64,000 bases of DNA, from NCBI RefSeq assembly GCF_036226685.1, contig NZ_CP109009.1:4526001-4590000 (forward strand), given 5' to 3'. Below are positions 1 to 64,000 of this stretch, piece by piece (the first letter of the stretch is position 1; each line of letters begins with the position of its first letter). A model generated the notes under the pieces. That model was not told the origin of the DNA. It saw nothing but the letters and a program-made list of their open reading frames with translations, and made no database searches. Source of the DNA: Streptomyces sp. NBC_00690 (GTDB taxonomy: Bacteria > Actinomycetota > Actinomycetes > Streptomycetales > Streptomycetaceae). Position numbers and translations under genes: made by a program.

Positions 1-285
1 GGCGAGCCGGGGCCTGGAGGCGGCACGGTGGGCCGGTCGGGCCCCGAGGAGAGCCCTCCGTCAGGACCGGCTGACGGTGGGGCCACGGCCGGTGGGAGTC
101 CACCGTCGGGAGCGTCATCGGGACGGTCATCCGGTGGGAGCGCGGCTGACACACGGACCGGTGGATCGGCCGGCACCGGGACCGCGCCCACGCCCCAGCG
201 TCCCTCCCGGCCGCCGCACATCCCCCAGACCCCACCATCACCCGAACGGCCGAACACCGATGGCGGTGGGCCGGGCGCGGGCTGA
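1..285 (+). CDS. C-terminal part of a low-complexity protein, cut by the window start
   Basis: The frame is open from base 1 to a TGA at 283-285, so this is probably the end of a gene that starts before the window. The visible 94 residues are almost all Gly, Pro, Ser, Thr and Ala with scattered Arg, and show no motif or membrane segment. Such tails are usually disordered C-terminal extensions in Streptomyces proteins. The function cannot be read from this part. In GC-rich DNA a chance open frame of this length is also possible. Confidence 0.4.
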   Translation, partial: GEPGPGGGTVGRSGPEESPPSGPADGGATAGGSPPSGASSGRSSGGSAADTRTGGSAGTGTAPTPQRPSRPPHIPQTPPSPERPNTDGGGPGAG

Positions 286-345
286 GGCTCGAATTCCCGT
301 CCGCGATGGGCGCACGGGGCAAGGAAGCCAATGAAGGGACGTCCC

Positions 346-825
346 ATGAGCAGTGCATCGCAGCCGACCGGGACACCACCGCCGAGATCCACCCCGACGA
401 CCGGTCAGGGCTCCGGCTACGGGTCCCGTCACAACAGTGGCTGGGCGGTCGGAGGGGTCGTCTTCGCGGGCATCCTGATGATCTGCAATGGCGTGCTCGC
501 CATCCTTCAGGGCATCTCCGCGATCGCCAAGGACGACGTGTACACCCGGGTCGGCGACTACGTCTACAAGATCAACCTCACTGGATGGGGTTGGATCCAC
601 CTCGTGCTCGGCGTCTGTCTGCTGATCACCGGCTGGGGCGTGCTGTCGAACCAGTCCTGGGCGCGGTACACGGGCATCTTCTTCGCCTCGATCAGCCTGA
701 TCGCGCAGTTCCTGTTCCTGCCCTATCTCCCGATCTGGGCAGTGATCATGATCGCGATCGATGTGTTCATCATCTGGGCCCTGGCCACGTACCACCCGGA
801 TGAGAGTCGAGGGGATCTGATCTGA
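346..825 (+). CDS. Four-TM membrane protein, DUF7144-like
   Basis: The 159-residue protein has a Pro/Ser/Gly-rich N-terminal tail of about 30 residues and four hydrophobic segments near residues 35-55, 80-100, 108-126 and 128-147. This matches small actinobacterial DUF7144-type membrane proteins, whose role is unknown. I chose the ATG at 346 because GAAGGGA lies six bases upstream; an in-frame ATG at 331 is possible. A strong hairpin at 838-870 closes the gene, so it is probably monocistronic. Confidence 0.75.
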   Translation: MSSASQPTGTPPPRSTPTTGQGSGYGSRHNSGWAVGGVVFAGILMICNGVLAILQGISAIAKDDVYTRVGDYVYKINLTGWGWIHLVLGVCLLITGWGVLSNQSWARYTGIFFASISLIAQFLFLPYLPIWAVIMIAIDVFIIWALATYHPDESRGDLI

Positions 826-837
826 CGCAGGTTCCCC

Positions 838-870
838 CGTGGGCCCGGTCCGTCCTGGACCGGGCCCACG
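838..870 (+). terminator. Hairpin terminator after the DUF7144-like gene
   Basis: A perfect 14-bp stem (838-851 with 857-870) closes a 5-nt loop, 12 bases after the stop codon. There is no T-tract, which is common for Streptomyces terminators. Confidence 0.75.
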
Positions 871-1013
871 AGTGCGTCCATCGCTCCGGTCGGCGGGTGT
901 CGGTTGCGCTGCCAGGTGGTCGCTCTGCTCGCCCCGCCCGCAGACTGGGGAGCCCGTACACCCAGGCGCCGGGAGTGCTGGACGACCGGACCGAAGCGGC
1001 CGAGGAGCGGCAC

Positions 1014-1616
1014 ATGATGTTCAAACGGAACGTGCTCGACCGGGTGGTCGCCGGTGAGGTGAGCCTGGCGTTCCGGCGCTGGCTGCGCCCGGAAGCCAAG
1101 GCGGGCGGAACGCTGCGGACCTCTGTCGGTGTGATCGAGTTCGGTGCGGTGGACGTCGTCGCGGAGGAGGACATCACCGACGAGGACGCCCGCAAGGCCG
1201 GTTTCCCCGACAGGAGCGAGCTGTTGGGGAGTCTGCGACCGGGGGCGGACCGCCGGATCTACCGCATCGCCCTGCACCATGCCGGGTCCGATCCGCGGGA
1301 GGGGCTACGGACCGCGAAGGACCTGACGGAACGGGAAATCGCCCTGGACGCGGAGCGTCTCGCGCTGATCGACTCCCGCAGCAAGCACGGACCGTGGACC
1401 GAGGCCGTACTCACCCTGATTGCCGGGCGTCCGGCCGTACCGGCGCGGGAACTCGCCGAGTCCATCGATCGCGACCTCGTCCGTTTCAAGGCCGATGTGC
1501 GCAGGCTGAAGGAGTACGGACTCACCGAGAGCCTGGAGACGGGATACAGGCTGTCCCCGCGCGGGGAACTGGTTCTGGCCCGCCTCCGGGTAGATGGCAC
1601 GCGCCCCTCGGAGTGA
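1014..1616 (+). CDS. ASCH-like domain protein
   Basis: The 200-residue protein opens with a pattern of the form hF-R-x3-aG-V-SLAFRRW, followed by a compact beta-rich stretch (GGTLRTSVGVIEFGAVDVV). This resembles the ASCH/PUA-like fold, a putative RNA-binding module. The second half is helical and ends with a winged-helix-like segment (VRRLKEYGLTESLETGYRLS). The ATG at 1014 has GAGGAG seven bases upstream; an upstream in-frame start at 897 lacks one. It converges on the GNAT gene that ends at 1678. The domain call rests on resemblance only. Confidence 0.65.
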   Translation: MMFKRNVLDRVVAGEVSLAFRRWLRPEAKAGGTLRTSVGVIEFGAVDVVAEEDITDEDARKAGFPDRSELLGSLRPGADRRIYRIALHHAGSDPREGLRTAKDLTEREIALDAERLALIDSRSKHGPWTEAVLTLIAGRPAVPARELAESIDRDLVRFKADVRRLKEYGLTESLETGYRLSPRGELVLARLRVDGTRPSE

Positions 1617-1677
1617 CCCCGCCCGCTGGTGATCGACACATCGAGCGGGGCTCGGTCGGGGTGCGACGCGGTGTCGG

Positions 1678-2286
1678 CTAGGCCGCGGTCGTGGGGCGCG
1701 GTTCGCGCCACATCGCCCAGAGCACCGGACCGCCGTCGGGCAGTTGCAACTCGTTGCGCACGCTGAACCCGAAGTGCTCGTAGAACGGGAGGTTGTCCGG
1801 CTTGGACGACTCCAGATAGGCCGGCAGGCCCGCCGCATCGGCCTTTGCCAGCCCCGAGCGCAGCAGGGCGGCCCCGTGCCCCTGGCCCTGTGCCGCCGGG
1901 TCGGCGCCGATCAGCGCCAGATACCAGTGCGGCTCCTGGGGGGTGTGCTTGGCGGCCGTCTCGACGGTGTTCCTGAACAACTCGGCCCGGTCGCCGAGGA
2001 TGTTCAGGAGCTCCTGGATGGTCTCCCCATCCGGCACGGCCTTGGCCTGGGCCTCCGGCGGCACCCAGAACGCGGCGGCCTTCTCGGTGACCTCGCACAC
2101 GGCGTGCTTGACGTACTGCCGGGTGAAGATCGTCGTGAAGTAGCGGCTCAGATCCGCCTCACGCGTGGCGCCGTCGGGGAAGAACGAGCGCATCATCGGG
2201 TCATCGTCGAATGCGCGGGCCAGCACGCTGCTGACCAGCGGCGCATCGTCGAGCGTTGCCGTTTTCGGGGTATTCGATATCGACAT
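1678..2286 (-). CDS. GNAT family N-acetyltransferase
   Basis: The 202-residue protein carries the GNAT acetyl-CoA-binding motif A (GADPAAQGQGHGAALL), preceded by the usual beta strand (HWYLALIG) and followed by PFYEHFGF, the typical motif B region. It should transfer an acetyl group to a small molecule or amine; the substrate is unknown. The ATG at 2286 is used; a GTG five codons upstream is an alternative. A frameshifted PfpI-like gene on the same strand ends about 125 bases upstream. Confidence 0.85.
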   Translation of the reverse strand: MSISNTPKTATLDDAPLVSSVLARAFDDDPMMRSFFPDGATREADLSRYFTTIFTRQYVKHAVCEVTEKAAAFWVPPEAQAKAVPDGETIQELLNILGDRAELFRNTVETAAKHTPQEPHWYLALIGADPAAQGQGHGAALLRSGLAKADAAGLPAYLESSKPDNLPFYEHFGFSVRNELQLPDGGPVLWAMWREPRPTTAA

Positions 2287-2413
2287 AGGTTCATTCTGCA
2301 CTCTTCGTTTTTCGAGGCTGGAGCGAGGTCCCCTTGCACGGTTCCACCGCCTCCCGCGGACCCCGCTCGACGCCGCGACGGACCGGCTGAAGGGCCCGTT
2401 CCCGCCCGCGGGG

Positions 2414-3023
2414 TCAGCCCAGAGTGCGGGCCCGTTCGAGCACCTCCGCCGACGCCTTGGCCACCGAACCGGAGTCGAAGGGGGGTTGCGGGTCGTACTC
2501 GGTGTAGAGCTGGATCGCCTGCGCGGTCACATCATCGCTGAGCAGCGCAGCCAACCGGACGGCCATGTCGATGCCGGATGAGACCCCGGCCGAGGTGATC
2601 ACCCGGTCGTGCCGAACCACCCGCTCGGGGGTGTAGACGGCACCGTACGACTCCAGGTCGGCAGCCGCGTCCCAATGGGTGGTGGCGGTCAGGCCCTTCA
2701 GCAGACCGGCCGCACCGAGCACCAGGGAGCCGGTGCACACCGAGGTGGTGAAGCGGGTACCGGTGTGGATCGCGCGCACCCAGTTCAGGAAGTCGGCGTC
2801 CGCAACCATGGCCTGGAAGCTGCCACCGCAGGACATCGCAGCGCTCCACCTCGGCGTACCCGGTCGGAACGTGCACCGGCAGGGAGCCCAACACATCACG
2901 CACCAGACCGGGTTCGGCCGTGACGAACCGTACGGTGGCATCGGGCACGTACGCGAGGATCTCGTACGGCCCGATCGCGTCGAGCGGCTCGAAGTCGTCG
3001 AAGAGCGGGATCACTATGTCCAT
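2414..3023 (-). pseudogene. Frameshifted DJ-1/PfpI (isonitrile hydratase-like) gene
   Basis: The N-terminal part (MDIVIPLFDDFEPLDAIGPY) is typical of DJ-1/PfpI proteins and runs in one frame to about position 2829. The rest, including the nucleophile elbow TSVCTGSLVLGAAGLLKG, continues in another frame to 2414. At the joint the expected D-V-L-L-V-P-G-G-S reads D-V-L then G-G-S, with one base between. This fits loss of 8 nt (or another 3n+2 deletion) that removed L-V-P. The active-site Cys and the rest are intact, so the lesion is probably recent or a sequencing error. Confidence 0.8.
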
Positions 3024-3038
3024 GCGCCGCAGCCTAGC

Positions 3039-3066
3039 CAGCCCTCACCGGGGTCGGTGAGGGCTG
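3039..3066 (-). terminator. Hairpin terminator after the GNAT gene at 3115-3996
   Basis: A perfect 11-bp stem (3039-3049 with 3056-3066) around a 6-nt loop lies about 50 bases downstream of the GNAT stop on the minus strand. It separates that gene from the PfpI-like gene. Confidence 0.65.
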
Positions 3067-3114
3067 CTGCACGGCCCCGGGGGTGCCTCCGGCGGAACGC
3101 TCCCGCCGGGCGTC

Positions 3115-3996
3115 TCAACCGCCTTCCGGATCGGCGGGGTACGCGAAGTCGTACACGCTGATGTTCGTCACCGGCTCGTACCCGAGGCGCTGGTAGAGGG
3201 CGTTGCTGGTGGGGTTGGCCGCATTGGTGAACAACACGACGTCCGTCGCCCCCGCAGCCAGTGCGGCCCGGGTCACCTCGACCGTCACGGCGCCCCCGTA
3301 GCCACGACCGCGCAGGTGGGCCGGGGTGTAGACCGGGTCCACCCGGACCATGCGGGAGACCATCGAGGTCGAGCCCGCCAGGGACACGGGTGTGCCGTCC
3401 GGGGTCTCCCAGAAGGTGTAGTGCTTGTCGGCGAAGCGGGTGCTGGCCCAGGAGTCGGCGTCGATGGTGACGTCCTCCTCGACGGCCGTCACGAACCCGC
3501 GCAACCAGGACATGAGTTGCTCCCGGTCCTGCGCCCCCACGAGACGCCCTCGGCCCTGCGGGAACGGGTCCACCGGGGTCAGGGTGCCGAGACGGTACAG
3601 ACCGAGCCGGATCCCGAGTTTCGGTGTGGCGCCCGTGAGTCGCTGCCATGCCTCGGCGAAGGCGGTGACGGCGTTGTGGTCCCCGGTGACGCCGGGGAGG
3701 GAGTGGCCGAGGTGCTTCATGCGGAGGGCGAGCGATTCGGCGTGCTCGGGGGAGAGCGCGGCGATGAACAGCCGAAGGCCCGCCAGGCGATGAAAGGTGC
3801 CGATGGTCTCGCCCGCCCGCTCCAACCGGCCGAAAACGGGGGCTTCGTCGCCGTACGCGTCCGACCCGCTTGTTCGCAGCTTGTCGGTCACCGTCAGCAG
3901 CGTGGTGTGCAGGGCCAGGCGAGGGCGCAGAAAGCCTTCGGCGCGGACGAGGAAGTCATCGACGTCTTGGGTGAGGTGCCAGTCATCGGGGCGCAT
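3115..3996 (-). CDS. GNAT family N-acetyltransferase, two-domain
   Basis: This 293-residue protein has a GNAT domain in its C-terminal half, with motif A reading VYTPAHLRGRGYGGAVTVEV and then VVLFTNAANPTSNALYQRLGYEPV, which is classic for acetyl-CoA-dependent N-acetyltransferases. The N-terminal 150 residues form a helical domain seen in larger actinobacterial GNAT proteins. The substrate is unknown. The gene is followed by a hairpin at 3039-3066, and a perfect palindrome lies about 107 bp upstream of its start. Confidence 0.85.
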   Translation of the reverse strand: MRPDDWHLTQDVDDFLVRAEGFLRPRLALHTTLLTVTDKLRTSGSDAYGDEAPVFGRLERAGETIGTFHRLAGLRLFIAALSPEHAESLALRMKHLGHSLPGVTGDHNAVTAFAEAWQRLTGATPKLGIRLGLYRLGTLTPVDPFPQGRGRLVGAQDREQLMSWLRGFVTAVEEDVTIDADSWASTRFADKHYTFWETPDGTPVSLAGSTSMVSRMVRVDPVYTPAHLRGRGYGGAVTVEVTRAALAAGATDVVLFTNAANPTSNALYQRLGYEPVTNISVYDFAYPADPEGG

Positions 3997-4102
3997 GCTC
4001 CATGGTCCCGCAGGTGCTCGACTCCGGGGGAGCGCATTCGGTGATCACATGCCGTTTTGGCTGGTCAAACGCGTCTGTGTGCAGTGGAGGGAACGCCCTG
4101 CG

Positions 4103-4116
4103 ATCACGCGCGTGAT
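4103..4116. promoter_or_regulatory. 14-bp perfect palindrome in the 3997-4299 intergenic region
   Basis: ATCACGCGCGTGAT is a perfect palindrome in a 303-bp stretch without a convincing gene, upstream of the GNAT gene and downstream of a 37-residue membrane peptide gene. It could be an operator for a dimeric regulator; nothing else stands out in the stretch. Confidence 0.35.
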
Positions 4117-4299
4117 TCCCGCCTTCTTGGTCAGCCTTGGGCGCAGGGGCCTTCCAGGGGGCCTTCCGGTGCCGTACGCCCGGTTCGGGCAGGCTCGGTG
4201 GGACGTACGGAATCACGCCGCCGCCACCCTTGCTCGTGGTGGCGGATCACCGTATCTCCGGCCCGCCCGAGCCCAGCCCCCGAAAGGTTGGAGCGCTAC

Positions 4300-4413
4300 T
4301 CAGCCGTGCCAGCGGATGTGAACCCGGTGCAGCCTGAGAAACAGCCAAGCGCCGGAGAACACGACGAGATTGAGAGCGAAGACCGCCGCGATGGCCAGCC
4401 ATACGTGCTGCAT
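4300..4413 (-). CDS. Small single-TM membrane protein (37 aa)
   Basis: The ATG at 4413 is preceded by an AGGGGG ribosome binding site about six bases away and opens a 37-codon frame. The first half is a strong hydrophobic helix (AIAAVFALNLVVFSGAWLFL). A basic tail of Arg, His and Trp follows, which predicts a cytoplasmic C-terminus. It matches no family I know. Its isolated position, good RBS and clean TM/basic-tail design support a real small gene. Confidence 0.6.
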   Translation of the reverse strand: MQHVWLAIAAVFALNLVVFSGAWLFLRLHRVHIRWHG

Positions 4414-4645
4414 GGGTACCCCCTGTTGCCGTCACGTACCGGGAGGAACGAGGAGAGTGCGGTGAACGGTGGGTCTCGGTGTCTTCGACGGTCAGCGGCA
4501 TCGTGCTTCGACGACCGTCGGTGAGCCGAAGCTAGCAGGAACGGTTCGGCGGTCCCGAAAATCACCGATTCTCTGAGCAACATCTGAGCTGCGCGCCCGT
4601 GTTGGGCGGTTGTGGCAGACCACCCGACCCATGGGATCAAGATCA

Positions 4646-4678
4646 TCCGAGGCGGCGTCGGTACGCCGCCGCCTCGGA
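4646..4678 (-). terminator. Hairpin terminator after pterin dehydratase
   Basis: A perfect 12-bp stem (4646-4657 with 4667-4678) with a 9-nt loop lies 20 bases past the stop of the 4698-5012 gene. Confidence 0.75.
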
Positions 4679-4697
4679 CCCGCCACGACCGAACGGG

Positions 4698-5012
4698 TCA
4701 GCCGCCGGCCGGCTCGGCCCCGTGCTCGGCGGCCAAGGCACTGATCCGTGCGGCGAGGGCCGTGTCCAGAGCGGTGATCGCGTCACCGGCGTCATGGGTG
4801 TTGAGCCCGAAGCCGATCGTCCCGTAGAGGATGGTGATCTTGGCGTGGTGATTCGCCTCGTCCTCGGCGGCGGCAACGGCCCGGTACAGCTCGGGCACCC
4901 TGGCGCGCTCGGCCTTGAACTCTGCGGCGAGGCTGCCGTCCTGCACACTCCAGCCGGGCAGGTCGGTCAACACCTGGTCCAACTCGTCGGCGGTCAGCGC
5001 GGTGGCGGGCAT
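4698..5012 (-). CDS. phhB: 4a-hydroxytetrahydrobiopterin dehydratase (PCD-like)
   Basis: The 104-residue protein has the size and motif of pterin-4-alpha-carbinolamine dehydratases: W-S-V in the first beta strand, then EANHHAKITILYGTIGFGL followed by N-T-H-D, which supplies the catalytic His pair and third His. The family dehydrates 4a-hydroxytetrahydropterin during regeneration of the pterin cofactor of aromatic amino-acid hydroxylases. No hydroxylase gene is adjacent. A terminator follows, so the gene probably stands alone. Confidence 0.85.
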   Translation of the reverse strand: MPATALTADELDQVLTDLPGWSVQDGSLAAEFKAERARVPELYRAVAAAEDEANHHAKITILYGTIGFGLNTHDAGDAITALDTALAARISALAAEHGAEPAGG

Positions 5013-5202
5013 CGAGTGCTCCTTCGGATCGGTACTGCCCCAACGACCTGCCGGGCCCGGCCGCTGGCACTGTGGGTGCTTTCAGCTGTTCATGCCCCGC
5101 CCCGGGGTGTCCAGCGCTCCACGGCGGGGGATGGGGCGATTGCACCCGTTTGCTGGAGGGGCCGGCGTGCGCGCCGGGCCTCGAACACGGAGGCGGGAGG
5201 GA

Positions 5203-6324
5203 TCACCAGCCGAGGCGCTGACCTCCTGCCTCCACATCCAGCCGCAGTCGCCCGGCCGAAGGACGGCCCGCGTCGCGCCAGCGAGCGATCTGCTCGCTGA
5301 TGTCGTCCCACAGCCGTGCAGGTCCTCCCTGGCGGACGTACCACTGCCCGTCGTCCTCGAACATGACCGCCCAGGAAGCAGCTTCCACATCGATGACCAC
5401 TTGCTCGTCACGGCCGTGGCGGGAGAGGGAGAACCGTTGGGCACGCGGAGCTGCGAACTGTGCGACGAAGCGGGCCGTCCCGTCGTCCAGTACCGTCCCG
5501 CCGATGTCCGTGGGCACGGTCTCCCCAGCGTCGAGGTCCGGCAACATGCCCAACGCGGGCGGCTGATGGGTGCGGGCGAGCATGAACGAGACATGACCCT
5601 CCAGCACGGGGCCGCTCGCCGTCCCATCGTTCGCGACGGTGAGACGCACCAGCTCGGAGGCGTTCATCCAGCCACCGATCGTTGCCAGGATCTCTCCCCC
5701 GGGGCGGATCTGGTCGATCCATTCGGCGGGAACCGTGTGGACGCCACAGGTGGCGATCAGCCGATCATAGGGAGCCTTGGCAACGTACCCGGTCAACCCG
5801 TCGCCGACGACGAGATGAGGCCAGTGGCCCAGTTCACCCAGAGCCACCTGGGCGCGGGCGGAGATCTCCGGATCCACTTCCACGGAGTACACATGGTCCT
5901 CTCCCGCCACGTAGGAGAGGAGGGCCGTTGAGTAGCCCGTGCCCGTACCGACTTCGAGTACCCGCATGCCCTCGGACACATTCAGTTCTTCGAGCATGTG
6001 CGCCACGAGCCCCGGCCGGGTCGATGACGACGAGGGCGTGTGCGAGATGCGCCCGTCCACCTGGAGTGGAGCGACGGAACACGCGACCTGGGTGACGAGC
6101 GTGTCGTCCTCGTAGACCCGGCCGAGCACCTGTGGTCCATCACCGGGACGCACCGGCCGGTACCACCCGCCGTCTTCGTACTCGAACCATCCGCCCTTGA
6201 GGAATGCTTCACGAGGTACGGCGCCAAACGCCTCCTGCCACTGTGGACTCCGGAGGTCTCCGGACTCGGTGAGCAACTGCACGAGGTCTGCCCGGAGCTC
6301 TTGTGAGGAAGGGTGGTCGCTCAC
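5203..6324 (-). CDS. PIMT-like SAM methyltransferase, paralogue of the graspetide enzyme
   Basis: This 373-residue protein belongs to the protein-L-isoaspartate O-methyltransferase family. SAM motif I ([18 protein letters not shown]) lies near residues 121-138, post-I (VYSVEVDP) follows, and a P-S-S-S-S-T patch near 97-102 sits where PIMTs contact the Asp substrate. A C-terminal domain of about 150 residues is like that of PIMT homologues in RiPP loci. The enzyme at 31306-32448 has the same layout and the same patch. No peptide precursor or ATP-grasp gene was found nearby, so its substrate may lie elsewhere. GGAGAACG precedes the ATG. Confidence 0.8.
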
Positions 6325-6384
6325 TTCATCGTTCCGTTCTCCAACAGTTCGGCGATTGCCGCGGCGATCGGGAGTTGTGCAGCA

Positions 6385-6549
6385 TCAAGGGCCGTCTCCC
6401 CTGATGCTGCGCAGGAGGGCGGCCACCAGGGAGCCGAAGAGGGTCAGGGTCGCGATGGCGAAGAAGACCCTGTCTCCGAGTGTTCTCTCCGATCTCGCCC
6501 GGGGAGCGGCGGGCGTCACTGCGTCGGACTCGTGCTCGACCCCCGTCAT
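6385..6549 (-). CDS. Small single-TM protein (54 aa) in the PIMT-like operon
   Basis: The start codon overlaps the stop of the ATP-binding protein gene as ATGA, which indicates translational coupling. The peptide has a polar N-terminal half and one hydrophobic helix (VFFAIATLTLFGSLVAALL), then a short basic tail. It is probably an inner-membrane peptide of unknown role, perhaps a partner of the kinase-like ATP-binding protein before it. The PIMT-like gene starts 60 bases downstream. Confidence 0.6.
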   Translation of the reverse strand: MTGVEHESDAVTPAAPRARSERTLGDRVFFAIATLTLFGSLVAALLRSIRGDGP

Positions 6550-7064
6550 CGGTCGCCCTCCGTCTGCGAGGACAGGGCTGCGGTATGGAACGTGCAGGTC
6601 ACGACCTTGCCCGTCGGCGTGACGTCAGATTTCCAGTGCTCGGTCAGTGCCGCGACCAGGAGCAGGCCGCGGCCGGTCTCGGCGCAGTCGGAGCGCTGGC
6701 GCACGGTGGGCAGATTGTGCACGGTGTCGCTGAGACGGAGGACCAGCCGCTCACCGCGAGGCTCGATCTCCAGATGGCAGATGCCTTCGGCGTGCTTGTG
6801 GACGTTGGCCAGCAACTCGGTTACCACAAGGCCCACATCAGGGGCCGCCTCCTTGAGCCCGACGTCCTTGAGATGGTTCACGACGGCTCGTCGTACGGCC
6901 CCGATCTTTGACGGTTCCACGGTCAAGCTCATGCTCAGAAGAGTCTCCGTTTCGCTCGTGACCCCCACTGCTCGGCCGGTCCCGAGTGGCCGTTCGGTGT
7001 TGTGGGGTGTGTGATCGCCCGTTTCGGGAGGGGACGTGGGTCGTACAACTGCGTCGTGTCTCAT
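6546..7064 (-). CDS. GHKL-type ATP-binding regulatory protein
   Basis: The 172-residue protein is an RsbW/SpoIIAB-like histidine-kinase-type ATPase domain: N-box VVTELLANVHKHA, G1-like LVLRLSDTVHNLP and G2-like GRGLLLVAALTEHW. In Streptomyces such proteins act as anti-sigma-like factors or partner XRE/DUF397 regulators. The ATG at 7064 overlaps the preceding stop (ATGA), and its own stop overlaps the next ATG in the same way. A start at 6932 would remove 44 weakly conserved residues. It probably regulates rather than modifies anything. Confidence 0.75.
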   Translation of the reverse strand: MRHDAVVRPTSPPETGDHTPHNTERPLGTGRAVGVTSETETLLSMSLTVEPSKIGAVRRAVVNHLKDVGLKEAAPDVGLVVTELLANVHKHAEGICHLEIEPRGERLVLRLSDTVHNLPTVRQRSDCAETGRGLLLVAALTEHWKSDVTPTGKVVTCTFHTAALSSQTEGDR

Positions 7065-7342
7065 GCGTACGTCCCCCGATGTGCATACGGGTCGTGGTCC
7101 GCGCTCATGGCGCGTAGTTGCAGGGTCTCTTCCGCAACGACGTACGGGCGGACGGTTCGGCAGTCTTCACCCCTAAGCGTGCGTTGCCGCTCAACGACAT
7201 GGGCGGGCGTCGGCGTGGACCACCAGCGGGCGGGAACCGGTGTCGGCTCGGGGATGAAAGTGGGCGGTGGTACGGCGTCGTCCTCTGCCGGAAGTAACCG
7301 GCTCAGAGCCCACAACAGGATTCGGACGATGGCGGTGCGCAT
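7061..7342 (-). CDS. Hypothetical protein with a leucine TTA codon
   Basis: The 93-residue protein starts with a short hydrophobic stretch (IVRILLWALSRLL) and continues Pro-rich, then polar. Its codon 16 is TTA (plus-strand 7295-7297), so translation may depend on the bldA tRNA. It overlaps the next gene by ATGA and heads a four-gene chain ending in the PIMT-like gene. I do not recognise the family; similar small genes occur beside ATP-binding regulators in Streptomyces. Confidence 0.6.
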   Translation of the reverse strand: MRTAIVRILLWALSRLLPAEDDAVPPPTFIPEPTPVPARWWSTPTPAHVVERQRTLRGEDCRTVRPYVVAEETLQLRAMSADHDPYAHRGTYA

Positions 7343-7442
7343 CGTGGGCTAGCTCCCTCGAAAGCTGTTGGACGAGCCTTGGCGGCGATGTCGTTGCACT
7401 CTTCGGAGGTCCCTTGGTGGGCGCTGCTGGGCGCTGTAAGTG

Positions 7443-7673
7443 TCAGCCACCGAACTGGGATGCCCTCTGTAGGTCGACCGAATCGGCATCGGCTTTCGCA
7501 GGGGCATCGTCCTCGGTCCGTGACCAAGAGAGGGCCGAATACTCGTGGACGTGATCCCCTTTGTGGTCGGGGTCCTTGACGGTGCAGAACGTCTTTTCAC
7601 GGGACGGCATCAGTTCGCCGCACAGGGAAAGAAGCCTCAAGCGCTGCGTAACGCACTGGTTCATATGGTTCAC
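7443..7673 (-). CDS. Small hypothetical protein with a DPDHKGDHVHEY motif
   Basis: The 76-residue protein has a pattern of the form C-x3-M-P-S-x-E-K-x-F-C-T-V-x-DPDHKGDHVHEY. The paired Cys and His residues suggest a small metal site. Comparable short proteins are common in Streptomyces but have no assigned role. It lies between the XRE regulator and the overlapping operon, 100 bases before the latter. The start at 7673 is the longest option; an internal ATG could be the true one. Confidence 0.55.
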   Translation of the reverse strand: MNHMNQCVTQRLRLLSLCGELMPSREKTFCTVKDPDHKGDHVHEYSALSWSRTEDDAPAKADADSVDLQRASQFGG

Positions 7674-7794
7674 CTCTTGACACTGGAGGCGGCCACCACG
7701 GGGGCGTACAGGAACGCGCGAACGCGGAAAACCGCCGCTGCCAGGCGTATGGCCAGCAGCGGTTCGACGGTAGGACCGCCAGACATGCGTCCCG

Positions 7795-7836
7795 GGTACA
7801 GTCCGTACCCGTTCGACTACGGGTACGGACTGTACC
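7795..7836 (-). terminator. Strong hairpin at the end of the XRE/TPR gene
   Basis: A perfect 17-bp stem (7795-7811 with 7820-7836) around an 8-nt loop touches the stop codon of the regulator. It should end or attenuate transcription before the downstream small genes. The 7674-7835 gap holds nothing else. Confidence 0.75.
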
Positions 7837-9068
7837 TATGCGGCGGGGACGTTCCAGGCTCGCGCAAGTGAACGGGCGTTGCCGCGAATGGCCACCGGGC
7901 CGGACTCCACAAGGTCGGCAACAACTCTCCGCGCGAACAAGTTGTACTTGGCCGTCTCCGGTGACAGGTCATTGGCCTGTTTGAGGAAGTGCACGACCGC
8001 CACGTCTTCGCCGGCAAGACTGTACGCACGTGCTTGCTCGATGGCGTGGAAGCCGCGACGCGTAGCAGAGGGCATGGCGGAGGCATCAAGCCCTCCTGCC
8101 GCGCTCACCGCCGGGCCTGGCTGTGTCAGATCGGTGTACATAGTGATCCGATACGCATCCACCATGCCTCTCCCGAAGATCAGGTAAGGATGGGAGTACG
8201 CGTCCCCCAATGCCCTGGCTGCCTGGTCAGCCTTTTCCCAATGGTGTTCCGCGCTTCCGGCTTGGCCCACCTTTGCATAGGACAGGGCTACTGCCAGATG
8301 CAACAACCCCCATCGGGCGGTGTCTTCCTCGCCTCGTTCACACCGGAGCAGACCAGCTGCACTGAGGGCTAGTTCGGTTCGTGCCTGATGAGACTCTCCC
8401 GCGTCTCGGAAGACGTGGTTCATGTACCAGGCCGCCACGGCGATGGCATGGGGACTGTCAGCGTCCTGGGCGGCAGCCATTGCTCTGTCTCCGGTCAGCA
8501 TCACGAGCTCTGGAACCGGTTGGAAGCTGAGGTAGAGCTGGGCCAGGTGGTAGGTCTCGGCCAGAGCGGCAAGTACGCGCCGGCGTGCCGTTCCGTCCAA
8601 GGTGCGAGCCGCGTGCTGAAGGTCCGAGAGCAAAGCCGGAAGCACATCGGCGATGTGTGTGCGATGGTCTCCGATGCCGTGCCACAGCAGCCATGCCTGC
8701 CGCACGCGACTCATCAACTGCGCCTCGCTCTGGGGCTCAACATCAGAGTGGCGGAAGGTGTACTTGGTGAGGGAGTCCTTCACTCTGCCGAGTGAGGGGT
8801 GAGATGTGTTGCTGTAGGCGGACGCGGTGACACGGTCGTCACCCGTGAGGTCCGAAAGGGAATCGACCCCCAGCACGTCGGCGATCCTCATCAACATGGG
8901 CAGCCGAGGCATGAGCAGTCGGCCGGTCTCAATCCCCTTCCACCACTCGTAGGAGTGGCCGACTCGTTCGGCTGCTGCTGCTCGGGTCATCCCCCGGCGT
9001 TCTCTGGCCTGCCGGACTCGTTTTGCGAAGGTGTCCGGCGCACTGCGTCCGTCATGTGGATCCGGCAT
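7836..9068 (-). CDS. XRE family regulator with TPR-like C-terminal domain
   Basis: The 410-residue protein begins with a Cro/C1-type helix-turn-helix near residues 15-70 (ERRGMTRAAAAERVGHSYEW, then a recognition-helix region ending in GIETGR). About 300 residues of alpha-helical repeats of the TPR type follow. Such proteins are common Streptomyces regulators that often sense a peptide or partner protein. The ATG at 9068 has GGAG seven bases upstream; a GTG nine codons earlier is an alternative. It is the likely controller of the small genes and PIMT-like operon downstream. Confidence 0.8.
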   Translation of the reverse strand: MPDPHDGRSAPDTFAKRVRQARERRGMTRAAAAERVGHSYEWWKGIETGRLLMPRLPMLMRIADVLGVDSLSDLTGDDRVTASAYSNTSHPSLGRVKDSLTKYTFRHSDVEPQSEAQLMSRVRQAWLLWHGIGDHRTHIADVLPALLSDLQHAARTLDGTARRRVLAALAETYHLAQLYLSFQPVPELVMLTGDRAMAAAQDADSPHAIAVAAWYMNHVFRDAGESHQARTELALSAAGLLRCERGEEDTARWGLLHLAVALSYAKVGQAGSAEHHWEKADQAARALGDAYSHPYLIFGRGMVDAYRITMYTDLTQPGPAVSAAGGLDASAMPSATRRGFHAIEQARAYSLAGEDVAVVHFLKQANDLSPETAKYNLFARRVVADLVESGPVAIRGNARSLARAWNVPAA

Positions 9069-9226
9069 ACCGACACTCCGTTCTCGCGTAGACACTCAGA
9101 ACGCTACTCCTTTGGGCAACAGGGGAGATGGCGACGGTGACCCTCCTGGGGTGTTGCGGGGGGTGCCCGCGTCCGTACACAGCGGCTTGCGACAGCAGGG
9201 ACGGACGCGGGCTCGTGAGTTCTATT

Positions 9227-9358
9227 GATTGCAGTTGGGTGCTGGGCAAGCTCGGCATGACCCACGAGGGCCGGCATCGGCACACCGTGTGGATTCGGGA
9301 CGGCTGGCGTGACTCCGATGTCTTCAGCATCCTCGACCAGGAATGGCACACCGGCCCG
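9227..9358 (+). pseudogene. C-terminal remnant of a GNAT (RimJ/RimL-type) acetyltransferase
   Basis: About 43 codons read SWVLGKLGMTHEGRHRHTVW, then IRDGWRDSDVFSILDQEW, a near-perfect match to the C-terminal end of RimJ/RimL-type N-acetyltransferases. No acetyl-CoA motif or N-terminal domain precedes it, and the open frame upstream (from 9128) is unrelated. It is a decayed gene tail in the 339-bp gap between the XRE gene and the PEP mutase-like gene. Confidence 0.65.
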
Positions 9359-9407
9359 GGCGGGAATGATCGGTTGAGCGCCCGCCGCCATTCCCCGGCC
9401 GGCTTTT

Positions 9408-10238
9408 TCAGCGCGGCCGTTCGCCCAGAAGCAGGGCATTGAGAGCGGCATAGTCGTATCCACCCTCCAGGGCAGTCGTCGTGCCCTCGGTCAGTAGTTC
9501 GTGGGCTGCTCGTCGTACCAGTTCGTACGCCGCCTCGGCGATGGAGGAACCCGCGCTGACGCGGGCGACTCCCGCGGTGGCGAGATCGGGTACGGGCGGT
9601 GCTCCCGGGCCGGCCAGCAGGTTCACCGGCAGGGGGGTGAATTCGACGAGCGCCTTGATCGCATGGGTGTCCGGCGCGCTGAGGACGAAGACGCCGTCCG
9701 CACCCGCCGCCGCATAGGCGCCGGCACGGACGAGGGTCTCGTCCAGCCATGTTGCGCGGTCGCCCGGTGGCAGGCGGTGGGTGTCGATGCGGGCGTTGAT
9801 GAACAGCGGGACGCCTGCCTCGTCCGCCGCCGCGCGGGCCGCTGCGATCCGGGCGACCTGCTCGGCGACCGGACGAAGGGTGTCCTCAAGGTTGATGCCC
9901 ACGGCTCCGGCCGCCAGGACGCCGCGTACGGTCTCGCCCACACCAGCGGGATCGGTCGCGTAGCCGCGTTCGATGTCGGCCGTTACCGGCTGGTCGACGG
10001 CGGCCGTGATCCGGGAGATCGCGCCCAACGCCTGTTCGCGGCTCAGCTGGTCCCCGTCGCCGTGGCCCAACGACCAGGCGACCCCGGCGCTGGTGGTGGC
10101 GATCGCGGCTGCACCAGCGCTCGCCACCACCCGGGCGGAGGCCGCGTCCCAGGCGTTGGGCAGGATCAGCGGGTCGCCGGGAACGTGCAAGGAGCGGAAG
10201 AGTTGTGCCTTGTCGAGAAGCGTTGCCATGGCTGGCAT
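9408..10238 (-). CDS. Isocitrate lyase / PEP mutase family protein
   Basis: The 276-residue protein has the layout of the PEP mutase/isocitrate lyase superfamily: LPNAWDAASARVV near the N-terminus, ADIERGYATDP (the metal-binding E/D region), GINLEDT and FINARIDTH. The family cleaves or forms C-C or P-C bonds of alpha-oxo acids in a TIM barrel. The characteristic K-K-C-G-H catalytic loop of true isocitrate lyase is absent, so this is one of the many uncharacterised oxaloacetate-decarboxylase-like members. A second ATG at 10229 is possible. Confidence 0.8.
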   Translation of the reverse strand: MPAMATLLDKAQLFRSLHVPGDPLILPNAWDAASARVVASAGAAAIATTSAGVAWSLGHGDGDQLSREQALGAISRITAAVDQPVTADIERGYATDPAGVGETVRGVLAAGAVGINLEDTLRPVAEQVARIAAARAAADEAGVPLFINARIDTHRLPPGDRATWLDETLVRAGAYAAAGADGVFVLSAPDTHAIKALVEFTPLPVNLLAGPGAPPVPDLATAGVARVSAGSSIAEAAYELVRRAAHELLTEGTTTALEGGYDYAALNALLLGERPR

Positions 10239-10312
10239 TGCACCATGTGTCCCCGATCGACGAGCACTATTTCTCTCTGCCCGGGGGCGGGGATCGGACC
10301 CAATCAGGAGCG

Positions 10313-10573
10313 TCAGTTCACGCTCGAAGGGCTGACCGTGGAGTGTTCCCCCGGCCCGCTACCCAGGAGGTCCGGGAACTGGAAGTCGCGGATCAGTACG
10401 GTCATCGTGCAGTCGGGCTTGCGGCTGGCCTCGTCGCCGAGGGCATCTCGTAGGAAGGAAGCGAGGGCCTGGCGCGGGAAGGTCTCCGGCACACGACCGT
10501 GGGCGTCCACGGGCGTCCGGTGCCGCCACTCGGCGCGCCGGATGGCCGGGAATCGATCGGGGGGTACCCCCAC
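10313..10573 (-). CDS. Short hypothetical protein or gene remnant
   Basis: An 86-codon frame shows strong G/C preference at third positions over its last 60 codons (VPETFPRQALASFLRDALGD, then MTVLIRDFQFPDLLG), unlike random intergenic DNA. It has no domain I can name and no clear RBS, so it may be the end of a decayed gene. It occupies most of the 392-bp gap between the PEP mutase-like gene and the secreted hydrolase. Confidence 0.35.
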   Translation of the reverse strand: MGVPPDRFPAIRRAEWRHRTPVDAHGRVPETFPRQALASFLRDALGDEASRKPDCTMTVLIRDFQFPDLLGSGPGEHSTVSPSSVN

Positions 10574-10630
10574 CCAGGTCCACCAGCCTCCTGGATGGGC
10601 CCCGCGCGGGCGGTCAACAACCCTCTAGGG

Positions 10631-12130
10631 ATGACGACTTACTCCACTCCCGCCCTTCTCCTCGCCCTCTCCGCAACGCTCACCGGTGTTGTCTCGCCCC
10701 TCGCTCAGGCGGCCCCGGCCGCACCGGCGTCCGGGCGTCTGGTGTGGCAGAACTGTGCCCGGGATGGCGGACCGAGGACCCAGGAGTGCGCCACCCTGTC
10801 GGTTCCGCTGGACCATCGCGACCCCCGGGGCAAACACATCCCCCTCGCCGTCTCCCGCATCCCCAGCGACCAGCCGCAGGCGCGCCGCGGCACCCTGCTG
10901 GTGATCGCTGGCGGGCCCGGGTCCTCGGGGGTGCAGAGACTGACGCAGAAGGGGATCGCCCTCCAGCGGGAGCTGGAGGGCGCCTACGACATCGTCAGCC
11001 TCGACCCGCGCGGGGTCGGTGGCAGCACCACCGACAGTTGTGGGCTGGACCCCGACGATCGGCGGATGCCGAATTTGCGGTCCTGGCCGGCCGCCGACGG
11101 TCGCATCGATGCGAACATCGCCCGGTCACAACGGATCGCGGACGCCTGCCATCGCAACGGCGGGGCCGTGCTGCGCAGCATGACCACCGCCAACGAGGTG
11201 CATGACATCGAGTCCTTCCGTGCCGCGTTGGGCGTGGAGAAGCTGTCCGCCTGGGGCAGCTCGTACGGTGCGTACGTGGGCGCGGTCTATGCGCAGAAGC
11301 ATCCGCGGCGGACCGATCGCTGGGTGCTCGACAGCAGCGGCGATCCCGATCCGCGGCGTGTCGCCCGGGGGTGGCTCGCCAACACCGGGCGGGCCGTCGA
11401 GCTCCGCTTCCCCGACTTCGCGGCCTGGGCCGCCCACCCGGACCGCGATGCCGAGGGGCTCCGGTTGGTACGGCGGGCCCAGGACCTCAGGCCGGAGTTC
11501 CTACGGCTGGCGCGGGCGCTGGACCGCAACCCCCGGCCGACCACCACCGCGAACATCCCCCTAGACGGGAACCTCCTGCGCCAGGCCCTGCATCTCGCCC
11601 TCTACAACGACGCCGCGTTCCCCCAACTGGCGGGGCTGATCAAGGCCGCGCAGGACCCGACCGGTCGGCCGGTGCTCTCGGACGACCTGGTGAAGCCGAT
11701 GAGCGACGAGGCCGCGGCGGTGACGATGGCGGTGATCTGCAACGACGTCCGGTGGCCCGGGCGCGTGGACTCGTACCGGCGTGCGGTGGTGGCCGACCGG
11801 GCGGCGTATCCGCTCACTGCGGGGCTGCCGCAGAACATCACCCCCTGCGCCTTCTGGAAGGACACACCGACCGAGGCGCCGACGCGCATCACCGATGAGG
11901 GACCGTCCAACATCCTCATGGTCCAGACCCGACGTGATCCGGCCACGCCCCACTTCGGCGGGTTGAAGATGCGCGAGGCGCTGGGGGAGCGGGCCCGGCT
12001 GGTCACGGCGGAGACGGGCGGCCACGGGGCCTACCTCGGTACGGGCAACGCCTGCGGCGACCGGGCGGTGACCGCCTTCCTCACCACCGGCGAGCGCCCC
12101 CGGCACGACATCAGCTGCCCGGGCCGGTAG
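10631..12130 (+). CDS. Secreted alpha/beta hydrolase, tripeptidyl-aminopeptidase type
   Basis: The 499-residue protein starts with a signal peptide (hydrophobic stretch 8-28, A-x-A site near 28-31). The hydrolase core shows VIAGGPGSSG (oxyanion loop), DPRGVGGS, the nucleophile elbow WGSSYGAYVG with Ser211, Asp436 in RRDPATP and His465 in ETGGHGAY. This is the order of Streptomyces SlpD/Tap-like peptidases, which remove short peptides from protein N-termini outside the cell. The RBS at the ATG is weak; an in-frame ATG 12 codons upstream is possible. A palindromic terminator follows. Confidence 0.85.
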   Translation: MTTYSTPALLLALSATLTGVVSPLAQAAPAAPASGRLVWQNCARDGGPRTQECATLSVPLDHRDPRGKHIPLAVSRIPSDQPQARRGTLLVIAGGPGSSGVQRLTQKGIALQRELEGAYDIVSLDPRGVGGSTTDSCGLDPDDRRMPNLRSWPAADGRIDANIARSQRIADACHRNGGAVLRSMTTANEVHDIESFRAALGVEKLSAWGSSYGAYVGAVYAQKHPRRTDRWVLDSSGDPDPRRVARGWLANTGRAVELRFPDFAAWAAHPDRDAEGLRLVRRAQDLRPEFLRLARALDRNPRPTTTANIPLDGNLLRQALHLALYNDAAFPQLAGLIKAAQDPTGRPVLSDDLVKPMSDEAAAVTMAVICNDVRWPGRVDSYRRAVVADRAAYPLTAGLPQNITPCAFWKDTPTEAPTRITDEGPSNILMVQTRRDPATPHFGGLKMREALGERARLVTAETGGHGAYLGTGNACGDRAVTAFLTTGERPRHDISCPGR

Positions 12131-12137
12131 GTCGTGT

Positions 12138-12163
12138 CTTCAGGCCCGGGCCCGGGCCTGAAG
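12138..12163. terminator. Bidirectional terminator between convergent genes
   Basis: A perfect 26-bp palindrome (CTTCAGGCCCGGG and its complement) lies between the stop codons of the hydrolase and the large ATPase, which converge here. Confidence 0.75.
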
Positions 12164-12165
12164 GC

Positions 12166-15100
12166 TCACCCCGGGCTCCCGGTCGGGCCTCCCCGCCCGA
12201 CGATCGCCGCCTCCACCCCGGCGAGGCGCTGCGCCAACACCCCCAGCGCCGCCACCGCCCGCTCCAACTCGCCGCCCTGGGCCTCCCGCACGTACACCGC
12301 CTTGATCCGCTCCCAACGCGCCGCGCCGGCCTCGTCCAGCAGTCCGCGCAGCTCGGCCAGTTTCAGCAGATTGGCTTCCGCGTCCGTCGTCAGCGTGCGG
12401 GCCTCGGCCGCGTAGTGGTCGTCGATCACCGCGGACAGTTCGGTGTCGTTCATCACCGGACTGATCCGCTGGGCGATCCGGTTCAGATTGCGGTACGAGC
12501 CCTGGAGCCGGAACGGCGGCTCGGTCCGGGTGCTGTCCGATCGGCCCGCGGACACGATGTAGGCGGCGTTCACCGCGAGGACGGTCGCGCGGGCCGCCAG
12601 CAGATGCCGTAGGACGCTCACGATCCGGTCCAGTTCTTGGGCCGCGTACGGATGGGTGAGCCGGTCACGGTGGGCCGTTGGGTCGTCGGACGCCAGTCGT
12701 ACCAGCAGTTCCAGATCCTCCCGGGCCCTGCCCGCCAGGGGTGCGAGCACCGGATGCGAGGTCAGCGCGTTCTCGACGAAGCTGAACGCGAAGGCGTCCT
12801 CCTTGCCCGTCAGGACATCACCGAGGTCCCACACATCGGCCCGGTTCGCGAGCATGTCGGGGATGCGGAACCGCTGCCCGGACTCCGTATACGGGTTGCC
12901 GGCCATGCAAACGGCGAACCGCTTGCCCCGAAGATCGCGCCCGCCCAGGGTGCGGGTCGCATCGGTCAGCGGAATGAACTTCTGGAGCAACTCGGGCGAG
13001 GTGTGCTGGATGTCGTCGAGGTAGAGCAGCACATTGCTGCCCGCCTCCAAGGCGAACGCGATCTTCTCGACCTCCTGGCGCGCTGCCGCGTCCGGTGCCT
13101 CCGCCGGGTCCAGGGAGACGGTATGCCGGCCGAGCGCCGGCCCGTCCACCTTCACCAGCAGCAGTCCGAGCCGCTCCGCCACGTACTCCACCAGCGTGGT
13201 CTTGCCATAGCCCGGAGGGGACAGGAGCAGCAGCAGGCCGCCGCTGTCCGTGCGCCGTGCGTCCCCTGCCGCACCCAGCTGTTTGGCGAGGTTGTCCCCG
13301 ATCAGCGGTAGGCACACCTCGTCCACCAGCCGGTTGCGGACGAAGGCGGACATCACCCTCGGCCGGTAGTCGTCCAGCCGCAACCGGGCGCGCTCACGGG
13401 TCGCGAGCTGCCCCCGCAACTGCTGGTAGGCGCGGAATCCGGGGACGTCGTTGGCCGCGAAACCGGCCGTCCGGGACAGGAACTCATCCAGCCGCAGGGT
13501 GAGCGCGCCGCGGACGATCCGTGAGTGTTCGCCCAGCAGCGGGGCCGCCGTGCCCGTCACCGACGCGTCCACGTCGTGGCGCGCCAGCCCGGCCGTCAGC
13601 TCGATCGCCATCGCCTCCGCGATGTCCCCCGCCGCGAGGTGTTCGCCGGTCGTCCGAGCCCAGGCCGTCAGCCAGCCCTCGACCAGCCGGTGCGCAGCCG
13701 CGACCTCCCCTTCGGCCAACTGCGCCCGCACATCGTCCGCGTACGGGCAGGCGCCCACCGCCCGGGTGAACTTGTCCAGCAGTGCACGGGCCGTGCCGCT
13801 GGTCGTGAACGACTCCCCGGACGCCAACTCCGCGACCAGGTAGTCAGCGGCCCCCGGATGGTGCAGCGGCAGGGCCGCGCCCGCGAGGGCGGCGGCGATC
13901 TCGTCCCGCAGACCGTCCGTCGCGCCCACCGCTCCGAACACCTCCTGCGCCCTGGCCAGTGATAGGGCCTGCCGCGCCCAGCCCGTGCGCTGCGCCTCGG
14001 TCGTACCGTGCGCCCAGAACAGTTGCGCCGCGGCCCGGGCCTGCCCCGGATGGCTCAGCAGCCCGGCGTCCGCGCGCAGCCGCAGCAGCAGCCGCAGGAT
14101 CTGCTCGGTGTCGTGGTCGTGGACCCCCCGCTCATAGCCCTCGTCGTACGAGGACTGCGCGGCATCACGCACCAACTCCGCTATGTCGCCGCCGTCGATC
14201 GCCGCGGGCAGCAGCCGGGCGGCCAGGTACTCGGCCCGGTAGACCTGCGGTGACTCGGACGGCAGGGTGCGCGTCCAGTAGGGCCGGGTGGCGGCGAAGG
14301 CGGGGTCGGTGACGGGCGCCCGGTAGTCGGTGCCGGTCAGCGCGAAGGCGAGGCCGGCATCGGGTCCGCTCCCGTCCGGTACGACGGTCAACTCCGCGGC
14401 CCGGGTGGTCACGGCGAACCGGTGCGCGCCCAGACGGATGGTGTCCCCGCCGTCCGCGAACAGCTCCGTGCGGTCCCGTACCGCCCGAGCGGCCTCCTGG
14501 CGGGCCGCCTTGAGCCGGCCCTCCAACTCGTCGGCGCGCACCTGGTCGCCGAGTGCCCGCAGTTCGTTCGCGGTACGACGGACCTTCACCGGCAGCGGGT
14601 CGGAGGCGAAGTAGGCGTGTGCCGCATCGGTGTCGGCCAGCGTGGCCGCGCGTCGAACGATCGCCTCCACCGTGCGCTCGGCGGACCGGGCCAGCCGCTG
14701 GGCCCGCCGTGCCCGGGTGTCGTCGAGGGTCTGCCGACGAGCCGTGAACGCCTCGTACACCTCGGTCCGCTTCTCGGCGATCCGGTCGAGGAAGTCGTCA
14801 TGGGCGGCGAACCGGGACTCCAGCTCCTCCAACTGGGGCAGCAGTCGCGTGAGCTGGTCTTCGCAGGCGTCGGGTGTCTCGGCGGCTGCCAGGGCTCCGG
14901 TGACCGTCTGGGCGAGCAGCGCGAACTCGGCCGCGAACTCGGCCCGGCCCTCGTGGTCGAGGAGCTCACGTCGACGGGCGCGCAGGGTCGCCGCGGCCCG
15001 GTTGAGCGCACCCATGGCATCGGCGATCCGCTCCAGGATCGACGTGCGGACGGTGGTGTCACCGCTGTCCAGACCGGTGACGGACTCGCTCAGCGCCCGC

Positions 15101-17190
15101 AGACCGGCCGTGCGCTCGACCAGCTGGGCGCCGGCCTCGTCCGCCTCGGCCACCGTCGCCGACCGCGCCGCCGCCTCGGTCGCCTCCTCCGCCTCGGCGT
15201 GGAACGGGGTGAAGGCGTCCTTGCGCTGGAGGAAGGCCATCGCCCGACGGGCCGCCGATGCCGTGTCGTCCTCGATGCGGCGGGCGAGCGCGTCGATCGC
15301 CTCCGTGTCGGCGTACCGCATCTCGCGCAGGCCCACCACATGCCCGTGGCAGGCGCGCAGTTCGGCGATGCGCTCGACCCACTCCGTCGCACCCGCGGGC
15401 GCCTCGCCCTTGATGCGGCGCACCAGCCGGGTGATGCGGGCCGTCATCTCCGCGAGGGCCTCCGCGGACTGTGCGGTGAGGGCCTGTACGGTCCGGAACT
15501 CCTCCAGCACCTGGCCGGCGCTCGTCCGCACGGCCTCCAGCGGGGTCAGCAGATCCCCCGTGTCGGGGTCGTCCAGCCAGTGGCAGCGGTCGACGGTACG
15601 GGAGCACAGCGCCACCAGGGACTCGTACACCTCCGTGGTGGGGGTGGTCTCGATGGCCCGACGGGCGATGGACAGACAGTCGGAGATCCCCCGGACGAGG
15701 TCGGCGTTGCCGATGCGCGCCAGTGGGCCCGAGCCCGTGGGCGCCCGATGGGTGGCGCTGACGTAGGGGCTGCGCCACAGCTGGATCTGATGGACCAGGG
15801 AGGGCTCGTCGGTCTGCGGGTCGCGCAGCAGGATCAGCGTGCCGTCGTCGAACAGTGCATGCCCGACACAACCCAATGGGCTCGCGGCCTCCTTGCGGAT
15901 CGTGTTGTACGCCATCAGCAGGGCCCGGCCGCCGCCCGGGTCCTGGAAGACGTACAGCACGTCCTCGCCACCGGGGGAGGGCTGCGCGGTCTCGAACTCC
16001 AGGCCGTCGGCGTCCACGTCGAAGACGCGCACCTCACCGCCGGCGAGGCAGTAGCCGCCGGGAAAGATGATCCCCTGGTCGTCGGGGAGCCGCCGGCAGG
16101 ACTGACCGATGGCGTCCAGCCTGGCCACCGCGCGGGTGACCGTGTTGAACACCAGATGGCGAACGTGCTGCTCCTTGTAGGGCCTGACCCGCAGCAACAG
16201 CAGGGGGCCGACCCGGGCGTAGGACACATCGGCGTCGGCGAGGGCCTGGAGGGGCTCATCGACCGGCTCGCGGTGGATGCCGTCCGCGCTCTCGGTGTCG
16301 TTCTCCACCTTGAGGGTGAGCGCGCCGCCCACCGTGGAGACGTACAGGTCCTCGCCGACGGCGATGTGCGGATGGCGTCCGAGCACATGGCTGTCGCGCT
16401 GGAGCGCGGTCCACTCGATGTCGTACGGGGGTGTGCGGGCGAGGTCGCGGTCCCCCCGGCCGTCCAGGAAGCGGACCGTGCCGTCCGGGTGGAGCGCCCA
16501 GCGCAGTACGCGCACGGCGTCGGCCCGACCGCCCGTGCCGTCGCCCTCCGCTGCCATCCGAAACACGGCCAACAGCCGGTCCTCGACCCGGCGCAGCCGG
16601 ATCAGTCGGGCGCCCTGGAAGTAGCGGCACAGGGAGGCGAACTCGGCGATGAACGCCGGATCGTCCAACAGCCCGGGGACTGCGTCCGACGAGAGCGGCT
16701 GCCGGCTGCGGCCGTGGAGGCTGAACACATCGGAGACGGCGGTACGCGGGGTGAGCGCGGCGGACGGGTCGGTGCCGAACAGGAACGCGTCCCCGACGGC
16801 GACGAGATCACGGGCGTGCCCGGGGGTGTCGACGGTGAGCGTCTCGGTCGCCGTCAACTGCATCTCGGTGGAGCCGAAGGCGGCGGTACGCGCGGTGTTG
16901 AGCGCCTCGGCGCGACGGGCGAGCTCGGTCGCGTGACCGCGGAGCCGATCGCGCAGCAGATCGTAGGTGGCGGACTCCAGCTGGACTTCGGGCGAGCCGT
17001 CGGCGCCCTGGTCCTGACCGGATGCCGCCTTACTGCCGTTGGTGCCGCCCGTACCACTGGCCGTACTGCGCGTGCGGCTCGTGTCCGTACCGCTGGTGGC
17101 ACCGCTGGTGGCCGTCTCCCGGCCCGCGCGGGCCGTCCCCCGTGCGCCGCCCGCGCCCTGCACATCCGTCGTGTCCATCCCGATCTCCAT
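12166..17190 (-). CDS. Large AAA ATPase, DUF3686 / 'DNA repair ATPase' family
   Basis: The 1,674-residue protein has a Ser/Thr/Gly-rich N-terminal tail, a long beta-rich region, a coiled region (about residues 550-900) and a C-terminal AAA domain. Walker A (SPPGYGKTTLVEYVAERLG) is near residue 1,325 and Walker B (VLLYLDDIQHTSPELLQ) near 1,388. This is the architecture of the family labelled ATPases involved in DNA repair (DUF3686); the repair role is unproven. GAGGAG precedes the ATG at 17190; a second ATG at 17178 is close. It is the last gene of a YqiJ-flotillin-ATPase set, which suggests work at the membrane. Confidence 0.8.
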   Translation of the reverse strand: MEIGMDTTDVQGAGGARGTARAGRETATSGATSGTDTSRTRSTASGTGGTNGSKAASGQDQGADGSPEVQLESATYDLLRDRLRGHATELARRAEALNTARTAAFGSTEMQLTATETLTVDTPGHARDLVAVGDAFLFGTDPSAALTPRTAVSDVFSLHGRSRQPLSSDAVPGLLDDPAFIAEFASLCRYFQGARLIRLRRVEDRLLAVFRMAAEGDGTGGRADAVRVLRWALHPDGTVRFLDGRGDRDLARTPPYDIEWTALQRDSHVLGRHPHIAVGEDLYVSTVGGALTLKVENDTESADGIHREPVDEPLQALADADVSYARVGPLLLLRVRPYKEQHVRHLVFNTVTRAVARLDAIGQSCRRLPDDQGIIFPGGYCLAGGEVRVFDVDADGLEFETAQPSPGGEDVLYVFQDPGGGRALLMAYNTIRKEAASPLGCVGHALFDDGTLILLRDPQTDEPSLVHQIQLWRSPYVSATHRAPTGSGPLARIGNADLVRGISDCLSIARRAIETTPTTEVYESLVALCSRTVDRCHWLDDPDTGDLLTPLEAVRTSAGQVLEEFRTVQALTAQSAEALAEMTARITRLVRRIKGEAPAGATEWVERIAELRACHGHVVGLREMRYADTEAIDALARRIEDDTASAARRAMAFLQRKDAFTPFHAEAEEATEAAARSATVAEADEAGAQLVERTAGLRALSESVTGLDSGDTTVRTSILERIADAMGALNRAAATLRARRRELLDHEGRAEFAAEFALLAQTVTGALAAAETPDACEDQLTRLLPQLEELESRFAAHDDFLDRIAEKRTEVYEAFTARRQTLDDTRARRAQRLARSAERTVEAIVRRAATLADTDAAHAYFASDPLPVKVRRTANELRALGDQVRADELEGRLKAARQEAARAVRDRTELFADGGDTIRLGAHRFAVTTRAAELTVVPDGSGPDAGLAFALTGTDYRAPVTDPAFAATRPYWTRTLPSESPQVYRAEYLAARLLPAAIDGGDIAELVRDAAQSSYDEGYERGVHDHDTEQILRLLLRLRADAGLLSHPGQARAAAQLFWAHGTTEAQRTGWARQALSLARAQEVFGAVGATDGLRDEIAAALAGAALPLHHPGAADYLVAELASGESFTTSGTARALLDKFTRAVGACPYADDVRAQLAEGEVAAAHRLVEGWLTAWARTTGEHLAAGDIAEAMAIELTAGLARHDVDASVTGTAAPLLGEHSRIVRGALTLRLDEFLSRTAGFAANDVPGFRAYQQLRGQLATRERARLRLDDYRPRVMSAFVRNRLVDEVCLPLIGDNLAKQLGAAGDARRTDSGGLLLLLSPPGYGKTTLVEYVAERLGLLLVKVDGPALGRHTVSLDPAEAPDAAARQEVEKIAFALEAGSNVLLYLDDIQHTSPELLQKFIPLTDATRTLGGRDLRGKRFAVCMAGNPYTESGQRFRIPDMLANRADVWDLGDVLTGKEDAFAFSFVENALTSHPVLAPLAGRAREDLELLVRLASDDPTAHRDRLTHPYAAQELDRIVSVLRHLLAARATVLAVNAAYIVSAGRSDSTRTEPPFRLQGSYRNLNRIAQRISPVMNDTELSAVIDDHYAAEARTLTTDAEANLLKLAELRGLLDEAGAARWERIKAVYVREAQGGELERAVAALGVLAQRLAGVEAAIVGRGGPTGSPG

Positions 17191-17254
17191 CTGGTTCAGC
17201 TCCTCACAACACGGCGGCGGTCGACAACGCGGCCGACGGAACGCGGGGAATGGC

Positions 17255-17289
17255 GGAGCAGCTGCCGCCCCCCGCGCGGCAGCTGCTCC
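17255..17289 (-). terminator. Hairpin between the flotillin and ATPase genes
   Basis: A perfect 13-bp stem (17255-17267 with 17277-17289) with a 9-nt loop lies 50 bases past the flotillin stop. It may lower expression of the very large ATPase relative to flotillin. Confidence 0.6.
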
Positions 17290-17338
17290 CCTCCCGACCC
17301 CGGACCGCATCCGGCTCCTACCGGACACGGCCGGGCGG

Positions 17339-19435
17339 TCAGGTCTTGACGACCCCGTTCATCGGGCGCTGCCCGGTCAGCGAGGCCAAGGAAGTCTCCC
17401 CGAGCCCCAACTGCTGGGCCGCGTCCAGGAGCTGGCGCAGCTGGCCGCTGTGCTCGCCGCCGCCCTTCATCAGCTGCATCAGCAGTGCCGAGACCGTCAG
17501 GTTCTGCACATCGGATGTGGACACCGAACCGAGGACCGCCGTCATGTCGTCGGTGAAGGACGACGAACCGTCCAGCCAGGGGCCGGCGAGGGTCTGGGCC
17601 GTCTGAGAGTGCTGGACGAAACCGTCCAGGCCCTTGCCCAGCGAGATCGACTGCACTAGTCGGTCGAAGAAGATCGAGTCACCGCCGACGATGTCGATGT
17701 CGGCGTTCTCCAGACCGGTCGCCAGGATCGTGGCCTGCGCCTCGGCGATCTGCCGCTGCACATCGAGCCCGGCGAGCCGGATGTCCTTCTCCGCCGCCAG
17801 CCGCAGTCGGTACTCCTCGTGGGCCCGCGACGCCTCGTCCAGCGCCGCCATCGCCGCGGCCTTGTCCGTCAGACCGGCGGCCTCCGCCTTCAGCTTCTCG
17901 CCGATCGCGGTGGCGTCGGCCAGGGCCTTGGCCCGGCTGCCGTCCGCCTCCGCGGTGAGCTGCGCCACCGTGCCGTCCGCCTCCGCCTTCATCCGGGCTG
18001 CCATGGCATCGGCCTCGGCCCGGCCCGTCTTCTCGATGGCGGACGCCTCCATCTCGCGCACCCGGACGGCCGCGAGACCCTCCGCCGCAGCCTCCGCCTG
18101 GATGCCCTCGGCCAGTCGGATCTTGGCGCGGGCGTCCAGGTCGGCCGTCTTGGTACGGGCCTCGGCGAGGGTGAGCTCCTCGGCTGCCCGGTGCACGGCC
18201 GCCTGCTCGGCGGCCTCGGCCGCCTTGATGTCCTTGACCAGTTTCTCCTGCGCCTCGGCCTCGGCCGCGATCACCAGGGACTGCCGCTCGCGCTCGGCCT
18301 GCTCGACCGCCCGCAGCCGCTTGATGGACTCCTCCTGCTCGGCGACCGTACGATCCACCGCGATCCGCTCCCTGATCACCTCGGCGATCTCGCGGCGCTC
18401 CGCCTCCAACTCCTTCTCGGCGGCGATGCGGTTGAGCTCGGTCTCCCGCTCCCGGGCGATGACCTCCAGCAGCCGGTCCTTCTCGATCCGCTCGCTCTCC
18501 ACCGCGATCACCCGCTCGCGGTTCTTCGCGGCGACGGCGACCTCACGGTTCTGGTTCTCCCGCTGGATGCCCAACTGCTCCTCGGTCTTGAGGAACGCGC
18601 TCTGCGCACGCAGGCGCTCCTCCTCCACCACCCGGGCCGTCTCGGCTTCCTCCCGGGCCCGTACGGTGTCGATCTCGCGGCGCTGCTTGATCTCCGCGTC
18701 GGCCTGTCGACGCTCCAGCTCCAGGATTGCTTCCCGGGCGTCGACGTTCTGCCGGGTGATCTCCTTCTCCTCGTTGCGCTGGAACTCGTTGGTGCGCACG
18801 TGCTCGACCGCGGTGAGCTCGGTGATCTTCCGGATGCCCTGGGCGTCGAGGATGTTGTTGCTGTCGAGCTGGGCCAGCGGGGTCTGCTCCAGGTAGTCGA
18901 TGGCCGCGTCTTCGAGGCTGTAGCCGTTGAGGTCGGTGCCGATGACCTGGATGATCCGGTCCCGGAACTCATCGCGCTTGGTGTAGAGGTCGGTGAAGTC
19001 CAATTGCTTGCCGACGGTCTTCAGCGCTTCGGAGAACTTGGCGTTGAACAGTTCCTGCAAGGTCGCCTGGTCGCTGGCGCGGGCCGTGCCGATCGCCTGG
19101 GCGACCTTGATGACGTCCTCCACGGTCTTGTTGACGCGTACGAAGAACGAGATGCGGATGTCGGCACGGATGTTGTCCTGGCAGATCAGCCCGTCCCGGC
19201 CGGTGCGGGAGATCTCGATGGTCTTCACCGAGATGTCCATGACCTCGGCCTTGTGTAGGACGGGCAGCACGACCTGACCGGTGAAGGTGACGTCGACGGT
19301 GCGCATCTTCGAGACGATCAGCGCTTTGCCCTGCTCCACCTTGCGGAAGAGTCTGCCGACGACGAAGAGCATCGCGATGGCGATCAGCACGACCACGGCG
19401 ATGAGTAGGCCGATGCCCACGGTGATGGCGTCCAT
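17339..19435 (-). CDS. Flotillin family protein (YqiK-like)
   Basis: The 698-residue protein has one N-terminal membrane helix (VGIGLLIAVVVLIAIAMLFV), an SPFH/band-7 domain to about residue 200 (KALIVSKMRTVDVTFTGQ, VMDISVKTIEISR), then some 350 residues of charged coiled coil rich in Glu, Ala and Arg, and a short C-terminal domain. Flotillins form oligomeric scaffolds in ordered membrane zones; YqiK is the E. coli relative. AGGAA lies five bases before the ATG at 19435. The upstream YqiJ-like gene and downstream AAA ATPase complete a conserved set. Confidence 0.9.
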   Translation of the reverse strand: MDAITVGIGLLIAVVVLIAIAMLFVVGRLFRKVEQGKALIVSKMRTVDVTFTGQVVLPVLHKAEVMDISVKTIEISRTGRDGLICQDNIRADIRISFFVRVNKTVEDVIKVAQAIGTARASDQATLQELFNAKFSEALKTVGKQLDFTDLYTKRDEFRDRIIQVIGTDLNGYSLEDAAIDYLEQTPLAQLDSNNILDAQGIRKITELTAVEHVRTNEFQRNEEKEITRQNVDAREAILELERRQADAEIKQRREIDTVRAREEAETARVVEEERLRAQSAFLKTEEQLGIQRENQNREVAVAAKNRERVIAVESERIEKDRLLEVIARERETELNRIAAEKELEAERREIAEVIRERIAVDRTVAEQEESIKRLRAVEQAERERQSLVIAAEAEAQEKLVKDIKAAEAAEQAAVHRAAEELTLAEARTKTADLDARAKIRLAEGIQAEAAAEGLAAVRVREMEASAIEKTGRAEADAMAARMKAEADGTVAQLTAEADGSRAKALADATAIGEKLKAEAAGLTDKAAAMAALDEASRAHEEYRLRLAAEKDIRLAGLDVQRQIAEAQATILATGLENADIDIVGGDSIFFDRLVQSISLGKGLDGFVQHSQTAQTLAGPWLDGSSSFTDDMTAVLGSVSTSDVQNLTVSALLMQLMKGGGEHSGQLRQLLDAAQQLGLGETSLASLTGQRPMNGVVKT

Positions 19436-19624
19436 TAAATTCCTCGGGTGGGAGCGGGCGGGCCGTAGCCCGGGATGGAAGCGGAAGGGGCGAGGCCGGC
19501 GGGGGTGTGGGCCCCGCCGGGTCTGCGATCGATCGGCGCCCGACTGGCGGGGCGAGCCGAGGGAGCGGGTCCACCGGTGTCGGTTTCTGCGCATTGCGAG
19601 CGCGGTGTGTCGGTCCCGGACGCC

Positions 19625-19709
19625 GGATGCCGGCGCCGGGTGTCAGCGCTGGATACCGGTCCCGGATACCGGTGCCGGATGCTGGTCCTGGATGCCGGTG
19701 CCGGGTGCG
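19625..19709. repeat. 13-bp tandem repeat, six units plus a partial one
   Basis: Units start at 19625, 19638, 19651, 19664, 19677 and 19690 and follow GGATRCYGGTSCY, with a 7-bp partial unit at 19703. Most contain ACCGGT or a close variant, so units can pair with each other. The array lies in the 311-bp gap between the YqiJ-like gene and the flotillin start, with no gene of its own. It could form alternative RNA hairpins within the operon transcript. Confidence 0.7.
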
Positions 19710-19746
19710 ATGCGTACGGCGGTGGGGTGCTGGGGTGCCGCCCGGT

Positions 19747-20340
19747 TCAGTAGGGCGCGACCCAGAAGAACTCGCCGACCTCGTCGTAGGCGTACAGCAG
19801 ACCCGTACTGCCGAGGGCGAGTGCGGCCGTGACGTCGAGGCCGCTGCGGCGCACCTGGACCAGTGCCGTGGAGCCGTCCGACGCGGTGACCTCGGCCTGT
19901 CCGAAGCCCTCGTCGACACGCCTGGTGCGGATGGTGCAGGTGCGGCCGACGAAGTCGATGCGGGACGGCCCGGGTTCGTCCGGGAAGAGGGCGGCGAGCG
20001 GTCGGATGACCCATCGGGTCAGTCGCCATGCGCCGAGGACGGCCACGGGCAGGAGGACGGCGGCGAGGAGGTGGTGCAGGCCCCCGGAGACGCTGAGTCT
20101 GGTCAGGAGAACCGAACCGATGAGGCTGAGCGTCCAGGAGAGTGCGATCACCAAGGAGGCGGAGACGGCGACGGGCACTCCGCCCAGCCCCAATGCGTCA
20201 CTGTCCAGGTCGGTGTCGAAGGAGTCATGGCCGACCGCTCCCACCAACGCCATGAGCCAGAAGCAGATGACGACGACGAGGGCGGCGGTGAACAACATCG
20301 TCGGGAAGCGGAACACATGGTCCAAGAACTCGCCCATCAC
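19747..20340 (-). CDS. YqiJ-like OB-fold membrane protein
   Basis: The 197-residue protein has a hydrophobic N-terminal helix (TMLFTAALVVVICFWLMALV), a pair of helices between residues 55 and 110, and a C-terminal soluble domain of about 70 residues (FVGRTCTIRTRRVDEGFGQA) with the spacing of an OB-fold, like NfeD proteins. YqiJ/NfeD proteins are encoded beside flotillins and are thought to work with them in the membrane. A second Met directly follows the first. The 279-bp gap to the divergent PucR gene holds the promoters. Confidence 0.8.
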   Translation of the reverse strand: MMGEFLDHVFRFPTMLFTAALVVVICFWLMALVGAVGHDSFDTDLDSDALGLGGVPVAVSASLVIALSWTLSLIGSVLLTRLSVSGGLHHLLAAVLLPVAVLGAWRLTRWVIRPLAALFPDEPGPSRIDFVGRTCTIRTRRVDEGFGQAEVTASDGSTALVQVRRSGLDVTAALALGSTGLLYAYDEVGEFFWVAPY

Positions 20341-20505
20341 TGATCCCCCTCCACCCGGGCCGTGCCCGGCACCTTCGTCGTCCCGCCCCCGTCGATCCCA
20401 CGTTCTGTGGGCACTCAGGCGGAATCCCCATTTCCGCTGTCCGGCATGGAGCTGGTTCCCCGCCGGTCATGGAGCTGATTCTTGTCCGGTGGCACGCCTG
20501 TTCGC

Positions 20506-20541
20506 ATTGCCGTTGACCGGCAATCTTTACGCCGTCTTAAT
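20506..20541 (+). promoter_or_regulatory. Candidate pucR-type promoter with overlapping inverted repeat
   Basis: TTGACC at 20513-20518 and CTTAAT at 20536-20541 are 17 bp apart. The inverted repeat ATTGCCG-N5-CGGCAAT (20506-20524) covers the -35 element, as expected for an autoregulatory or ligand-controlled operator. Confidence 0.4.
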
Positions 20542-20619
20542 GCCGGTCGCGGGCCGGTAGGTGCACATGGCACCCTTGCCCAGCGAGCGTTAGGAAAGCG
20601 TCAAGAGGGGGAGTTGAGC

Positions 20620-21690
20620 ATGGCGGACCAGGAGATATACGAGGATCATCTTGAGGGGTATGCCCAGATCCTCGCCAACGCGTGTGCCACCGGGCGTCGG
20701 TTGAGCCGCGATGAACTGGAGTCGTTGCGCGGCCGAGGTGAACGGGCGGCCGAAGCAGGCATCGGGCTACGACTGCTGGTCCGCGCCCAACTCACCGTGG
20801 CCCAGGCCGTCCGGCCCGAACTCTCGAACCAGGCGGCGGAACATCTCCTTGCCGCAGTCGAGCAGGCGGTGGACGCGTTCGCGGCCGGTCATGAGCGGGC
20901 CCAGCGCCTCGCCGTCCGCCAGGAGGAAGCGGCGCGGCGCGAGTTCATCGACGATCTGCTCTACGGCCGCAGCGACCTCGGACGCCTCGCCCAGCGCGCC
21001 GAACGCTTCGGACTGCTCCTCTCCCACGCCCATGCGGTGGCGGTGGCGCAGGGCCCCGAGCCGTACGACGACGGCTTCCCGGTGGCACGCCAGGTGGAGT
21101 CCGCCCTGATCGCCCGGTTCGGGCACCGCAGCATCCTCCTCACCACCAAGGACGGCCGGCTGATCTGCATCGCACCGGCCGATCAGGACGAGGTTCTCGG
21201 CTTCTTCGCCAAGCAGGCGTATGCGGCGACGGACGGCGGGCGGGTGGCAATCGGCCGGCCGCACCCGGGCGCGGGCGGAGTCGTCCACTCCTACGAGGAG
21301 GCCCTGAACGCACTGGAGTTGGCGGCAACCATGGACCTGCCGGATCCGGTGCTACGGGCGGCGGACCTGTTGGTGTACCCGGTGCTCACCCGCGACCGAC
21401 AGGCGATGAAGGACCTGGTGGAAAGCGTGCTGGGGCCGCTGAGCCAGGCCCGGGGCGGCGCCCGCCCGCTGCTGGACACCCTGACCGCGTACTTCGACAC
21501 CGGATGTGTGGCGGCTGAAGCGGCCCGTCGGCTCTCCCTGAGCGTCCGGGCGATGACCTATCGGCTGGACCGCATCCGTCAACTGACCGGAGCGGACCCG
21601 GGCGATCCGGTACACCGCTACACACTCCAAACGGCGGTGATCGGAGCCCGGTTGATGGGCTGGCCCGACCAGGAGCGCTCACGACCGTAG
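20620..21690 (+). CDS. PucR family transcriptional regulator
   Basis: The 356-residue protein ends with the PucR-type helix-turn-helix (FDTGCVAAEAARRLSLSVRA, then MTYRLDRIRQLTG and the ending seen in this family). The middle part is a GGDEF-like sensor domain, and the N-terminal 100 residues are helical. These regulators usually respond to a small metabolite. GAGGGGGAG precedes the ATG at 20620. It lies 545 bp upstream of the KSGC peptide gene on the same strand and could control it, though that is only a positional guess. Confidence 0.85.
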   Translation: MADQEIYEDHLEGYAQILANACATGRRLSRDELESLRGRGERAAEAGIGLRLLVRAQLTVAQAVRPELSNQAAEHLLAAVEQAVDAFAAGHERAQRLAVRQEEAARREFIDDLLYGRSDLGRLAQRAERFGLLLSHAHAVAVAQGPEPYDDGFPVARQVESALIARFGHRSILLTTKDGRLICIAPADQDEVLGFFAKQAYAATDGGRVAIGRPHPGAGGVVHSYEEALNALELAATMDLPDPVLRAADLLVYPVLTRDRQAMKDLVESVLGPLSQARGGARPLLDTLTAYFDTGCVAAEAARRLSLSVRAMTYRLDRIRQLTGADPGDPVHRYTLQTAVIGARLMGWPDQERSRP

Positions 21691-22133
21691 GAGTTGCCCT
21701 ATCCGACCTGTGGCAGCGCGTGCGCTGCCCTGCGCCGGTGCCTGTGCCCGTTCTGTGCGGCCCATCGCTGCGATGGATCGACGGTGATCCAGAGCGCCTA
21801 AACGCACGCGGAGAGTCACGAGGAGGAGGAGTTCCGGCGCTCCTGCACGGCCGCCGATGGGATGCGGATGGATGGTGTGGGGCAACCCTGGGTAGGCTCC
21901 CCGCCTTTTGCGCCGGCGCTGGCCCGGATCGTTCCTTCAGCTTGTCGCGTCATGACCCCTTCGCCCGGTATTCGGCTGCCGCGGAATGCATCCGTATCCG
22001 GAATCGACGGCCCAGAACGTCGATAGTGGACAAGCCGGATGGGAATTTACGACACACACGGCATATGCCCTGTGACGGTACTGTCTGAAAAGTGATTCCG
22101 CTTCTCGCAGGTCAGCGAAATCCATGAGTGTTC
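21691..22133. other. Intergenic region between PucR and the KSGC peptide operon
   Basis: No convincing gene is seen. The right part, from about 21930, is clearly poorer in GC than its surroundings, as is common for control regions of acquired clusters. A 62-codon minus-strand frame (21937-22125) has no RBS or family resemblance. Confidence 0.5.
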
Positions 22134-22145
22134 TCTCATTTGAGA
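22134..22145. promoter_or_regulatory. Inverted repeat just upstream of the KSGC promoter
   Basis: TCTCA-TT-TGAGA forms a 12-bp dyad ending five bases before the -35 element at 22151. Its place suits an activator or repressor site. Confidence 0.4.
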
Positions 22146-22150
22146 ATCCA

Positions 22151-22179
22151 TTGACACAGGCATTGGTTACTCATAGCTT
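22151..22179 (+). promoter_or_regulatory. Near-consensus promoter of the KSGC peptide gene
   Basis: TTGACA (22151-22156), a 17-bp spacer and TAGCTT (22174-22179) match the vegetative (HrdB-type) consensus unusually well for this genome. Transcription should start near 22186, about 50 nt before the ATG at 22236. Confidence 0.7.
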
Positions 22180-22235
22180 CCAGGAAACCGGAAGAGCGGC
22201 CACCGCCGCTCACCCGATCACACTGGAGGTCCGTT

Positions 22236-22409
22236 ATGGAACGCCTCATCAAGAAGCTGGCCCAGGAAGAGAACTGGCGCGCGTGGAACTCCGCGAACTC
22301 GGCTGCGGCTGACAAGTCGGGTTGTGTCAGCGCCAAGTCGGGTTGCGTGAGCTCCGCGCCCAAGTCGGGTTGTGTCAGCGCTGCACCGAAGGCCGGCTGT
22401 ATTTCCTAA
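22236..22409 (+). CDS. Candidate RiPP precursor peptide with four K-(S/A)-G-C-(V/I)-S repeats
   Basis: GGAGGT lies five bases before the ATG. The 57-residue product has a charged, helix-prone N-terminus (ERLIKKLAQEENWRAW), a Ser/Ala/Asn linker, then KSGCVS at residues 27-32, 34-39 and 43-48 and KAGCIS at 52-57, ending there. Linkers are A, SAP and AAP. A leader followed by repeated Cys/Ser/Lys units is the design of multi-core RiPP precursors. A consensus promoter precedes it and an attenuator-like hairpin follows, so it is probably made in excess over the enzymes downstream. It matches no precursor family I know; a metal-binding peptide is an alternative. Confidence 0.75.
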   Translation: MERLIKKLAQEENWRAWNSANSAAADKSGCVSAKSGCVSSAPKSGCVSAAPKAGCIS

Positions 22410-22429
22410 CGGATAGCCTTCGGGTAGGC

Positions 22430-22469
22430 GTGGGTCGGGCGGCGATTCTTCGTTCGCCGCCCGACCCAC
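22430..22469 (+). terminator. Attenuator-type hairpin after the precursor gene
   Basis: A perfect 16-bp stem (22430-22445 with 22454-22469) with an 8-nt loop begins 21 bases after the precursor stop. Such partial terminators after a peptide gene commonly keep precursor levels above those of the processing enzymes. Confidence 0.8.
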
Positions 22470-22494
22470 CCCGAAACATTTACGTAACCAGGCA

Positions 22495-22671
22495 TTGCCC
22501 GTCGATTTCTCCGAGCTCTTGACCAGCCAACCGGAAGCTTCGCAGCAGAACCCTTGCGCGGAACGTACCGAGGTGCTGGAGCGGGCCGAGTTCATCGAGC
22601 TCCCCGAGAGTTCCCCGACATCCCGAGTGAGCCATATCCCCCTAGTGTTGAGCCCTTTTAGAGCCGATTGA
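22495..22671 (+). CDS. Possible small coupled ORF before the adenylating enzyme
   Basis: From a TTG at 22495 a frame of 58 codons runs to a TGA at 22669-22671, eight bases before the GTG of the next gene. The peptide contains FSELLTSQPEASQQN and ERAEFIELPESS, acidic with one Cys. Third-position G/C is about 72%, lower than in nearby genes, and the RBS is weak. It could be a small accessory protein, a second peptide, or a chance frame in the 270-bp gap. Confidence 0.3.
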   Translation: MPVDFSELLTSQPEASQQNPCAERTEVLERAEFIELPESSPTSRVSHIPLVLSPFRAD

Positions 22672-22679
22672 GGTCAGAC

Positions 22680-23918
22680 GTGGACGGTCAGCCGAGCTCC
22701 GACATCATCGATGAGATACGGGACATTCCCATCTATCGAAAGTCGATTGAGCAGGGATTCTTCCCCATCCTGGAGAAGCCGGAGATAGCCGACGGCTTCC
22801 CGGACAACTGGATGACCCCACGGTTGGCCAAGGCGCTGGAGGCGGGAGAAGCGGAGTTCGTCCTCTCCACCGGCACCAATCACGCCCGCATGCAGATCAT
22901 TCGGCCGCCCTACTTCCTGCTGAAGACGTACTACCGGCTCTGGAGCGAACACCCCGACATCGCGGACACCTGGGAAGAAGGGTGCCGCCGCGTCTCGATC
23001 ACCACGCTCCTCGCCACGGAACACGTGGCCCGCGTCAACGCCAAGAAGCAGGGAACCGGCCCCGAGGGCGTACCGGCCCTCGACGACCGGCGGCTCGACG
23101 AGAGAACCGTCTATCTGAACCTCCGGCTCGACCCCGATCTCTGGCTCCGCGAGGACGTCGAGCGGATGATCGCCGAGATCCGCACCGAGCAGCAGGCCCA
23201 CCCCCTGGGGCGCTACCACCTCGACTGCTCCGGCTACCACCTGGCGCATCTCATTCGCAAGGCCCGCGAATGGGGCCTGTGGGACACCTTCCCGCAGCCC
23301 GCCAGCGTGATCACGGCCTACGAGTACACGCCGGCCAACGTCCGTGCCTATCTCGAAGACCACATGGACTGCCCGGTCGTCGACCTGTTCGGCAGCACCG
23401 AGCTGGGCTACCTGTACTACAGCGACCACACGGGCCGCTACTACCCCCATCTGGAGCGGATGAGCCTGGAGTTGGTCCCCGTCGCACCGGGCAGCCACAT
23501 CCACAGCCTCATCGTGACCAGTCTGCGCAGCCCCCACATGCCGCTCATCCGCTACCGCTCAGGGGACTGCGTCCGCACCATCGACGGCTCCACCGACCCC
23601 ACGAAGGTCACCCGCTTCTGCGGTCGGGAGAAGGAACTCCTGCCCACCCCGCACGGCCTGGTCTCCCAGGGCGACCTCGACGACGCCGTCGCCACCGCGG
23701 CCCCGGAGGTCTTCCTCTACCAACTGCGCGACGAGGGCAACGGGAGCTTCCAACTGCTGTACACCACCTTCGACGGGGTCCCTCTCGAACCCTCGGAGAG
23801 CGCGGGTCTGGAGAAGTTCATCGGCGAACTCACCGGATTCCATTGCGGCACCGAACACCGCACGCACATTCCGATCGGGATATCGGGCAAGTACGCCTGG
23901 CTCAAGAGGGATTCCTAG
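22680..23918 (+). CDS. Adenylate-forming enzyme, phenylacetate-CoA ligase / CapK-like
   Basis: The 412-residue protein has the core motifs of the PaaK/CapK branch of adenylating enzymes: a P-loop variant FVLSTGTNHAR near 60-70, DLFGSTELGYLYY near 235, RYRSGD near 290 (ribose-binding Asp) and FCGREKELL near 310. The fold makes an acyl-AMP and often passes the acyl group to a thiol or amine. In this locus it could activate an acid for transfer to Lys, Ser or Cys of the repeat peptide, or activate the peptide carboxylate. The GTG at 22680 has GAGG six bases upstream; a TTG at 22668 is the alternative. Confidence 0.8.
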   Translation: MDGQPSSDIIDEIRDIPIYRKSIEQGFFPILEKPEIADGFPDNWMTPRLAKALEAGEAEFVLSTGTNHARMQIIRPPYFLLKTYYRLWSEHPDIADTWEEGCRRVSITTLLATEHVARVNAKKQGTGPEGVPALDDRRLDERTVYLNLRLDPDLWLREDVERMIAEIRTEQQAHPLGRYHLDCSGYHLAHLIRKAREWGLWDTFPQPASVITAYEYTPANVRAYLEDHMDCPVVDLFGSTELGYLYYSDHTGRYYPHLERMSLELVPVAPGSHIHSLIVTSLRSPHMPLIRYRSGDCVRTIDGSTDPTKVTRFCGREKELLPTPHGLVSQGDLDDAVATAAPEVFLYQLRDEGNGSFQLLYTTFDGVPLEPSESAGLEKFIGELTGFHCGTEHRTHIPIGISGKYAWLKRDS

Positions 23919-23936
23919 CTCCCCCCAGGTTTCCGA

Positions 23937-24017
23937 TCCGGCTCTCGAAACCCCTGACTCTTGACTCCCACCTTCGGAGCACTTCCCCTGAGTCAGGAAA
24001 CGGTATCGAGAGCCGGA
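23937..24017. repeat. Large interrupted inverted repeat in the ligase-GRDP gap
   Basis: TCCGGCTCTCGA (23937-23948) pairs perfectly with 24006-24017, and inside it CCTGACTC (23953-23960) pairs with 23990-23997. The RNA would form an 81-nt two-part hairpin about 20 bases after the adenylating enzyme. It may be a terminator, an RNA stability element or a remnant of an inserted repeat. The rest of the 262-bp gap shows nothing clear. Confidence 0.6.
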
Positions 24018-24180
24018 ATCCGGATTGCCCACGGACCCTCCACACGCCAACTGCCGGCCCCAGCCCAACGGCAGGCCGTGCACCCTCCGGGTCCCTACCC
24101 AAGCAATACACCAGCGAGCGACGCCGGACACACGGTCATCGTGCTCACGGCCGAACGCCGAATCCCCTCTCTGGAGAGTC

Positions 24181-24696
24181 ATGCAGACAACGCAACTGGT
24201 CACCGAAGCCGACCTCACGAACCTCCTCGGCGACACTCTTCACACCGAAGTCGTCGAATACTTCGTGAAGGACACCGGCGGCTCGACCGAAGAGGTCGAA
24301 CGCCAAGTGATCGAATGTATGCGTTACCTCTATCTGATTTCTCGCTACCGGACCGAACTCAGCGGCCTCTTCCTGCCCGTTGAGCAGCACATCGACGAGA
24401 TCTGGCACTACCTCATCCTCCAGACGCGCGAATACGTGGAGCTGTGCGAGGAGAAGTTGCCCGGCCGGTTCTTCATCCACCACCGCAGCATCGGCTACGA
24501 GGACTACGCCCAGGAGCCCGGCCGCGAGCAGTCCATCGAGGAGGCGCTGCGCTGGATTCCGCTGTACTGCAAGGAATTCGGCCCCTTCGACGAGGGTGCG
24601 CTGCCACACTGGACGATCGTCCGCTTCCTTCGCCAGCGCATGGACATGTCGTTGGAGGAGATCTCGGCCCTGGAGCCCGCAGCGTCGGCGGCGTAG
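24181..24696 (+). CDS. GRDP-like (glycine-rich domain-containing protein) family protein
   Basis: The 171-residue protein is helical and centres on LPVEQHIDEIWHYLILQT, followed by REYVELC. This D-E-x-W-H-x2-I-L-x-T-x2-Y-x2-L-C signature of the GRDP/DUF1399 family contains conserved Asp and His that could bind a metal. A second motif, FFIHHRSIGYEDY, follows. The family's biochemical role is unknown, so in this locus it may be a modification enzyme or a scaffold. GGAGAG precedes the ATG at 24181. It sits between the adenylating enzyme and the exporter on the same strand. Confidence 0.7.
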   Translation: MQTTQLVTEADLTNLLGDTLHTEVVEYFVKDTGGSTEEVERQVIECMRYLYLISRYRTELSGLFLPVEQHIDEIWHYLILQTREYVELCEEKLPGRFFIHHRSIGYEDYAQEPGREQSIEEALRWIPLYCKEFGPFDEGALPHWTIVRFLRQRMDMSLEEISALEPAASAA

Positions 24697-24783
24697 CGCG
24701 CAAGCGCTGCCCTCCCCGTGCCCCGGGGCCACCCCAAGCCCCCGGGGCCACCGCAAGCGCCGGGGGAACGCGAGGAGCGAGTA

Positions 24784-26139
24784 ATGACGTCCCCGACCAG
24801 CGCCAACGGGCATGTGCCGACGGGCCCCACGGAACATCCCGCGCAACGCCGGATCCTCACCGTCCTGGTGATCTCCCAGATCCTCAGCGGGGCGGGCCTC
24901 GCCGCAGGAATCACCATCGGCGCCCTGCTCGCCGAGGAGATGTTCGGCTCCACCGGGCTTGCCGGCATCCCCAGTGCCCTGTTCACGGCCGGCGCGGCCG
25001 TCGGAGCGGTCGCGGTCGGGCGCGCCTGCCAACGCTGGGGCAGGAGGCCCGGTCTCACCGTGGGCTATGTCGCAGGGACGATCGGCAGCCTGGGCGTGGT
25101 CCTCGCCACCGCGCTGGACAGCATCCTCCTGCTCTGCGTCGGCCTGTTGGTGTACGGCATAGGCACGGCGACGATCATGCTCGTCCGCTACGCCGGTGCC
25201 GACCTCGCATCGCCCGAGAGGCGGGCCCGCGCGGTCAGCACCGTCCTGTTCGCCCTGGCGGCCGGCACCATCGCCGGCCCCAATCTCGTCGGGGTGACGG
25301 GCGACCTTGCGGACGACTGGGGACTGCCGCGGCTGTCGGGCCCCTTCCTGCTCGCCGCCCTCGCCTTCGGCTCCGCGGCGGTGTTCGTCTGGATCTTCCT
25401 GCGACCCGATCCGCTCCTGGTCTCCCGAGCTCTTGCGGCCGAAGCGGAGGCCGAGCGGCTGGCAGACCCCGCAGAGGCGGATGTGCCGGCTCCCGGCGCC
25501 ACGATCTCGTCGGCGGAGCGCCGCATCCTGATCACGGGTGTGACGGTGATGGTCCTCAGTCAGATCGTGATGATCGCGATCATGACGATGACCCCGATCC
25601 ATATGTCGGACCACGGTCACAGCACCCAGAGCGCGGGCATGGTCATCGGCCTCCACCTGGGCGCGATGTATCTGTCGTCGCCGATCTCGGGCATCCTCGC
25701 CGACCGCATCGGCCGTCCCTTCACGGCCGCGCTCGGCACCGTGACCATGTTCGCCGCGGCCCTGGTGGCCGCCCTGGCCCCCGGTCACTCCATGGTGGCC
25801 ATGTCAGTGGCACTGATCCTGTTGGGGCTCGGCTGGAGCATGGGCTTCGTCAGCGGTACGGCCCTGGTCACCGACGCTCTTCCGCCGGCGACCCGCGCCG
25901 CGACGCAAGGCACCGTGGACGTGGGACTCGCCGTCGCCGCCGCCACCGGGGGCATGGCCTCCGGCCTGGTGTTCGCGGGCGGCGGCTATGACCTGCTGGC
26001 CCTCTCGGGCGGCTTCCTGATCCTGGTACTGGCCCCGCTCGCGGCCCTGCTCACCCTGCCCGCGTCCAAGGCGTCGGGACCTGCCGAGGCCCCGTCGGCA
26101 GCCGAGCCCGCCCACGACGACTCCGTACCCAGCAGGTAG
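24784..26139 (+). CDS. MFS transporter, likely exporter of the KSGC locus
   Basis: The 451-residue protein has about twelve hydrophobic segments and two MFS motif-A-like loops (GRACQRWGRRPG after TM2 and ADRIGRPF after TM8). A cytoplasmic linker lies between the halves near residues 215-255. The family moves small molecules with protons. GCGAGGAGCGAGTA precedes the ATG, 87 bases after the GRDP-like gene, so it is probably the last gene of the operon and could export the peptide product. Confidence 0.85.
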   Translation: MTSPTSANGHVPTGPTEHPAQRRILTVLVISQILSGAGLAAGITIGALLAEEMFGSTGLAGIPSALFTAGAAVGAVAVGRACQRWGRRPGLTVGYVAGTIGSLGVVLATALDSILLLCVGLLVYGIGTATIMLVRYAGADLASPERRARAVSTVLFALAAGTIAGPNLVGVTGDLADDWGLPRLSGPFLLAALAFGSAAVFVWIFLRPDPLLVSRALAAEAEAERLADPAEADVPAPGATISSAERRILITGVTVMVLSQIVMIAIMTMTPIHMSDHGHSTQSAGMVIGLHLGAMYLSSPISGILADRIGRPFTAALGTVTMFAAALVAALAPGHSMVAMSVALILLGLGWSMGFVSGTALVTDALPPATRAATQGTVDVGLAVAAATGGMASGLVFAGGGYDLLALSGGFLILVLAPLAALLTLPASKASGPAEAPSAAEPAHDDSVPSR

Positions 26140-26278
26140 ACCGACCGCTGCCCCGGCCCACCGTCTCGTACGAGGGTCGGGGCCTGCGCGGTGTTGTGGT
26201 GGGGGCGCATCTCACCCGTATCGCGGTGCACGGCGGCTTACGCGGTGTACGAGATGTCCGCAGGACTTCAGCGATGGG

Positions 26279-27181
26279 TCACTGGACCAGGTCGGTGTGC
26301 GGATGACCGGGGCCGAGGTCGGCCGAGCAGACGTAGAGCTGGAGATGGTTGGCATCCGCGACCTGGACCCCGGGCGGGTTCGCCGCGCTGTTGTCGTCGA
26401 GCGAGGCGTGGCCTTGATCCTCGTACGGGATCCAACCCTCCTGTCCGCTGTTCCATTCGTCCGAGGCGATCGTCAACAACGGGCTCATCGCGGCGCCACA
26501 GACGATGCAGAACCGGGCGATGGGATCGGTGAGGCCCCACGGGGGCCAGCCACCGACCTTCCAGCCGGGGGCGGTGGACAGTTCGTCCATGTAGAACTCC
26601 TGCGGGGCGATCTCATAGGAATCGTCCACCGCGACGCCGCCCGCCTGCCAGTTGCTCCAGTCGCTCAGACGCTGCTGCAACTCCTCGTCCAAATCCAGGA
26701 AGTTGGGGTACTCGATGATCTGCTCGGGCGCGAGCACACAGGGCTCCGGTAGGTAGCCGTCGTACTCCGCTTCGGACGGCTTGGGCGGTGTGACCAGGAT
26801 GTCGGTGACGTCCGCGGCGGTTCGCCAGAACAGTTGGGTCGGAGGCTTGGACTCGGGCGGGTGCTCGAAGGGGCACCACAGCACCTGGAGCACATCGTGA
26901 TGTCCGCCCGGCCGGTGAGGTGGTCTCAACAGGGGTACGTCACGCGTGTACAGCTGGGCCACGGGCAACAACGGGCTGACGGGTCCGTCATGCCACTTGT
27001 CGCAGTACGGCCACCGCTGCCCGGCGGGCCACAGAAGCGGCCCACCGATCGAACTGTCGTGAGGCGAAGGCGACCCGGAGCGGGGGTGCAACCGGGTCGC
27101 CGGGCGGGCGAGCGGCGCCAGTTGCGGAAAGAGCTCGGTGACGTCGAACGGTCGTGGAGGCGTGGTGCGGGTGATGTTCAT
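26279..27181 (-). CDS. DUF1963-like protein
   Basis: The 300-residue protein contains GPLLWPAGQRWPYCD, PGWKVGGWPPWGLTDP and FCIVCGAAMSPLLTIASDEW, then a C-terminal strand LQLYVCSAD. These are the ordered landmarks of DUF1963 (YwqG-like) proteins, including the C-x2-C pair. The function is unknown; relatives often sit near toxin-immunity or regulatory loci. The ATG at 27181 is preferred over a longer frame because the extra residues look like translated promoter. It converges with the MFS gene across 139 bp. Confidence 0.75.
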   Translation of the reverse strand: MNITRTTPPRPFDVTELFPQLAPLARPATRLHPRSGSPSPHDSSIGGPLLWPAGQRWPYCDKWHDGPVSPLLPVAQLYTRDVPLLRPPHRPGGHHDVLQVLWCPFEHPPESKPPTQLFWRTAADVTDILVTPPKPSEAEYDGYLPEPCVLAPEQIIEYPNFLDLDEELQQRLSDWSNWQAGGVAVDDSYEIAPQEFYMDELSTAPGWKVGGWPPWGLTDPIARFCIVCGAAMSPLLTIASDEWNSGQEGWIPYEDQGHASLDDNSAANPPGVQVADANHLQLYVCSADLGPGHPHTDLVQ

Positions 27182-27310
27182 ACCGGCGATGCTGCCAGCA
27201 GCCTCTGACAGACGGTTGTGAGAGCCCACCCCCGCCCCGGTCCGGAAGCAGCGGCTGGGATCCGCGCCCACTGCACATCAGTTGACGAGACGCCCGGACC
27301 AACGGCAACA

Positions 27311-27340
27311 ACGGGCCGGAGGGAATTCCCTCCGACCCGT
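27311..27340 (-). terminator. Hairpin terminator after the epoxide-hydrolase-like gene
   Basis: Arms ACGGG-C-CGGAGGG and CCCTCCG-A-CCCGT pair with one mismatch around an AATT loop, 37 bases past the stop on the minus strand. Confidence 0.7.
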
Positions 27341-27377
27341 TCGGAATGTCAGGTGACACGAACCGGATCACCGAATA

Positions 27378-28322
27378 TTAGTTGGCATCCTGCTGTTCCA
27401 GCCATTTGGTGATCAGCTGGTTCGTCTCTTCCGGCCTTTCCTGCTGAATCCAATGACCACAATCCAGATTAGTCACTTCCACATTGGGCACGAACTCTGC
27501 CAGCTTTTCGGACTTCTGGACCAGATCCCGGTCGCCGTAGATCATGAGCGTGGGCTGCTGGATGATCGGGTCCACGTCCGCCAGCAAGTGCCAGTTGCGG
27601 TCAAGGTTTCTGTACCAATTCACGCTGCCCGTGAACCCCGTCGATTGGAAGGCGGAGACGAAAACGCCCAGTTCGCGATCGCTCATGACGGGATCGCCGA
27701 GTGGCGCTTCCGCTCTGGCGAGATCGATCAGCGCCATGCCCGGCTGAGGCTCCTTGGGGGGCTCGTTCTTCCGGTACATGTTGCGAAGGAACTGGAAGGT
27801 GTTCTCGTCGAACACGGCGTCCGCGACGCCTGGCTGCCGGTTGAAGTGGACGAAGTAGAAGTCCCCGCCAAGCACGAGTTCCATGAATTCGATCCAGGGC
27901 CGTTCTCCCCGCTCCTGGTAGGGCAGGCTCAGGTTGATCACTTTGTTCACACGGTCCGGATGCAGCAGGGTCAGTCCCCAGACGACCATGGCACCCCAGT
28001 CATGACCGACGAAGGTGGCATCCTCGTACCCGTAGTGATCGAGAAGCACAACGAGATCACCCGACAGGTGTTCAATGTCGTACTCCGTCACTTCGGCGGG
28101 ACGGGATGAATTGCCATAGCCCCGCTGGTTCGGCACGATGACGTGGTAGCCGGCAGCAACGAGGGCGGGCACCTGATAGCGCCAGGAAAAGGCGTGCTCC
28201 GGCCAGCCGTGACAGAGCACAATGGGTTTTCCGGCATTCTGTTGGCCTGCTTCAAAGACCTCAAGTTCCACACCGTTGACTGGAATGAGGGTGGCCTTGG
28301 GGAAATCGGCTGGATCGAACAT
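27378..28322 (-). CDS. Epoxide-hydrolase-like alpha/beta hydrolase
   Basis: The 314-residue protein shows the EH pattern: CHGWPEHAFSWRYQ (H-G-x-P oxyanion loop), NQRGYGNSSRP, nucleophile Asp in FVGHDWGAMVV, acid YGDRD and catalytic His in CGHWIQQERPEE. Such enzymes open epoxides through an Asp-ester intermediate; some relatives are fluoroacetate dehalogenases. The ATG at 28322 follows GAGGAAATGAA; a start eight codons earlier is unlikely. A WYL regulator is divergent, with a clean inverted repeat between them, so this is probably its target. Confidence 0.85.
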   Translation of the reverse strand: MFDPADFPKATLIPVNGVELEVFEAGQQNAGKPIVLCHGWPEHAFSWRYQVPALVAAGYHVIVPNQRGYGNSSRPAEVTEYDIEHLSGDLVVLLDHYGYEDATFVGHDWGAMVVWGLTLLHPDRVNKVINLSLPYQERGERPWIEFMELVLGGDFYFVHFNRQPGVADAVFDENTFQFLRNMYRKNEPPKEPQPGMALIDLARAEAPLGDPVMSDRELGVFVSAFQSTGFTGSVNWYRNLDRNWHLLADVDPIIQQPTLMIYGDRDLVQKSEKLAEFVPNVEVTNLDCGHWIQQERPEETNQLITKWLEQQDAN

Positions 28323-28469
28323 TTCATTTCCTCTTTCTTTCGGCACTATCAGACTCAGCCGACGAAAATTCCCGAAGACGGTGCCGCCGTACCGCTGACA
28401 GGCCGAGGGCCGATGCGGTCGTGGGCAGTGGGACTCGCCGGTGAGGTTATGTCGCCATCCTGCCGACCG

Positions 28470-28494
28470 AAACCGGTCAACCCATGACCGGTTT
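28470..28494. promoter_or_regulatory. Operator-like inverted repeat between hydrolase and WYL regulator
   Basis: AAACCGGTCA-N5-TGACCGGTTT is a perfect 10-bp inverted repeat, 19 bases before the WYL start and about 150 bases before the divergent hydrolase. It is the best candidate binding site for the WYL protein. Confidence 0.6.
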
Positions 28495-28513
28495 TATGTG
28501 AAATGTTGTCGGT

Positions 28514-29461
28514 ATGCGAACCGACCGGCTGGTGGCCATCCTCCTCCTGCTCCAACGGCGCGAGCAGGTGACAGCAGCAGAGGTCGCCCAGGAGTTGGAG
28601 ATCTCCGAGCGCACCGCCCGCCGCGACCTTGACGCCCTGGCCATGGCCGGGGTGCCCGTGTACTCGATGCAGGGCCGGGGCGGCGGCTGGCGCCTCGTGG
28701 GCGGCGCCCGCACCGACCTGTCCGGGTTGACCGCGAGTGAGGCCCGCGCCCTGTTCCTGGTCGCCGGCCCGGCCTCGGCTGCGACGCCGGCCGTGAAAGC
28801 AGCCCTGCGCAAGCTGGTCCAGGCCCTGCCGGAGCCCTTCCGGGCGCAGGCCGAGGCAGCAGCGTCGTCGTTGGTCATGGACCCACAACGATGGGGGTCG
28901 GATCGGATCGAGCGCCGATCACCTCGCTTCCTCGACGACCTCCAGGACGCGGTGATCCGCGGGGTCCAGGTGCGGATTCGCTACGTCGACGGCAAAGGAG
29001 ACGAATCCGAGCGAACCGTCCATCCGCTGGGCATCGTCGCCAAAGGTCCGTCGTGGTACCTCGTCTCCCACACCGAGGCCGGCCGGCGCACCTTCCGGAT
29101 CGACCGCGTGTCGTCCGCCGACCCGACCGACGATCCCGTACACCGACCCGAGGACTTCGACCTCGCCGAGAGCTGGCGGGAGATCGCTGACGAGATCGAC
29201 CGCAGGCGAACGCCCCTCGAACTTGAGGCGGTATGCGTGCCCCACGGGATGGGCAAGCTCCGGATGGTGCTCGGCGGTCGGCTTGTGGTGGGAGGCTCTG
29301 CGGCCGACGGTCGCATCGAGGTCGTGATCCGCGGCTACAACGAGTACGCGCTCGCCGGCGAGCTTGCCGGGCTGGTCGAATGGATCGAGGTGACTGGCCC
29401 GCCGGGTGTGCGGGACCAACTGGCCTCGATCGGCAATGCGCTCGTCGAGCGATACGGCTGA
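28514..29461 (+). CDS. WYL-domain transcriptional regulator
   Basis: The 315-residue protein has an N-terminal HTH_11-type winged helix (RREQVTAAEVAQELEISERT, ARRDLDALAMAGVPV) and a WYL domain near residues 150-215 (GPSWYLVSHTEAGRRTFRID), plus a C-terminal WCX-like segment. WYL proteins sense ligands, often nucleotides. No RBS is visible before the ATG, so the mRNA may be leaderless, which is common in actinobacteria. It is divergent from the hydrolase gene. Confidence 0.85.
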   Translation: MRTDRLVAILLLLQRREQVTAAEVAQELEISERTARRDLDALAMAGVPVYSMQGRGGGWRLVGGARTDLSGLTASEARALFLVAGPASAATPAVKAALRKLVQALPEPFRAQAEAAASSLVMDPQRWGSDRIERRSPRFLDDLQDAVIRGVQVRIRYVDGKGDESERTVHPLGIVAKGPSWYLVSHTEAGRRTFRIDRVSSADPTDDPVHRPEDFDLAESWREIADEIDRRRTPLELEAVCVPHGMGKLRMVLGGRLVVGGSAADGRIEVVIRGYNEYALAGELAGLVEWIEVTGPPGVRDQLASIGNALVERYG

Positions 29462-30125
29462 GGCGGTTGCGTGGTGGCAACGCGCGGATCGTGGAGCGGA
29501 CCCCGGCGCCCATTGTCGGCCGGATCAGCCGTCTTGATCCACCTCATCATGTGGAGCTCGACTTCGCTCAGCTGTCGGAGTCCAAGGCCAAGCCGGCTCC
29601 AGCCGCGTGAAGTTGACACACCACTCTGTGGATCACCCGAGGGGAGCCACTCTGCATGACGAGACTTAGCGTTTGCAATCAGCCAAGTTTCAACTACAGC
29701 TGAAGGGGCGGGCGCGACTTGCCGCGTTGCCGTTAACCGGAGTAACAGCCTCCGTCGAGTGTGGGCATCGATGGGCGCAAAGCAGACTCGGCCTATGGGG
29801 TGTTGCGATCCTTGCTCAATGTCGACAAGGTCCTCACCTCTACCCATGAGCGGGCTCTCACGAAGAATGCCTGTTCAGGTGGCCTCTGCCTGGCACCGTT
29901 TAGTTATGTCGAGTGCGGCGAGTGGGGTTGGATGTTCACACCTGTCACACAGGCCACATTCGCGCCATGGGTTCACTTGAGCAATAGGGGGCACCATTGA
30001 CGCTCTCCCGCATATGCCCGGACCATAAGTCACGCCACCGTCCGGAGCTCAACCGGACGGCGAGCCGATGCGCGGCCCCCTCCGCGCATCCCCCTTCCGT
30101 ACCACCAACCCCAAGGTGCGTTTAC
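29462..30125. other. 664-bp region without a convincing gene
   Basis: Base composition falls below that of neighbouring genes, especially 29620-30000. Short frames are open but have weak third-position bias and no RBS. The last part should hold the promoter of the secreted protein at 30126. It may be decayed DNA. Confidence 0.5.
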
Positions 30126-30665
30126 ATGCGCAAGCGTCTTTCCGTAATCCTCAGTGCCCTGGCGATCGCTGCCGCGGGCACTGTCACCGGTGCCGGTACG
30201 GCCTCAGCGGCCGGTACCACCCCCAATGTGGTCGCCAGCGCCAAGAGTTCCGCCGCCGCGTTCGGCAGCATCTGCTACCAGGCCCACGTGCAGAACGTCG
30301 GCTGGCAGAACTTCACCGCGTGCAACGGAACGATCGCGGGAACCGTCGGCCAGGCACGAAACCTGGAGGCGCTCACCATCGCCACCGCAGGCGTGGGCGG
30401 CGTGTGCGCTCGCGCACATGTGGCCGGCGTCGGCTGGCAGACCTGGCAGTGTCGCCCCGACGGTCAGGCGCTGACGGTCGGTACCACTGGCCAGAACCGT
30501 GCGATCGAAGCAGTCGAAGTGGCCATCACCAGCACCAGACTGGTGAGAGGGAACGCGCACGTGGCGAACCTCGGCTGGCAGGGCTGGAAGGCATGGGGCG
30601 AGTCCACCACGGTCGGCACCACGGGCCAGGCCCGCGCCATGGAGGCCGTCCGCTTCGAGGTGTGA
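30126..30665 (+). CDS. Secreted protein with three Trp-rich (ChW-like) repeats
   Basis: The 179-residue protein has a signal peptide (MRKRLSVILSALAIAAAGTV, A-S-A site near 26-28). Three repeats follow, centred on VQNVGWQNF, VAGVGWQTW and VANLGWQGW, each ending in a G-T-x-G-Q-x-R-x2-E-A segment. This resembles the ChW (clostridial hydrophobic W) repeats of extracellular proteins, which may bind surfaces. AAGGTG lies seven bases before the ATG. It lies alone, with long gaps on both sides. Confidence 0.8.
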   Translation: MRKRLSVILSALAIAAAGTVTGAGTASAAGTTPNVVASAKSSAAAFGSICYQAHVQNVGWQNFTACNGTIAGTVGQARNLEALTIATAGVGGVCARAHVAGVGWQTWQCRPDGQALTVGTTGQNRAIEAVEVAITSTRLVRGNAHVANLGWQGWKAWGESTTVGTTGQARAMEAVRFEV

Positions 30666-30997
30666 CCCAACGGGACCACCGAGCCGAGTCCTCTGCCACG
30701 GAGGGACCGCTCGGGACCCTTGGTCGAAAAGACCCAACGACGAGAGGCACGGCCCCAACCCTGCTTCGTTGACGGGCGATAACCGCGTATCCAACGCGCC
30801 CCGCTCCGGTCGACCTCGTCGAGCGACGCGGACCCACGTCCCCCTCTTGTCCCTCCCACAGGGCCAGGAAGCAGGAGGCGTGGGGGCTGCTGCTCAGTCG
30901 GCTTCATCATCTGGCGAAACAGACCCACCAGGACAAGTGCCTACGCGACATCATCGCGAGGGTCGGCAGCGCCTGACACCCCTTACGGCAAACCCAG
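30666..30997. other. 332-bp gap with a possible gene remnant
   Basis: No complete gene is seen. Near 30860-30976 a plus-strand frame without a start codon reads KQEAWGLLLSRLHHLAKQTH, then QDKCLRDIIARVGSA and a stop. It looks like the end of a real protein, but I cannot name the family. Confidence 0.35.
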
Positions 30998-31249
30998 TTA
31001 GGTACCGAAGTGCGGATAGGGGCAGATCTCCAACCCCTCGCCTGGGCGATCGCTCCAGCCCCACCACAGGTGCCGATCCCCACACTGCCACACGCCTCGG
31101 CAGACCCGCTTTCCGTCGTCCTCCCGCTGTGAGAGGACCATTGCAGTGCAGGTCATCGACTGGTTGCAGGACGGGCAAGAGGGCGCCGTGCTCTTTGACT
31201 CCACCACCTGACGGTAACTCTTCCGCTCAGAGGGTCGCCCGCAATCCAC
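30998..31249 (-). CDS. Small Cys-rich, zinc-ribbon-like protein
   Basis: The 83-residue protein has CPSCNQSMTCTAMVLSQRED, then VCRGVWQCGDRHLWWGWSDR and a final C-P-Y-P. The C-x2-C pair and later Cys/His residues suggest a zinc ribbon. Short relatives occur in Streptomyces, sometimes mislabelled dehydrogenases. It starts with GTG and ends the minus-strand run that begins with the graspetide precursor, 57 bases past the methyltransferase stop, so it may be cotranscribed. Confidence 0.6.
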   Translation of the reverse strand: MDCGRPSERKSYRQVVESKSTAPSCPSCNQSMTCTAMVLSQREDDGKRVCRGVWQCGDRHLWWGWSDRPGEGLEICPYPHFGT

Positions 31250-31305
31250 GATCCCTCGCCAGTAGGGCAGGCGTTGCCTGATGCGACCCTAGGCCGAGCT
31301 CGGCC

Positions 31306-32448
31306 TCAGATCGGCAGATCCCAACCCGGACCGTCCTCGCTGCCGATCCACACCCGCTGCCGGGCGTCCGAGACCGTGATGCCGAAGCCCTCCTGATGCG
31401 GCGCCCCGGCCGCCTGCCAACTCTGTACTGCCTGCTCGACCCGATCCCACAACGGCACCGGCCCGCGCTGCACAACGACCCAGTCCGCATCGGTCCCGGA
31501 AGCCGTCCGCGCCTGCGAACCGGTGGACACGTCCAGCAGGATCTGTTCCGTCCCCATCCCCAGCCGCTCTGCCGAAGGCGCGGCGAGCTGGGCGACCCAA
31601 CTTCCCGTCCACGTACCGACGACCGTAGGGTCGATCAGGCTCACGCGCTCCTCACCCGGCAACAGTGCTAGCGCCGGCCGCGGTGGACGATCATGCGGCC
31701 GGGCGATCATGAAACTGGTGTACCCGGGGAGGAATCGTCCGGTGGCTGCGCCAGGGCCGGTCACGGTGAGCAGCGCCAATCCGGACGCGTAGCTCCACCC
31801 CGAGAGCGTGACCAGGATCTTCCCGCCCGGTTTCACCTGGTGGAGCCACGGCACGGGGATGTACCGGACCGAGCAGGTCGCGATCAGACGGTCGTACGCT
31901 CCCCCCTCGGGGTCTCCCCGCAGGCCGTCCCCGATGATCAGCCGAGGGGTGTATCCGGCGGCTTTGATGGCGGAGTGTGCGGCGGTACCCACCACCGGGT
32001 CGTACTCGATGCTGGTGAGGTTGCCGTCCCCGATGCGGTGCGCGCCCAGGGCGGTCGAGTACCCCGTTCCCGTACCGACTTCCAAGACGCGCTGTCCACA
32101 TCGGACGTCGAGTTGCTGCCACATCCGCAGTACGAGTGACGGGAGCGTGGAGGATGACGAAGGAGAACCGGAGGCTGTTCCATCCGCAACGTCGTCGGGA
32201 CGGATGCGACCGTCGAGCTGGGTGATCAGCGTCTGGTCGGTGTAGATGCCCTCCAACCACCCTGCATCCCCCTGGCGGACCGGCCGATAGTGGGTCGTCG
32301 CACCCCCGGGAACCTCCTGAAAGTAGGCCCCCGCGAACAGTTCCCGAGGAATGGCCTCGACGGCGCTGCGCCAGCGGGAGTCGGTGAGCGTGCCGTCCTC
32401 GGTGAGAGCGTCCGCCAAGGTGGCACGCAGCTGAACGGATGTGCTCAT
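31306..32448 (-). CDS. tgmC: PIMT-like methyltransferase of the graspetide operon
   Basis: The 380-residue protein is of the protein-L-isoaspartate methyltransferase type, with SAM motif [17 protein letters not shown] near residue 120, post-I LTSIEYDP and a PSSSST patch near 97-102. A C-terminal domain of about 150 residues follows, as in RiPP-associated PIMTs. In imiditide graspetides such as fuscimiditide, the enzyme methylates one Asp of the ester-cyclised peptide, which then closes to an aspartimide. The ATG overlaps the ligase stop as ATGA. The symbol follows the informal naming of these operons and is tentative. Confidence 0.85.
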   Translation of the reverse strand: MSTSVQLRATLADALTEDGTLTDSRWRSAVEAIPRELFAGAYFQEVPGGATTHYRPVRQGDAGWLEGIYTDQTLITQLDGRIRPDDVADGTASGSPSSSSTLPSLVLRMWQQLDVRCGQRVLEVGTGTGYSTALGAHRIGDGNLTSIEYDPVVGTAAHSAIKAAGYTPRLIIGDGLRGDPEGGAYDRLIATCSVRYIPVPWLHQVKPGGKILVTLSGWSYASGLALLTVTGPGAATGRFLPGYTSFMIARPHDRPPRPALALLPGEERVSLIDPTVVGTWTGSWVAQLAAPSAERLGMGTEQILLDVSTGSQARTASGTDADWVVVQRGPVPLWDRVEQAVQSWQAAGAPHQEGFGITVSDARQRVWIGSEDGPGWDLPI

Positions 32449-33410
32449 GTGTCGGACCCGTTCTGTAGTTGGTCAGAGATGGCACGGGCAACAGCGTCGG
32501 TGATGAGGGGCGGCTGCCATGCCCACTGCCCGTTGGGATTGCACTCCAGGAAGTACCAGACCCCGCCATCGGTCACTGCGAAGTCAAAGGCGCCGTACAC
32601 CAGACGAGAGGCACGGAGATAGGCAGCGATAGACAACGCAACCGCCTCGGGCACGGCGATCGGTGTGCACCGCATGAGGTCCTGTCGGTGGCGCCAGTCG
32701 AGTTCGGGGCTGTTGATCCGGAGCCCGAACAGGTGCTGGCCCACGGCCGTCACGCGCACGTCGTGGACCTTGTCGACCCGGGCTTGGAACATGTGGGGAC
32801 ACGTCGCCACTCCCGCGGTGATCTCCGGCTCGCTCACCTCCCGGACCCATACAGCCTGGGGCTTGCCGGCCACCGAGTACCGGCTGCCCCACAGAGGCTT
32901 GTAGACCACACCGCCGGTGTAGAGGGTTGTGAACGCCCGCGCTTCCTGTACGTCGTTCGTGATCAATGTGTCGGGTATCTGGAAGCCGACCCGCTGCGCG
33001 GTGGCGAGCTGGGCCGGTTTGTGCTCGGACGCTCGGTTGTCCCAGGGGTGGTTGAGGTAGTGCGCCCCGGGCAGGGACGCCAGGATGCCACCTGCCCCCC
33101 ACAGCAGCTGATCGGCAGCGAACCGCCGCTCTTGTTCGGGCAGTTCGCCAGGCCCTTTGTACGGCGATGCCCTGCGCACCCATACCGAGCGAACCGCAGT
33201 CAGGTCGAGTTCGCGGCTTGCCGTGCGCAGAGTGCCCCGCTGGGAGCCCGTGCGATAGGTGGTGGTCAGGGAGGCATCAGTGGGGAGGTCGGCGCCGGGG
33301 TCGAGTCGGACCACCCGAACGTGTCGCTCGGCGAGTATCCGCAACACCAAGTCTGCGGTCACGTCATATTTGTTGGTCAGTACGAGCACCGATCCGCGTT
33401 GGTCACCCAT
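32445..33410 (-). CDS. tgmB: ATP-grasp graspetide ester ligase (TgmB-like)
   Basis: The 321-residue protein carries the landmarks of ATP-grasp RiPP maturases: SVWVRRASPYKG, YLNHPWDNRASEHKPAQL, GFQIPDTLITND, VVYKPLWGS, KVHDVRVTAVG and the metal-binding end YGAFDFAVTDG with FLECNPNGQWAWQ. It should phosphorylate Asp/Glu side chains of the precursor and join them to Ser/Thr hydroxyls (omega-esters). The ATG at 33410 overlaps the precursor stop by 8 nt, and its own stop overlaps the methyltransferase start, which strongly supports one operon. Confidence 0.9.
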   Translation of the reverse strand: MGDQRGSVLVLTNKYDVTADLVLRILAERHVRVVRLDPGADLPTDASLTTTYRTGSQRGTLRTASRELDLTAVRSVWVRRASPYKGPGELPEQERRFAADQLLWGAGGILASLPGAHYLNHPWDNRASEHKPAQLATAQRVGFQIPDTLITNDVQEARAFTTLYTGGVVYKPLWGSRYSVAGKPQAVWVREVSEPEITAGVATCPHMFQARVDKVHDVRVTAVGQHLFGLRINSPELDWRHRQDLMRCTPIAVPEAVALSIAAYLRASRLVYGAFDFAVTDGGVWYFLECNPNGQWAWQPPLITDAVARAISDQLQNGSDT

Positions 33411-33684
33411 CACCTGATTGATCCTGGTCGTAGGACTCGGTGCTGTCGGAGTCGGTTGCCGTGCCTGGTTGAGACCCGTCGCCGGGGCTGGTTGCCGTGG
33501 GTGTGAGACCACTCGTGCTCGTACCGTGGTCGCCGAGTTCGACCCTGCGCCCCTGTTCGTCCACGATCACGGCGATCTGAGTATCGGGGTCGATCACGGG
33601 CGTGAACTCCGGGACCGTGACGGTGGCCGCGTACGGACCCATCCTGCTCGTACCCCAGGGTGTGGGCGTCTGCCTCGAATTCAC
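33403..33684 (-). CDS. tgmA: ATP-grasp-modified RiPP precursor (TgmA-like graspetide)
   Basis: From the GTG at 33684 (GGAG five bases upstream) the peptide is 93 residues. The leader has the family signature TPTPWGTSRMGPY, then FTPVIDPDTQIAVIVD and ELGDHGTSTSG. The C-terminal 40 residues are Thr/Ser-rich then Asp-rich, with acidic residues at about 69, 78, 80, 83, 86, 88 and 92, which suits Thr/Ser-to-Asp/Glu ester links. D69-G and D92-G are plausible aspartimide sites. An alternative TTG start 34 codons upstream would cover the divergent control region and is less likely. Confidence 0.85.
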   Translation of the reverse strand: MNSRQTPTPWGTSRMGPYAATVTVPEFTPVIDPDTQIAVIVDEQGRRVELGDHGTSTSGLTPTATSPGDGSQPGTATDSDSTESYDQDQSGDG

Positions 33685-33751
33685 GATGTCTCCGTTTCCT
33701 GCCGGTGTCGATGGCTGTTGCGAGGGGAATCTGGGCCCGCTCACGCCGACT

Positions 33752-33765
33752 GCACCAATTGGTGC
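33752..33765. promoter_or_regulatory. Palindrome in the graspetide/regulator divergent region
   Basis: GCACCAATTGGTGC is a perfect 14-bp palindrome, 68 bases before the precursor GTG and 102 bases before the XRE gene. It is the best operator candidate for the adjacent regulator. Confidence 0.55.
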
Positions 33766-33866
33766 GCCGTTATGCATAGTCAACAACTGTGCGCGGAGAG
33801 TGAGTACCTTAGGGCGGTGGCCAATCTGTTCAATCCGTTCAAGATCGCGACAGGGGGAGCGTCCGG

Positions 33867-35228
33867 ATGATGGCGAGCAAGAACCCCAACCGGCAATTGG
33901 CGGCCGTCATCGAAGAGGCTGGGTGTACCTACGAGGCTCTGGCCAGGGAGGTCCGAACCGTCGCGGCAGAGGCTGGGGAACCTCTGCACACGTCCAGGTC
34001 GGCCATCCATTCCTGGGTCGCAGGAGGCACTCCAGCGGGCAAGACGGCCGCCTATCTTGCTGAAGCCCTCACCCGAAAGGCCAAGCGCAGGGTGACTACG
34101 GGCGAAATCGGGCTGGGTTGCGGGGGAACCAAGGAGCATCTGGGACCTGACCCGCTGGCCACTGCTGCCGACCTTGGAAGATATGTGATCCTCCGTCGTC
34201 GGAACTTCCTCAACTCCGCATTCGCCACCGCAGCCGCGTCTTTGCCCCTGGCCTACGATCACGACGCTGTCACCACCACTCTTCGCGCGGTGAGAAGTGT
34301 TGGCCGGGTAGGGACCGAGGAGATCTTTACGGTCCGGGCGGTCACCGAGACGTTCCGGAGCGCGGATGACAAACTCGGGGGAGGGCATGGTCTCTCAACC
34401 GTGGCGGTCTATCTGAGTGACACAGTGGTGCCTATGCTCCGGGCGATCTTCCCGTCGGAGTCCGTGCGTAGAGCGGCCTTCGGCGCAGCGGCTGAGTTGG
34501 CTTGTCTCGTCGGGTGGAAACACCACGATCTCGGCAGGGAAGGCGCTGCCCAACAGTTCTACCTGCTCGGCTACCAACTGGCATGTGAGGCTGACCCGCA
34601 CGGCCATGCGGCCTGGATGATGCGCGCGCTCACCCACCAGGCTCTTGACCTGCGCCATATGGCGCACAGCGTGGAGCTGGCCGAAGCCTCGATGGCCCGG
34701 GCCCGGGGGCGGGTGGACCGCAGGACGGAAGCACTGTTGCTGGTGACCGCGGCCCGCGCCTATGGAGCCAATCGCATGCCGGAGAAGGCTTCTGCCGCAT
34801 TACTCAGCGCGGAGGACGCGATGGGTGCCTCTGCCGATGCTGTTCCCTCCTACGCCGCCGCTTCTGGTCCTGTCGCGTCCACCGTCGCATCGCACATGGG
34901 CAAGACCTTGACCGAGATGAAGGACCACAGGGCGGCCGAACGGCACTATCGCGCGGCCCTTGAGGGGCGTACGGCGCAGACGTATCAGCGGGTTCGTGGT
35001 CTGACCATGGCCAACCTGGCGAAGTCTGTCGCGGCCCAGCGTCGGCACGAGGAGGCCGTGATCTGGTGGAATCGGTCCTTGGACCTCATGACCGGCGTGG
35101 ACTCCGTCAGAAGCAGGAAAGAGGTGTCCCGGGTGCGCTCGGCCATGGTCGTGTACGAGAAGCGCGGCGTTCCCGGAGCGGCTGAACTGGCACAACGTGC
35201 CGCTGAACTTGCCTTCCCATCAGGCTAG
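33867..35228 (+). CDS. XRE-type regulator with TPR-like repeats, TTA codon
   Basis: The 453-residue protein has an N-terminal DNA-binding region (QLAAVIEEAGCTYEALAREV, SRSAIHSWVAGGTP) and then helical TPR-like repeats (AERHYRAALEGRTAQTYQRV, VIWWNRSLDLM). It starts with ATGATG after AGGGGGAG. Codon 312 is TTA (34800-34802), so translation may need the bldA leucyl-tRNA and occur late in development. It is divergent from the graspetide operon and is its likely regulator. Confidence 0.8.
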   Translation: MMASKNPNRQLAAVIEEAGCTYEALAREVRTVAAEAGEPLHTSRSAIHSWVAGGTPAGKTAAYLAEALTRKAKRRVTTGEIGLGCGGTKEHLGPDPLATAADLGRYVILRRRNFLNSAFATAAASLPLAYDHDAVTTTLRAVRSVGRVGTEEIFTVRAVTETFRSADDKLGGGHGLSTVAVYLSDTVVPMLRAIFPSESVRRAAFGAAAELACLVGWKHHDLGREGAAQQFYLLGYQLACEADPHGHAAWMMRALTHQALDLRHMAHSVELAEASMARARGRVDRRTEALLLVTAARAYGANRMPEKASAALLSAEDAMGASADAVPSYAAASGPVASTVASHMGKTLTEMKDHRAAERHYRAALEGRTAQTYQRVRGLTMANLAKSVAAQRRHEEAVIWWNRSLDLMTGVDSVRSRKEVSRVRSAMVVYEKRGVPGAAELAQRAAELAFPSG

Positions 35229-35247
35229 TGAGACCGGAGAGTCTTCG

Positions 35248-36135
35248 ATGAGATCAGGTGCAATGGGCGTCACGTTGGGTGTGGTGGTACTGACGATGGG
35301 GGATCGCAACCCTGATCTCCTGGCCCTGCTGGAGTCGGTCGAGGCTCAGGACGGAGAGCCCGCCAAGGTCGTGGTGCTCGGCCAGGGAGCGGGGCTTCCC
35401 GAGCTTCCGGCCGCTGTGACGGGCGTGGAGCTCCCGGAGAACGTGGGGATTCCCGCCGGCCGGAACGCCGGGGTTCGATGGCTTCGTGAGCACGGCGGTG
35501 TTGATGTCGTGGTGGTCCTGGACGACGACGGTCTGCTTCCTCGGACCGACACCCTGGAACTGGTCCGGGAGTCCTTCGTCGCGAATCCACGCCTTGGAGT
35601 GGTGAGCTTTCGGATCGTGGACGAGGACGGTCTGACGCAACGCAGGCACGTTCCCCGCCTGGGTGCCTCCGATCCGACGCGCTCGGGTGAGGTCACGACC
35701 TTCCTGGGAGGCGGGCACGCCATTCGGATGAGCGTGATCGACGAGGTCGGCGAATTCCCGGGACGGTTTTTCTACGCGCACGAGGAAACCGACTTCGCAT
35801 GGCGGGCTCTGGACGCCGGCTGGGAGATCCACTACCGGGCGGATCTCCTGCTACGCCACCCCCGTACCGAGCCCTCCCGGCACGGCGCCTACTACCGGAA
35901 CACGGGACGGAATCGAGTGTGGCTGGCCAAACGCCATCTGCCGGCCGCTCTGATTCCGGTGTACCTCGCGACGTGGGCGCTCTACACCGTGGCTCGTCGA
36001 CCACCCCTGGCTGGCCTTGTCTCGTGGTGGGCCGGGTTCTTCGAAGGAGTTCGGACTCCCTGCCCACCGCGCCGCCCGATCCGATGGCGGACGGTGTGGC
36101 GGATGACCCGATTGGGCCGTCCTCCGGTCATCTGA
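35248..36135 (+). CDS. Family 2 glycosyltransferase
   Basis: The 295-residue protein shows the GT-A fold of GT2 enzymes: LGVVVLTMGDRNPDLLALLE, NVGIPAGRNAGVRWL, the DxD-like VVVLDDDGLL, the acceptor-region FLGGGHAIRMSVIDEVGEF and FYAHEETDFAWRALDAGW. C-terminal hydrophobic segments suggest membrane contact. GGAGAG precedes the ATG at 35248, 20 bases after the XRE/TPR stop, so the two genes are probably one operon. Its acceptor is unknown; glycosylation of the graspetide is possible but unsupported. Confidence 0.85.
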   Translation: MRSGAMGVTLGVVVLTMGDRNPDLLALLESVEAQDGEPAKVVVLGQGAGLPELPAAVTGVELPENVGIPAGRNAGVRWLREHGGVDVVVVLDDDGLLPRTDTLELVRESFVANPRLGVVSFRIVDEDGLTQRRHVPRLGASDPTRSGEVTTFLGGGHAIRMSVIDEVGEFPGRFFYAHEETDFAWRALDAGWEIHYRADLLLRHPRTEPSRHGAYYRNTGRNRVWLAKRHLPAALIPVYLATWALYTVARRPPLAGLVSWWAGFFEGVRTPCPPRRPIRWRTVWRMTRLGRPPVI

Positions 36136-36313
36136 TCTCCAGGGGAGAGGTGAGCGGGTTCGCGCGTGCGGAAGACCGACATCTCAAGGGTGCGCGGCAC
36201 GTACAACCATTCGTTCGGGTGGTGGGTCTTGGTCGCATCAAGACGTGTGCTCCCTCGTTCGAAATCCCCGGGGCCTGGTCGGGTCCCGCACCGCACAGGA
36301 GACTCAGCCGTTC

Positions 36314-37678
36314 ATGCACAGACACCTTCGGCTCACCCTTGCCACCGCTGTTTCCGTCGCCCTGACGGGTGGATTGCTGGCCGTGACGGCGGGAGCGGCG
36401 AGTGCCGCGACCAAGCCGGCCAAGTACCCGGACGACTTCAACGGCGACGGCTACCGCGATTTCGCCGCGATCGAAACGATGAACACTCCGCGTGGTGGCG
36501 CGGTGAAGGTCATCTTCGGCACCGCGAAGGGGCCCGGTACCAAGACGCAGGTGATCAGCCAGTCCAGCCCAGGGGTTCCCGGCACGGGCGAGACGGACGA
36601 CGAGTTCGGCAAGCGGCGTGCAGCGGCAGACTTCAACGCTGACGGCTACGGCGACCTTGCTGTGTCGGCTCCCTCCGAGGACATCGGTGAACACCAGGCC
36701 CAAGGCGCAGTGACCGTCCTGTGGGGCTCCAAGAACGGGCTTGCCGGTGGTACGACCGTTCCCAACAAAGTGGCCGTGGGGCGATTCGCCGAGTTCGGCG
36801 GATCGCTCGCTGCGGGTGACTTCAACGGCGACGGCAGACCGGAACTCGCCGTGATCGGGCGGAGCAGGACCCATATCTATCAGGGCACGTTCACCCGACA
36901 GGCGATCAGCGAAAAGGTGACGAGCCCGGACCATCCGACCCTGTGGGACACCGGGCTGATGGCGGGCGCGGTCACCAAGGACAAGGCCACGGACCTGGTC
37001 GTACTGGGCTTCTCGTCGGATCCCAAGGTGCGGGTCAGCGAGGCGTGGTTCCTCAAGGGAGGCACGAAGATCACTCCTGGTAAGTCCCAGCGGCTCGGTG
37101 CCGACAACAATGTCAGCCTCAACGGAGTCATTGCGGACTTTGACAAGGACGGCTACGGCGACATAGCCGTGGGGAATCCGTGGGACGCGAACAACTCCGG
37201 TTCGGTCACCGTGTGGAAGGGCGGCGCCAGCGGGCCCGGTTCCGCAACACGCATCACACAGTCCACGTCAGGCATCACGGGCACCCCCGGCCGGATGGAT
37301 CGGTTCGGTACCTCGCTCTCCGCGGGCGACATCGACCGCGACGGCCATTCCGACCTTGCGTTCAGTGCCTATGGTGAAACCGTGGGCGGCCATACGTTCG
37401 CCGGAGCCCTCCACGTGCTTCGTGGCGGCAAGGGCGGATTGTCCGGCACGGGCTCGCAGTTCATCACTCGCTCCACGGCAGGGGTCCCCGGATCCGCCCG
37501 GCAGGACGACGACCTTGGTTCGTCGGTTCGACTGCGGGACCTGAACGGCGACGGCCTTGCGGACCTCCTCGCACGCTCCACGAGCTCCTCGCTCCTGATG
37601 CCCGGTGGCAAGAGCGGAATCTCCACCCTGGGGATCACCGAGATCGCCCCGGAGTTGATCGACGGAAGCGTTCAGTAG
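36314..37678 (+). CDS. Secreted FG-GAP repeat protein
   Basis: The 454-residue protein has a signal peptide (hydrophobic 8-30, A-S-A near 31-33) and six Ca-binding-type repeats: DFNGDGYRD, DFNADGYGD, DFNGDGRPE, DFDKDGYGD, DIDRDGHSD and DLNGDGLAD. These build an integrin-alpha-like beta-propeller. Such proteins are common among Streptomyces exported proteins with unknown ligands. GGAGA lies about 11 bases before the ATG. A strong terminator follows at 37694. Confidence 0.9.
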   Translation: MHRHLRLTLATAVSVALTGGLLAVTAGAASAATKPAKYPDDFNGDGYRDFAAIETMNTPRGGAVKVIFGTAKGPGTKTQVISQSSPGVPGTGETDDEFGKRRAAADFNADGYGDLAVSAPSEDIGEHQAQGAVTVLWGSKNGLAGGTTVPNKVAVGRFAEFGGSLAAGDFNGDGRPELAVIGRSRTHIYQGTFTRQAISEKVTSPDHPTLWDTGLMAGAVTKDKATDLVVLGFSSDPKVRVSEAWFLKGGTKITPGKSQRLGADNNVSLNGVIADFDKDGYGDIAVGNPWDANNSGSVTVWKGGASGPGSATRITQSTSGITGTPGRMDRFGTSLSAGDIDRDGHSDLAFSAYGETVGGHTFAGALHVLRGGKGGLSGTGSQFITRSTAGVPGSARQDDDLGSSVRLRDLNGDGLADLLARSTSSSLLMPGGKSGISTLGITEIAPELIDGSVQ

Positions 37679-37693
37679 CGCTCCCGCCGAAGC

Positions 37694-37734
37694 GGCGTGC
37701 CCGGTGCGGCGATTCCCGCTGCACCGGGCACGCC
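37694..37734. terminator. Terminator after the FG-GAP gene
   Basis: A perfect 14-bp stem (37694-37707 with 37721-37734) around a 13-nt loop lies between the convergent FG-GAP and DUF397 genes and can serve both. Confidence 0.75.
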
Positions 37735-37798
37735 CGACCCGTACGTGATGGTGATGCTCACCAACCGCTGTGCCGGTGACCACGGCGGTGTGGTGGCG

Positions 37799-37999
37799 TC
37801 AGTCGAGGAAGTGGTCGAACTCGCCTGCCTTGACGCCTTGGATGAAGGCGGCCAGTTTGTCGCGGTCGGTGGTGATGACCGCGCTCGGGGTTTCGCTCTC
37901 ACGGATGAGGATGGTGTTGGCGTGCTCGGCTATCTCCACGCAATCCTCCCCCTGTGCCCCTGAGAACGTCGATTTCTGCCAGTGAATGGGTGCGCTCAA
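37799..37999 (-). CDS. DUF397 family protein
   Basis: The 66-residue protein reads W-Q-K-S-T-F-S-G-A-Q-G-E-D-C-V-E near the start and ILIRESETPSAVI in the middle, the hallmark of DUF397. These small proteins usually accompany XRE regulators. Here the TTG start overlaps the stop of the SARP gene (TTGA), so the two may be translationally coupled, which is an unusual partner. GAGG lies eight bases before the start. Confidence 0.8.
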   Translation of the reverse strand: MSAPIHWQKSTFSGAQGEDCVEIAEHANTILIRESETPSAVITTDRDKLAAFIQGVKAGEFDHFLD

Positions 38000-40900
38000 G
38001 TCTCTGACCTCACAGTTCTCGCGCGATGTTGTGATTGATCTTGCGTAACTCTGTCGGGTCGAGCGAAGCGTGTGTTGCCATCGACGCAGTGACCCACGGA
38101 GGACGTCATGGAGAACTCCACAGCGAACGTCATGGAGAACTCCGCGGCGAATGCCTCCTGCCCCATCGCATCGACGACCCGGGCCGTGATGCGGTCCACA
38201 TCACCGCGCTCTGCCTCGGGCAGCGGAGCGTCGGTGTGTGCGCGTGCGCGGGCCGCCAGGCCCAGCAGCCGGGCGGCTTCCGCAGGCTCACCGCCGAGTG
38301 CACGGGCGCCCGCGAGGCCCTCCCATGCGAGGGCGATGGCCCGCGGGTCGCCACTGTCGCGGGCGACGGCGAGTCCCTGGGTGTGGAGGGATAGGGCCGC
38401 GGTCGCATCGCCGCGCTGCTCGGCGAGGAAGCCGAGTTCGGCGAGAAGGAGTGCGGGGCCGGGCCCGAACTCGACTTCGCGATGCCAGGCGAGTGTCCGG
38501 CGAAGGTGCGTCTCGGCGAGTTCGAAGTCGCCCGTCCTGCGGGCCCCGAGGGCAAGGCCGATCTCGCCGTGGATCTCGCCGGCCGCGTAGCCATGTTCCG
38601 CGGCGAGAGCCATGGCCTCGTGATGGAGTTCGGCCGCGCGGGGGAAGTCCCCCGTCAGAAGGGCCACCCGACCGAGCCCGGTGAGCCGGTCCGCGGCCTC
38701 CGGCCAGAACTCCAACTCCTGGGCCAGATGCAGCCCCTGTTCATGCAACTGCGCGGCCCTGGCGTAGTCACCACTGATCGCGGCCAGCGCCGCCAGCGGG
38801 TACGCGGTCTGAAGCCGCCCCCAGGCGTCTGCGCAATCCTCGAAGATCGCGTGGGCCTTCGCCGCGCTGCTCCGGGACGCAGTGAGATCACCCCTCAGCA
38901 GCGCATGAGTGGCCCGGGTGCTGAGCGCGGCGGCGATGCCCCAACGGTCGTCCGACGGAATCAAGTCGGTCAGCGCACGGTCCACCAGCACCTCGCTGCG
39001 GGCCAGGTCCTCCCCCGCGGTGAGGGAGGCGTAGCCGAGGAACCACACGGCCCGTGCCCCGCCGTCGGCGCTCGCCGCTGGCAGGGGTGCCCGTTCGCTG
39101 CGGACCCCTCCGGCCAGCAGGGCGAAGCCCGCGTGCCACAGGGCGGCTCGCGACCGTACGTTGTCCTGGCCCCTCCCGGTGATCCGCAGCGTCTCACCGA
39201 GCGAACGAACGGCCTCGCTCAGCCGGCCGCGCAGAAACCAGTACCAGGTCGAGGCGAGGGAGATGCGCGCTGCTCCGGCCGTGTCCTTCCGACGCACCGC
39301 CCACTCCAGTGCGGTGCGCAGATTGGCGCTCTCCCGGTCGAGGCTCGACAGCCAGCGCCGCTGTTCCGCGCCGTGGAGCCGGGGCGCGGCCCGCTCGATC
39401 AGTTCGGCGTAGACGCAGTGGTGGCGTTGTCCGACCGCCTCGAACTCGCCGGCTTCCGTCAGCCGTTCCAGGGCGTACGCGGCGATGGACTCCGGTAGTC
39501 GATAGCGGGGCCCGTCCGCCACCGTGACCAGGGAACGGTCCACCAGCCGGATCAGCGGGGTCAGCACGTCCTGTTGATCACCGCACACTGCTTCGGCCGC
39601 TTCGAGGGTGCAACCGTCGGCGAAGACGGACATCCGGCGCAGGACGATCCGCTCGTCGTCGCCCAGCAGCTCCCAACTCCAGTCGATCACCGCGCGCAGT
39701 GTTCGTTGCCGCGCGGGTGTGCCGCGGTGGCCACCGGCCAGCAGTCGGAACCTGTCGTCCAGCCGGGCGGCCAGCTCATGAACGCCCAGTGCACGGACCC
39801 GGGTCGCGGCCAGTTCCAGTGCGAGAGGGATGCGGTCGAGGCGGCGGCAGATCTCCGCAACGGCATCGGCGTCGTGCTCGGCCAGGGCGAATCCGGGTGT
39901 GGCGGCCGTGGCGCGCTGGACGAACAGCCGCTCGGCGTCGGTCTGTGCCAGCGGCGGCACCGTCCACACGGCCTCTCCGGCCAGCCCGATCGGTTCCCTG
40001 CTGGTGGCGAGTACGGTCAGCCCGGGAGCTGCGGTCAGGATTCTCCGTATGACGTCCGCGGCCGAGTCGATGACGTGTTCGCAGTTGTCGAGCAGCAACA
40101 GCATCCGGCGGGGTCGCAAGGCGTCCTCCAGCCCTGCCGCACCCTCCTCACGCACCCCGAGGGCCGCACTCAGTTGCTCGGCCACCTCCAGGGAACCGGC
40201 GAGGCCGACCATCCGTACACCGTCGGGATAGCTGTCGGCGAGTTGGCCGGCGACGGCTTCGGCCAGCCGCGTCTTGCCGACCCCACCGGGGCCGATGAGC
40301 GTCACCAGCCTGTGCGCGGCGAGCAGTTGGCAGATCGCTGGCACCGCTCCTTCCCTGCCGATGAGCGCCGTGAGCGGGGCCGGCAGGGCGTTTTCGTTCC
40401 GTCTGCGGGCGACGGCCGCCGTCTCCAGTGCCCCATCGTGTTCGAGGATCGCCTGGTGGAGGGCGACCAGCTCCGGACCGGGATCCACGCCCAACTCATC
40501 GGCTAGTAACTTCCGCACCCCGGCGTAGGCGGCCAGTGCTTCGGACTGCCGGCCCGATTGGTAGAGCGCCCTGATGTGTACGGCGCGCAGCCGCTCCCGC
40601 AGGGGGTGCCGGAGCGCCAGCTCACCGAGCTCATCCGCGAGCGCATGGTGTTCGCCCAGCTCCAACCGGGCCTCGGCGAGCGCTTCCCACCCGGTGAGCC
40701 GCTGCTCCTCCAGATTGCTGACCGCAGCGTCGAGGAACCCGACATCCTTCAGGTCGGCGAAGGGGTCACCCCGCCATAGGGCCAGGGCATCCGTCAGCAG
40801 GTCCGCCCGGGTCCGGGGATCCTCGATGGCATAGGCGGCTGCGGTCAGCTCGATGAAACGGTGGGAGTCCACCTCGCCCGGGCCCGTCCGCAGCAGATAT

Positions 40901-41172
40901 CCCGGTGCTCTCGATTCCACCAGCCTTCCCGCGCCAGGCTCGCCCTGTGCAAGGGCGCTGCGCAGTCGGGAGACCTTGGTCTGGAGGGCGCCCACCGGGT
41001 TGCGGGGCACCCGCTCGCCCCATAGGTCGTCCACCAGTCGGTCGGTCGAGACCGTCCGTCCCGCATGGATGAGCAGGGCCGCCAGCAGTGCGCGGACCTT
41101 GGCCTCGGGGATGTCGACCGGATCGCCGGCCGTCGTGGAGACGGTGAGTGGACCGAGCACGGAGAAGCGCAT
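37996..41172 (-). CDS. AfsR/SARP family regulator (SARP-BTAD-NB-ARC-TPR), TTA codon
   Basis: The 1,058-residue protein begins with the OmpR-like winged helix (MRFSVLGPLTVS to about 95), then the BTAD domain to about 245, an NB-ARC-type ATPase (LIGPGGVGKTRLAEAVA and MLLLLDNCEHV) and C-terminal TPR-like repeats. Large SARPs activate specialised-metabolite genes. Codon 222 is TTA (plus strand 40507-40509), so expression may depend on bldA. Near its C-terminus an EFSMT segment is duplicated. It faces two reductase genes across three 11-bp direct repeats, its likely target. Confidence 0.9.
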   Translation of the reverse strand: MRFSVLGPLTVSTTAGDPVDIPEAKVRALLAALLIHAGRTVSTDRLVDDLWGERVPRNPVGALQTKVSRLRSALAQGEPGAGRLVESRAPGYLLRTGPGEVDSHRFIELTAAAYAIEDPRTRADLLTDALALWRGDPFADLKDVGFLDAAVSNLEEQRLTGWEALAEARLELGEHHALADELGELALRHPLRERLRAVHIRALYQSGRQSEALAAYAGVRKLLADELGVDPGPELVALHQAILEHDGALETAAVARRRNENALPAPLTALIGREGAVPAICQLLAAHRLVTLIGPGGVGKTRLAEAVAGQLADSYPDGVRMVGLAGSLEVAEQLSAALGVREEGAAGLEDALRPRRMLLLLDNCEHVIDSAADVIRRILTAAPGLTVLATSREPIGLAGEAVWTVPPLAQTDAERLFVQRATAATPGFALAEHDADAVAEICRRLDRIPLALELAATRVRALGVHELAARLDDRFRLLAGGHRGTPARQRTLRAVIDWSWELLGDDERIVLRRMSVFADGCTLEAAEAVCGDQQDVLTPLIRLVDRSLVTVADGPRYRLPESIAAYALERLTEAGEFEAVGQRHHCVYAELIERAAPRLHGAEQRRWLSSLDRESANLRTALEWAVRRKDTAGAARISLASTWYWFLRGRLSEAVRSLGETLRITGRGQDNVRSRAALWHAGFALLAGGVRSERAPLPAASADGGARAVWFLGYASLTAGEDLARSEVLVDRALTDLIPSDDRWGIAAALSTRATHALLRGDLTASRSSAAKAHAIFEDCADAWGRLQTAYPLAALAAISGDYARAAQLHEQGLHLAQELEFWPEAADRLTGLGRVALLTGDFPRAAELHHEAMALAAEHGYAAGEIHGEIGLALGARRTGDFELAETHLRRTLAWHREVEFGPGPALLLAELGFLAEQRGDATAALSLHTQGLAVARDSGDPRAIALAWEGLAGARALGGEPAEAARLLGLAARARAHTDAPLPEAERGDVDRITARVVDAMGQEAFAAEFSMTFAVEFSMTSSVGHCVDGNTRFARPDRVTQDQSQHRARTVRSET

Positions 41173-41292
41173 GCCGGAACGGTAGCCGGGCCCTGCGGAA
41201 GCGCGAACGTGCGCAGTCCGCCCGCAGCTCGTCCGTACGCCGTCCACCGACCGCCCGTACGCCGCCCGCAGACGTTTCATCGGTCGTCCGCG

Positions 41293-41325
41293 GACCGACA
41301 GCGGTCCGACAGGGGTCCGACAGTA
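41293..41325 (+). promoter_or_regulatory. Three 11-bp direct repeats, likely SARP binding site
   Basis: Units 41293-41303, 41304-41314 and 41315-41325 share G-(A/T)-CCGACAG and recur every 11 bp, one helical turn. SARP proteins bind such heptamer direct repeats. The array lies between the SARP start (41172) and the reductase start (41400). Confidence 0.65.
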
Positions 41326-41399
41326 CGGGCGGCGAAGGTGATGTCAGCCGGAAGGACCGGCTCGGTGCAGTCAGCCGAAGAAGGAACCAGGAGTCAGAG

Positions 41400-42302
41400 A
41401 TGACCGTGCTGGAGAACGAAAACCACGAGCGTTCCACGGTGTCCGTGATCGGTCTGGGGCAGTTGGGAACCCGGCTCGCCCAGGCGTTCCTCGGCGCCGG
41501 CCACACCACGACCGTGTGGAACCGCACCGAGGCGAAGGCCGACGCACTCGTCGAGCAGGGGGCGGTCCGGGCGGACAGCGTGGCAGCGGCGCTGGCCGCG
41601 AGCGAACTGGTCGTGGTCTGCCTGCCGGACTACGCGACCGTCCAAGACCTGCTCGGGCCGGTGGTGCACGGCCTGCGCGACCGAGTGTTGGTGAACCTCA
41701 CCTCCGGCACTCCCGAGGACGCAACCAGGACGGCCGACTGGGCTGCTGCGCACGGTGCCGGCTATCTCGACGGCGCAGCCATGAGCGGCACCCGACTGGT
41801 CGGCCGCCCCGAGGCGCTGTTCGTCTTCAGCGGCTCGCAGGAAGCCTTTGCCACCCAGCGACAGGTGTTGGCGAGCCTGGGCAACGCCGTGTACCTCGGC
41901 AGCAACCCGACGCTGGCCCCCGTGTACGACACTGCCCTGTTCGGTCTGGTGTGGGGCGCGTTGGCCGGTTTCTACCACTCCGTTGCGCTGGTGGGTGCGG
42001 CCGATGTCGACCCCACGGCCTTCGCGGCGGTCGCGAAGGGGCACATGCCGTTCGTCACCTCGCTGATGGTCGATCACGCCCGTCAGATCGAGGACGGTGG
42101 CTTCCCCGACGACGACGGCACCGTTGAGGTGCACCGGGCGGCGATGGAACACCTTCTGCACACCAGCAGGGCGCAGGGCATCGGCACCGATGTGCCTGAA
42201 CTGTTCCAAACACTGCTGAACCGGGCCGCGGCGGGCGGGCATGGCCAGAGCGGCATTGCGAGTGTCGTGGCAACGATCGCGACGGGAGAGCGAAATGTCT
42301 GA
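41400..42302 (+). CDS. NAD(P)-dependent reductase, imine-reductase / 6PGDH-like
   Basis: The 300-residue protein has a Rossmann motif (VSVIGLGQLGTRLAQAFLGA) followed by T-V-W-N-R-T, which favours NADPH, and an alpha-helical C-terminal domain typical of beta-hydroxyacid dehydrogenase and imine reductase families. The usual catalytic Lys of hydroxyacid dehydrogenases is not evident, which favours the imine reductase side. GGAG lies six bases before the ATG. Its stop overlaps the next start by 8 nt. The paralogue that follows suggests a heterodimer or successive reductions. Confidence 0.8.
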   Translation: MTVLENENHERSTVSVIGLGQLGTRLAQAFLGAGHTTTVWNRTEAKADALVEQGAVRADSVAAALAASELVVVCLPDYATVQDLLGPVVHGLRDRVLVNLTSGTPEDATRTADWAAAHGAGYLDGAAMSGTRLVGRPEALFVFSGSQEAFATQRQVLASLGNAVYLGSNPTLAPVYDTALFGLVWGALAGFYHSVALVGAADVDPTAFAAVAKGHMPFVTSLMVDHARQIEDGGFPDDDGTVEVHRAAMEHLLHTSRAQGIGTDVPELFQTLLNRAAAGGHGQSGIASVVATIATGERNV

Positions 42303-43227
42303 GCCGACCGAGCTGAATGAGTTGACTGGGCTGACAGGGGGGCCGACTGGGCCGGCCGTGACGGTCATCGGGCTCGGCCGGATGGGCACACCGATCGCCG
42401 TCGCCTTCCTCGACGCCGGGTACACGGTGACCGTGTGGAACCGCACGACGGCGAGGGCCGAACCGCTCGTCGCCCGCGGCGCGGTTCTCGCGGACACCGT
42501 CACGGAAGCCGTGGCCGCCAGCCCGTTGGTGATCGCCCCGCTTCTCGACCACGACGCGGTACGGCAGGCACTCGGCCCGGCCACCGCCGCGCTGCGCGGT
42601 CGAACCCTGGTCAACCTCGCCAACAGCACCCCGGAGCGGGCCCGGGAACTGTCGGCCTGGGCCGTCGGACACGGCGCAAGCTATCTCGACGGCGCCATGA
42701 TGGCCCTTCCCCAGACCGTTGCGACCCCGATCGGATTCTTCCTCTACAGCGGTTCCCCTGATGCCTTCGCCACCTACCGGACCGAGTTGGAGGTGATGGC
42801 ACCCGCGCACCACTTCGGCGCGGATCCCGGTACGGCAGAGATCCACGATCTCGCCGTGCTCGGTGTCGGATACGCGGCTCTGGCCGGTTTCCTGCACGCG
42901 GCGGCAGTGCTTGACTCGGTGGGCACCCCGCCGCAGGTCCTCGCCCCGCTCGCCGCGCGATGGCTCCACGGCATGGCCGAGTTCCTGCCCGAGTTGGCAC
43001 GGGAGGCCGGGTCGGGGGCGTACGCGGAAGGCGTCTCCACGATCGACTTGAACCGGGCCGCGGTCGACGGCCTTGTCGACCTCAGTGACAGCCGGGGCAT
43101 CGCTGCCGATGTGCACGCCCCGCTGAAAGCGCTGCTTGACCGGCGGGCGGCCGACGGCCATGGGCAGGACAGCTTCTCCAGCGTCTTCGAACTGCTCCGG
43201 GCCCAGCCTGCCTCACCTGCGGATTGA
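42295..43227 (+). CDS. Second NAD(P)-dependent reductase, imine-reductase-like
   Basis: The 310-residue protein repeats the fold of its upstream neighbour: VTVIGLGRMGTPIAVAFLDA, T-V-W-N-R-T, LVNLANSTPERARELSAW and a helical C-terminal domain (VLGVGYAALAGFLHAAAVLD). The two were probably made by duplication. The ATG overlaps the previous stop, so both are translated from one message, likely under the divergent SARP. It converges with the MMPL exporter gene. Confidence 0.8.
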   Translation: MSEPTELNELTGLTGGPTGPAVTVIGLGRMGTPIAVAFLDAGYTVTVWNRTTARAEPLVARGAVLADTVTEAVAASPLVIAPLLDHDAVRQALGPATAALRGRTLVNLANSTPERARELSAWAVGHGASYLDGAMMALPQTVATPIGFFLYSGSPDAFATYRTELEVMAPAHHFGADPGTAEIHDLAVLGVGYAALAGFLHAAAVLDSVGTPPQVLAPLAARWLHGMAEFLPELAREAGSGAYAEGVSTIDLNRAAVDGLVDLSDSRGIAADVHAPLKALLDRRAADGHGQDSFSSVFELLRAQPASPAD

Positions 43228-43311
43228 GCTCCGAACGCCTTCGAAGACACGACCTGGCCAGCAACGAGTGCCGTAGCCGGCGACGAGGGCCCGAGCCCGG
43301 CGAGCCGCCGA

Positions 43312-45564
43312 TCACTTCCCGGTGTCCGCCGCGGTGCGTTCGCTGTCCGACGTCGTCCCCTCCGCATGGAGGTTCGGCATGATCCGATCCAGCCAGCGCG
43401 GCGTCCACCAGGCCGCTTTGCCGAACAGGGTCATCACCGCGGGCACCAGCAGCAGCCGTACGACCGTGGCGTCGATCAGGACGCTCGCCGCCAGCCCCAG
43501 ACCCAGCATCTTCACGACGATGTTGTCGCTGATGATGAATGCCGCGAACACACTCACCATGATCAGTGCGGCGCAGGTGATGACCCGGGCGGTGATTTCC
43601 AGAGCATGGGCCACGCTTGCCTTGGGGTCGCCCGTGACCAGCCAGGCTTCATGGATGCGGGAGAGCAGGAAGATCTCGTAGTCCATGCTCAGCCCGAAGA
43701 CGATGGCGAACATCATCATCGGGACATAGCTCTCGATGGGCACATCGCCCGAGACGCCCAGCGCCGGGCCGCCCCAACCCCACTGGAACACCGCCACGAC
43801 CACCCCGTAGGAGGCGGCGATCGACAGCACATTGAGCACCGCGGCCTTCAGCGCGACCAACAGTCCTCGGAAGACGACCAGGATGACCAGGAACGCGAGT
43901 CCCACGACGACCGCGATGATCAGCGGGAGGCGGGCCGAGACGATGTCGAGGAAGTCGACCTGGGCCGCGGTCGTACCGGTCACATAGGTCTGGGCGTCCG
44001 TGCCCGACACCCCGGCCGGAAGGGCGTCGCTCTCCAGCCGGTTGGTCAACTCCGTCGTCTTCTCGTCCTGCGGTGCCGCGACCGAGTAGGCCGTGCCGAT
44101 CAGTACGTCACCGTCCGCGGTGGGTTGGAGCGGTGTGATCGTGGCTGCGTCCTTCACCCCCGTCAGCGACTTCTGCAGTTGGCTCGCCAGCGCGGCCCGG
44201 TCCGACTGGGGCACGTCCGACTGGTCCACCACCAGCGTCAGCGGGCCGTTCGAGCCCGGGCCGAAGGCGGACGACATCAGATCGAAGGCGCGCCGGTCCG
44301 TGAACGACTTGGGGTCGGCGCCGTCGCCGATGTGGCCGAGTTGGATGAAGAACACGGGGAACGACAGGATCAGCAGCAGCACCACACCGCCCGTCAGGAA
44401 CCACCAGGGCCGGCGTTCCACCCGCTGGGCGTACCGGTGCCAGCCGCCGCGGGCCGGCTCGCCCGGCTCGGCGTCCGTTTCGGCGATGGGCCTGCGGACG
44501 CGCAGTTTGTCGATGTGTCGTCCGACGAGGCCCAGGATCGCCGGTACGAGCGTGAGCGCGCCGATCACGGCGGTGACGACGGTGACGGCCGCCGCCAGTC
44601 CCAGTTTGCCGATGAAGCTGATGCCGGAGACCCACAACCCCGACAGGGCGATGATCACGGTGCAGCCGGAGAGCAGCACCGCATGGCCGCTGGTCGCCGC
44701 GGCCATCCCGGCCGCGGTGACGGGATTCTCGCCGTTCATCAGGTTCTGTCGGTGCCGGGTGACCAGGAACAACGCGTAGTCGATGCCCACCCCGATACCG
44801 ATCATGGTGGCGAGGGTGGGGGAGACGGTCGCGAAGGTGGTCGTCGCGGCGAGCAGTCCCAACAGCGCCAACCCGCAGACGGCGCAGATCAACGCGGTGA
44901 CCAGCGGGAGTGCGGCGGCGATCACACTGCCGAACCCGATGAGCAGGACGACGATCGCCACCCCGAAGCCGATGGCCTCGCTGAGTCGGTCGTTGGGTTC
45001 GGGACGGGCGAGTTCCCCGAGCGGCCCGCCGTACTCGACATCGACGCCCGCCGACCGCAGCGGCTGAACGGCGGAGTCGACCCCGTGCAGATAGGAATCG
45101 CCCAGGGTGGACGGCTGCACGTCAAAGCGGATGGTGATGTACGCGGTCTTCCCGTCGGTCGACAGGGGGCCGACACTGCCCGTGGACGGTACGGCCAGCG
45201 GATTCTGCGCGGACAGCACGTCCGGCAGCTTCGACAGGCTCGCCACCACCGTGCCGATCTGGCTGCTCACGGCGGTCAGCGGCCGGTCTTCGTCGTGCAG
45301 CACGATCTGCGAGCTGTATCCGCCGGCCTGCGGCTCGTGCTCCTGGAGGACGTCGACGCCGTCCTGCGACTGGGTGCCGGGGAGCGAGAAGTCGTCCGAG
45401 TAGTCGCCGCCGTAGCTGTGGTGGAGCACCTGGAGCCCGGCGAGGGCCGCGACCCACAGCACGATCACCACCACGGCGTGGTGCGCGCACCACTCGCCGA
45501 CGCGACGCAGTACGCCCTTGTGCACGGTGGGGGTCGCGCGGTCGGGGCTGTGCGGCATCGACAT
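43312..45564 (-). CDS. MMPL family RND transporter
   Basis: The 750-residue protein has the RND layout: one N-terminal TM, a large extracytoplasmic loop, a six-TM block with [20 protein letters not shown], a second loop, and a final block with [18 protein letters not shown]. The Asp-Tyr pairs are the proton-relay residues of MMPL proteins. These move lipids or metabolites out of the cell. GGGAG lies five bases before the ATG at 45564. It is divergent from the methyltransferase/PLP/ATP-grasp operon and may export its product. Confidence 0.9.
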
Positions 45565-45813
45565 GCGTACTCCCGGCCCGGGGCGACGCTCGCGCGTCCG
45601 CAACAGAAACCACCTTGGACACTCCGCATTCAAGATCGGTCCTTGGCGCGGGGCACGTCGGGGCGGGGGAACGGGTGACGTGCGAAGGGCCGGACGGCGG
45701 ATCGCCGAGGCCGTTCACGGGTCGGGAACTTCGGCTGTGCGGGTGGTCGGGAACTCCTGGCGGTGATCGCACGACCACTGGGGTGATGCGTTCCGCTCAG
45801 GGAGGTCGATGCG

Positions 45814-46590
45814 ATGACGAGTACGGACTGCCAAGGAGCCACGGCCCGGGAGTGGTACGGAGATGACTCCCTCTGGGTGGACTTCGCGCCCGCCATGTTC
45901 TCCCCGGACCGCGGCCGGTCCGCCGCCACCCTCGTACGGGAATCCACCCTGCTCGACCATCCACCCGGCACCCGGGTACTGGATCTGTGCTGCGGTCCGG
46001 GACTGTTCCTGGGGCCGCTCGCCGAGCGCGGCTACGAGGTCACCGGTGTCGACCTCAGCGCCGCCATGCTGGCCAGGGCGTGCGAGGCCGTGGATCGGGC
46101 GGGTGCCGCGGTGCGGCTGGTCAGGGCCGACATGCTCGACTACGTCGAACCCGATGGGTACGACCTCGTCCTCAGCCTGTTCACCTCCTTCGGCTACTTC
46201 GCCGACCCGGCCGACAACCTGCGAGTGCTGCACAACGCCCGGCGCAGTCTCGCCCCCGGCGGGCGACTGCTGGTGGACGTCATGGGCAAGGAGGTCCTCG
46301 CGGGCTGGATAGGACGCCCCCAGGTCGTGGACCTCCCGGACGGCTCGTACGTCGTCCAGCGCGACACCGTCCTCGACGACTGGCGGCGACTGCGGACCGA
46401 CTGGACCCTCGTCCGCGGAGAGCGCGCCCGCACCGCGTCCATCCACTGCACCCTCTACAGCGCCGCCGAACTGCACCAGCACTTCCGGGAAGCCGCATTC
46501 ACCGAGGTGGAGGTGTTCGGTGACTTCGACGGCGGGCCCTACGACCAACGCGCCCGTCGGCTGATCGTCCAAGGCAAGCGCCCCCGCTGA
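45814..46590 (+). CDS. Class I SAM-dependent methyltransferase
   Basis: The 258-residue protein has motif I TRVLDLCCGPGLFLGPLAER, post-I VTGVDLS, motif II region YDLVLSLFTSFGYF and motif III LAPGGRLLVDVMG. The remaining part holds an antiparallel sheet typical of small-molecule methyltransferases. AGGGAGG lies about ten bases before the ATG. It opens an operon with a PLP enzyme and an ATP-grasp ligase, so it probably methylates an intermediate or the final product. Confidence 0.85.
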   Translation: MTSTDCQGATAREWYGDDSLWVDFAPAMFSPDRGRSAATLVRESTLLDHPPGTRVLDLCCGPGLFLGPLAERGYEVTGVDLSAAMLARACEAVDRAGAAVRLVRADMLDYVEPDGYDLVLSLFTSFGYFADPADNLRVLHNARRSLAPGGRLLVDVMGKEVLAGWIGRPQVVDLPDGSYVVQRDTVLDDWRRLRTDWTLVRGERARTASIHCTLYSAAELHQHFREAAFTEVEVFGDFDGGPYDQRARRLIVQGKRPR

Positions 46591-46624
46591 CCCCCCACAC
46601 TCACAGCCAGGAGGTCCCATCCGC

Positions 46625-47857
46625 ATGCCCCCCACGACACCGGCGATCCCCCGACCGGCCCCGCCGGACGCAGCCGATGCGGGCCCAGTCGCGACGGACG
46701 CAGCCGTACCGCTCGAATCAGTCCCGCTCGACTCCGTACCAGTGCACGCGCACATCACGGACGCACTCAAATCCGCCGCGTTCATCCGCCTCTCGGGATC
46801 GATCGTCCTGGCGCGCTTCGAGACCATGAAGGTGTACGCGGCCCTCGGAGCGGTGCGCGCCCTGCTGGAGTCCGGGCGGATCACACCGGGCCAGACCCTG
46901 GTGGACAGCTCCAGCGGGATCTACGCCCTGGCGCTCGCGATGGCGTGCCACCGGTACGGACTGCACTGCCACATCGTGGCGTCCACGACCGTGGACACCG
47001 TGATGCGCGCACAACTCGAAGTGCTCGGGGCCACGGTGGAGCAGATGCCGCCGTCGCAGAGCCTGCGACTGGACCAGGAACGGCGGGTGCGGCGGGTGCA
47101 CGCCCTGTTGGCGCGGCGGCCGGATGTCCACTGGATGCGGCAGTACCACGACGGCGTGCACCACACCGGCTATCGCGAGTTCGCGCAGCGGGCGTCCGCC
47201 GCACTGCCGAACGGGCATCTGACGGTCGTCGGCGCGGTCGGCACCGGTGCCTCCACGGGTGGGCTGACCACGGCACTTCGTGAGCGGGGGCGGACCGTAC
47301 GGCTGGTGGGCGTACAGCCCTTCGGCAGTGTCACCTTCGGCAGCGAGGGGTTCAGCGACCCCGAGGCGATCATCGCCGGGATCGGGAGTTCCATCCCGTT
47401 CGGGAACGTACGGCACGAGCTGTACGACACCGTGCACTGGTTGGACTTCCGTCATGCGATGGCGGGCACGGTGGAACTCCTGCGTCGCCATGCGGTCTTC
47501 GCCGGGCTCTCCACCGGAGCCGCGCACCTGGTGGCGCGTTGGGAAGAGGCACAGGAGCGGAACACCACATATCTGGTGCTCGGCGCGGACACCGGCCACC
47601 GCTATACGGAACGGGTCTTCGGGCGCCATGAGGAGGCGCAGGACCCGGCCGGGCTACGACCCGAACGCATCGACTCGCTGGAGCAACTGCGTCCGCCGTG
47701 GTCGGTCATGGAATGGGCGGGCAGGCCGGCGCCGTCTGGTGCCCAGGTGACCCACGACCCCCATGGGTCTGCACCGAAACCCACCTCGGCGGGCACCCGG
47801 TCGGGTGCCCCGTGGACGGCCGAGAAGACCCTGTGGACCGCGGGGGACGCACGATGA
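46625..47857 (+). CDS. PLP-dependent beta-family enzyme (SbnA / cysteine-synthase-like)
   Basis: After a disordered Pro/Ala tail of 45 residues the protein has fold-type II PLP landmarks: FETMKVYAALGAV with the likely Schiff-base Lys, DSSSGIYALALAMACHRYGL (normally S-S-G-N) and AVGTGASTGGLTTAL, the phosphate cup. Relatives such as SbnA and DdaA make 2,3-diaminopropionate-type amino acids. The changed active-site Asn (Ile) suggests an unusual substrate. Its stop overlaps the ATP-grasp start as ATGA. Residues beyond about 360 are low complexity. Confidence 0.8.
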   Translation: MPPTTPAIPRPAPPDAADAGPVATDAAVPLESVPLDSVPVHAHITDALKSAAFIRLSGSIVLARFETMKVYAALGAVRALLESGRITPGQTLVDSSSGIYALALAMACHRYGLHCHIVASTTVDTVMRAQLEVLGATVEQMPPSQSLRLDQERRVRRVHALLARRPDVHWMRQYHDGVHHTGYREFAQRASAALPNGHLTVVGAVGTGASTGGLTTALRERGRTVRLVGVQPFGSVTFGSEGFSDPEAIIAGIGSSIPFGNVRHELYDTVHWLDFRHAMAGTVELLRRHAVFAGLSTGAAHLVARWEEAQERNTTYLVLGADTGHRYTERVFGRHEEAQDPAGLRPERIDSLEQLRPPWSVMEWAGRPAPSGAQVTHDPHGSAPKPTSAGTRSGAPWTAEKTLWTAGDAR

Positions 47858-49113
47858 CGATCGCCTCGCTCGAATCGCTCTCCTTCGGCCTGGCCAGAAC
47901 GGTGGAGGCCGCCACGGCCGCCGGTCACCGGCTCTGTCTGCTCACCGGAGACCGCGGCTACTACCACCATGAGTTGACCGCGCTCCCCGATGGCGCCGCA
48001 CTCGATGTGGTGGATGTCGACACCACCGACCTGGATGCTGTGCGCAAGGTCCTGACCGCACTGCCCGACCTCGCCGGGCTGATCAACACGACGGATACCT
48101 GGAGCGTGCCGGCCGCCGACCTCGCCGCCGAACTGGGGCTCCCCGGGCCAGATCCGGCATCGGTACGGCTGCTGAGGAACAAGGCCCGGGTCCGGGAGGC
48201 ACTGCACCGGGTCGGATTGAGCCGCGGTTCGTCGACCGCCGTGCCCGATGCCGTCATCGCCGCCGCCCGCGCCGGGCGGACGGGCCTTGCCGCGCTGTGT
48301 CCGGCGCTCGTGCCGCCCGTGGTGCTGAAGGACTCCGCCGGCACCTCGTCGCGGGGCGTCTGGATCGCCCACGACGAGCAGGAACTACGGGCGGCGTTGG
48401 TGGCGGCGGGCGCCATGGAGCTGCGCGGCGAACTGTTCGCCGAGCCGTATCTCGCCGGGCCCCTGTACAGCGCGGAGACCCTGAGCTGGGACGGAGAAAC
48501 CCGGCTGCTCGGTGTCACCAGCCGGCACACCTCGCGCACTCCCGCCGTCCGGGAGGAGGCCGCGGCCTTCCCCGTGGCGCTACCCACCGCAGAGCTCGCC
48601 GCCGTCGAACAGCGGATGGCGGCCGTGCTCGCCGCGGTCGGACACCGGGAGGGCTTTGCGCACATCGAGTTCGTCCAGACCGCGCAGGGGCCGGAACTCG
48701 TGGAGATCAACCGCCGCATCGGGGGCGCACTGATCGGTGAGGCTCTCTGTCTCGCGCTGGGCACCAATGTCTATGAGGCACTGGTCGATGCGGTGTTGGG
48801 CCGTCGGCCGAAGCTGATGGACACACTGCCTGGGCCACGGCCCGGCCCTGCGGTCGCCTTCGTCCTGGTCTACGCCGACCGACCCGGTGTGGTGGAGGGC
48901 TTCAGCGGGCTGGACGGACTGCGGACGTTTCCCGGCCCACCACGGTGGTACCCGGTGCGCGTGCCGGGCGACGAGGTGCCCAGCGTGGCGGACCAGCGCG
49001 GCTGCACGGGCATGGTGCTGGCCGAGGCGCCCACGGCCGAACTGGCACAACACCGGGCGTGGAGCGCCGCGACGACGGTCCGCGCGGTACTGAAGACGGT
49101 CCTCGGTCCCTAG
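47854..49113 (+). CDS. ATP-grasp ligase (carboxylate-amine type)
   Basis: The 419-residue protein has a preATP-grasp part (CLLTGDRGYYHHELTALP), the ATP-binding core VVLKDSAGTSSRGVWI, FAEPYLAGPLYSAETLSWDG and the metal site HIEFVQTAQGPELVEINRRI, G-G-A-L-I. This is the DdaF/BacD type that joins amino acids into dipeptides or amides. It is translationally coupled to the PLP enzyme before it, so its likely substrate is the amino acid made by that enzyme. A terminator follows. Confidence 0.85.
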   Translation: MTIASLESLSFGLARTVEAATAAGHRLCLLTGDRGYYHHELTALPDGAALDVVDVDTTDLDAVRKVLTALPDLAGLINTTDTWSVPAADLAAELGLPGPDPASVRLLRNKARVREALHRVGLSRGSSTAVPDAVIAAARAGRTGLAALCPALVPPVVLKDSAGTSSRGVWIAHDEQELRAALVAAGAMELRGELFAEPYLAGPLYSAETLSWDGETRLLGVTSRHTSRTPAVREEAAAFPVALPTAELAAVEQRMAAVLAAVGHREGFAHIEFVQTAQGPELVEINRRIGGALIGEALCLALGTNVYEALVDAVLGRRPKLMDTLPGPRPGPAVAFVLVYADRPGVVEGFSGLDGLRTFPGPPRWYPVRVPGDEVPSVADQRGCTGMVLAEAPTAELAQHRAWSAATTVRAVLKTVLGP

Positions 49114-49216
49114 CATCCTTCTCCGGAAAGACGCTGGCCGGATGGGCGGTTGCGGCATCCGTGCACTCCTCCCTCGCGGGTGCCGCACCGACCGGGTCGG
49201 GTCGAGGACGACCGAG

Positions 49217-49254
49217 GGGGGCGGCACTCGCGAAGGTCTTCGAGTGCCGCCCCC
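49217..49254. terminator. Terminator between ATP-grasp and sigma factor genes
   Basis: A perfect 14-bp stem (49217-49230 with 49241-49254) around a 10-nt loop separates the convergent genes and can act on both strands. Confidence 0.75.
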
Positions 49255-49346
49255 TGAGGGCCTGGCTGACGCAGCCTGACGCTCCTGGTCAGACAGGTCA
49301 TCCGGCAGGAAACCGGTGGGGTGGCTCACCCCTGTCGGCGCATCTC

Positions 49347-49952
49347 CTACGCCGCAGCCAGGACGGCCGGTCCTGGCTGCTCTAGCCACACCCGGGCCAG
49401 ATCGCGACGGGCTCGCGCCACCCGTGACCGTATGGTCCCCACCGGGCAGCCCAGCAGATCAGCGGCCTCGACGTACGACAGACCGAGTAAGCGCGTCAGG
49501 ACGAACGCCTGCCGTCTGCCCGGCTCCAGCACACGCAGGGCATCCCTGAACGCCACCGACTCCTCGAAGCCGGGCAGATGGCGCGGTTGGGCACGGTCGG
49601 CGGCGCCGAGCCAGTCGTCGGTGTCCGCGATCCGGGGTCGTGCGGCAGCCCTGCGGTAGCGGTCGACGACCACGCGTCGGGCGATTGCGAGGAGCCAGGA
49701 GCGCGCACAGGCCCGCCCGGCGAATCTCGGCAGACTGGGCAGCGCCCGCTCGAAGGTCTCCTGGGTGAGGTCCTCCGCCGCCCGCCCGTCCGCCGTGAGA
49801 TGGGCGACGAACCGGCGTACGTCGTCATAGGTGGCCTGGACGAAGAGTTCGGCGGCCTCACGGTCGCCTTGGCCCGCTGCCAGGGCCCAACGAGTGATCT
49901 CCGCGTCCCGGTTCAGGGCAGCGCTATCCGTTCGAGGATATTGAGAAAGCAT
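49347..49952 (-). CDS. ECF-type RNA polymerase sigma factor
   Basis: The 201-residue protein has region 2 (ELFVQATYDDVRRFVAHL, DLTQETFERAL, ARSWLLAIARRVVVDRYRR) and region 4 (FVLTRLLGLSYVEAADLLGC, VGTIRSRVARARRDL) with nothing else, the size of SigC/SigK-like ECF factors. No anti-sigma factor with a ZAS domain is adjacent; the next gene is a His-rich membrane protein 70 bases upstream on the same strand, which may serve as the sensor. It may control the metal-related genes next to it. Confidence 0.9.
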   Translation of the reverse strand: MLSQYPRTDSAALNRDAEITRWALAAGQGDREAAELFVQATYDDVRRFVAHLTADGRAAEDLTQETFERALPSLPRFAGRACARSWLLAIARRVVVDRYRRAAARPRIADTDDWLGAADRAQPRHLPGFEESVAFRDALRVLEPGRRQAFVLTRLLGLSYVEAADLLGCPVGTIRSRVARARRDLARVWLEQPGPAVLAAA

Positions 49953-50021
49953 GACAAAACGTCCTTCACGTCCGGGCGGAACCGCACAGGTGGCGCCCGT
50001 AAGGGTGTTGAGGTGACGAGT

Positions 50022-50765
50022 TCAGGACGGAAGGAGCGGTGGACCGCGCCGGGGGAGCGTGCGCAGCAGTTCCACCGAGACCGATAGCTGGATCGGGCGG
50101 CGGTCGGCCGGGTGTGCGGGCGGCAGCGGGGGCGGGGGTCGTACGCCCAACAGCGCGGCCCGGAGGAACCGCAGCCCGCGGGCGCCGAACAGGGAGAGAG
50201 CGAAGGCGAGTTGGACCAGGGCCCGTTCCCCGCGCCACAACCACCAGCCGAACACGGCCCCGGCGAACAAGTGCGCCAGGGCCATCCCGCCCGTCAGCGC
50301 CGAACCCTCCAAAGCTCGGCTCAGGAAGTCCAGTTCCATCGAGAGCGGCCCATGGGGCGGCTGCTCGACCGGGAGGGCGGATCCCCCATGGCCTGTGTGG
50401 TGCGCCATACCGGGTCCGTGGTGGGCGGGGTGCATCGAGCCGTGCCCCGCGTGATGGGCAACCGCATTCGAAGGCCCGTGGTCGGCTCCCCGACCCCCGC
50501 CGCCGTGGGACACCATCCCGAACAGCACATGCAGGAACGCCTGCCCGGCCGCGCTCGCGCCCATCACGAACGCTGCCCCGCGCGCCTTGCCGGTCAGCCA
50601 CCAGGCCGCCGCGCACACCGGGGGCAGGGCTAACGCATATCCGGCCACGGAGGGTGGGACACCGGACGACAGATCGTGGCCGAGCCCGGACACCACGACG
50701 CACACAGCGGCCAGCACCGCGGTGTGTGTGAGGCGGAGGAGGCGTCCGGCTGCCATGGCGGTCAT
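50022..50765 (-). CDS. Membrane protein with a His-rich loop (DUF5134-like)
   Basis: The 247-residue protein has about five hydrophobic helices and between them a loop with over ten His residues (HHAGHGSMHPAHHGPGMAHH, then TGHGG) plus Met, typical of copper or other soft-metal binding. It recalls DUF5134-type proteins found near copper genes in actinobacteria. It precedes the ECF sigma gene on the same strand and is divergent from a ferric-reductase-like gene, so the three probably form a metal-linked group. ATGs at 50765 and 50756 are both possible. Confidence 0.7.
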   Translation of the reverse strand: MTAMAAGRLLRLTHTAVLAAVCVVVSGLGHDLSSGVPPSVAGYALALPPVCAAAWWLTGKARGAAFVMGASAAGQAFLHVLFGMVSHGGGGRGADHGPSNAVAHHAGHGSMHPAHHGPGMAHHTGHGGSALPVEQPPHGPLSMELDFLSRALEGSALTGGMALAHLFAGAVFGWWLWRGERALVQLAFALSLFGARGLRFLRAALLGVRPPPPLPPAHPADRRPIQLSVSVELLRTLPRRGPPLLPS

Positions 50766-50967
50766 CGTGCCAGTGCCCCCCGGGCCTCGGGGAAGCCCAA
50801 CCGATGCGGATACATCGGACGATCAATGGGTTTACCCGGACACCGATATCGAGTGATGCACGTCACATGCGCGGGTGGGGAACTTTTCCGTGCGCACCAC
50901 CGACTGCTCCAGCGAAAACCAGCCGACGAGCAGCCGACGAGCAGCCCACGAGAGCGGAGCCCAGCGC

Positions 50968-51975
50968 ATGCAGGCGAACGAGGCAGGTGCGGAACATGCT
51001 GCTCCCCCAGCGGAATCCCACCCCGAGGAGCCGGACCGGCGGACGAGCGGTGCGGCCGACCGCAGCCGCCCGGCACCGGTGACCCTGCGTTCCGACCTCC
51101 GAGCCGGTCTCGTCGACGGTGTGATCGCCCTGGTCGTCACCGCCGCAGTCTTCGCGATCCTCTACGCACGCATCGAGGCGAAGACGTCGTCCACGGTGAC
51201 GGTCATGCCGTTCATGGCCGATGCGGGCGCCTTCTGGATGTACTTCCTCAGCCAGGCGTTCGGCTGGTCCGCGTTGCTCTGGGCGTGGGGGACGGTCGTA
51301 CTCGGACTACTCCTGTCCGGCCCCCGCCCAGGGCGACTGCCCCTCTCCGCACCCACCCTGGAACGACTCCACCGCACCACGAGCCTCAACACCATCGCCC
51401 TGATCTTCGCCCACGCCCTGTTGTTCGGGGCAGAGTTGGTCAATCACAACAAGGACGGCCTGCTCGGCGCCATGGGTACGGCCTTCGTCGAGGTGTTCGT
51501 ACCCGGCGGCTATGACTCGGGCACCGGCCGGATCGCGATCCCGGTGGGCCAAGGAGCCCTCTACCTCGCCATCCCGCTCGGCCTGCTCTTCTACGTCCGG
51601 CACCGGATCGGCCCCAAGACCTGGCGGGTCATGCACCGATTCGTCCTGGTCGTCTACGTCCTGAGCGTGTGGCACACCCTGCTCTACGGCACGAACGTCT
51701 GGTACGACGGCTGGTTCCGCACCACGATCTGGCTGCTGCAACTCCCCATCGCCGCACTCTTCCTGATGCGACTGCTCCGCCCGGCCCGTCGCTCGGAGCG
51801 GCTCCGCGGCCTCGGGGACCGCAAGGGGTCGGCGACCGGCTGGAGCCTACGGTTCGCGGGGCGGGCGGCTGCGGTCGCGGTGGTCGTCGTGCTGCTCGCG
51901 GTGGTGATCACCGGACGGGACGGCGGGCGCGCCGAACCCCCCGCGGACACCACATCGACGCACAACCACGACTGA
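50968..51975 (+). CDS. Ferric-reductase-like transmembrane protein
   Basis: The 335-residue protein has six to seven TM helices. Within them, NTIALIFAHALLFGAELV and VMHRFVLVVYVLSVWHTLLY carry paired His residues spaced as heme ligands in the ferric reductase / NADPH oxidase membrane domain. No FAD or NAD(P) domain follows, so another protein must supply electrons. A His/Asp tail ends the protein (TSTHNHD). The ATG at 50968 is used; a GTG at 50875 would add a polar extension. It is divergent from the His-rich protein. Confidence 0.8.
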   Translation: MQANEAGAEHAAPPAESHPEEPDRRTSGAADRSRPAPVTLRSDLRAGLVDGVIALVVTAAVFAILYARIEAKTSSTVTVMPFMADAGAFWMYFLSQAFGWSALLWAWGTVVLGLLLSGPRPGRLPLSAPTLERLHRTTSLNTIALIFAHALLFGAELVNHNKDGLLGAMGTAFVEVFVPGGYDSGTGRIAIPVGQGALYLAIPLGLLFYVRHRIGPKTWRVMHRFVLVVYVLSVWHTLLYGTNVWYDGWFRTTIWLLQLPIAALFLMRLLRPARRSERLRGLGDRKGSATGWSLRFAGRAAAVAVVVVLLAVVITGRDGGRAEPPADTTSTHNHD

Positions 51976-52010
51976 CCGAGCCGAGCAGACCCGATCGCGG
52001 CACGACGGCC

Positions 52011-52157
52011 TCAGCTGAGCGAGTCGTTCTCCCGCTGCGCCGCCATCGCCTTCCGCCGCCAACGCTTGGCCCAGGCCCACAACATGACGATCACTCCGAT
52101 CGCCAAGACCGGAGCGACGTACATCAGAGGCGAAACCGCCGCTTCGGACGCTGCCAT
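52011..52157 (-). CDS. Small single-TM protein (48 aa)
   Basis: The 48-residue peptide has one membrane helix (LMYVAPVLAIGVIVMLWAWA) and a basic tail (KRWRRKAMAAQ), so the C-terminus should be cytoplasmic. GAAGGTGG lies about seven bases before the ATG at 52157. It converges with the ferric-reductase-like gene across 35 bp. No family is recognised; it may be a small partner of a membrane complex. Confidence 0.6.
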   Translation of the reverse strand: MAASEAAVSPLMYVAPVLAIGVIVMLWAWAKRWRRKAMAAQRENDSLS

Positions 52158-52432
52158 GCCCTTGCCACCTTCTCCCACTGCCTCGACTCGACCTCGTCCG
52201 GTCGGCTTCTCTCCCGCCAGTGACTCACACCGGCTGACACCGGGCGACAGTGGGTGTGCCCATCCGCCGCTCACAACGAGCGACGGCCGGTGTGCCACCT
52301 GCCGTTCGCCCCACGGAGCCGTAGAACAGTCTTGCGGATCGCCGACCGGGCTGCCACGATCCCTCCCATGACCCATGGAAAGGCGGACACCGCCACCCTC
52401 CGGTGAGCGCCGTGTCACATGCCCACGGGACG

Positions 52433-53593
52433 ATGTCCCGACCCCCGTCCGTCACCCGGACCCGCGGCCCGCACCGGCCGCCCCTCACCCCAGAAGAACG
52501 TTTGACGCTCGTCGACACCCTGTGCCGGGAATGGCTCGCGCACGGAGTCTCCACCCAGCCGTCCGACCGCCCCCGCGCAGAGGCGGCCGTGACCGCCCTC
52601 TACCGCCTCATCGACGCACCACCGCCGCGATTCGTCTGGGTGCCGTCCCCCACCGCGGCGCTCCCCCTCCTGCCCCGGCGCCGGGACGACCCGTCCACCC
52701 CCGCCGCACACACGGCTCGGACGTCCACCACTGACAGCCGCCCGCCGGTCGCCAACCGTCTCGCCTCACTCCAAGCCGACCTCCGCGAACGGCTGGAGGC
52801 GCGCATCCTCCCCCGCTGGTCCTTCCGAGCCGAATGGGAAGCGCTGCGCACCACCGTGCACACCTCGATCCGCGCGCCCTTGCGCATGGCCCTACTGCCG
52901 CCCACCGGCAGCACCCCCGGACTGAACTGGCACGGACAGCACGACGCCCACTGGGTCGCCCGCTTCGCACTGCACGCGCGGGCCGGCCACACGGTCTACC
53001 TCCCCGACGACGCCGCCGAACTGGCGCTCTGGACGGATCTGGCCATGTCCACCGGATGGTGGTGGCCCCGCGCCGGGCTGTGCGTGATGGCGGAACGCCC
53101 CACCGGCATCCACCTCGAAGCCCTGCCCAACAGTGCCCGCGGTGAACAACGCCTCCACCACGACGACGGCCCCGCCCTACGGTTCGCGGACGGCACCGGC
53201 ATCCACGTACTCCACGGCACGGTGGTGCCGCAATGGGTGATCACCGGGCCCACCGTCGAGCTGATCCACGGTGCGCGCAGCATCGAGGTCCGCCGCTCGG
53301 CCATCGAGCGCCTCGGCTGGGACGACTACATCGAACAGGCCGGGCTGCGGTTGGTCGCCACCGCACCCGACCCGGGCAACCCGGGCGCCCAACTCCAGCT
53401 CTACGACGCACCGCCCGAGGTCTGGGGACGTTCGCGCGTGCTGCTGGCCGTCAACGGTTCGGTGGAACCCGATGGTCGACAACGGCGCTACGGACTCGGC
53501 GTGCCGTCCTACTTCGACGATCCGGTGGCCGCGGCGGGCTGGTCGTACGGGCTCACCGGGGCCCAGTACGCCCAACTCGCACGACGCACCTGA
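52433..53593 (+). CDS. DUF6745-like hypothetical protein
   Basis: The 386-residue protein has landmarks of a Streptomyces family of unknown function (DUF6745): WLAHGVSTQPSDRPRAEAAV, W-V-P-S-P-x-A-A-L, RLHHDDGPALRFADGTGIHV and GARSIEVRRSAIERLGWDDY. No catalytic motif is evident. The ATG at 52433 is used, but a GTG at 52403 gives ten more residues. It lies before a second hypothetical gene on the same strand. Confidence 0.65.
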   Translation: MSRPPSVTRTRGPHRPPLTPEERLTLVDTLCREWLAHGVSTQPSDRPRAEAAVTALYRLIDAPPPRFVWVPSPTAALPLLPRRRDDPSTPAAHTARTSTTDSRPPVANRLASLQADLRERLEARILPRWSFRAEWEALRTTVHTSIRAPLRMALLPPTGSTPGLNWHGQHDAHWVARFALHARAGHTVYLPDDAAELALWTDLAMSTGWWWPRAGLCVMAERPTGIHLEALPNSARGEQRLHHDDGPALRFADGTGIHVLHGTVVPQWVITGPTVELIHGARSIEVRRSAIERLGWDDYIEQAGLRLVATAPDPGNPGAQLQLYDAPPEVWGRSRVLLAVNGSVEPDGRQRRYGLGVPSYFDDPVAAAGWSYGLTGAQYAQLARRT

Positions 53594-53735
53594 CGCCCGC
53601 CCGCTGGTGTACCACTGCGACGTCCTCGCGAGCCGTCAACGACACCCGGTTCGCGAGCCGTCGGGCTGCGTCGGGCCGTTGCCTGCCCCCCACCGATCCC
53701 CACACCCACTGACCCACACACCCAAGGTGATGCAC

Positions 53736-54185
53736 ATGACCATGACCCTCGCCGAACTCACCGCACGCACCGGTCTCGATGTCCTCGGCCATCTGGAACG
53801 AGAGATCACCATCCCCGTCGTCGTCGGCCTCCAGGCCCAGGGCGACCTGATCGTCGTTCCGTACGCTCTCGTCGAGGCGAGCGTGGCCGAACACTCCTGG
53901 ATCACCTGGCGGGACGTGCCAAGGACCGGGATCGAACTGCTGCGCAGCGCGGGTGGCGGCAATCCGCACACCCTCACGGCCGATCCCGGCACCTGCCGGT
54001 GGACCTCCCAGATCAGGGACGAGCGGGGTCTGGCGATCGGCATGCTGGAGACCACGGCCGTCGCCTACCTCATCCACCCCGAACACGGCGCTACGGGCAT
54101 CGCTCCCGGAAAGTACGTGGTCCGGCGCCAACGCGAGCGCGGTGACCGCAGGGCCGGAGGCACCAGCCGACTGATCGCGGACTGA
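53736..54185 (+). CDS. Hypothetical protein, 149 aa
   Basis: The protein starts MTMTLAELTARTGLDVLGHL and continues with short beta strands (PVVVGLQAQGDLIVVPYALV), the pattern VPRTGIELLRSAGGGNPHTL and a basic tail. No known family is recognised. AAGGTG lies six bases before the ATG at 53736; another in-frame ATG precedes it at 53730. It follows the DUF6745-like gene after 142 bp and could share its role. Confidence 0.6.
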   Translation: MTMTLAELTARTGLDVLGHLEREITIPVVVGLQAQGDLIVVPYALVEASVAEHSWITWRDVPRTGIELLRSAGGGNPHTLTADPGTCRWTSQIRDERGLAIGMLETTAVAYLIHPEHGATGIAPGKYVVRRQRERGDRRAGGTSRLIAD

Positions 54186-54276
54186 TCGCCGGTTGATCGC
54201 CGACCGAGCCGAACAGGCGGCGCTTGTAGCATTCGGCCGGAGTACAGGTGTGTTCGTGGACCGTGAGGAGACCGGT

Positions 54277-54918
54277 GTGACCAGCGCCGATGCGTCGCAG
54301 AGCCCCACCGACGGGCCGGTGCCCGCCCGGGCGGGAGAGAGCAAGGGCGAACGCACCCGGCGACGCATCCTCCAGGCGGCCCGTCGACGGTTCGCCGAGG
54401 TCGGCTATGAGCGCGCCACCATCCGGGCCATCGCCGAACAGGCGGGCGTCGACAAGGCGTCCGTCATCCAGTACTTCGGCACCAAGCAGGAACTGTTCCG
54501 GGAGACCGTCGACTGGGAGATCCCGGTGGCCGAGCTGACCACCGATGACCCCGGGCAGTCGGTCGAGAACTATCTACGCACCATGCTGGGTGCCTGGTCC
54601 AAGGACCCCAACAGTCCGATGACCGCACTGCTGCGCACCAGTCTGACCAGCGAGGACGCCGCTGAACTGCTGCGGGAGCGCGTGACCGCGCAGGCGATCG
54701 ACCCGATCGCGGCGCAAATCGACGATCCGGACTCCCGCCTCCGTGCGGCCCTGATCGGCGCGATGATGATGGGCATCGCCACCCATCGCCATCTGCTGCG
54801 GATGCCGGACCTGGACGGGGCGGACCTGGAGGACGTGCTGCGGTTGGCGGTGCCGGTGCTCCGGGCGCTGATCGATCCGGGCGAGACATCGGGCGAACGG
54901 CCCGACACCAAGAACTGA
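54277..54918 (+). CDS. TetR family regulator
   Basis: The 213-residue protein has a TetR helix-turn-helix (ERTRRRILQAARRRFAEVGY, ERATIRAIAEQAGVDKASVI, QYFGTKQELF) near residues 25-70 and a ligand-binding domain with LSRA-type helices (TMLGAWSKDPNSPMTALLRT). The GTG at 54277 follows GAGGAG six bases earlier. It precedes a DHA2-type exporter by 250 bp on the same strand, so it probably represses that gene. Confidence 0.85.
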   Translation: MTSADASQSPTDGPVPARAGESKGERTRRRILQAARRRFAEVGYERATIRAIAEQAGVDKASVIQYFGTKQELFRETVDWEIPVAELTTDDPGQSVENYLRTMLGAWSKDPNSPMTALLRTSLTSEDAAELLRERVTAQAIDPIAAQIDDPDSRLRAALIGAMMMGIATHRHLLRMPDLDGADLEDVLRLAVPVLRALIDPGETSGERPDTKN

Positions 54919-55072
54919 GCTCCGTCTCGTGTCCGCGGTCCGTCGTCTACCGTCCGCGGCCTGGTTCCCCTTCGCCATCGAGGCCCGCTACAGACCCCTG
55001 TAGTGGGCCTCCGTGCTGCCCGGGGCCCTCCCGCATCCCTCCCGTACTCGTCCCGAGGTCCTGTCGTGACCT

Positions 55073-55094
55073 TTTCTCAACGTCTGGTGAGAAA
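55073..55094. promoter_or_regulatory. Inverted repeat upstream of the DHA2 exporter
   Basis: TTTCTCA-N8-TGAGAAA lies 72 bases before the exporter ATG, next to an AT-rich stretch with likely promoter elements. It fits a TetR operator for the upstream regulator. Confidence 0.45.
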
Positions 55095-55165
55095 TAAAAC
55101 TAAACACCTGTCTACTTTTACCTGGTGGCGCTTCAGCGGCGCCCCCTGAACCCACCGGGAGAACC

Positions 55166-56797
55166 ATGTCCAGCGACAGCACGGCCGCGGGCCACAAGGC
55201 CGCACCGCCCTCCGGCGTCCATCCACACCTAGGGCTCGCGCTCATCGTCATCGCCGCGGCGCAGCTGATGGTCGTCCTCGACGGCACCATCACCAACATC
55301 GCCCTGCCCAGCATCCAGGCCGATCTCGACGTCTCGGCCTCCACGCTCGCCTGGATCGTGAACTCGTACGCCCTCGCCTTCGGCGGTCTGCTGCTCCTCG
55401 GCGGCCGAGCCGGTGATCTCTTCGGGCGCCGCAGGATGTTCCAGGTCGGCATCGTCGTCTTCACCCTCGCCTCCCTCCTGGGAGGAGTGGCACCCAATGA
55501 AGAACTGCTGATCGGGGCGCGCGTCCTCCAGGGCGTCGGTGCGGCCATCGCAGCGCCCACCGCGCTCTCCCTGATCGCGACGAACTTCCCCGAGGGCAAG
55601 CCCCGCAACAAGGCCATGGGCGTCTATGCCGCCATGGCCGGTCTTGGCTCCACGGTGGGTCTGCTGCTCGGCGGCATCCTCACCGACTATCTCGACTGGC
55701 GCTGGGTCTTCTTCGTCAACATCCCCATCGGTATCGCGATCCTGGCCGGCACCCGTGTCCTCGCCGAGGGCGAGCGCAACCGCGGAAGCCTGGACGTCCC
55801 CGGCGCGATCACCGGCACCGGCGGGTTGATCGCCCTCGTCTACGCCATCACCCGCAGCGGTGAGCACGGCTGGTCGGACTCCCTCACCCTGGGTTCCTTC
55901 GCCGCTGCCGCCGTGCTGCTCGTGGTCTTCCTGATGCTCCAGGCCCGGACCGAGTACCCGATGATGCCGCTGCGCCTGTTCAAGGACCGCAGCCGCTCGG
56001 GTGCCTTCCTGACCATGCTGTTCATGGGCTCCGGCATGTTCGCCACCTTCTACTTCCTCACCCTCTACATGCAGCAGATCCTCGGCTACAGCCCGGTCAA
56101 GACCGGCTTCGCCTATCTGGCGTTCAGCATGGGCATGGCCATCGCAGCGGGCCTCGGCTCCAAGCTGATCAGCCGCTTCTCGGCACGGCAGATAGCCGCC
56201 CCCGGTCTCCTGGTCGCCGCGGTCGGCATGCTCTGGTTCAGCGCCCTGGAGCCGGGCTCGTCGTACGCGACGCATCTCGCTCCGGCGATGTTCATCACCG
56301 GTCTGGGACTGGGCTCCGGCTTCGTGCCCATGACGCTCGGGGCGGTCAGTGGCGTACGTCCGCAGGACACCGGCATCGCGTCCGCGCTGCTGAACACCGC
56401 ACAGCAGGTCGGCGGCGCGCTGGGGCTGGCCGTACTGACCACCGTGTCGACGGTCGCCGCCGACGACCGGCTGCCCGATGCGGCCGGATCGCTGTACCGG
56501 GGCGCGGCAGCAGGTGACCAGGCGCTGTTGGCGCGGGCGGCCGATGCGCTGACCCACGGTTACACCACGGCCTTCACGGTGGGGGCCGCACTCTTCGTGG
56601 TGGCCCTGGTGATCACCCTGACCATGATCAATGCGGGCAGGCAGCAGGATCTCCCGGAGTCCGCGACGGGCGGGGCGGCCAAGGAGACGGGCGGGGCGGC
56701 CAAGGAGCCGTCCGGCGGAAACCCCGCCGGTCCGTCCGGCAGCACTTCCGCCACCCCCACCACCGCAGGCGCGGCGGACGGTTCGGTGGACGCCTGA
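55166..56797 (+). CDS. MFS drug exporter, DHA2 (14-TM) family
   Basis: The 543-residue protein has about fourteen hydrophobic segments. Motif A variant GRAGDLFGRRRMF follows TM2, and motif C-like GLGSTVGLLLGGILTDYLDW lies in TM5 with the D-W-R-W-V-F signature of DHA2 exporters. It should expel drugs or metabolites with protons. The C-terminal tail is low-complexity Gly/Ala/Ser and contains a direct repeat of G-G-A-A-K-E. A perfect hairpin ends it. Confidence 0.9.
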   Translation: MSSDSTAAGHKAAPPSGVHPHLGLALIVIAAAQLMVVLDGTITNIALPSIQADLDVSASTLAWIVNSYALAFGGLLLLGGRAGDLFGRRRMFQVGIVVFTLASLLGGVAPNEELLIGARVLQGVGAAIAAPTALSLIATNFPEGKPRNKAMGVYAAMAGLGSTVGLLLGGILTDYLDWRWVFFVNIPIGIAILAGTRVLAEGERNRGSLDVPGAITGTGGLIALVYAITRSGEHGWSDSLTLGSFAAAAVLLVVFLMLQARTEYPMMPLRLFKDRSRSGAFLTMLFMGSGMFATFYFLTLYMQQILGYSPVKTGFAYLAFSMGMAIAAGLGSKLISRFSARQIAAPGLLVAAVGMLWFSALEPGSSYATHLAPAMFITGLGLGSGFVPMTLGAVSGVRPQDTGIASALLNTAQQVGGALGLAVLTTVSTVAADDRLPDAAGSLYRGAAAGDQALLARAADALTHGYTTAFTVGAALFVVALVITLTMINAGRQQDLPESATGGAAKETGGAAKEPSGGNPAGPSGSTSATPTTAGAADGSVDA

Positions 56798-56845
56798 GAT
56801 CACTGGTCCCTCGCCGCGCGGCTCCACCGCCGGTGAATCCTGAAG

Positions 56846-56884
56846 GCCGACGGCCCGCTCTGCTGCTGAGAGCGGGCCGTCGGC
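56846..56884. terminator. Terminator between convergent MFS and TetR genes
   Basis: A perfect 16-bp stem (56846-56861 with 56869-56884) around a 7-nt loop can end transcripts from both sides. Confidence 0.8.
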
Positions 56885-56914
56885 ATGGAGTCCGTTCGAG
56901 GGCGTCAGCCCTGA

Positions 56915-57538
56915 TCAAGCCCCGCGGCCGGTGCCCTCGTGGGCCAGGTCCACGGTTGCCGCGATCAGTTGGTCCAGCGCCCTGCGGGTGTGCGCGCCGG
57001 GCGCCCCGCTGCCGCCCTCCATCAGCACACCCATGCACAGTCCATCGAGCCCGGCCAGAAGGAAGCGGGTCAACTCCTTCGGCGGCGTCGCGTACTGAAG
57101 CCCCGTGCGCTGTGCCGTGTCCACGAGCGCGGTGACGGCGATGTTCGTGATGTCCTGCTGGTACTTGTGCACCACTTCGCATAGCTCCGGCCGCCGCAGC
57201 GCGAAGGCGATCAGCTCCAACCAGAGCAGATTGAGCTCGGGCCGCTCGCACACGTCCGCCCAGAACACCTCGGCCGTGGCCCCGAGGGCCTCCTCCAGGC
57301 TGGTGGCATTCCGCACGCCCTCCTGCACCCCGCTGATCAGCCCCTCGGTCAGCGACTCCAGCACTGCGCGATAGAGGTCCGCCTTGGTGCCGAAGGTGTA
57401 GTGCACGGTCGCCTGTGCCACGCCCAGTTCGGCGGCGATGGCGCGTGTACTGCCCGCCGCGACGCCTTCCCGCGCCATGAGTTCGATGGCGGCGGCGATG
57501 AGCTGAGGGCGCCGTTCCGCGGCGGTCACATGTGCCAT
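56915..57538 (-). CDS. TetR family regulator divergent from the P450
   Basis: The 207-residue protein has the HTH STRAIAAELGVAQATVHYTF, G-T-K-A-D-L-Y-R, and a C-terminal ligand domain with QYATPPKELTRFLLAGLDGL. Its position, divergent from a CYP102-type gene, recalls BM3R1, the fatty-acid-responsive TetR repressor of P450 BM3. The ATG at 57538 is used; a GTG three codons earlier is possible. An inverted repeat over the P450 -35 region is its likely operator. Confidence 0.85.
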   Translation of the reverse strand: MAHVTAAERRPQLIAAAIELMAREGVAAGSTRAIAAELGVAQATVHYTFGTKADLYRAVLESLTEGLISGVQEGVRNATSLEEALGATAEVFWADVCERPELNLLWLELIAFALRRPELCEVVHKYQQDITNIAVTALVDTAQRTGLQYATPPKELTRFLLAGLDGLCMGVLMEGGSGAPGAHTRRALDQLIAATVDLAHEGTGRGA

Positions 57539-57583
57539 ACCAGCCACTATATCGACACGGTCAAGTGTTCATGTCACTCGACA

Positions 57584-57611
57584 TTGTCACCTGACAAAGT
57601 CGGTTGTATGG
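57584..57611 (+). promoter_or_regulatory. CYP102-type promoter with overlapping operator
   Basis: TTGTCA (57584-57589), a 16-bp spacer and TATGGT (57606-57611) form a promoter. TTGTCA-CC-TGACAA (57584-57597) is an inverted repeat on top of the -35, where a TetR repressor would block polymerase. Confidence 0.6.
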
Positions 57612-57707
57612 TGAATGCGGGGCGGGTGGTGAACCGCCGTGAGCCGCTGTGCGTGCCACGCATTGCCACCACTGAGGACCAACGAGGACCACGAGGGGCA
57701 GAGACCG

Positions 57708-60700
57708 ATGAATTCGACGACACTCCGCCGACCGACCACGACCCCGGTAGCGGCACCCGAACGCGGGGCCATCCCGGTCATCGGCCATGCGCTGCGGGTG
57801 CCGACCGACTCCTTCACCCAGTTCGCCATGGACGAGGCACGAGCCCTCGGACCGATCTACAACCTGCGGATATTCAGCCGCGAAAGCCTCATGGTGTCCG
57901 GCGTCGACCTCGTCGCCGAACTGTGTGACGAGACCAGGTTCCGCAAGTCGGTGGACGACCTCGCGACCGTCCGGGAGTTCGGCGGGGACGGCCTCTTCAC
58001 CGCCCTCGACCACGAGCCGAACTGGCGCAAGGCACACAACATCCTGATGCCCGCGTTCTCCTTCAACGCCCTCCGGGCGTACCACCCCACGATGCTGCTC
58101 GCGGCACAACGTCTTCTGGCCAACTGGGACGCACGTACCGGCACTCCGGTCGACGTCGCCGATGACATGACCCGACTGACCCTGGACACCATCGGCCTGT
58201 GCGGATTCGGCTACGACTTCGACTGCTTCGGCGGCGACGAGGAACACCCCTTCATCTCCACGATGGTCCGTGCCCTCGCCCACGCACAGAAGAAACTCGG
58301 ACACATCCCCGGACTCGACTTCCTCTACGCGAAATCCGAGAAGCGCCACCAGGCCGACATCACCGCCATGAACGAACTCGTCGACGACATCGTGCGCCGC
58401 CGCCGCGGGGAGCTCACCGGCCGGACGCTCGACGACTCGGCACCCGATGACCTCCTGTCCCTCATGCTCCAAGCGACGGACAAGGACACCGGCGAGACCC
58501 TCGACGACACCAACATCCGCTACCAGGTGATCACCTTTCTGATCGCCGGCCACGAAACCACCAGCGGTGCACTCTCCTTCGCCCTCTATTACCTGCTCAA
58601 ACACCCCGAAGTCCTCGCCGCGGCCCAGGCCGAAACCGATGCGCTGTGGGGCGACGACCCCGGCCCCCACCCTTCGTACGAGGACGTCGGACGGCTCACC
58701 TATCTGCGCCAGGTGCTGAACGAGAGCCTGCGCCTATGGCCCACCGCCCCCGCGTTCTCCCTCGAACCCCTGGAGGACACCCACATCGGCCGGGGATATC
58801 CACTGCGGCGCGGACAGAACGCGGTCGTGATCACACCGATGCTGCACCGCGACCCGGCCTGGGGGGACAACCCCGAACTCTTCGACCCGAGCCGCTTCAC
58901 ACCGGAACGCATGGAACAGCGCCCGGCCCACCTCTACAAGCCCTTCGGCAACGGCGAACGCTCCTGCATCGGACGCCAATTCGCCCTCCACGAGGCCACA
59001 CTGATCCTCGGGCTGATCGTCCACCGCTATCGGCTGCGCGACCACGACGACTACCAGCTCAAGATCAAGGAAACGCTGACGCTCAAGCCGGACGGCTTCT
59101 CCTTGACCCCGGTACGACGGACCAACGACGAACGCCGACCCGCGACGACCACCACCCAGGCCCCGACGACCCCGGAAGCGCCACCCACCACGACGGGGTT
59201 GCGGGCGCGCGGCACCACCCTGACCGTGCTCTACGGCTCCAACCTCGGCACCTGCCGGAGCCTTGCCGACGGGCTCGCGCAGCAGGGCACCCGCCACGGC
59301 TTCACCACCACCGTGCAGAAACTCGACGACGCCGTCGGCCGACTCGACCCCGAAGCCCCGGTGCTGATCGTCGCCGCCTCCTACAACGGACGCCCCACCG
59401 ATGACGCGGCACGCTTCGTCAACTGGCTGGAGAACAACGATCCGACCGGGCTCCCCGCCGTACCGTACGCAGTCCTCGGAGTGGGCGACCGCAACTGGCC
59501 CGCGACCTACCAACGCATCCCCACCCTGATCGACGAACACCTCGCCGCCGCAGGTGGAACCGCCATCGCACCACGGGCGGCCGTCGACGTCTCGGCCGAT
59601 GTCGCAGCGGAAACCGACCGCTGGAGCGAGCACGTGTGGTCGACCCTGCTCGACCGCTACGGCCTGCCCGGCGAAGTGGACGACACACCGGCCGGTACGC
59701 GCTACACCATCGAGGTCATGTCCGGCCCGGAAGGCCCGCTCCCGCCGACCGACGACCTCCAACCACTACTGGTCCTGGCCACGGGCGAACTCTGCGATCT
59801 GACACACCCGACGGGCCGCTCGAAGCGCTTTCTGCGCCTGCGCCTCCCGGAGGGCGCGGAGTACCGCAGCGGCGATCACCTACTGGTACGCCCGGTCAAT
59901 CCGGCCGCCCTGGTGGACCGTACGACCGCACTTCTGGGACTCGACCCCGACCGCGTCGTCCAACTGTCATCGGCCATCGAGAACCCACCGCTACCGGTGG
60001 ACCAACCCCTGAGCGTACGGGCGCTGCTCACCCACTTCGTCGAACTCGGCCAGCCCGCCACCCGACGCCAGATCAGGGCCCTGGCAGCGCTCACCCCCTG
60101 CCCGCCCGATCGGATCGGTCTGGAGCACCTGCCCGAAGGGTCCACCGCAACCATCCCTGACCTGCTGGAACGCTTCGTCTCCTGCCGTCCCACGCTCCCC
60201 GAACTGCTCGACGTCCTCGCCCTCATGCGGATGCGCCACTACTCCATCTCCTCGTCCGCGGCGCAGGCCCCGGACACGGTGGAGTTGATGGTGGCGGCGG
60301 CGCCCGTACCGCACCGCGGCGGGCAGGGCACTTGGCTCGGCGCAGGCGCCGCCTATCTGGCCGCCCAGGAACCAGGGGATGTCGTGGACGGCAGGATCGC
60401 CCCTTGCCAGGAGCCCTTCCGCCCACCGTCCGACCCGACGACCCCGGTGATCGCCATCGCCGCCGGTACGGGCCTGGCCCCCTTCCGCGCGCTGATCGCA
60501 GACCGGGCGCTGGCGGTCTCCGGCAGTGCGAACGTACCGGCCGTCCCCCTCTATCGGGCGCCGCTGCTCTGCTACTTCGGCTGCGACCACCCGGACGTCG
60601 ACTACCTCCACCGCGATGAACTCGAAGCGGCCGAAAGCATGGGAGCGGTCAGCATGCGCCCAGTCCACTCGGGAACCCCACGCGACGGCATGCGCTTCGT

Positions 60701-60923
60701 CCAGGACCGCATCGCGTGCGAGGCTGACGAGATCTGGACCCTGCTCGAAGCGGGCGCCCACATCCGCGTCTGCGGGGACGGCCGCGCGATGGCCCCGGGG
60801 GTACGGGACGCCTTCCGCACGATCTATCAGGACCGTACGGGTGCGAGTCCGTCCGATGCGGAGGAGTGGCTGAGCGCTCTGATGACGTCGAACCGCTATG
60901 TGGAGGACGTCTGGACGAGGTGA
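57708..60923 (+). CDS. Self-sufficient cytochrome P450 fused to P450 reductase (CYP102 type)
   Basis: The 1,071-residue protein joins a P450 domain to an FMN/FAD reductase as in P450 BM3. The heme domain has LIAGHETTSGAL (I-helix), an ExxR helix (NESLRLWPT) and the heme loop FGNGERSCIGRQFA with the Cys ligand. A linker rich in Thr/Pro follows near 480-500, then the flavodoxin motif LYGSNLGTCRSLAD, the FAD-binding MRHYSISSS, the NADPH site GTGLAPFRA and the BM3-like end YVEDVW. It should hydroxylate fatty acids near the omega end. GAGGGG precedes the ATG. Confidence 0.92.
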   Translation: MNSTTLRRPTTTPVAAPERGAIPVIGHALRVPTDSFTQFAMDEARALGPIYNLRIFSRESLMVSGVDLVAELCDETRFRKSVDDLATVREFGGDGLFTALDHEPNWRKAHNILMPAFSFNALRAYHPTMLLAAQRLLANWDARTGTPVDVADDMTRLTLDTIGLCGFGYDFDCFGGDEEHPFISTMVRALAHAQKKLGHIPGLDFLYAKSEKRHQADITAMNELVDDIVRRRRGELTGRTLDDSAPDDLLSLMLQATDKDTGETLDDTNIRYQVITFLIAGHETTSGALSFALYYLLKHPEVLAAAQAETDALWGDDPGPHPSYEDVGRLTYLRQVLNESLRLWPTAPAFSLEPLEDTHIGRGYPLRRGQNAVVITPMLHRDPAWGDNPELFDPSRFTPERMEQRPAHLYKPFGNGERSCIGRQFALHEATLILGLIVHRYRLRDHDDYQLKIKETLTLKPDGFSLTPVRRTNDERRPATTTTQAPTTPEAPPTTTGLRARGTTLTVLYGSNLGTCRSLADGLAQQGTRHGFTTTVQKLDDAVGRLDPEAPVLIVAASYNGRPTDDAARFVNWLENNDPTGLPAVPYAVLGVGDRNWPATYQRIPTLIDEHLAAAGGTAIAPRAAVDVSADVAAETDRWSEHVWSTLLDRYGLPGEVDDTPAGTRYTIEVMSGPEGPLPPTDDLQPLLVLATGELCDLTHPTGRSKRFLRLRLPEGAEYRSGDHLLVRPVNPAALVDRTTALLGLDPDRVVQLSSAIENPPLPVDQPLSVRALLTHFVELGQPATRRQIRALAALTPCPPDRIGLEHLPEGSTATIPDLLERFVSCRPTLPELLDVLALMRMRHYSISSSAAQAPDTVELMVAAAPVPHRGGQGTWLGAGAAYLAAQEPGDVVDGRIAPCQEPFRPPSDPTTPVIAIAAGTGLAPFRALIADRALAVSGSANVPAVPLYRAPLLCYFGCDHPDVDYLHRDELEAAESMGAVSMRPVHSGTPRDGMRFVQDRIACEADEIWTLLEAGAHIRVCGDGRAMAPGVRDAFRTIYQDRTGASPSDAEEWLSALMTSNRYVEDVWTR

Positions 60924-60981
60924 GCCGGGGGCGCTGCCCCGGGCCCCGGTGCCGGCTTTGACCCCTGTCCCGGCTACGGGC

Positions 60982-61623
60982 TCAGCGTCGCGTCAGCGGT
61001 TCGCAGCCCTGAACGGTGACGACCCCATCCGCCTTGGTCAGCATGATGATGACCCGCTCCTTGGCGTTCGCGGTCTTGAACTGCGGGAACTTGGCGTCCG
61101 ATGTGGGCTCGGTCGTGATCGTGCACAGCTCGAACAGCCCGGGCGCCGCGCCCTTGCTGGTGTAGGTGCCGGGAGGGATGTCCTCGCCGACGATGTAGTC
61201 GCCGTCGCCGTACTGCTTGGCCTTGGGCGCCGACTTCTTCTTCGGCGCCTCGGCCGGCTTCGGCGGGGTCGGCTTGGGCGGAGCTGAGGACGGCGTGGGC
61301 TTGGGCGCCACGGCCTTCTTCGGCTCGGCCGGCTTCGCGGTGACGGTCACGGTCGCCGTCGGCCCCGCGGCCGTGACCGTCACCGTGGCCTCAACGACCT
61401 TGGCCTCACTGGCCACGGTCCCCTTGTCGTCGTCGGCCGTGGAGCCGATGATCGCAAGAAGCGTCACAAAAGCGAACAGACTGCCCCCGCTGATGCCCAC
61501 GATCGCCCACAGGGACATGCGCTTCCTGACGGGAGGCGGTGGCTGATACGGGTACGGATACGGATACGGCGCTTGAGGCCCGCCCGGCTGCGTCCGCTCG
61601 GGCTCCGGGTACTGCTGGCTCAT
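60982..61623 (-). CDS. Single-TM protein with a cell-surface beta domain
   Basis: The 213-residue protein has a Pro/Tyr-rich cytoplasmic tail (with P-Y-P-Y repeats), one TM helix near 36-58 (MSLWAIVGISGGSLFAFVTL), a Thr/Val then Lys/Pro/Ala-rich stalk, and a final domain starting GDGDYIVGEDIPPGTYTSKG with two Cys. The last domain recurs on actinobacterial membrane and lipoproteins and has no defined role. It converges with the P450 gene. Confidence 0.75.
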   Translation of the reverse strand: MSQQYPEPERTQPGGPQAPYPYPYPYQPPPPVRKRMSLWAIVGISGGSLFAFVTLLAIIGSTADDDKGTVASEAKVVEATVTVTAAGPTATVTVTAKPAEPKKAVAPKPTPSSAPPKPTPPKPAEAPKKKSAPKAKQYGDGDYIVGEDIPPGTYTSKGAAPGLFELCTITTEPTSDAKFPQFKTANAKERVIIMLTKADGVVTVQGCEPLTRR

Positions 61624-61811
61624 CCGCCGATCCCCTCGTACGGGTGGTGTGTTCAGAATATGGGGGGATGGTGAACATATCGGTGCTACGGGACGCGGAG
61701 GTGGGCCTATGGGGATTTGTTACCGGCCCGGTACGCGAGCAGGGTGCGGTGAACTCGCCCTCGTGTAGGGGCATTTCGACCCGCCGATGAAGCTTGCCGC
61801 CGGCCCGCCCG

Positions 61812-62082
61812 ACACAAGCCCCGCGATCGCGGGGACCACGGTGCGTCGACGTCGCTCATCTCCCCGAGGTCGGAATCAACCCCGCATCGCGGGGACCACC
61901 CTTGGCACATGGTGTGGGTTATCGCGCCGATGGGACCACCCCCGCGCCTGCGGGGACCACTGCGGGAGTGTGGGAGCAGATCACCAGGGCTCCGGGCCAC
62001 CCCCGCGCCTACGGGGACCACGGGAGCGCGCCACCGTGACCGGACGTACTGCGGGGGCCACCCCCGCGCCTACGGGGACCAC
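61812..62082 (-). CRISPR. Type I-E CRISPR array, five 28-bp repeats and four spacers
   Basis: Repeats lie at 61812-61839, 61872-61899, 61933-61960, 61994-62021 and 62055-62082, with spacers of 32-33 bp and a period of 61 bp. Read on the minus strand they start GTGGTCCCCG, contain a C-rich/G-rich stem and end GGTGG-Y-CC, the actinobacterial type I-E form. The two leftmost repeats are degenerate at their distal ends, as expected for the oldest, leader-far end. This places the leader at the right, toward cas3. Confidence 0.92.
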
Positions 62083-62321
62083 ACTTTCTGACCTGCGGTG
62101 ATTCTAGCGATCTCGGAGCATTTCATTCGGTCGGTATCCCAGCTGCCCCGGCCCCGCTCATCGTCGCTTTTCCCTTCCATGCCTGCCAGCTCAAGACAGG
62201 GTCCATCCGTCCCCATCGATCTCACCTGGCATCCAAGTGAACAAGAACGGTCAACTCCCGTCGGCTGTCAGTGTTGCGTCTTAGGCTCCGGAATCAACCT
62301 ACCGAGGGTGAAGGGGGCGAC
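62083..62321 (-). promoter_or_regulatory. Probable CRISPR leader and divergent cas3 promoter
   Basis: The 239-bp region lies between the newest repeat and the cas3 start. The stretch next to the array (62083-62140) is less GC-rich, as leaders are. No gene is seen in it. It should promote array transcription leftward and cas3 rightward. Confidence 0.55.
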
Positions 62322-64000
62322 ATGTCTGGATCGAACTTCAAGGGCACGGAAGGCAGCGACCCCGTCCTACCCGGTAGTCGCCCCAGCGCCGCGCACACCC
62401 TTCCCGTTGGCGCGATCGTCCCCGACCCCGACCGCTACCTCCACCTCCTCTGGGGCAAGTCCGAGGAGAAGGCCGGGGGGACGGCCAATCCTCTGCTGTC
62501 GCACCTTCTTGACACCGCTGCCGTTGCCGAACAGCTCTGGGACACCTATCTCGCCCCCGCCACCCGGCGCATGCTCGATCACACCGCGAGCGGCGGCGGG
62601 AAGGGCAGTGGACGGGCGTTCTTCAGTTGGCTCTGCGGGGTTCATGACATCGGTAAGGCCACTCCCGCGTTCCAGCGACTGTGGCCCAAGGGCGCGCAGG
62701 CTGTTCGGGCTGCGGGGCTCCAGTGGAACAGGCATGTGGTCGACAGCAGCCGCTGGCGACACGACCGGGCCGGAGCACATCTGTTGTGGCGGCTGTTGCC
62801 CGTCGGTGGGTGGCAGGAGGAGCACATCGAGTGGGTGTGGCCGCTCGTCGCAGGACATCACGGCGCGTTCCCCGGGCTGCACGCCACCAAGCCGAACTCC
62901 CGCGACCTCGTGGGGCGCGATCCCTGGCCCGCGGTGCAGTCCGCGTTACTACGGCACTTCACCGAGCAGTTGGGGTTCCAGGATCTCGCCGCGGTGCAAC
63001 CGCAGCACATGCCATCACGTGCCGATCAGCTCCACCTCAGCGGCCTGATCGTCATGGCCGATTGGATCGCCAGCGACGAACACCACTTCCAGGGCGTTGA
63101 CGACTTTGAGCGCCTGACCTTTGACCATGCGCGGCAGCGAGCGGCCGATGCCTGGAAGTCGTTGCGCCTGTCCGGTGGCTGGGGCCAACTCACCCTTCCC
63201 GGGCCCGAGGTGTTTGCCGAACGGTTCGGCCATGGTGCCCGACCGTCGCAGATCCTCGTCATGGATGCGGCCCGTCGTATGGAGGCTCCGGGGCTGCTGA
63301 TCGTTGAGGCGCCCATGGGGGAGGGCAAGACGAAGGCGGCGCTGATGGCCGCCGAGATCCTCGCCGCCAGGTTCGGCGCTGACGGCGTCTTTGTCGGGAT
63401 GCCCACCCAGGCCACCAGCGACCCGATGTTCAGCAACGTACGCGCCTGGACCAGGGCCATCGACGCCGATCTCGCCGACCGGGTTGCGCTGCTGCACGGC
63501 AAGCGGATGTTCAACAAGGAGTGGCGCGAGCTGTTGGAGGGCGCTTCGGGCGACCCGGACGCCCGTTTCGGGGTCGACGAGTACGGCGACTGTCATGACG
63601 ACGACCCGGACGGCCGCACCCCGACGGCCGAGGGATGTCCCCGGCCACGCGGTCCTGCCGAGTGGTTCCTCGGGGCCAAACGCGGACTGCTCTGCCCCTT
63701 CGTCGTGGGCACCATCGACCAGTTGCTGTTCGCCGCCACCCGCACCAAGCATGTGATGCTGCGCATGGCCGGACTGGCCGGCAAGGTCGTCGTCCTGGAC
63801 GAGGTCCATGCCGCCGATGTCTATATGTCCCAGTTCCTCAGGGAGGGGCTGCGGTGGCTCGGGCAGGCCGGCACCCCCGTCGTCCTGCTGTCGGCGACCC
63901 TCCCGCCTGCGCAGCGCCGTGAGCTCGTCGACGCCTATCTCGCCGGGGCGTCGACCCGCGAGGAGTTCACCGCCGAGGCTCTGCCCGACCCGCTCGGCTA
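62322..64000 (+). CDS. cas3: CRISPR-associated nuclease/helicase Cas3, type I-E (cut by window end)
   Basis: The ATG at 62322 follows AAGGGGGCGA, and the frame stays open to the window end (559 codons). The HD nuclease part shows LLSHLLDTAAVAEQLW, CGVHDIGKATPAFQ and VAGHHGAFPG. The helicase part shows EAPMGEGKTKAAL (Walker A), VVVLDEVHAADVYMSQF (DExH box) and LLSATLPP (motif III). Codon 209 is TTA (62946-62948), so translation may depend on bldA. Cas3 degrades DNA marked by Cascade; the remaining cas genes should follow beyond the window. Confidence 0.93.
   Translation, partial: MSGSNFKGTEGSDPVLPGSRPSAAHTLPVGAIVPDPDRYLHLLWGKSEEKAGGTANPLLSHLLDTAAVAEQLWDTYLAPATRRMLDHTASGGGKGSGRAFFSWLCGVHDIGKATPAFQRLWPKGAQAVRAAGLQWNRHVVDSSRWRHDRAGAHLLWRLLPVGGWQEEHIEWVWPLVAGHHGAFPGLHATKPNSRDLVGRDPWPAVQSALLRHFTEQLGFQDLAAVQPQHMPSRADQLHLSGLIVMADWIASDEHHFQGVDDFERLTFDHARQRAADAWKSLRLSGGWGQLTLPGPEVFAERFGHGARPSQILVMDAARRMEAPGLLIVEAPMGEGKTKAALMAAEILAARFGADGVFVGMPTQATSDPMFSNVRAWTRAIDADLADRVALLHGKRMFNKEWRELLEGASGDPDARFGVDEYGDCHDDDPDGRTPTAEGCPRPRGPAEWFLGAKRGLLCPFVVGTIDQLLFAATRTKHVMLRMAGLAGKVVVLDEVHAADVYMSQFLREGLRWLGQAGTPVVLLSATLPPAQRRELVDAYLAGASTREEFTAEALPDPLG

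Follow-up and report, generated by a model that had tools for sequence, protein, structure and literature searches.

Multi-core RiPPs combine a short precursor, which has a conserved leader and a variable count of near-identical cores, with dedicated enzymes encoded next to it. The cassette described here resembles them in each of these points, but its operon is devoid of a recognised class-defining enzyme; it is RiPP-like in its gene content. PEARLs are LanB-like enzymes, with scaffold peptides of the TglA and ammosamide type. The use of a peptide as a scaffold is also one of the rival readings of this cassette (see below), but a LanB-like enzyme was not recognised in its operon.

The cassette is found on the forward strand of a 64,000-nucleotide stretch of Streptomyces sp. 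NBC_00690 (the window). The same window codes for an ATP-grasp (tgm) RiPP locus, which likewise has a ribosomal peptide adjoining an ATP-using ligase. This locus, however, is separate and on the opposite strand, and its maturase, methyltransferase and precursor family are known. Its ATP-grasp genes (32445-33786) have a precursor of their own. When compared with graspetides, the operon of the cassette lacks an ATP-grasp maturase. The features are:

22151..22179, + strand: candidate promoter (TTGACA, 17 nt, TAGCTT), of which only the -35 element is convincing (sequence)
22225..22229, + strand: ribosome-binding site GGAGG, ending 6 nt upstream of the peptide ATG
22236..22409, + strand: precursor-like peptide, 57 aa (ORF sequence; profile A3; conserved upstream of the ligase)
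22314..22331, + strand: unit 1, KSGCVS, residues 27-32 (sequence)
22335..22352, + strand: unit 2, KSGCVS, residues 34-39 (sequence)
22362..22379, + strand: unit 3, KSGCVS, residues 43-48 (sequence)
22389..22406, + strand: unit 4, KAGCIS, residues 52-57, directly before the stop codon (sequence)
22419..22475, + strand: strong hairpin between the peptide and ligase genes (fold compared with shuffles)
22680..23918, + strand: ligase of the acyl-adenylate-forming type (ANL, distantly PaaK-like), 412 aa (motifs, weak matches)
24181..24696, + strand: GRDP-like partner protein, 171 aa (conserved residues; PF27765.1 label on relatives)
24784..26139, + strand: MFS transporter, putative exporter, 451 aa (PF07690, E 7e-31)
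31306..33786, opposite strand to the cassette: separate ATP-grasp (tgm) RiPP locus (maturase, methyltransferase, precursor family)

Protein scans of the operon returned only MFS and weak ANL matches, and no LanB/M, YcaO, radical SAM, ATP-grasp, lasso or ThiF protein. The statement of the first-pass annotation that a class-defining RiPP enzyme is missing thus holds for what such scans recognise. The PADLOC defence profiles did not match the peptide, the ligase or the GRDP-like protein. In the titles and abstract openings of the literature matches listed, with subscription journals mostly outside the scope, the peptide, its units and the gene set are not named, and a literature search with the exact unit strings gave no match.

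The peptide gene and its expression signals

As had been described in the first-pass annotation, the peptide consists of a leader (residues 1-26) followed by four K-(S/A)-G-C-(V/I)-S units. The repetition is also seen at the DNA level, where a 27-nt stretch occurs three times; compared with the reference copy, the other two show 74% and 81% identity.

The "consensus promoter" assigned earlier stands for its -35 element (TTGACA, 22151-22156) but not for the -10 candidate (TAGCTT), which is poor, and a sigma-70 consensus scan upstream of the peptide gene returned no promoter match. Promoter assignment by the sigma-70 consensus was therefore dropped and a comparative motif (TTGAC..TTTAC) was used instead. 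This motif was defined post hoc after inspection of the upstream sequences; of 93 upstream regions from related loci, 47 contain it (0.0 expected from single-base shuffles). Among the others, 26/93 have TTGAC alone and 20/93 have neither element. A promoter upstream of the peptide gene is thus predicted with the support of related loci. The ribosome-binding site called strong in the earlier reading is present at the expected place, as is a strong hairpin at the site that had been called an attenuator. The folded stretch behind the peptide stop codon has -56.5 kcal/mol (z -6.4, with 0/200 shuffles as good) and is devoid of a T-run; it is a candidate for a partial terminator or an RNA-processing signal. 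Behind the peptide gene, 90 of 93 loci have a predicted stem with 8 or more consecutive pairs, a figure without shuffle control.

Conservation of the three-gene unit

A peptide of the same design is encoded upstream of the ligase in all 77 loci fetched first (66 and 11 from two sets, with 69 distinct ligase DNA sequences), and chance is therefore excluded. In the enlarged set, the peptide is upstream of the ligase in 94 of 95 loci; 93 were detected by a regular expression, while the peptide of L072, missed by it, was seen directly. As the locus sets overlap, the 95 loci represent 87 distinct ligase DNA sequences. The single locus without a peptide (L133) has a ligase match of only 101 residues. 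The GRDP-like gene is next to the ligase in 93/95 loci and on the ligase strand every time. Sinosporangium (L065) has the ligase and a one-unit peptide, and a GRDP-like gene was not found in the fetched flanks. When Streptomyces genomes were searched with the peptide profile, it matched in 9/9 with an intact ligase, in 0/48 ligase-free genomes (a control drawn from 344 without a ligase match) and in 0/1 with a ligase fragment. Across the loci compared, the peptide, ligase and GRDP-like genes form one conserved three-gene unit. Homologues of the ligase and GRDP-like genes that consistently lack the peptide gene would have spoken against the original proposal, and the opposite was found (77/77, 93/95, and 9/9 vs 0/48).

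The units are highly conserved. In 63 distinct peptides, a set that omits five loci missed by the regular expression (L059, L072-L075), all 185 Cys residues have G at -1, I or V at +1 and S at +2, and 179 of them have Lys at -3, the other 6 units being without it. Among the 120 of 214 database peptides that were listed, G at -1, I/V at +1, S at +2 and K at -3 accompany 376, 377, 373 and 370 of 380 Cys residues, respectively. Nearly all of these listed peptides are named merely hypothetical or uncharacterised. Unit number ranges from 1 to 4 in the loci and reaches 6 in three database peptides (among the same 120 of 214), and the Sorangium peptide relatives have four to six GCIS units. The first-pass annotation had suggested a search for the gene order with varying unit number, and the three-gene unit indeed recurs, with 1 to 4 units in the loci. 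The genera that have it include Streptomyces, Kitasatospora, Amycolatopsis, Nocardia, Paraburkholderia and Burkholderia.

The core amino acids are kept while their codons vary, including AGC/TCC serine switches (28 versions). In the leader, W-x-x-W...NS is conserved at the amino-acid level. A comparison of 43 distinct leaders from 47 loci gave 5668 non-synonymous and 2190 synonymous codon differences; because the non-synonymous changes exceed the synonymous ones, selection on the leader looks moderate. At the level of genes, this pattern of conservation is characteristic of multi-core precursors that have their own enzymes.

The ligase, the GRDP-like protein and neighbouring genes

Pfam gives no match for the ligase, and NCBIfam and PDB relate it weakly to PaaK-like ligases. 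It scores 41 bits against the NCBIfam profile of DVU_1553 (cut-off 300), far below NCBIfam cut-offs, while the ligase profile aligns to a PaaK-like structure with E 1.6e-7. The C-terminal half aligns with PaaK/ANL ligases (PDB 9s3l, AjiA1 6wuq, BagE/FevW and the DVU_1553 family), and FGSTE-, RYxxGD- and GRE-like motifs are kept. The conserved motifs (STGTxHARM, FGSTELGYL, RYxxGD, CGREKE and SGKxAWL) include the ANL core motifs, which are kept across ligases down to 50% identity, and the C-terminal lysine typical of the superfamily is present (42 sequences all have S402, G403 and K404). The usual ANL P-loop is SSGTTG. This ligase differs from the described enzymes in having STGTxHARM in its place, so that ordinary adenylation is not certain, and also in lacking a Pfam match and in being encoded together with a repeat peptide. 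The earlier description as a PaaK/CapK-type adenylating enzyme is in line with the weak PaaK-like matches and the ANL motifs.

In the GRDP-like protein, E68, D72, E73, W75, H76, C89 and H101 are invariant. Distant members of the GRDP bacterial proteins share with it a DExWHxxILxTxxY...C......H core, and a few of its relatives are named glycine-rich domain-containing protein. The protein itself, however, matched no family in local Pfam at E up to 1, and nearly all relatives listed carry a separate precomputed label (PF27765.1). The DUF1399 part of the original description was not recovered, as local Pfam gave no match.

The fourth gene codes for a clear MFS transporter at this locus. As an exporter of the system, proposed earlier, it is not universal: a transporter of this type occurs in 33 of 48 Streptomyces loci (directly downstream in 32) as well as in 17 of the 47 named loci, and a second MFS cluster (one representative checked) occurs in 16/47. 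Neither type was found near the ligase in four Burkholderia/Paraburkholderia loci, where other neighbours were scanned in part. Judged from these loci, the accessory transporters vary by lineage. A beta-carbonic anhydrase is encoded within 4 kb in 33/48 Streptomyces loci, accompanied in 30 of these 33 by a SulP transporter. The linkage comes in four arrangements; in the downstream arrangement, a small membrane protein is mostly present as well. The source locus is without the carbonic anhydrase/SulP pair. In cynTSX-type operons, a beta-carbonic anhydrase accompanies a pathway with an effect on bicarbonate. The linkage seen here is similar, but its partners are a repeat peptide and a ligase. 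The frequency of this linkage in Streptomyces is the reason to suggest a product that may draw on bicarbonate or act as an inhibitor of carbonic anhydrase.

The neighbours in the other loci were clustered and scanned in part for families that define RiPP classes. Beyond MFS, carbonic anhydrase and SulP, no neighbouring gene is common to more than 12 of the 48 Streptomyces loci, and thus no generally linked gene for a protease or a leader-binding (RRE) protein is evident.

Proposed function and alternatives

An encoded precursor with a conserved leader and 1-6 units, and dedicated enzymes linked to it, are the general hallmarks of a RiPP system, and we infer that these enzymes modify the peptide. 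The RiPP-like reading of the first-pass annotation is thus supported by a putative multi-unit precursor with its own ligase and GRDP-like gene. We lean, if only slightly, towards a RiPP-like biosynthetic system of an undescribed kind, in which the ligase would modify every unit. The GRDP-like protein, the ligase or both would bind the leader, and the ligase would convert a small carboxylate into an acyl-AMP. In each unit, the thiol of the invariant Cys would receive the acyl group and possibly relay it to the Lys at -3, a relay that cannot be universal because 6/185 units lack this Lys. All units would be modified alike and would then be released by a protease encoded outside the cassette. In many actinomycetes, the MFS pump may export the product, and in many Streptomyces, the carbonic anhydrase and SulP proteins may supply the pathway with bicarbonate or protect the producer.

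The first-pass annotation also considered that the ligase activates the peptide itself. Activation of the C-terminus as its main role was rejected, since most units are internal and the peptides of Kutzneria, Amycolatopsis, Actinokineospora and Saccharopolyspora end outside a unit. With at most one C-terminal unit per peptide and none in several genera, such activation is unlikely.

It is tempting to speculate about a new RiPP class tied to inorganic carbon, which we regard as possible but doubtful. The ligase might activate a Lys carbamate or bicarbonate, so that a carbonyl group joining Lys(-3) to Cys would turn each K-x-G-C-(I/V)-S unit into a cyclic thiocarbamate, with bicarbonate fed by the linked carbonic anhydrase and SulP proteins. 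Alternatively, the product might block beta-carbonic anhydrase, and the carbonic anhydrase/SulP pair would confer self-resistance. A peptide that stays in the cell as a scaffold or carrier is, in our view, unlikely. The ligase would load acyl or aminoacyl groups as thioesters onto the Cys residues, the GRDP-like protein would transform them, and a small molecule would leave, so that the end product contains little or no peptide. MFS pumps usually carry small molecules, thiols are natural acyl acceptors of ANL enzymes, and identical repeated units suit such a role, as do the lack of a generally linked protease gene and the four Burkholderia/Paraburkholderia loci with neither MFS type found among the partly scanned neighbours. 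Conservation of the entire unit beyond the thiol speaks against a carrier, as does the lack of a widespread tailoring gene other than those for MFS, carbonic anhydrase and SulP.

The regularly spaced Cys residues, up to six in Sorangium peptides, and the conserved His, Cys and acidic residues of the GRDP-like protein would also suit a thiol or metal binder, with an unrelated small molecule as the ligase substrate; carbonic anhydrase is a zinc enzyme as well. We consider this quite improbable, given that the invariable G, I/V and S around the 185 Cys residues go beyond what metal binding by itself would be expected to require and that the peptide strictly co-occurs with the ligase. Least credible of all is a regulatory leader ORF, whose several Cys codons, followed by the strong hairpin ahead of the ligase gene, would form a transcription attenuator with Cys-tRNA as its signal and the ligase as its target. 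For this, Cys codons alone would suffice, yet the W-x-x-W...NS leader and the flanks of the Cys residues are conserved as amino acids. The synonymous changes of core codons, the strong ribosome-binding site of the peptide itself and the variable unit number also argue against it.

If the ligase modifies the units, as in the reading that we favour, the cassette would represent a RiPP class defined by a new enzyme, spread across many genera and with peptide relatives in Sorangium. The carbonic anhydrase link is a concrete lead to the chemistry or the target of the product, such as most orphan clusters do not offer, and it opens the system to tests with three genes in a laboratory host.

Composition and distribution of the cassette

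A repeat-peptide locus had been proposed in the first-pass annotation, and this observation is confirmed: a peptide ORF is followed by three genes on the same strand, and the peptide, ligase and GRDP-like genes are conserved together across loci. The features of the window are as follows.

22236-22409, + strand: precursor-like peptide of 57 residues, a leader and four K-(S/A)-G-C-(V/I)-S units (ORF reading)
22680-23918, + strand: ligase (weak NCBIfam matches, profile match to PaaK-like structures)
24181-24696, + strand: GRDP-like protein (family alignment)
24784-26139, + strand: MFS transporter (Pfam)
29997-30665: protein with ChW (clostridial hydrophobic W) repeats
31306-33786, - strand: ATP-grasp RiPP locus (NCBIfam TIGR04188, TIGR04187, TIGR04186)

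Among the four cassette proteins, only the MFS protein is identified by Pfam. The ligase has a weak NCBIfam match to the DVU_1553 AMP-ligase family (41 bits, against a cut-off of 300) and even weaker matches to BagE/FevW and PaaK. A profile built from 42 relatives hits PaaK-like ligases whose structures are known (best E-value 1.6e-7), and the expected motifs are present within the matched stretch. For the GRDP-like protein, no relative of known structure was found by sequence. Its family has the invariant residues E68, D72, E73, W75, H76, C89 and H101 and a DExWHxxIL..Y..C...H core that recurs in very distant proteins; the protein may be involved in metal binding or leader binding. The gap between the ligase and GRDP-like genes (23919-24180) contains a long inverted repeat (CCGGCTCTCGA...TCGAGAGCCGG); the folding z-score of this gap is -5.4. 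The ATP-grasp RiPP locus lies on the opposite strand, some 5 kb past the MFS gene, and codes for a methyltransferase (TIGR04188), an ATP-grasp maturase (TIGR04187) and a precursor (TIGR04186).

Within the genus, 48 of 392 genomes have the ligase, one of them only as a fragment. A further set of 47 ligase loci covers Streptomyces, Kitasatospora, Kutzneria, Amycolatopsis, Actinokineospora, Saccharopolyspora, Sinosporangium, Nocardia, an unclassified member of the Pseudonocardiaceae, Paraburkholderia and Burkholderia. Across 396 genomes sampled more widely from the phylum, the search found the ligase in the window's own genome and otherwise gave a single partial match, a weak one. In a distant actinobacterial genome (G675; loci L083 and L135), weak matches to the ligase and GRDP-like profiles are on different contigs. 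The three protein-database clusters are comparable, with 319 members for the ligase, 339 for the GRDP-like protein and 214 for the short peptide.

Homologues of the ligase and GRDP-like gene that consistently lack the peptide gene had been named as the outcome that would speak against the locus. This was checked, and the result favours the locus. A peptide of the same design is found upstream of the ligase in all 77 first-fetched loci (66 + 11) and in 94 of the 95 loci of the enlarged set. The loci from the same-genus genomes and the further set of 47 overlap in genomes, the 77 loci representing 69 and the 95 loci 87 distinct ligase DNA sequences. A peptide profile search was positive for 9/9 genomes with an intact ligase, versus 0/48 ligase-free genomes and 0/1 with a ligase fragment. 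The one exception among the 95 loci, L133 (genome G302), has a ligase fragment; this copy looks decayed, with a ligase match of only 101 residues, no peptide found and a GRDP-like match of 83% identity across 115 residues. In 93/95 loci, the GRDP-like gene shares the strand of the ligase, the others being L087, where the contig ends about 130 bases past the ligase, and L065. In the latter (Sinosporangium siamense), the ligase is accompanied by a one-unit peptide, and the GRDP-like gene is absent from the fetched flanks.

The peptide and its expression

Unit statistics are based on 63 distinct peptides from 72 of the 77 loci. GC(I/V)S holds for 185/185 Cys, with Lys at position -3 (counted from the unit Cys) in 179/185. 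One peptide has a single unit, 10 have two, 44 have three and 8 have four. Among the 120 matches listed of 214 database peptides, G (376), I/V (377), S (373) and K (370) are similarly frequent per 380 Cys, and at least three peptides reach a unit number of six. Three Sorangium peptides were read: six GCIS units are present in two of them, and the remaining one has four, together with a GYIS variant. The database labels among the matches listed are hypothetical, uncharacterised protein or none, except for P0282, which carries a domain name. At DNA level, the core exists in 28 versions among the Streptomyces loci of the same-genus set, some of which differ in the serine codon family used, so that selection acts on the core amino acids. 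The leader is more variable than the core (5668 non-synonymous versus 2190 synonymous codon differences, pairwise among 43 leaders), and its residues W14, W17, N21 and S22 are invariant in a 17-sequence alignment.

The strong ribosome-binding site reported earlier stands, and the consensus promoter holds only by half. A TTGAC..TTTAC motif, defined post hoc from the sequences themselves, occurs in 47/93 upstream regions (0.0 expected from single-base shuffles); TTGAC alone is found in 26 and neither part in 20. Between the peptide and ligase genes is a strong hairpin devoid of a T-run, and prediction gives a stem with 8 or more pairs 3' of the peptide in 90/93 loci, these being GC-rich sequences considered without a shuffle control. 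In many RiPP operons, more peptide than enzyme is made, and the promoter and hairpin layout fits such an excess. The layout of peptide gene and hairpin allows attenuation as well.

Neighbouring genes

Genes around the ligase were clustered for 48 Streptomyces loci. The MFS cluster is found in 33 (directly downstream in 32), a beta-carbonic anhydrase less than 4 kb from the ligase in 33 (gap of 1.0 to 3.7 kb) and a sulfate-permease-type (SulP) transporter in 31; the next-largest cluster, the peptide excluded, reaches 12. SulP accompanies the carbonic anhydrase in 30/33 loci, and Pfam confirmed both for one representative. The CxDxR and HxxC motifs are intact in all 33 linked carbonic anhydrases. 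The gene is downstream on the same strand in 20 loci, upstream on the same strand in 5, and on the opposite strand near upstream in 2 and far upstream in 6. In the ligase tree (branch support not considered), the three upstream arrangements each occupy their own regions, the far opposite-strand group being nested inside a downstream group.

The 48 ligase-bearing genomes have 139 carbonic anhydrase matches, about 2.9 per genome, so that a random gene would rarely be this near to one. In the 48 ligase-free genomes there are 89 matches, which reach at most 68% identity to the query; the 20 downstream copies, one of which is the query itself, have 73-100%. The carbonic anhydrase is missing from 15/48 Streptomyces loci, including the window and two short contigs (L087, L132), and from the fetched flanks of 25/25 non-Streptomyces loci, which counts against a general rule.

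In 18 of the 20 downstream loci (e.g. L095, L126, L040), a small membrane or secreted protein directly precedes the carbonic anhydrase; in L095 it lies 3.7 kb past the start of the ligase gene. Its C-terminal end is HCVFRC or a close variant (YCVFRC, YCVARS, HCVSRS). This pattern occurs in 16/40 ligase-bearing genomes (once away from the operon) versus 0/40 ligase-free ones. In sixteen non-Streptomyces actinomycete loci (L056-L059, L061, L062, L066-L073, L075, L077), a convergent gene of a different MFS cluster follows the cassette, and five (L056-L058, L061, L064) have a flavin-dependent monooxygenase-like gene; one representative of each was Pfam-checked.

Proposed reaction

A leader followed by near-identical units suggests a single reaction, repeated on each unit. 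Given the class of the ligase, this would involve formation of an acyl-AMP. ANL superfamily enzymes hand acyl groups to thiols, and the invariant Cys of the unit is thus the most likely acceptor. The acyl group might be relayed onward to Lys(-3), though not universally. The link to carbonic anhydrase suggests that bicarbonate may be a substrate or that carbonic anhydrase may be the target. Alpha- and beta-class carbonic anhydrases are said to be inhibited by mono- and dithiocarbamates (PMC6010021).

The RiPP-like interpretation is supported in part, and its main point is strengthened. Judged from its sequences, the cassette behaves like a RiPP system, of which it is a candidate rather than a proven member.
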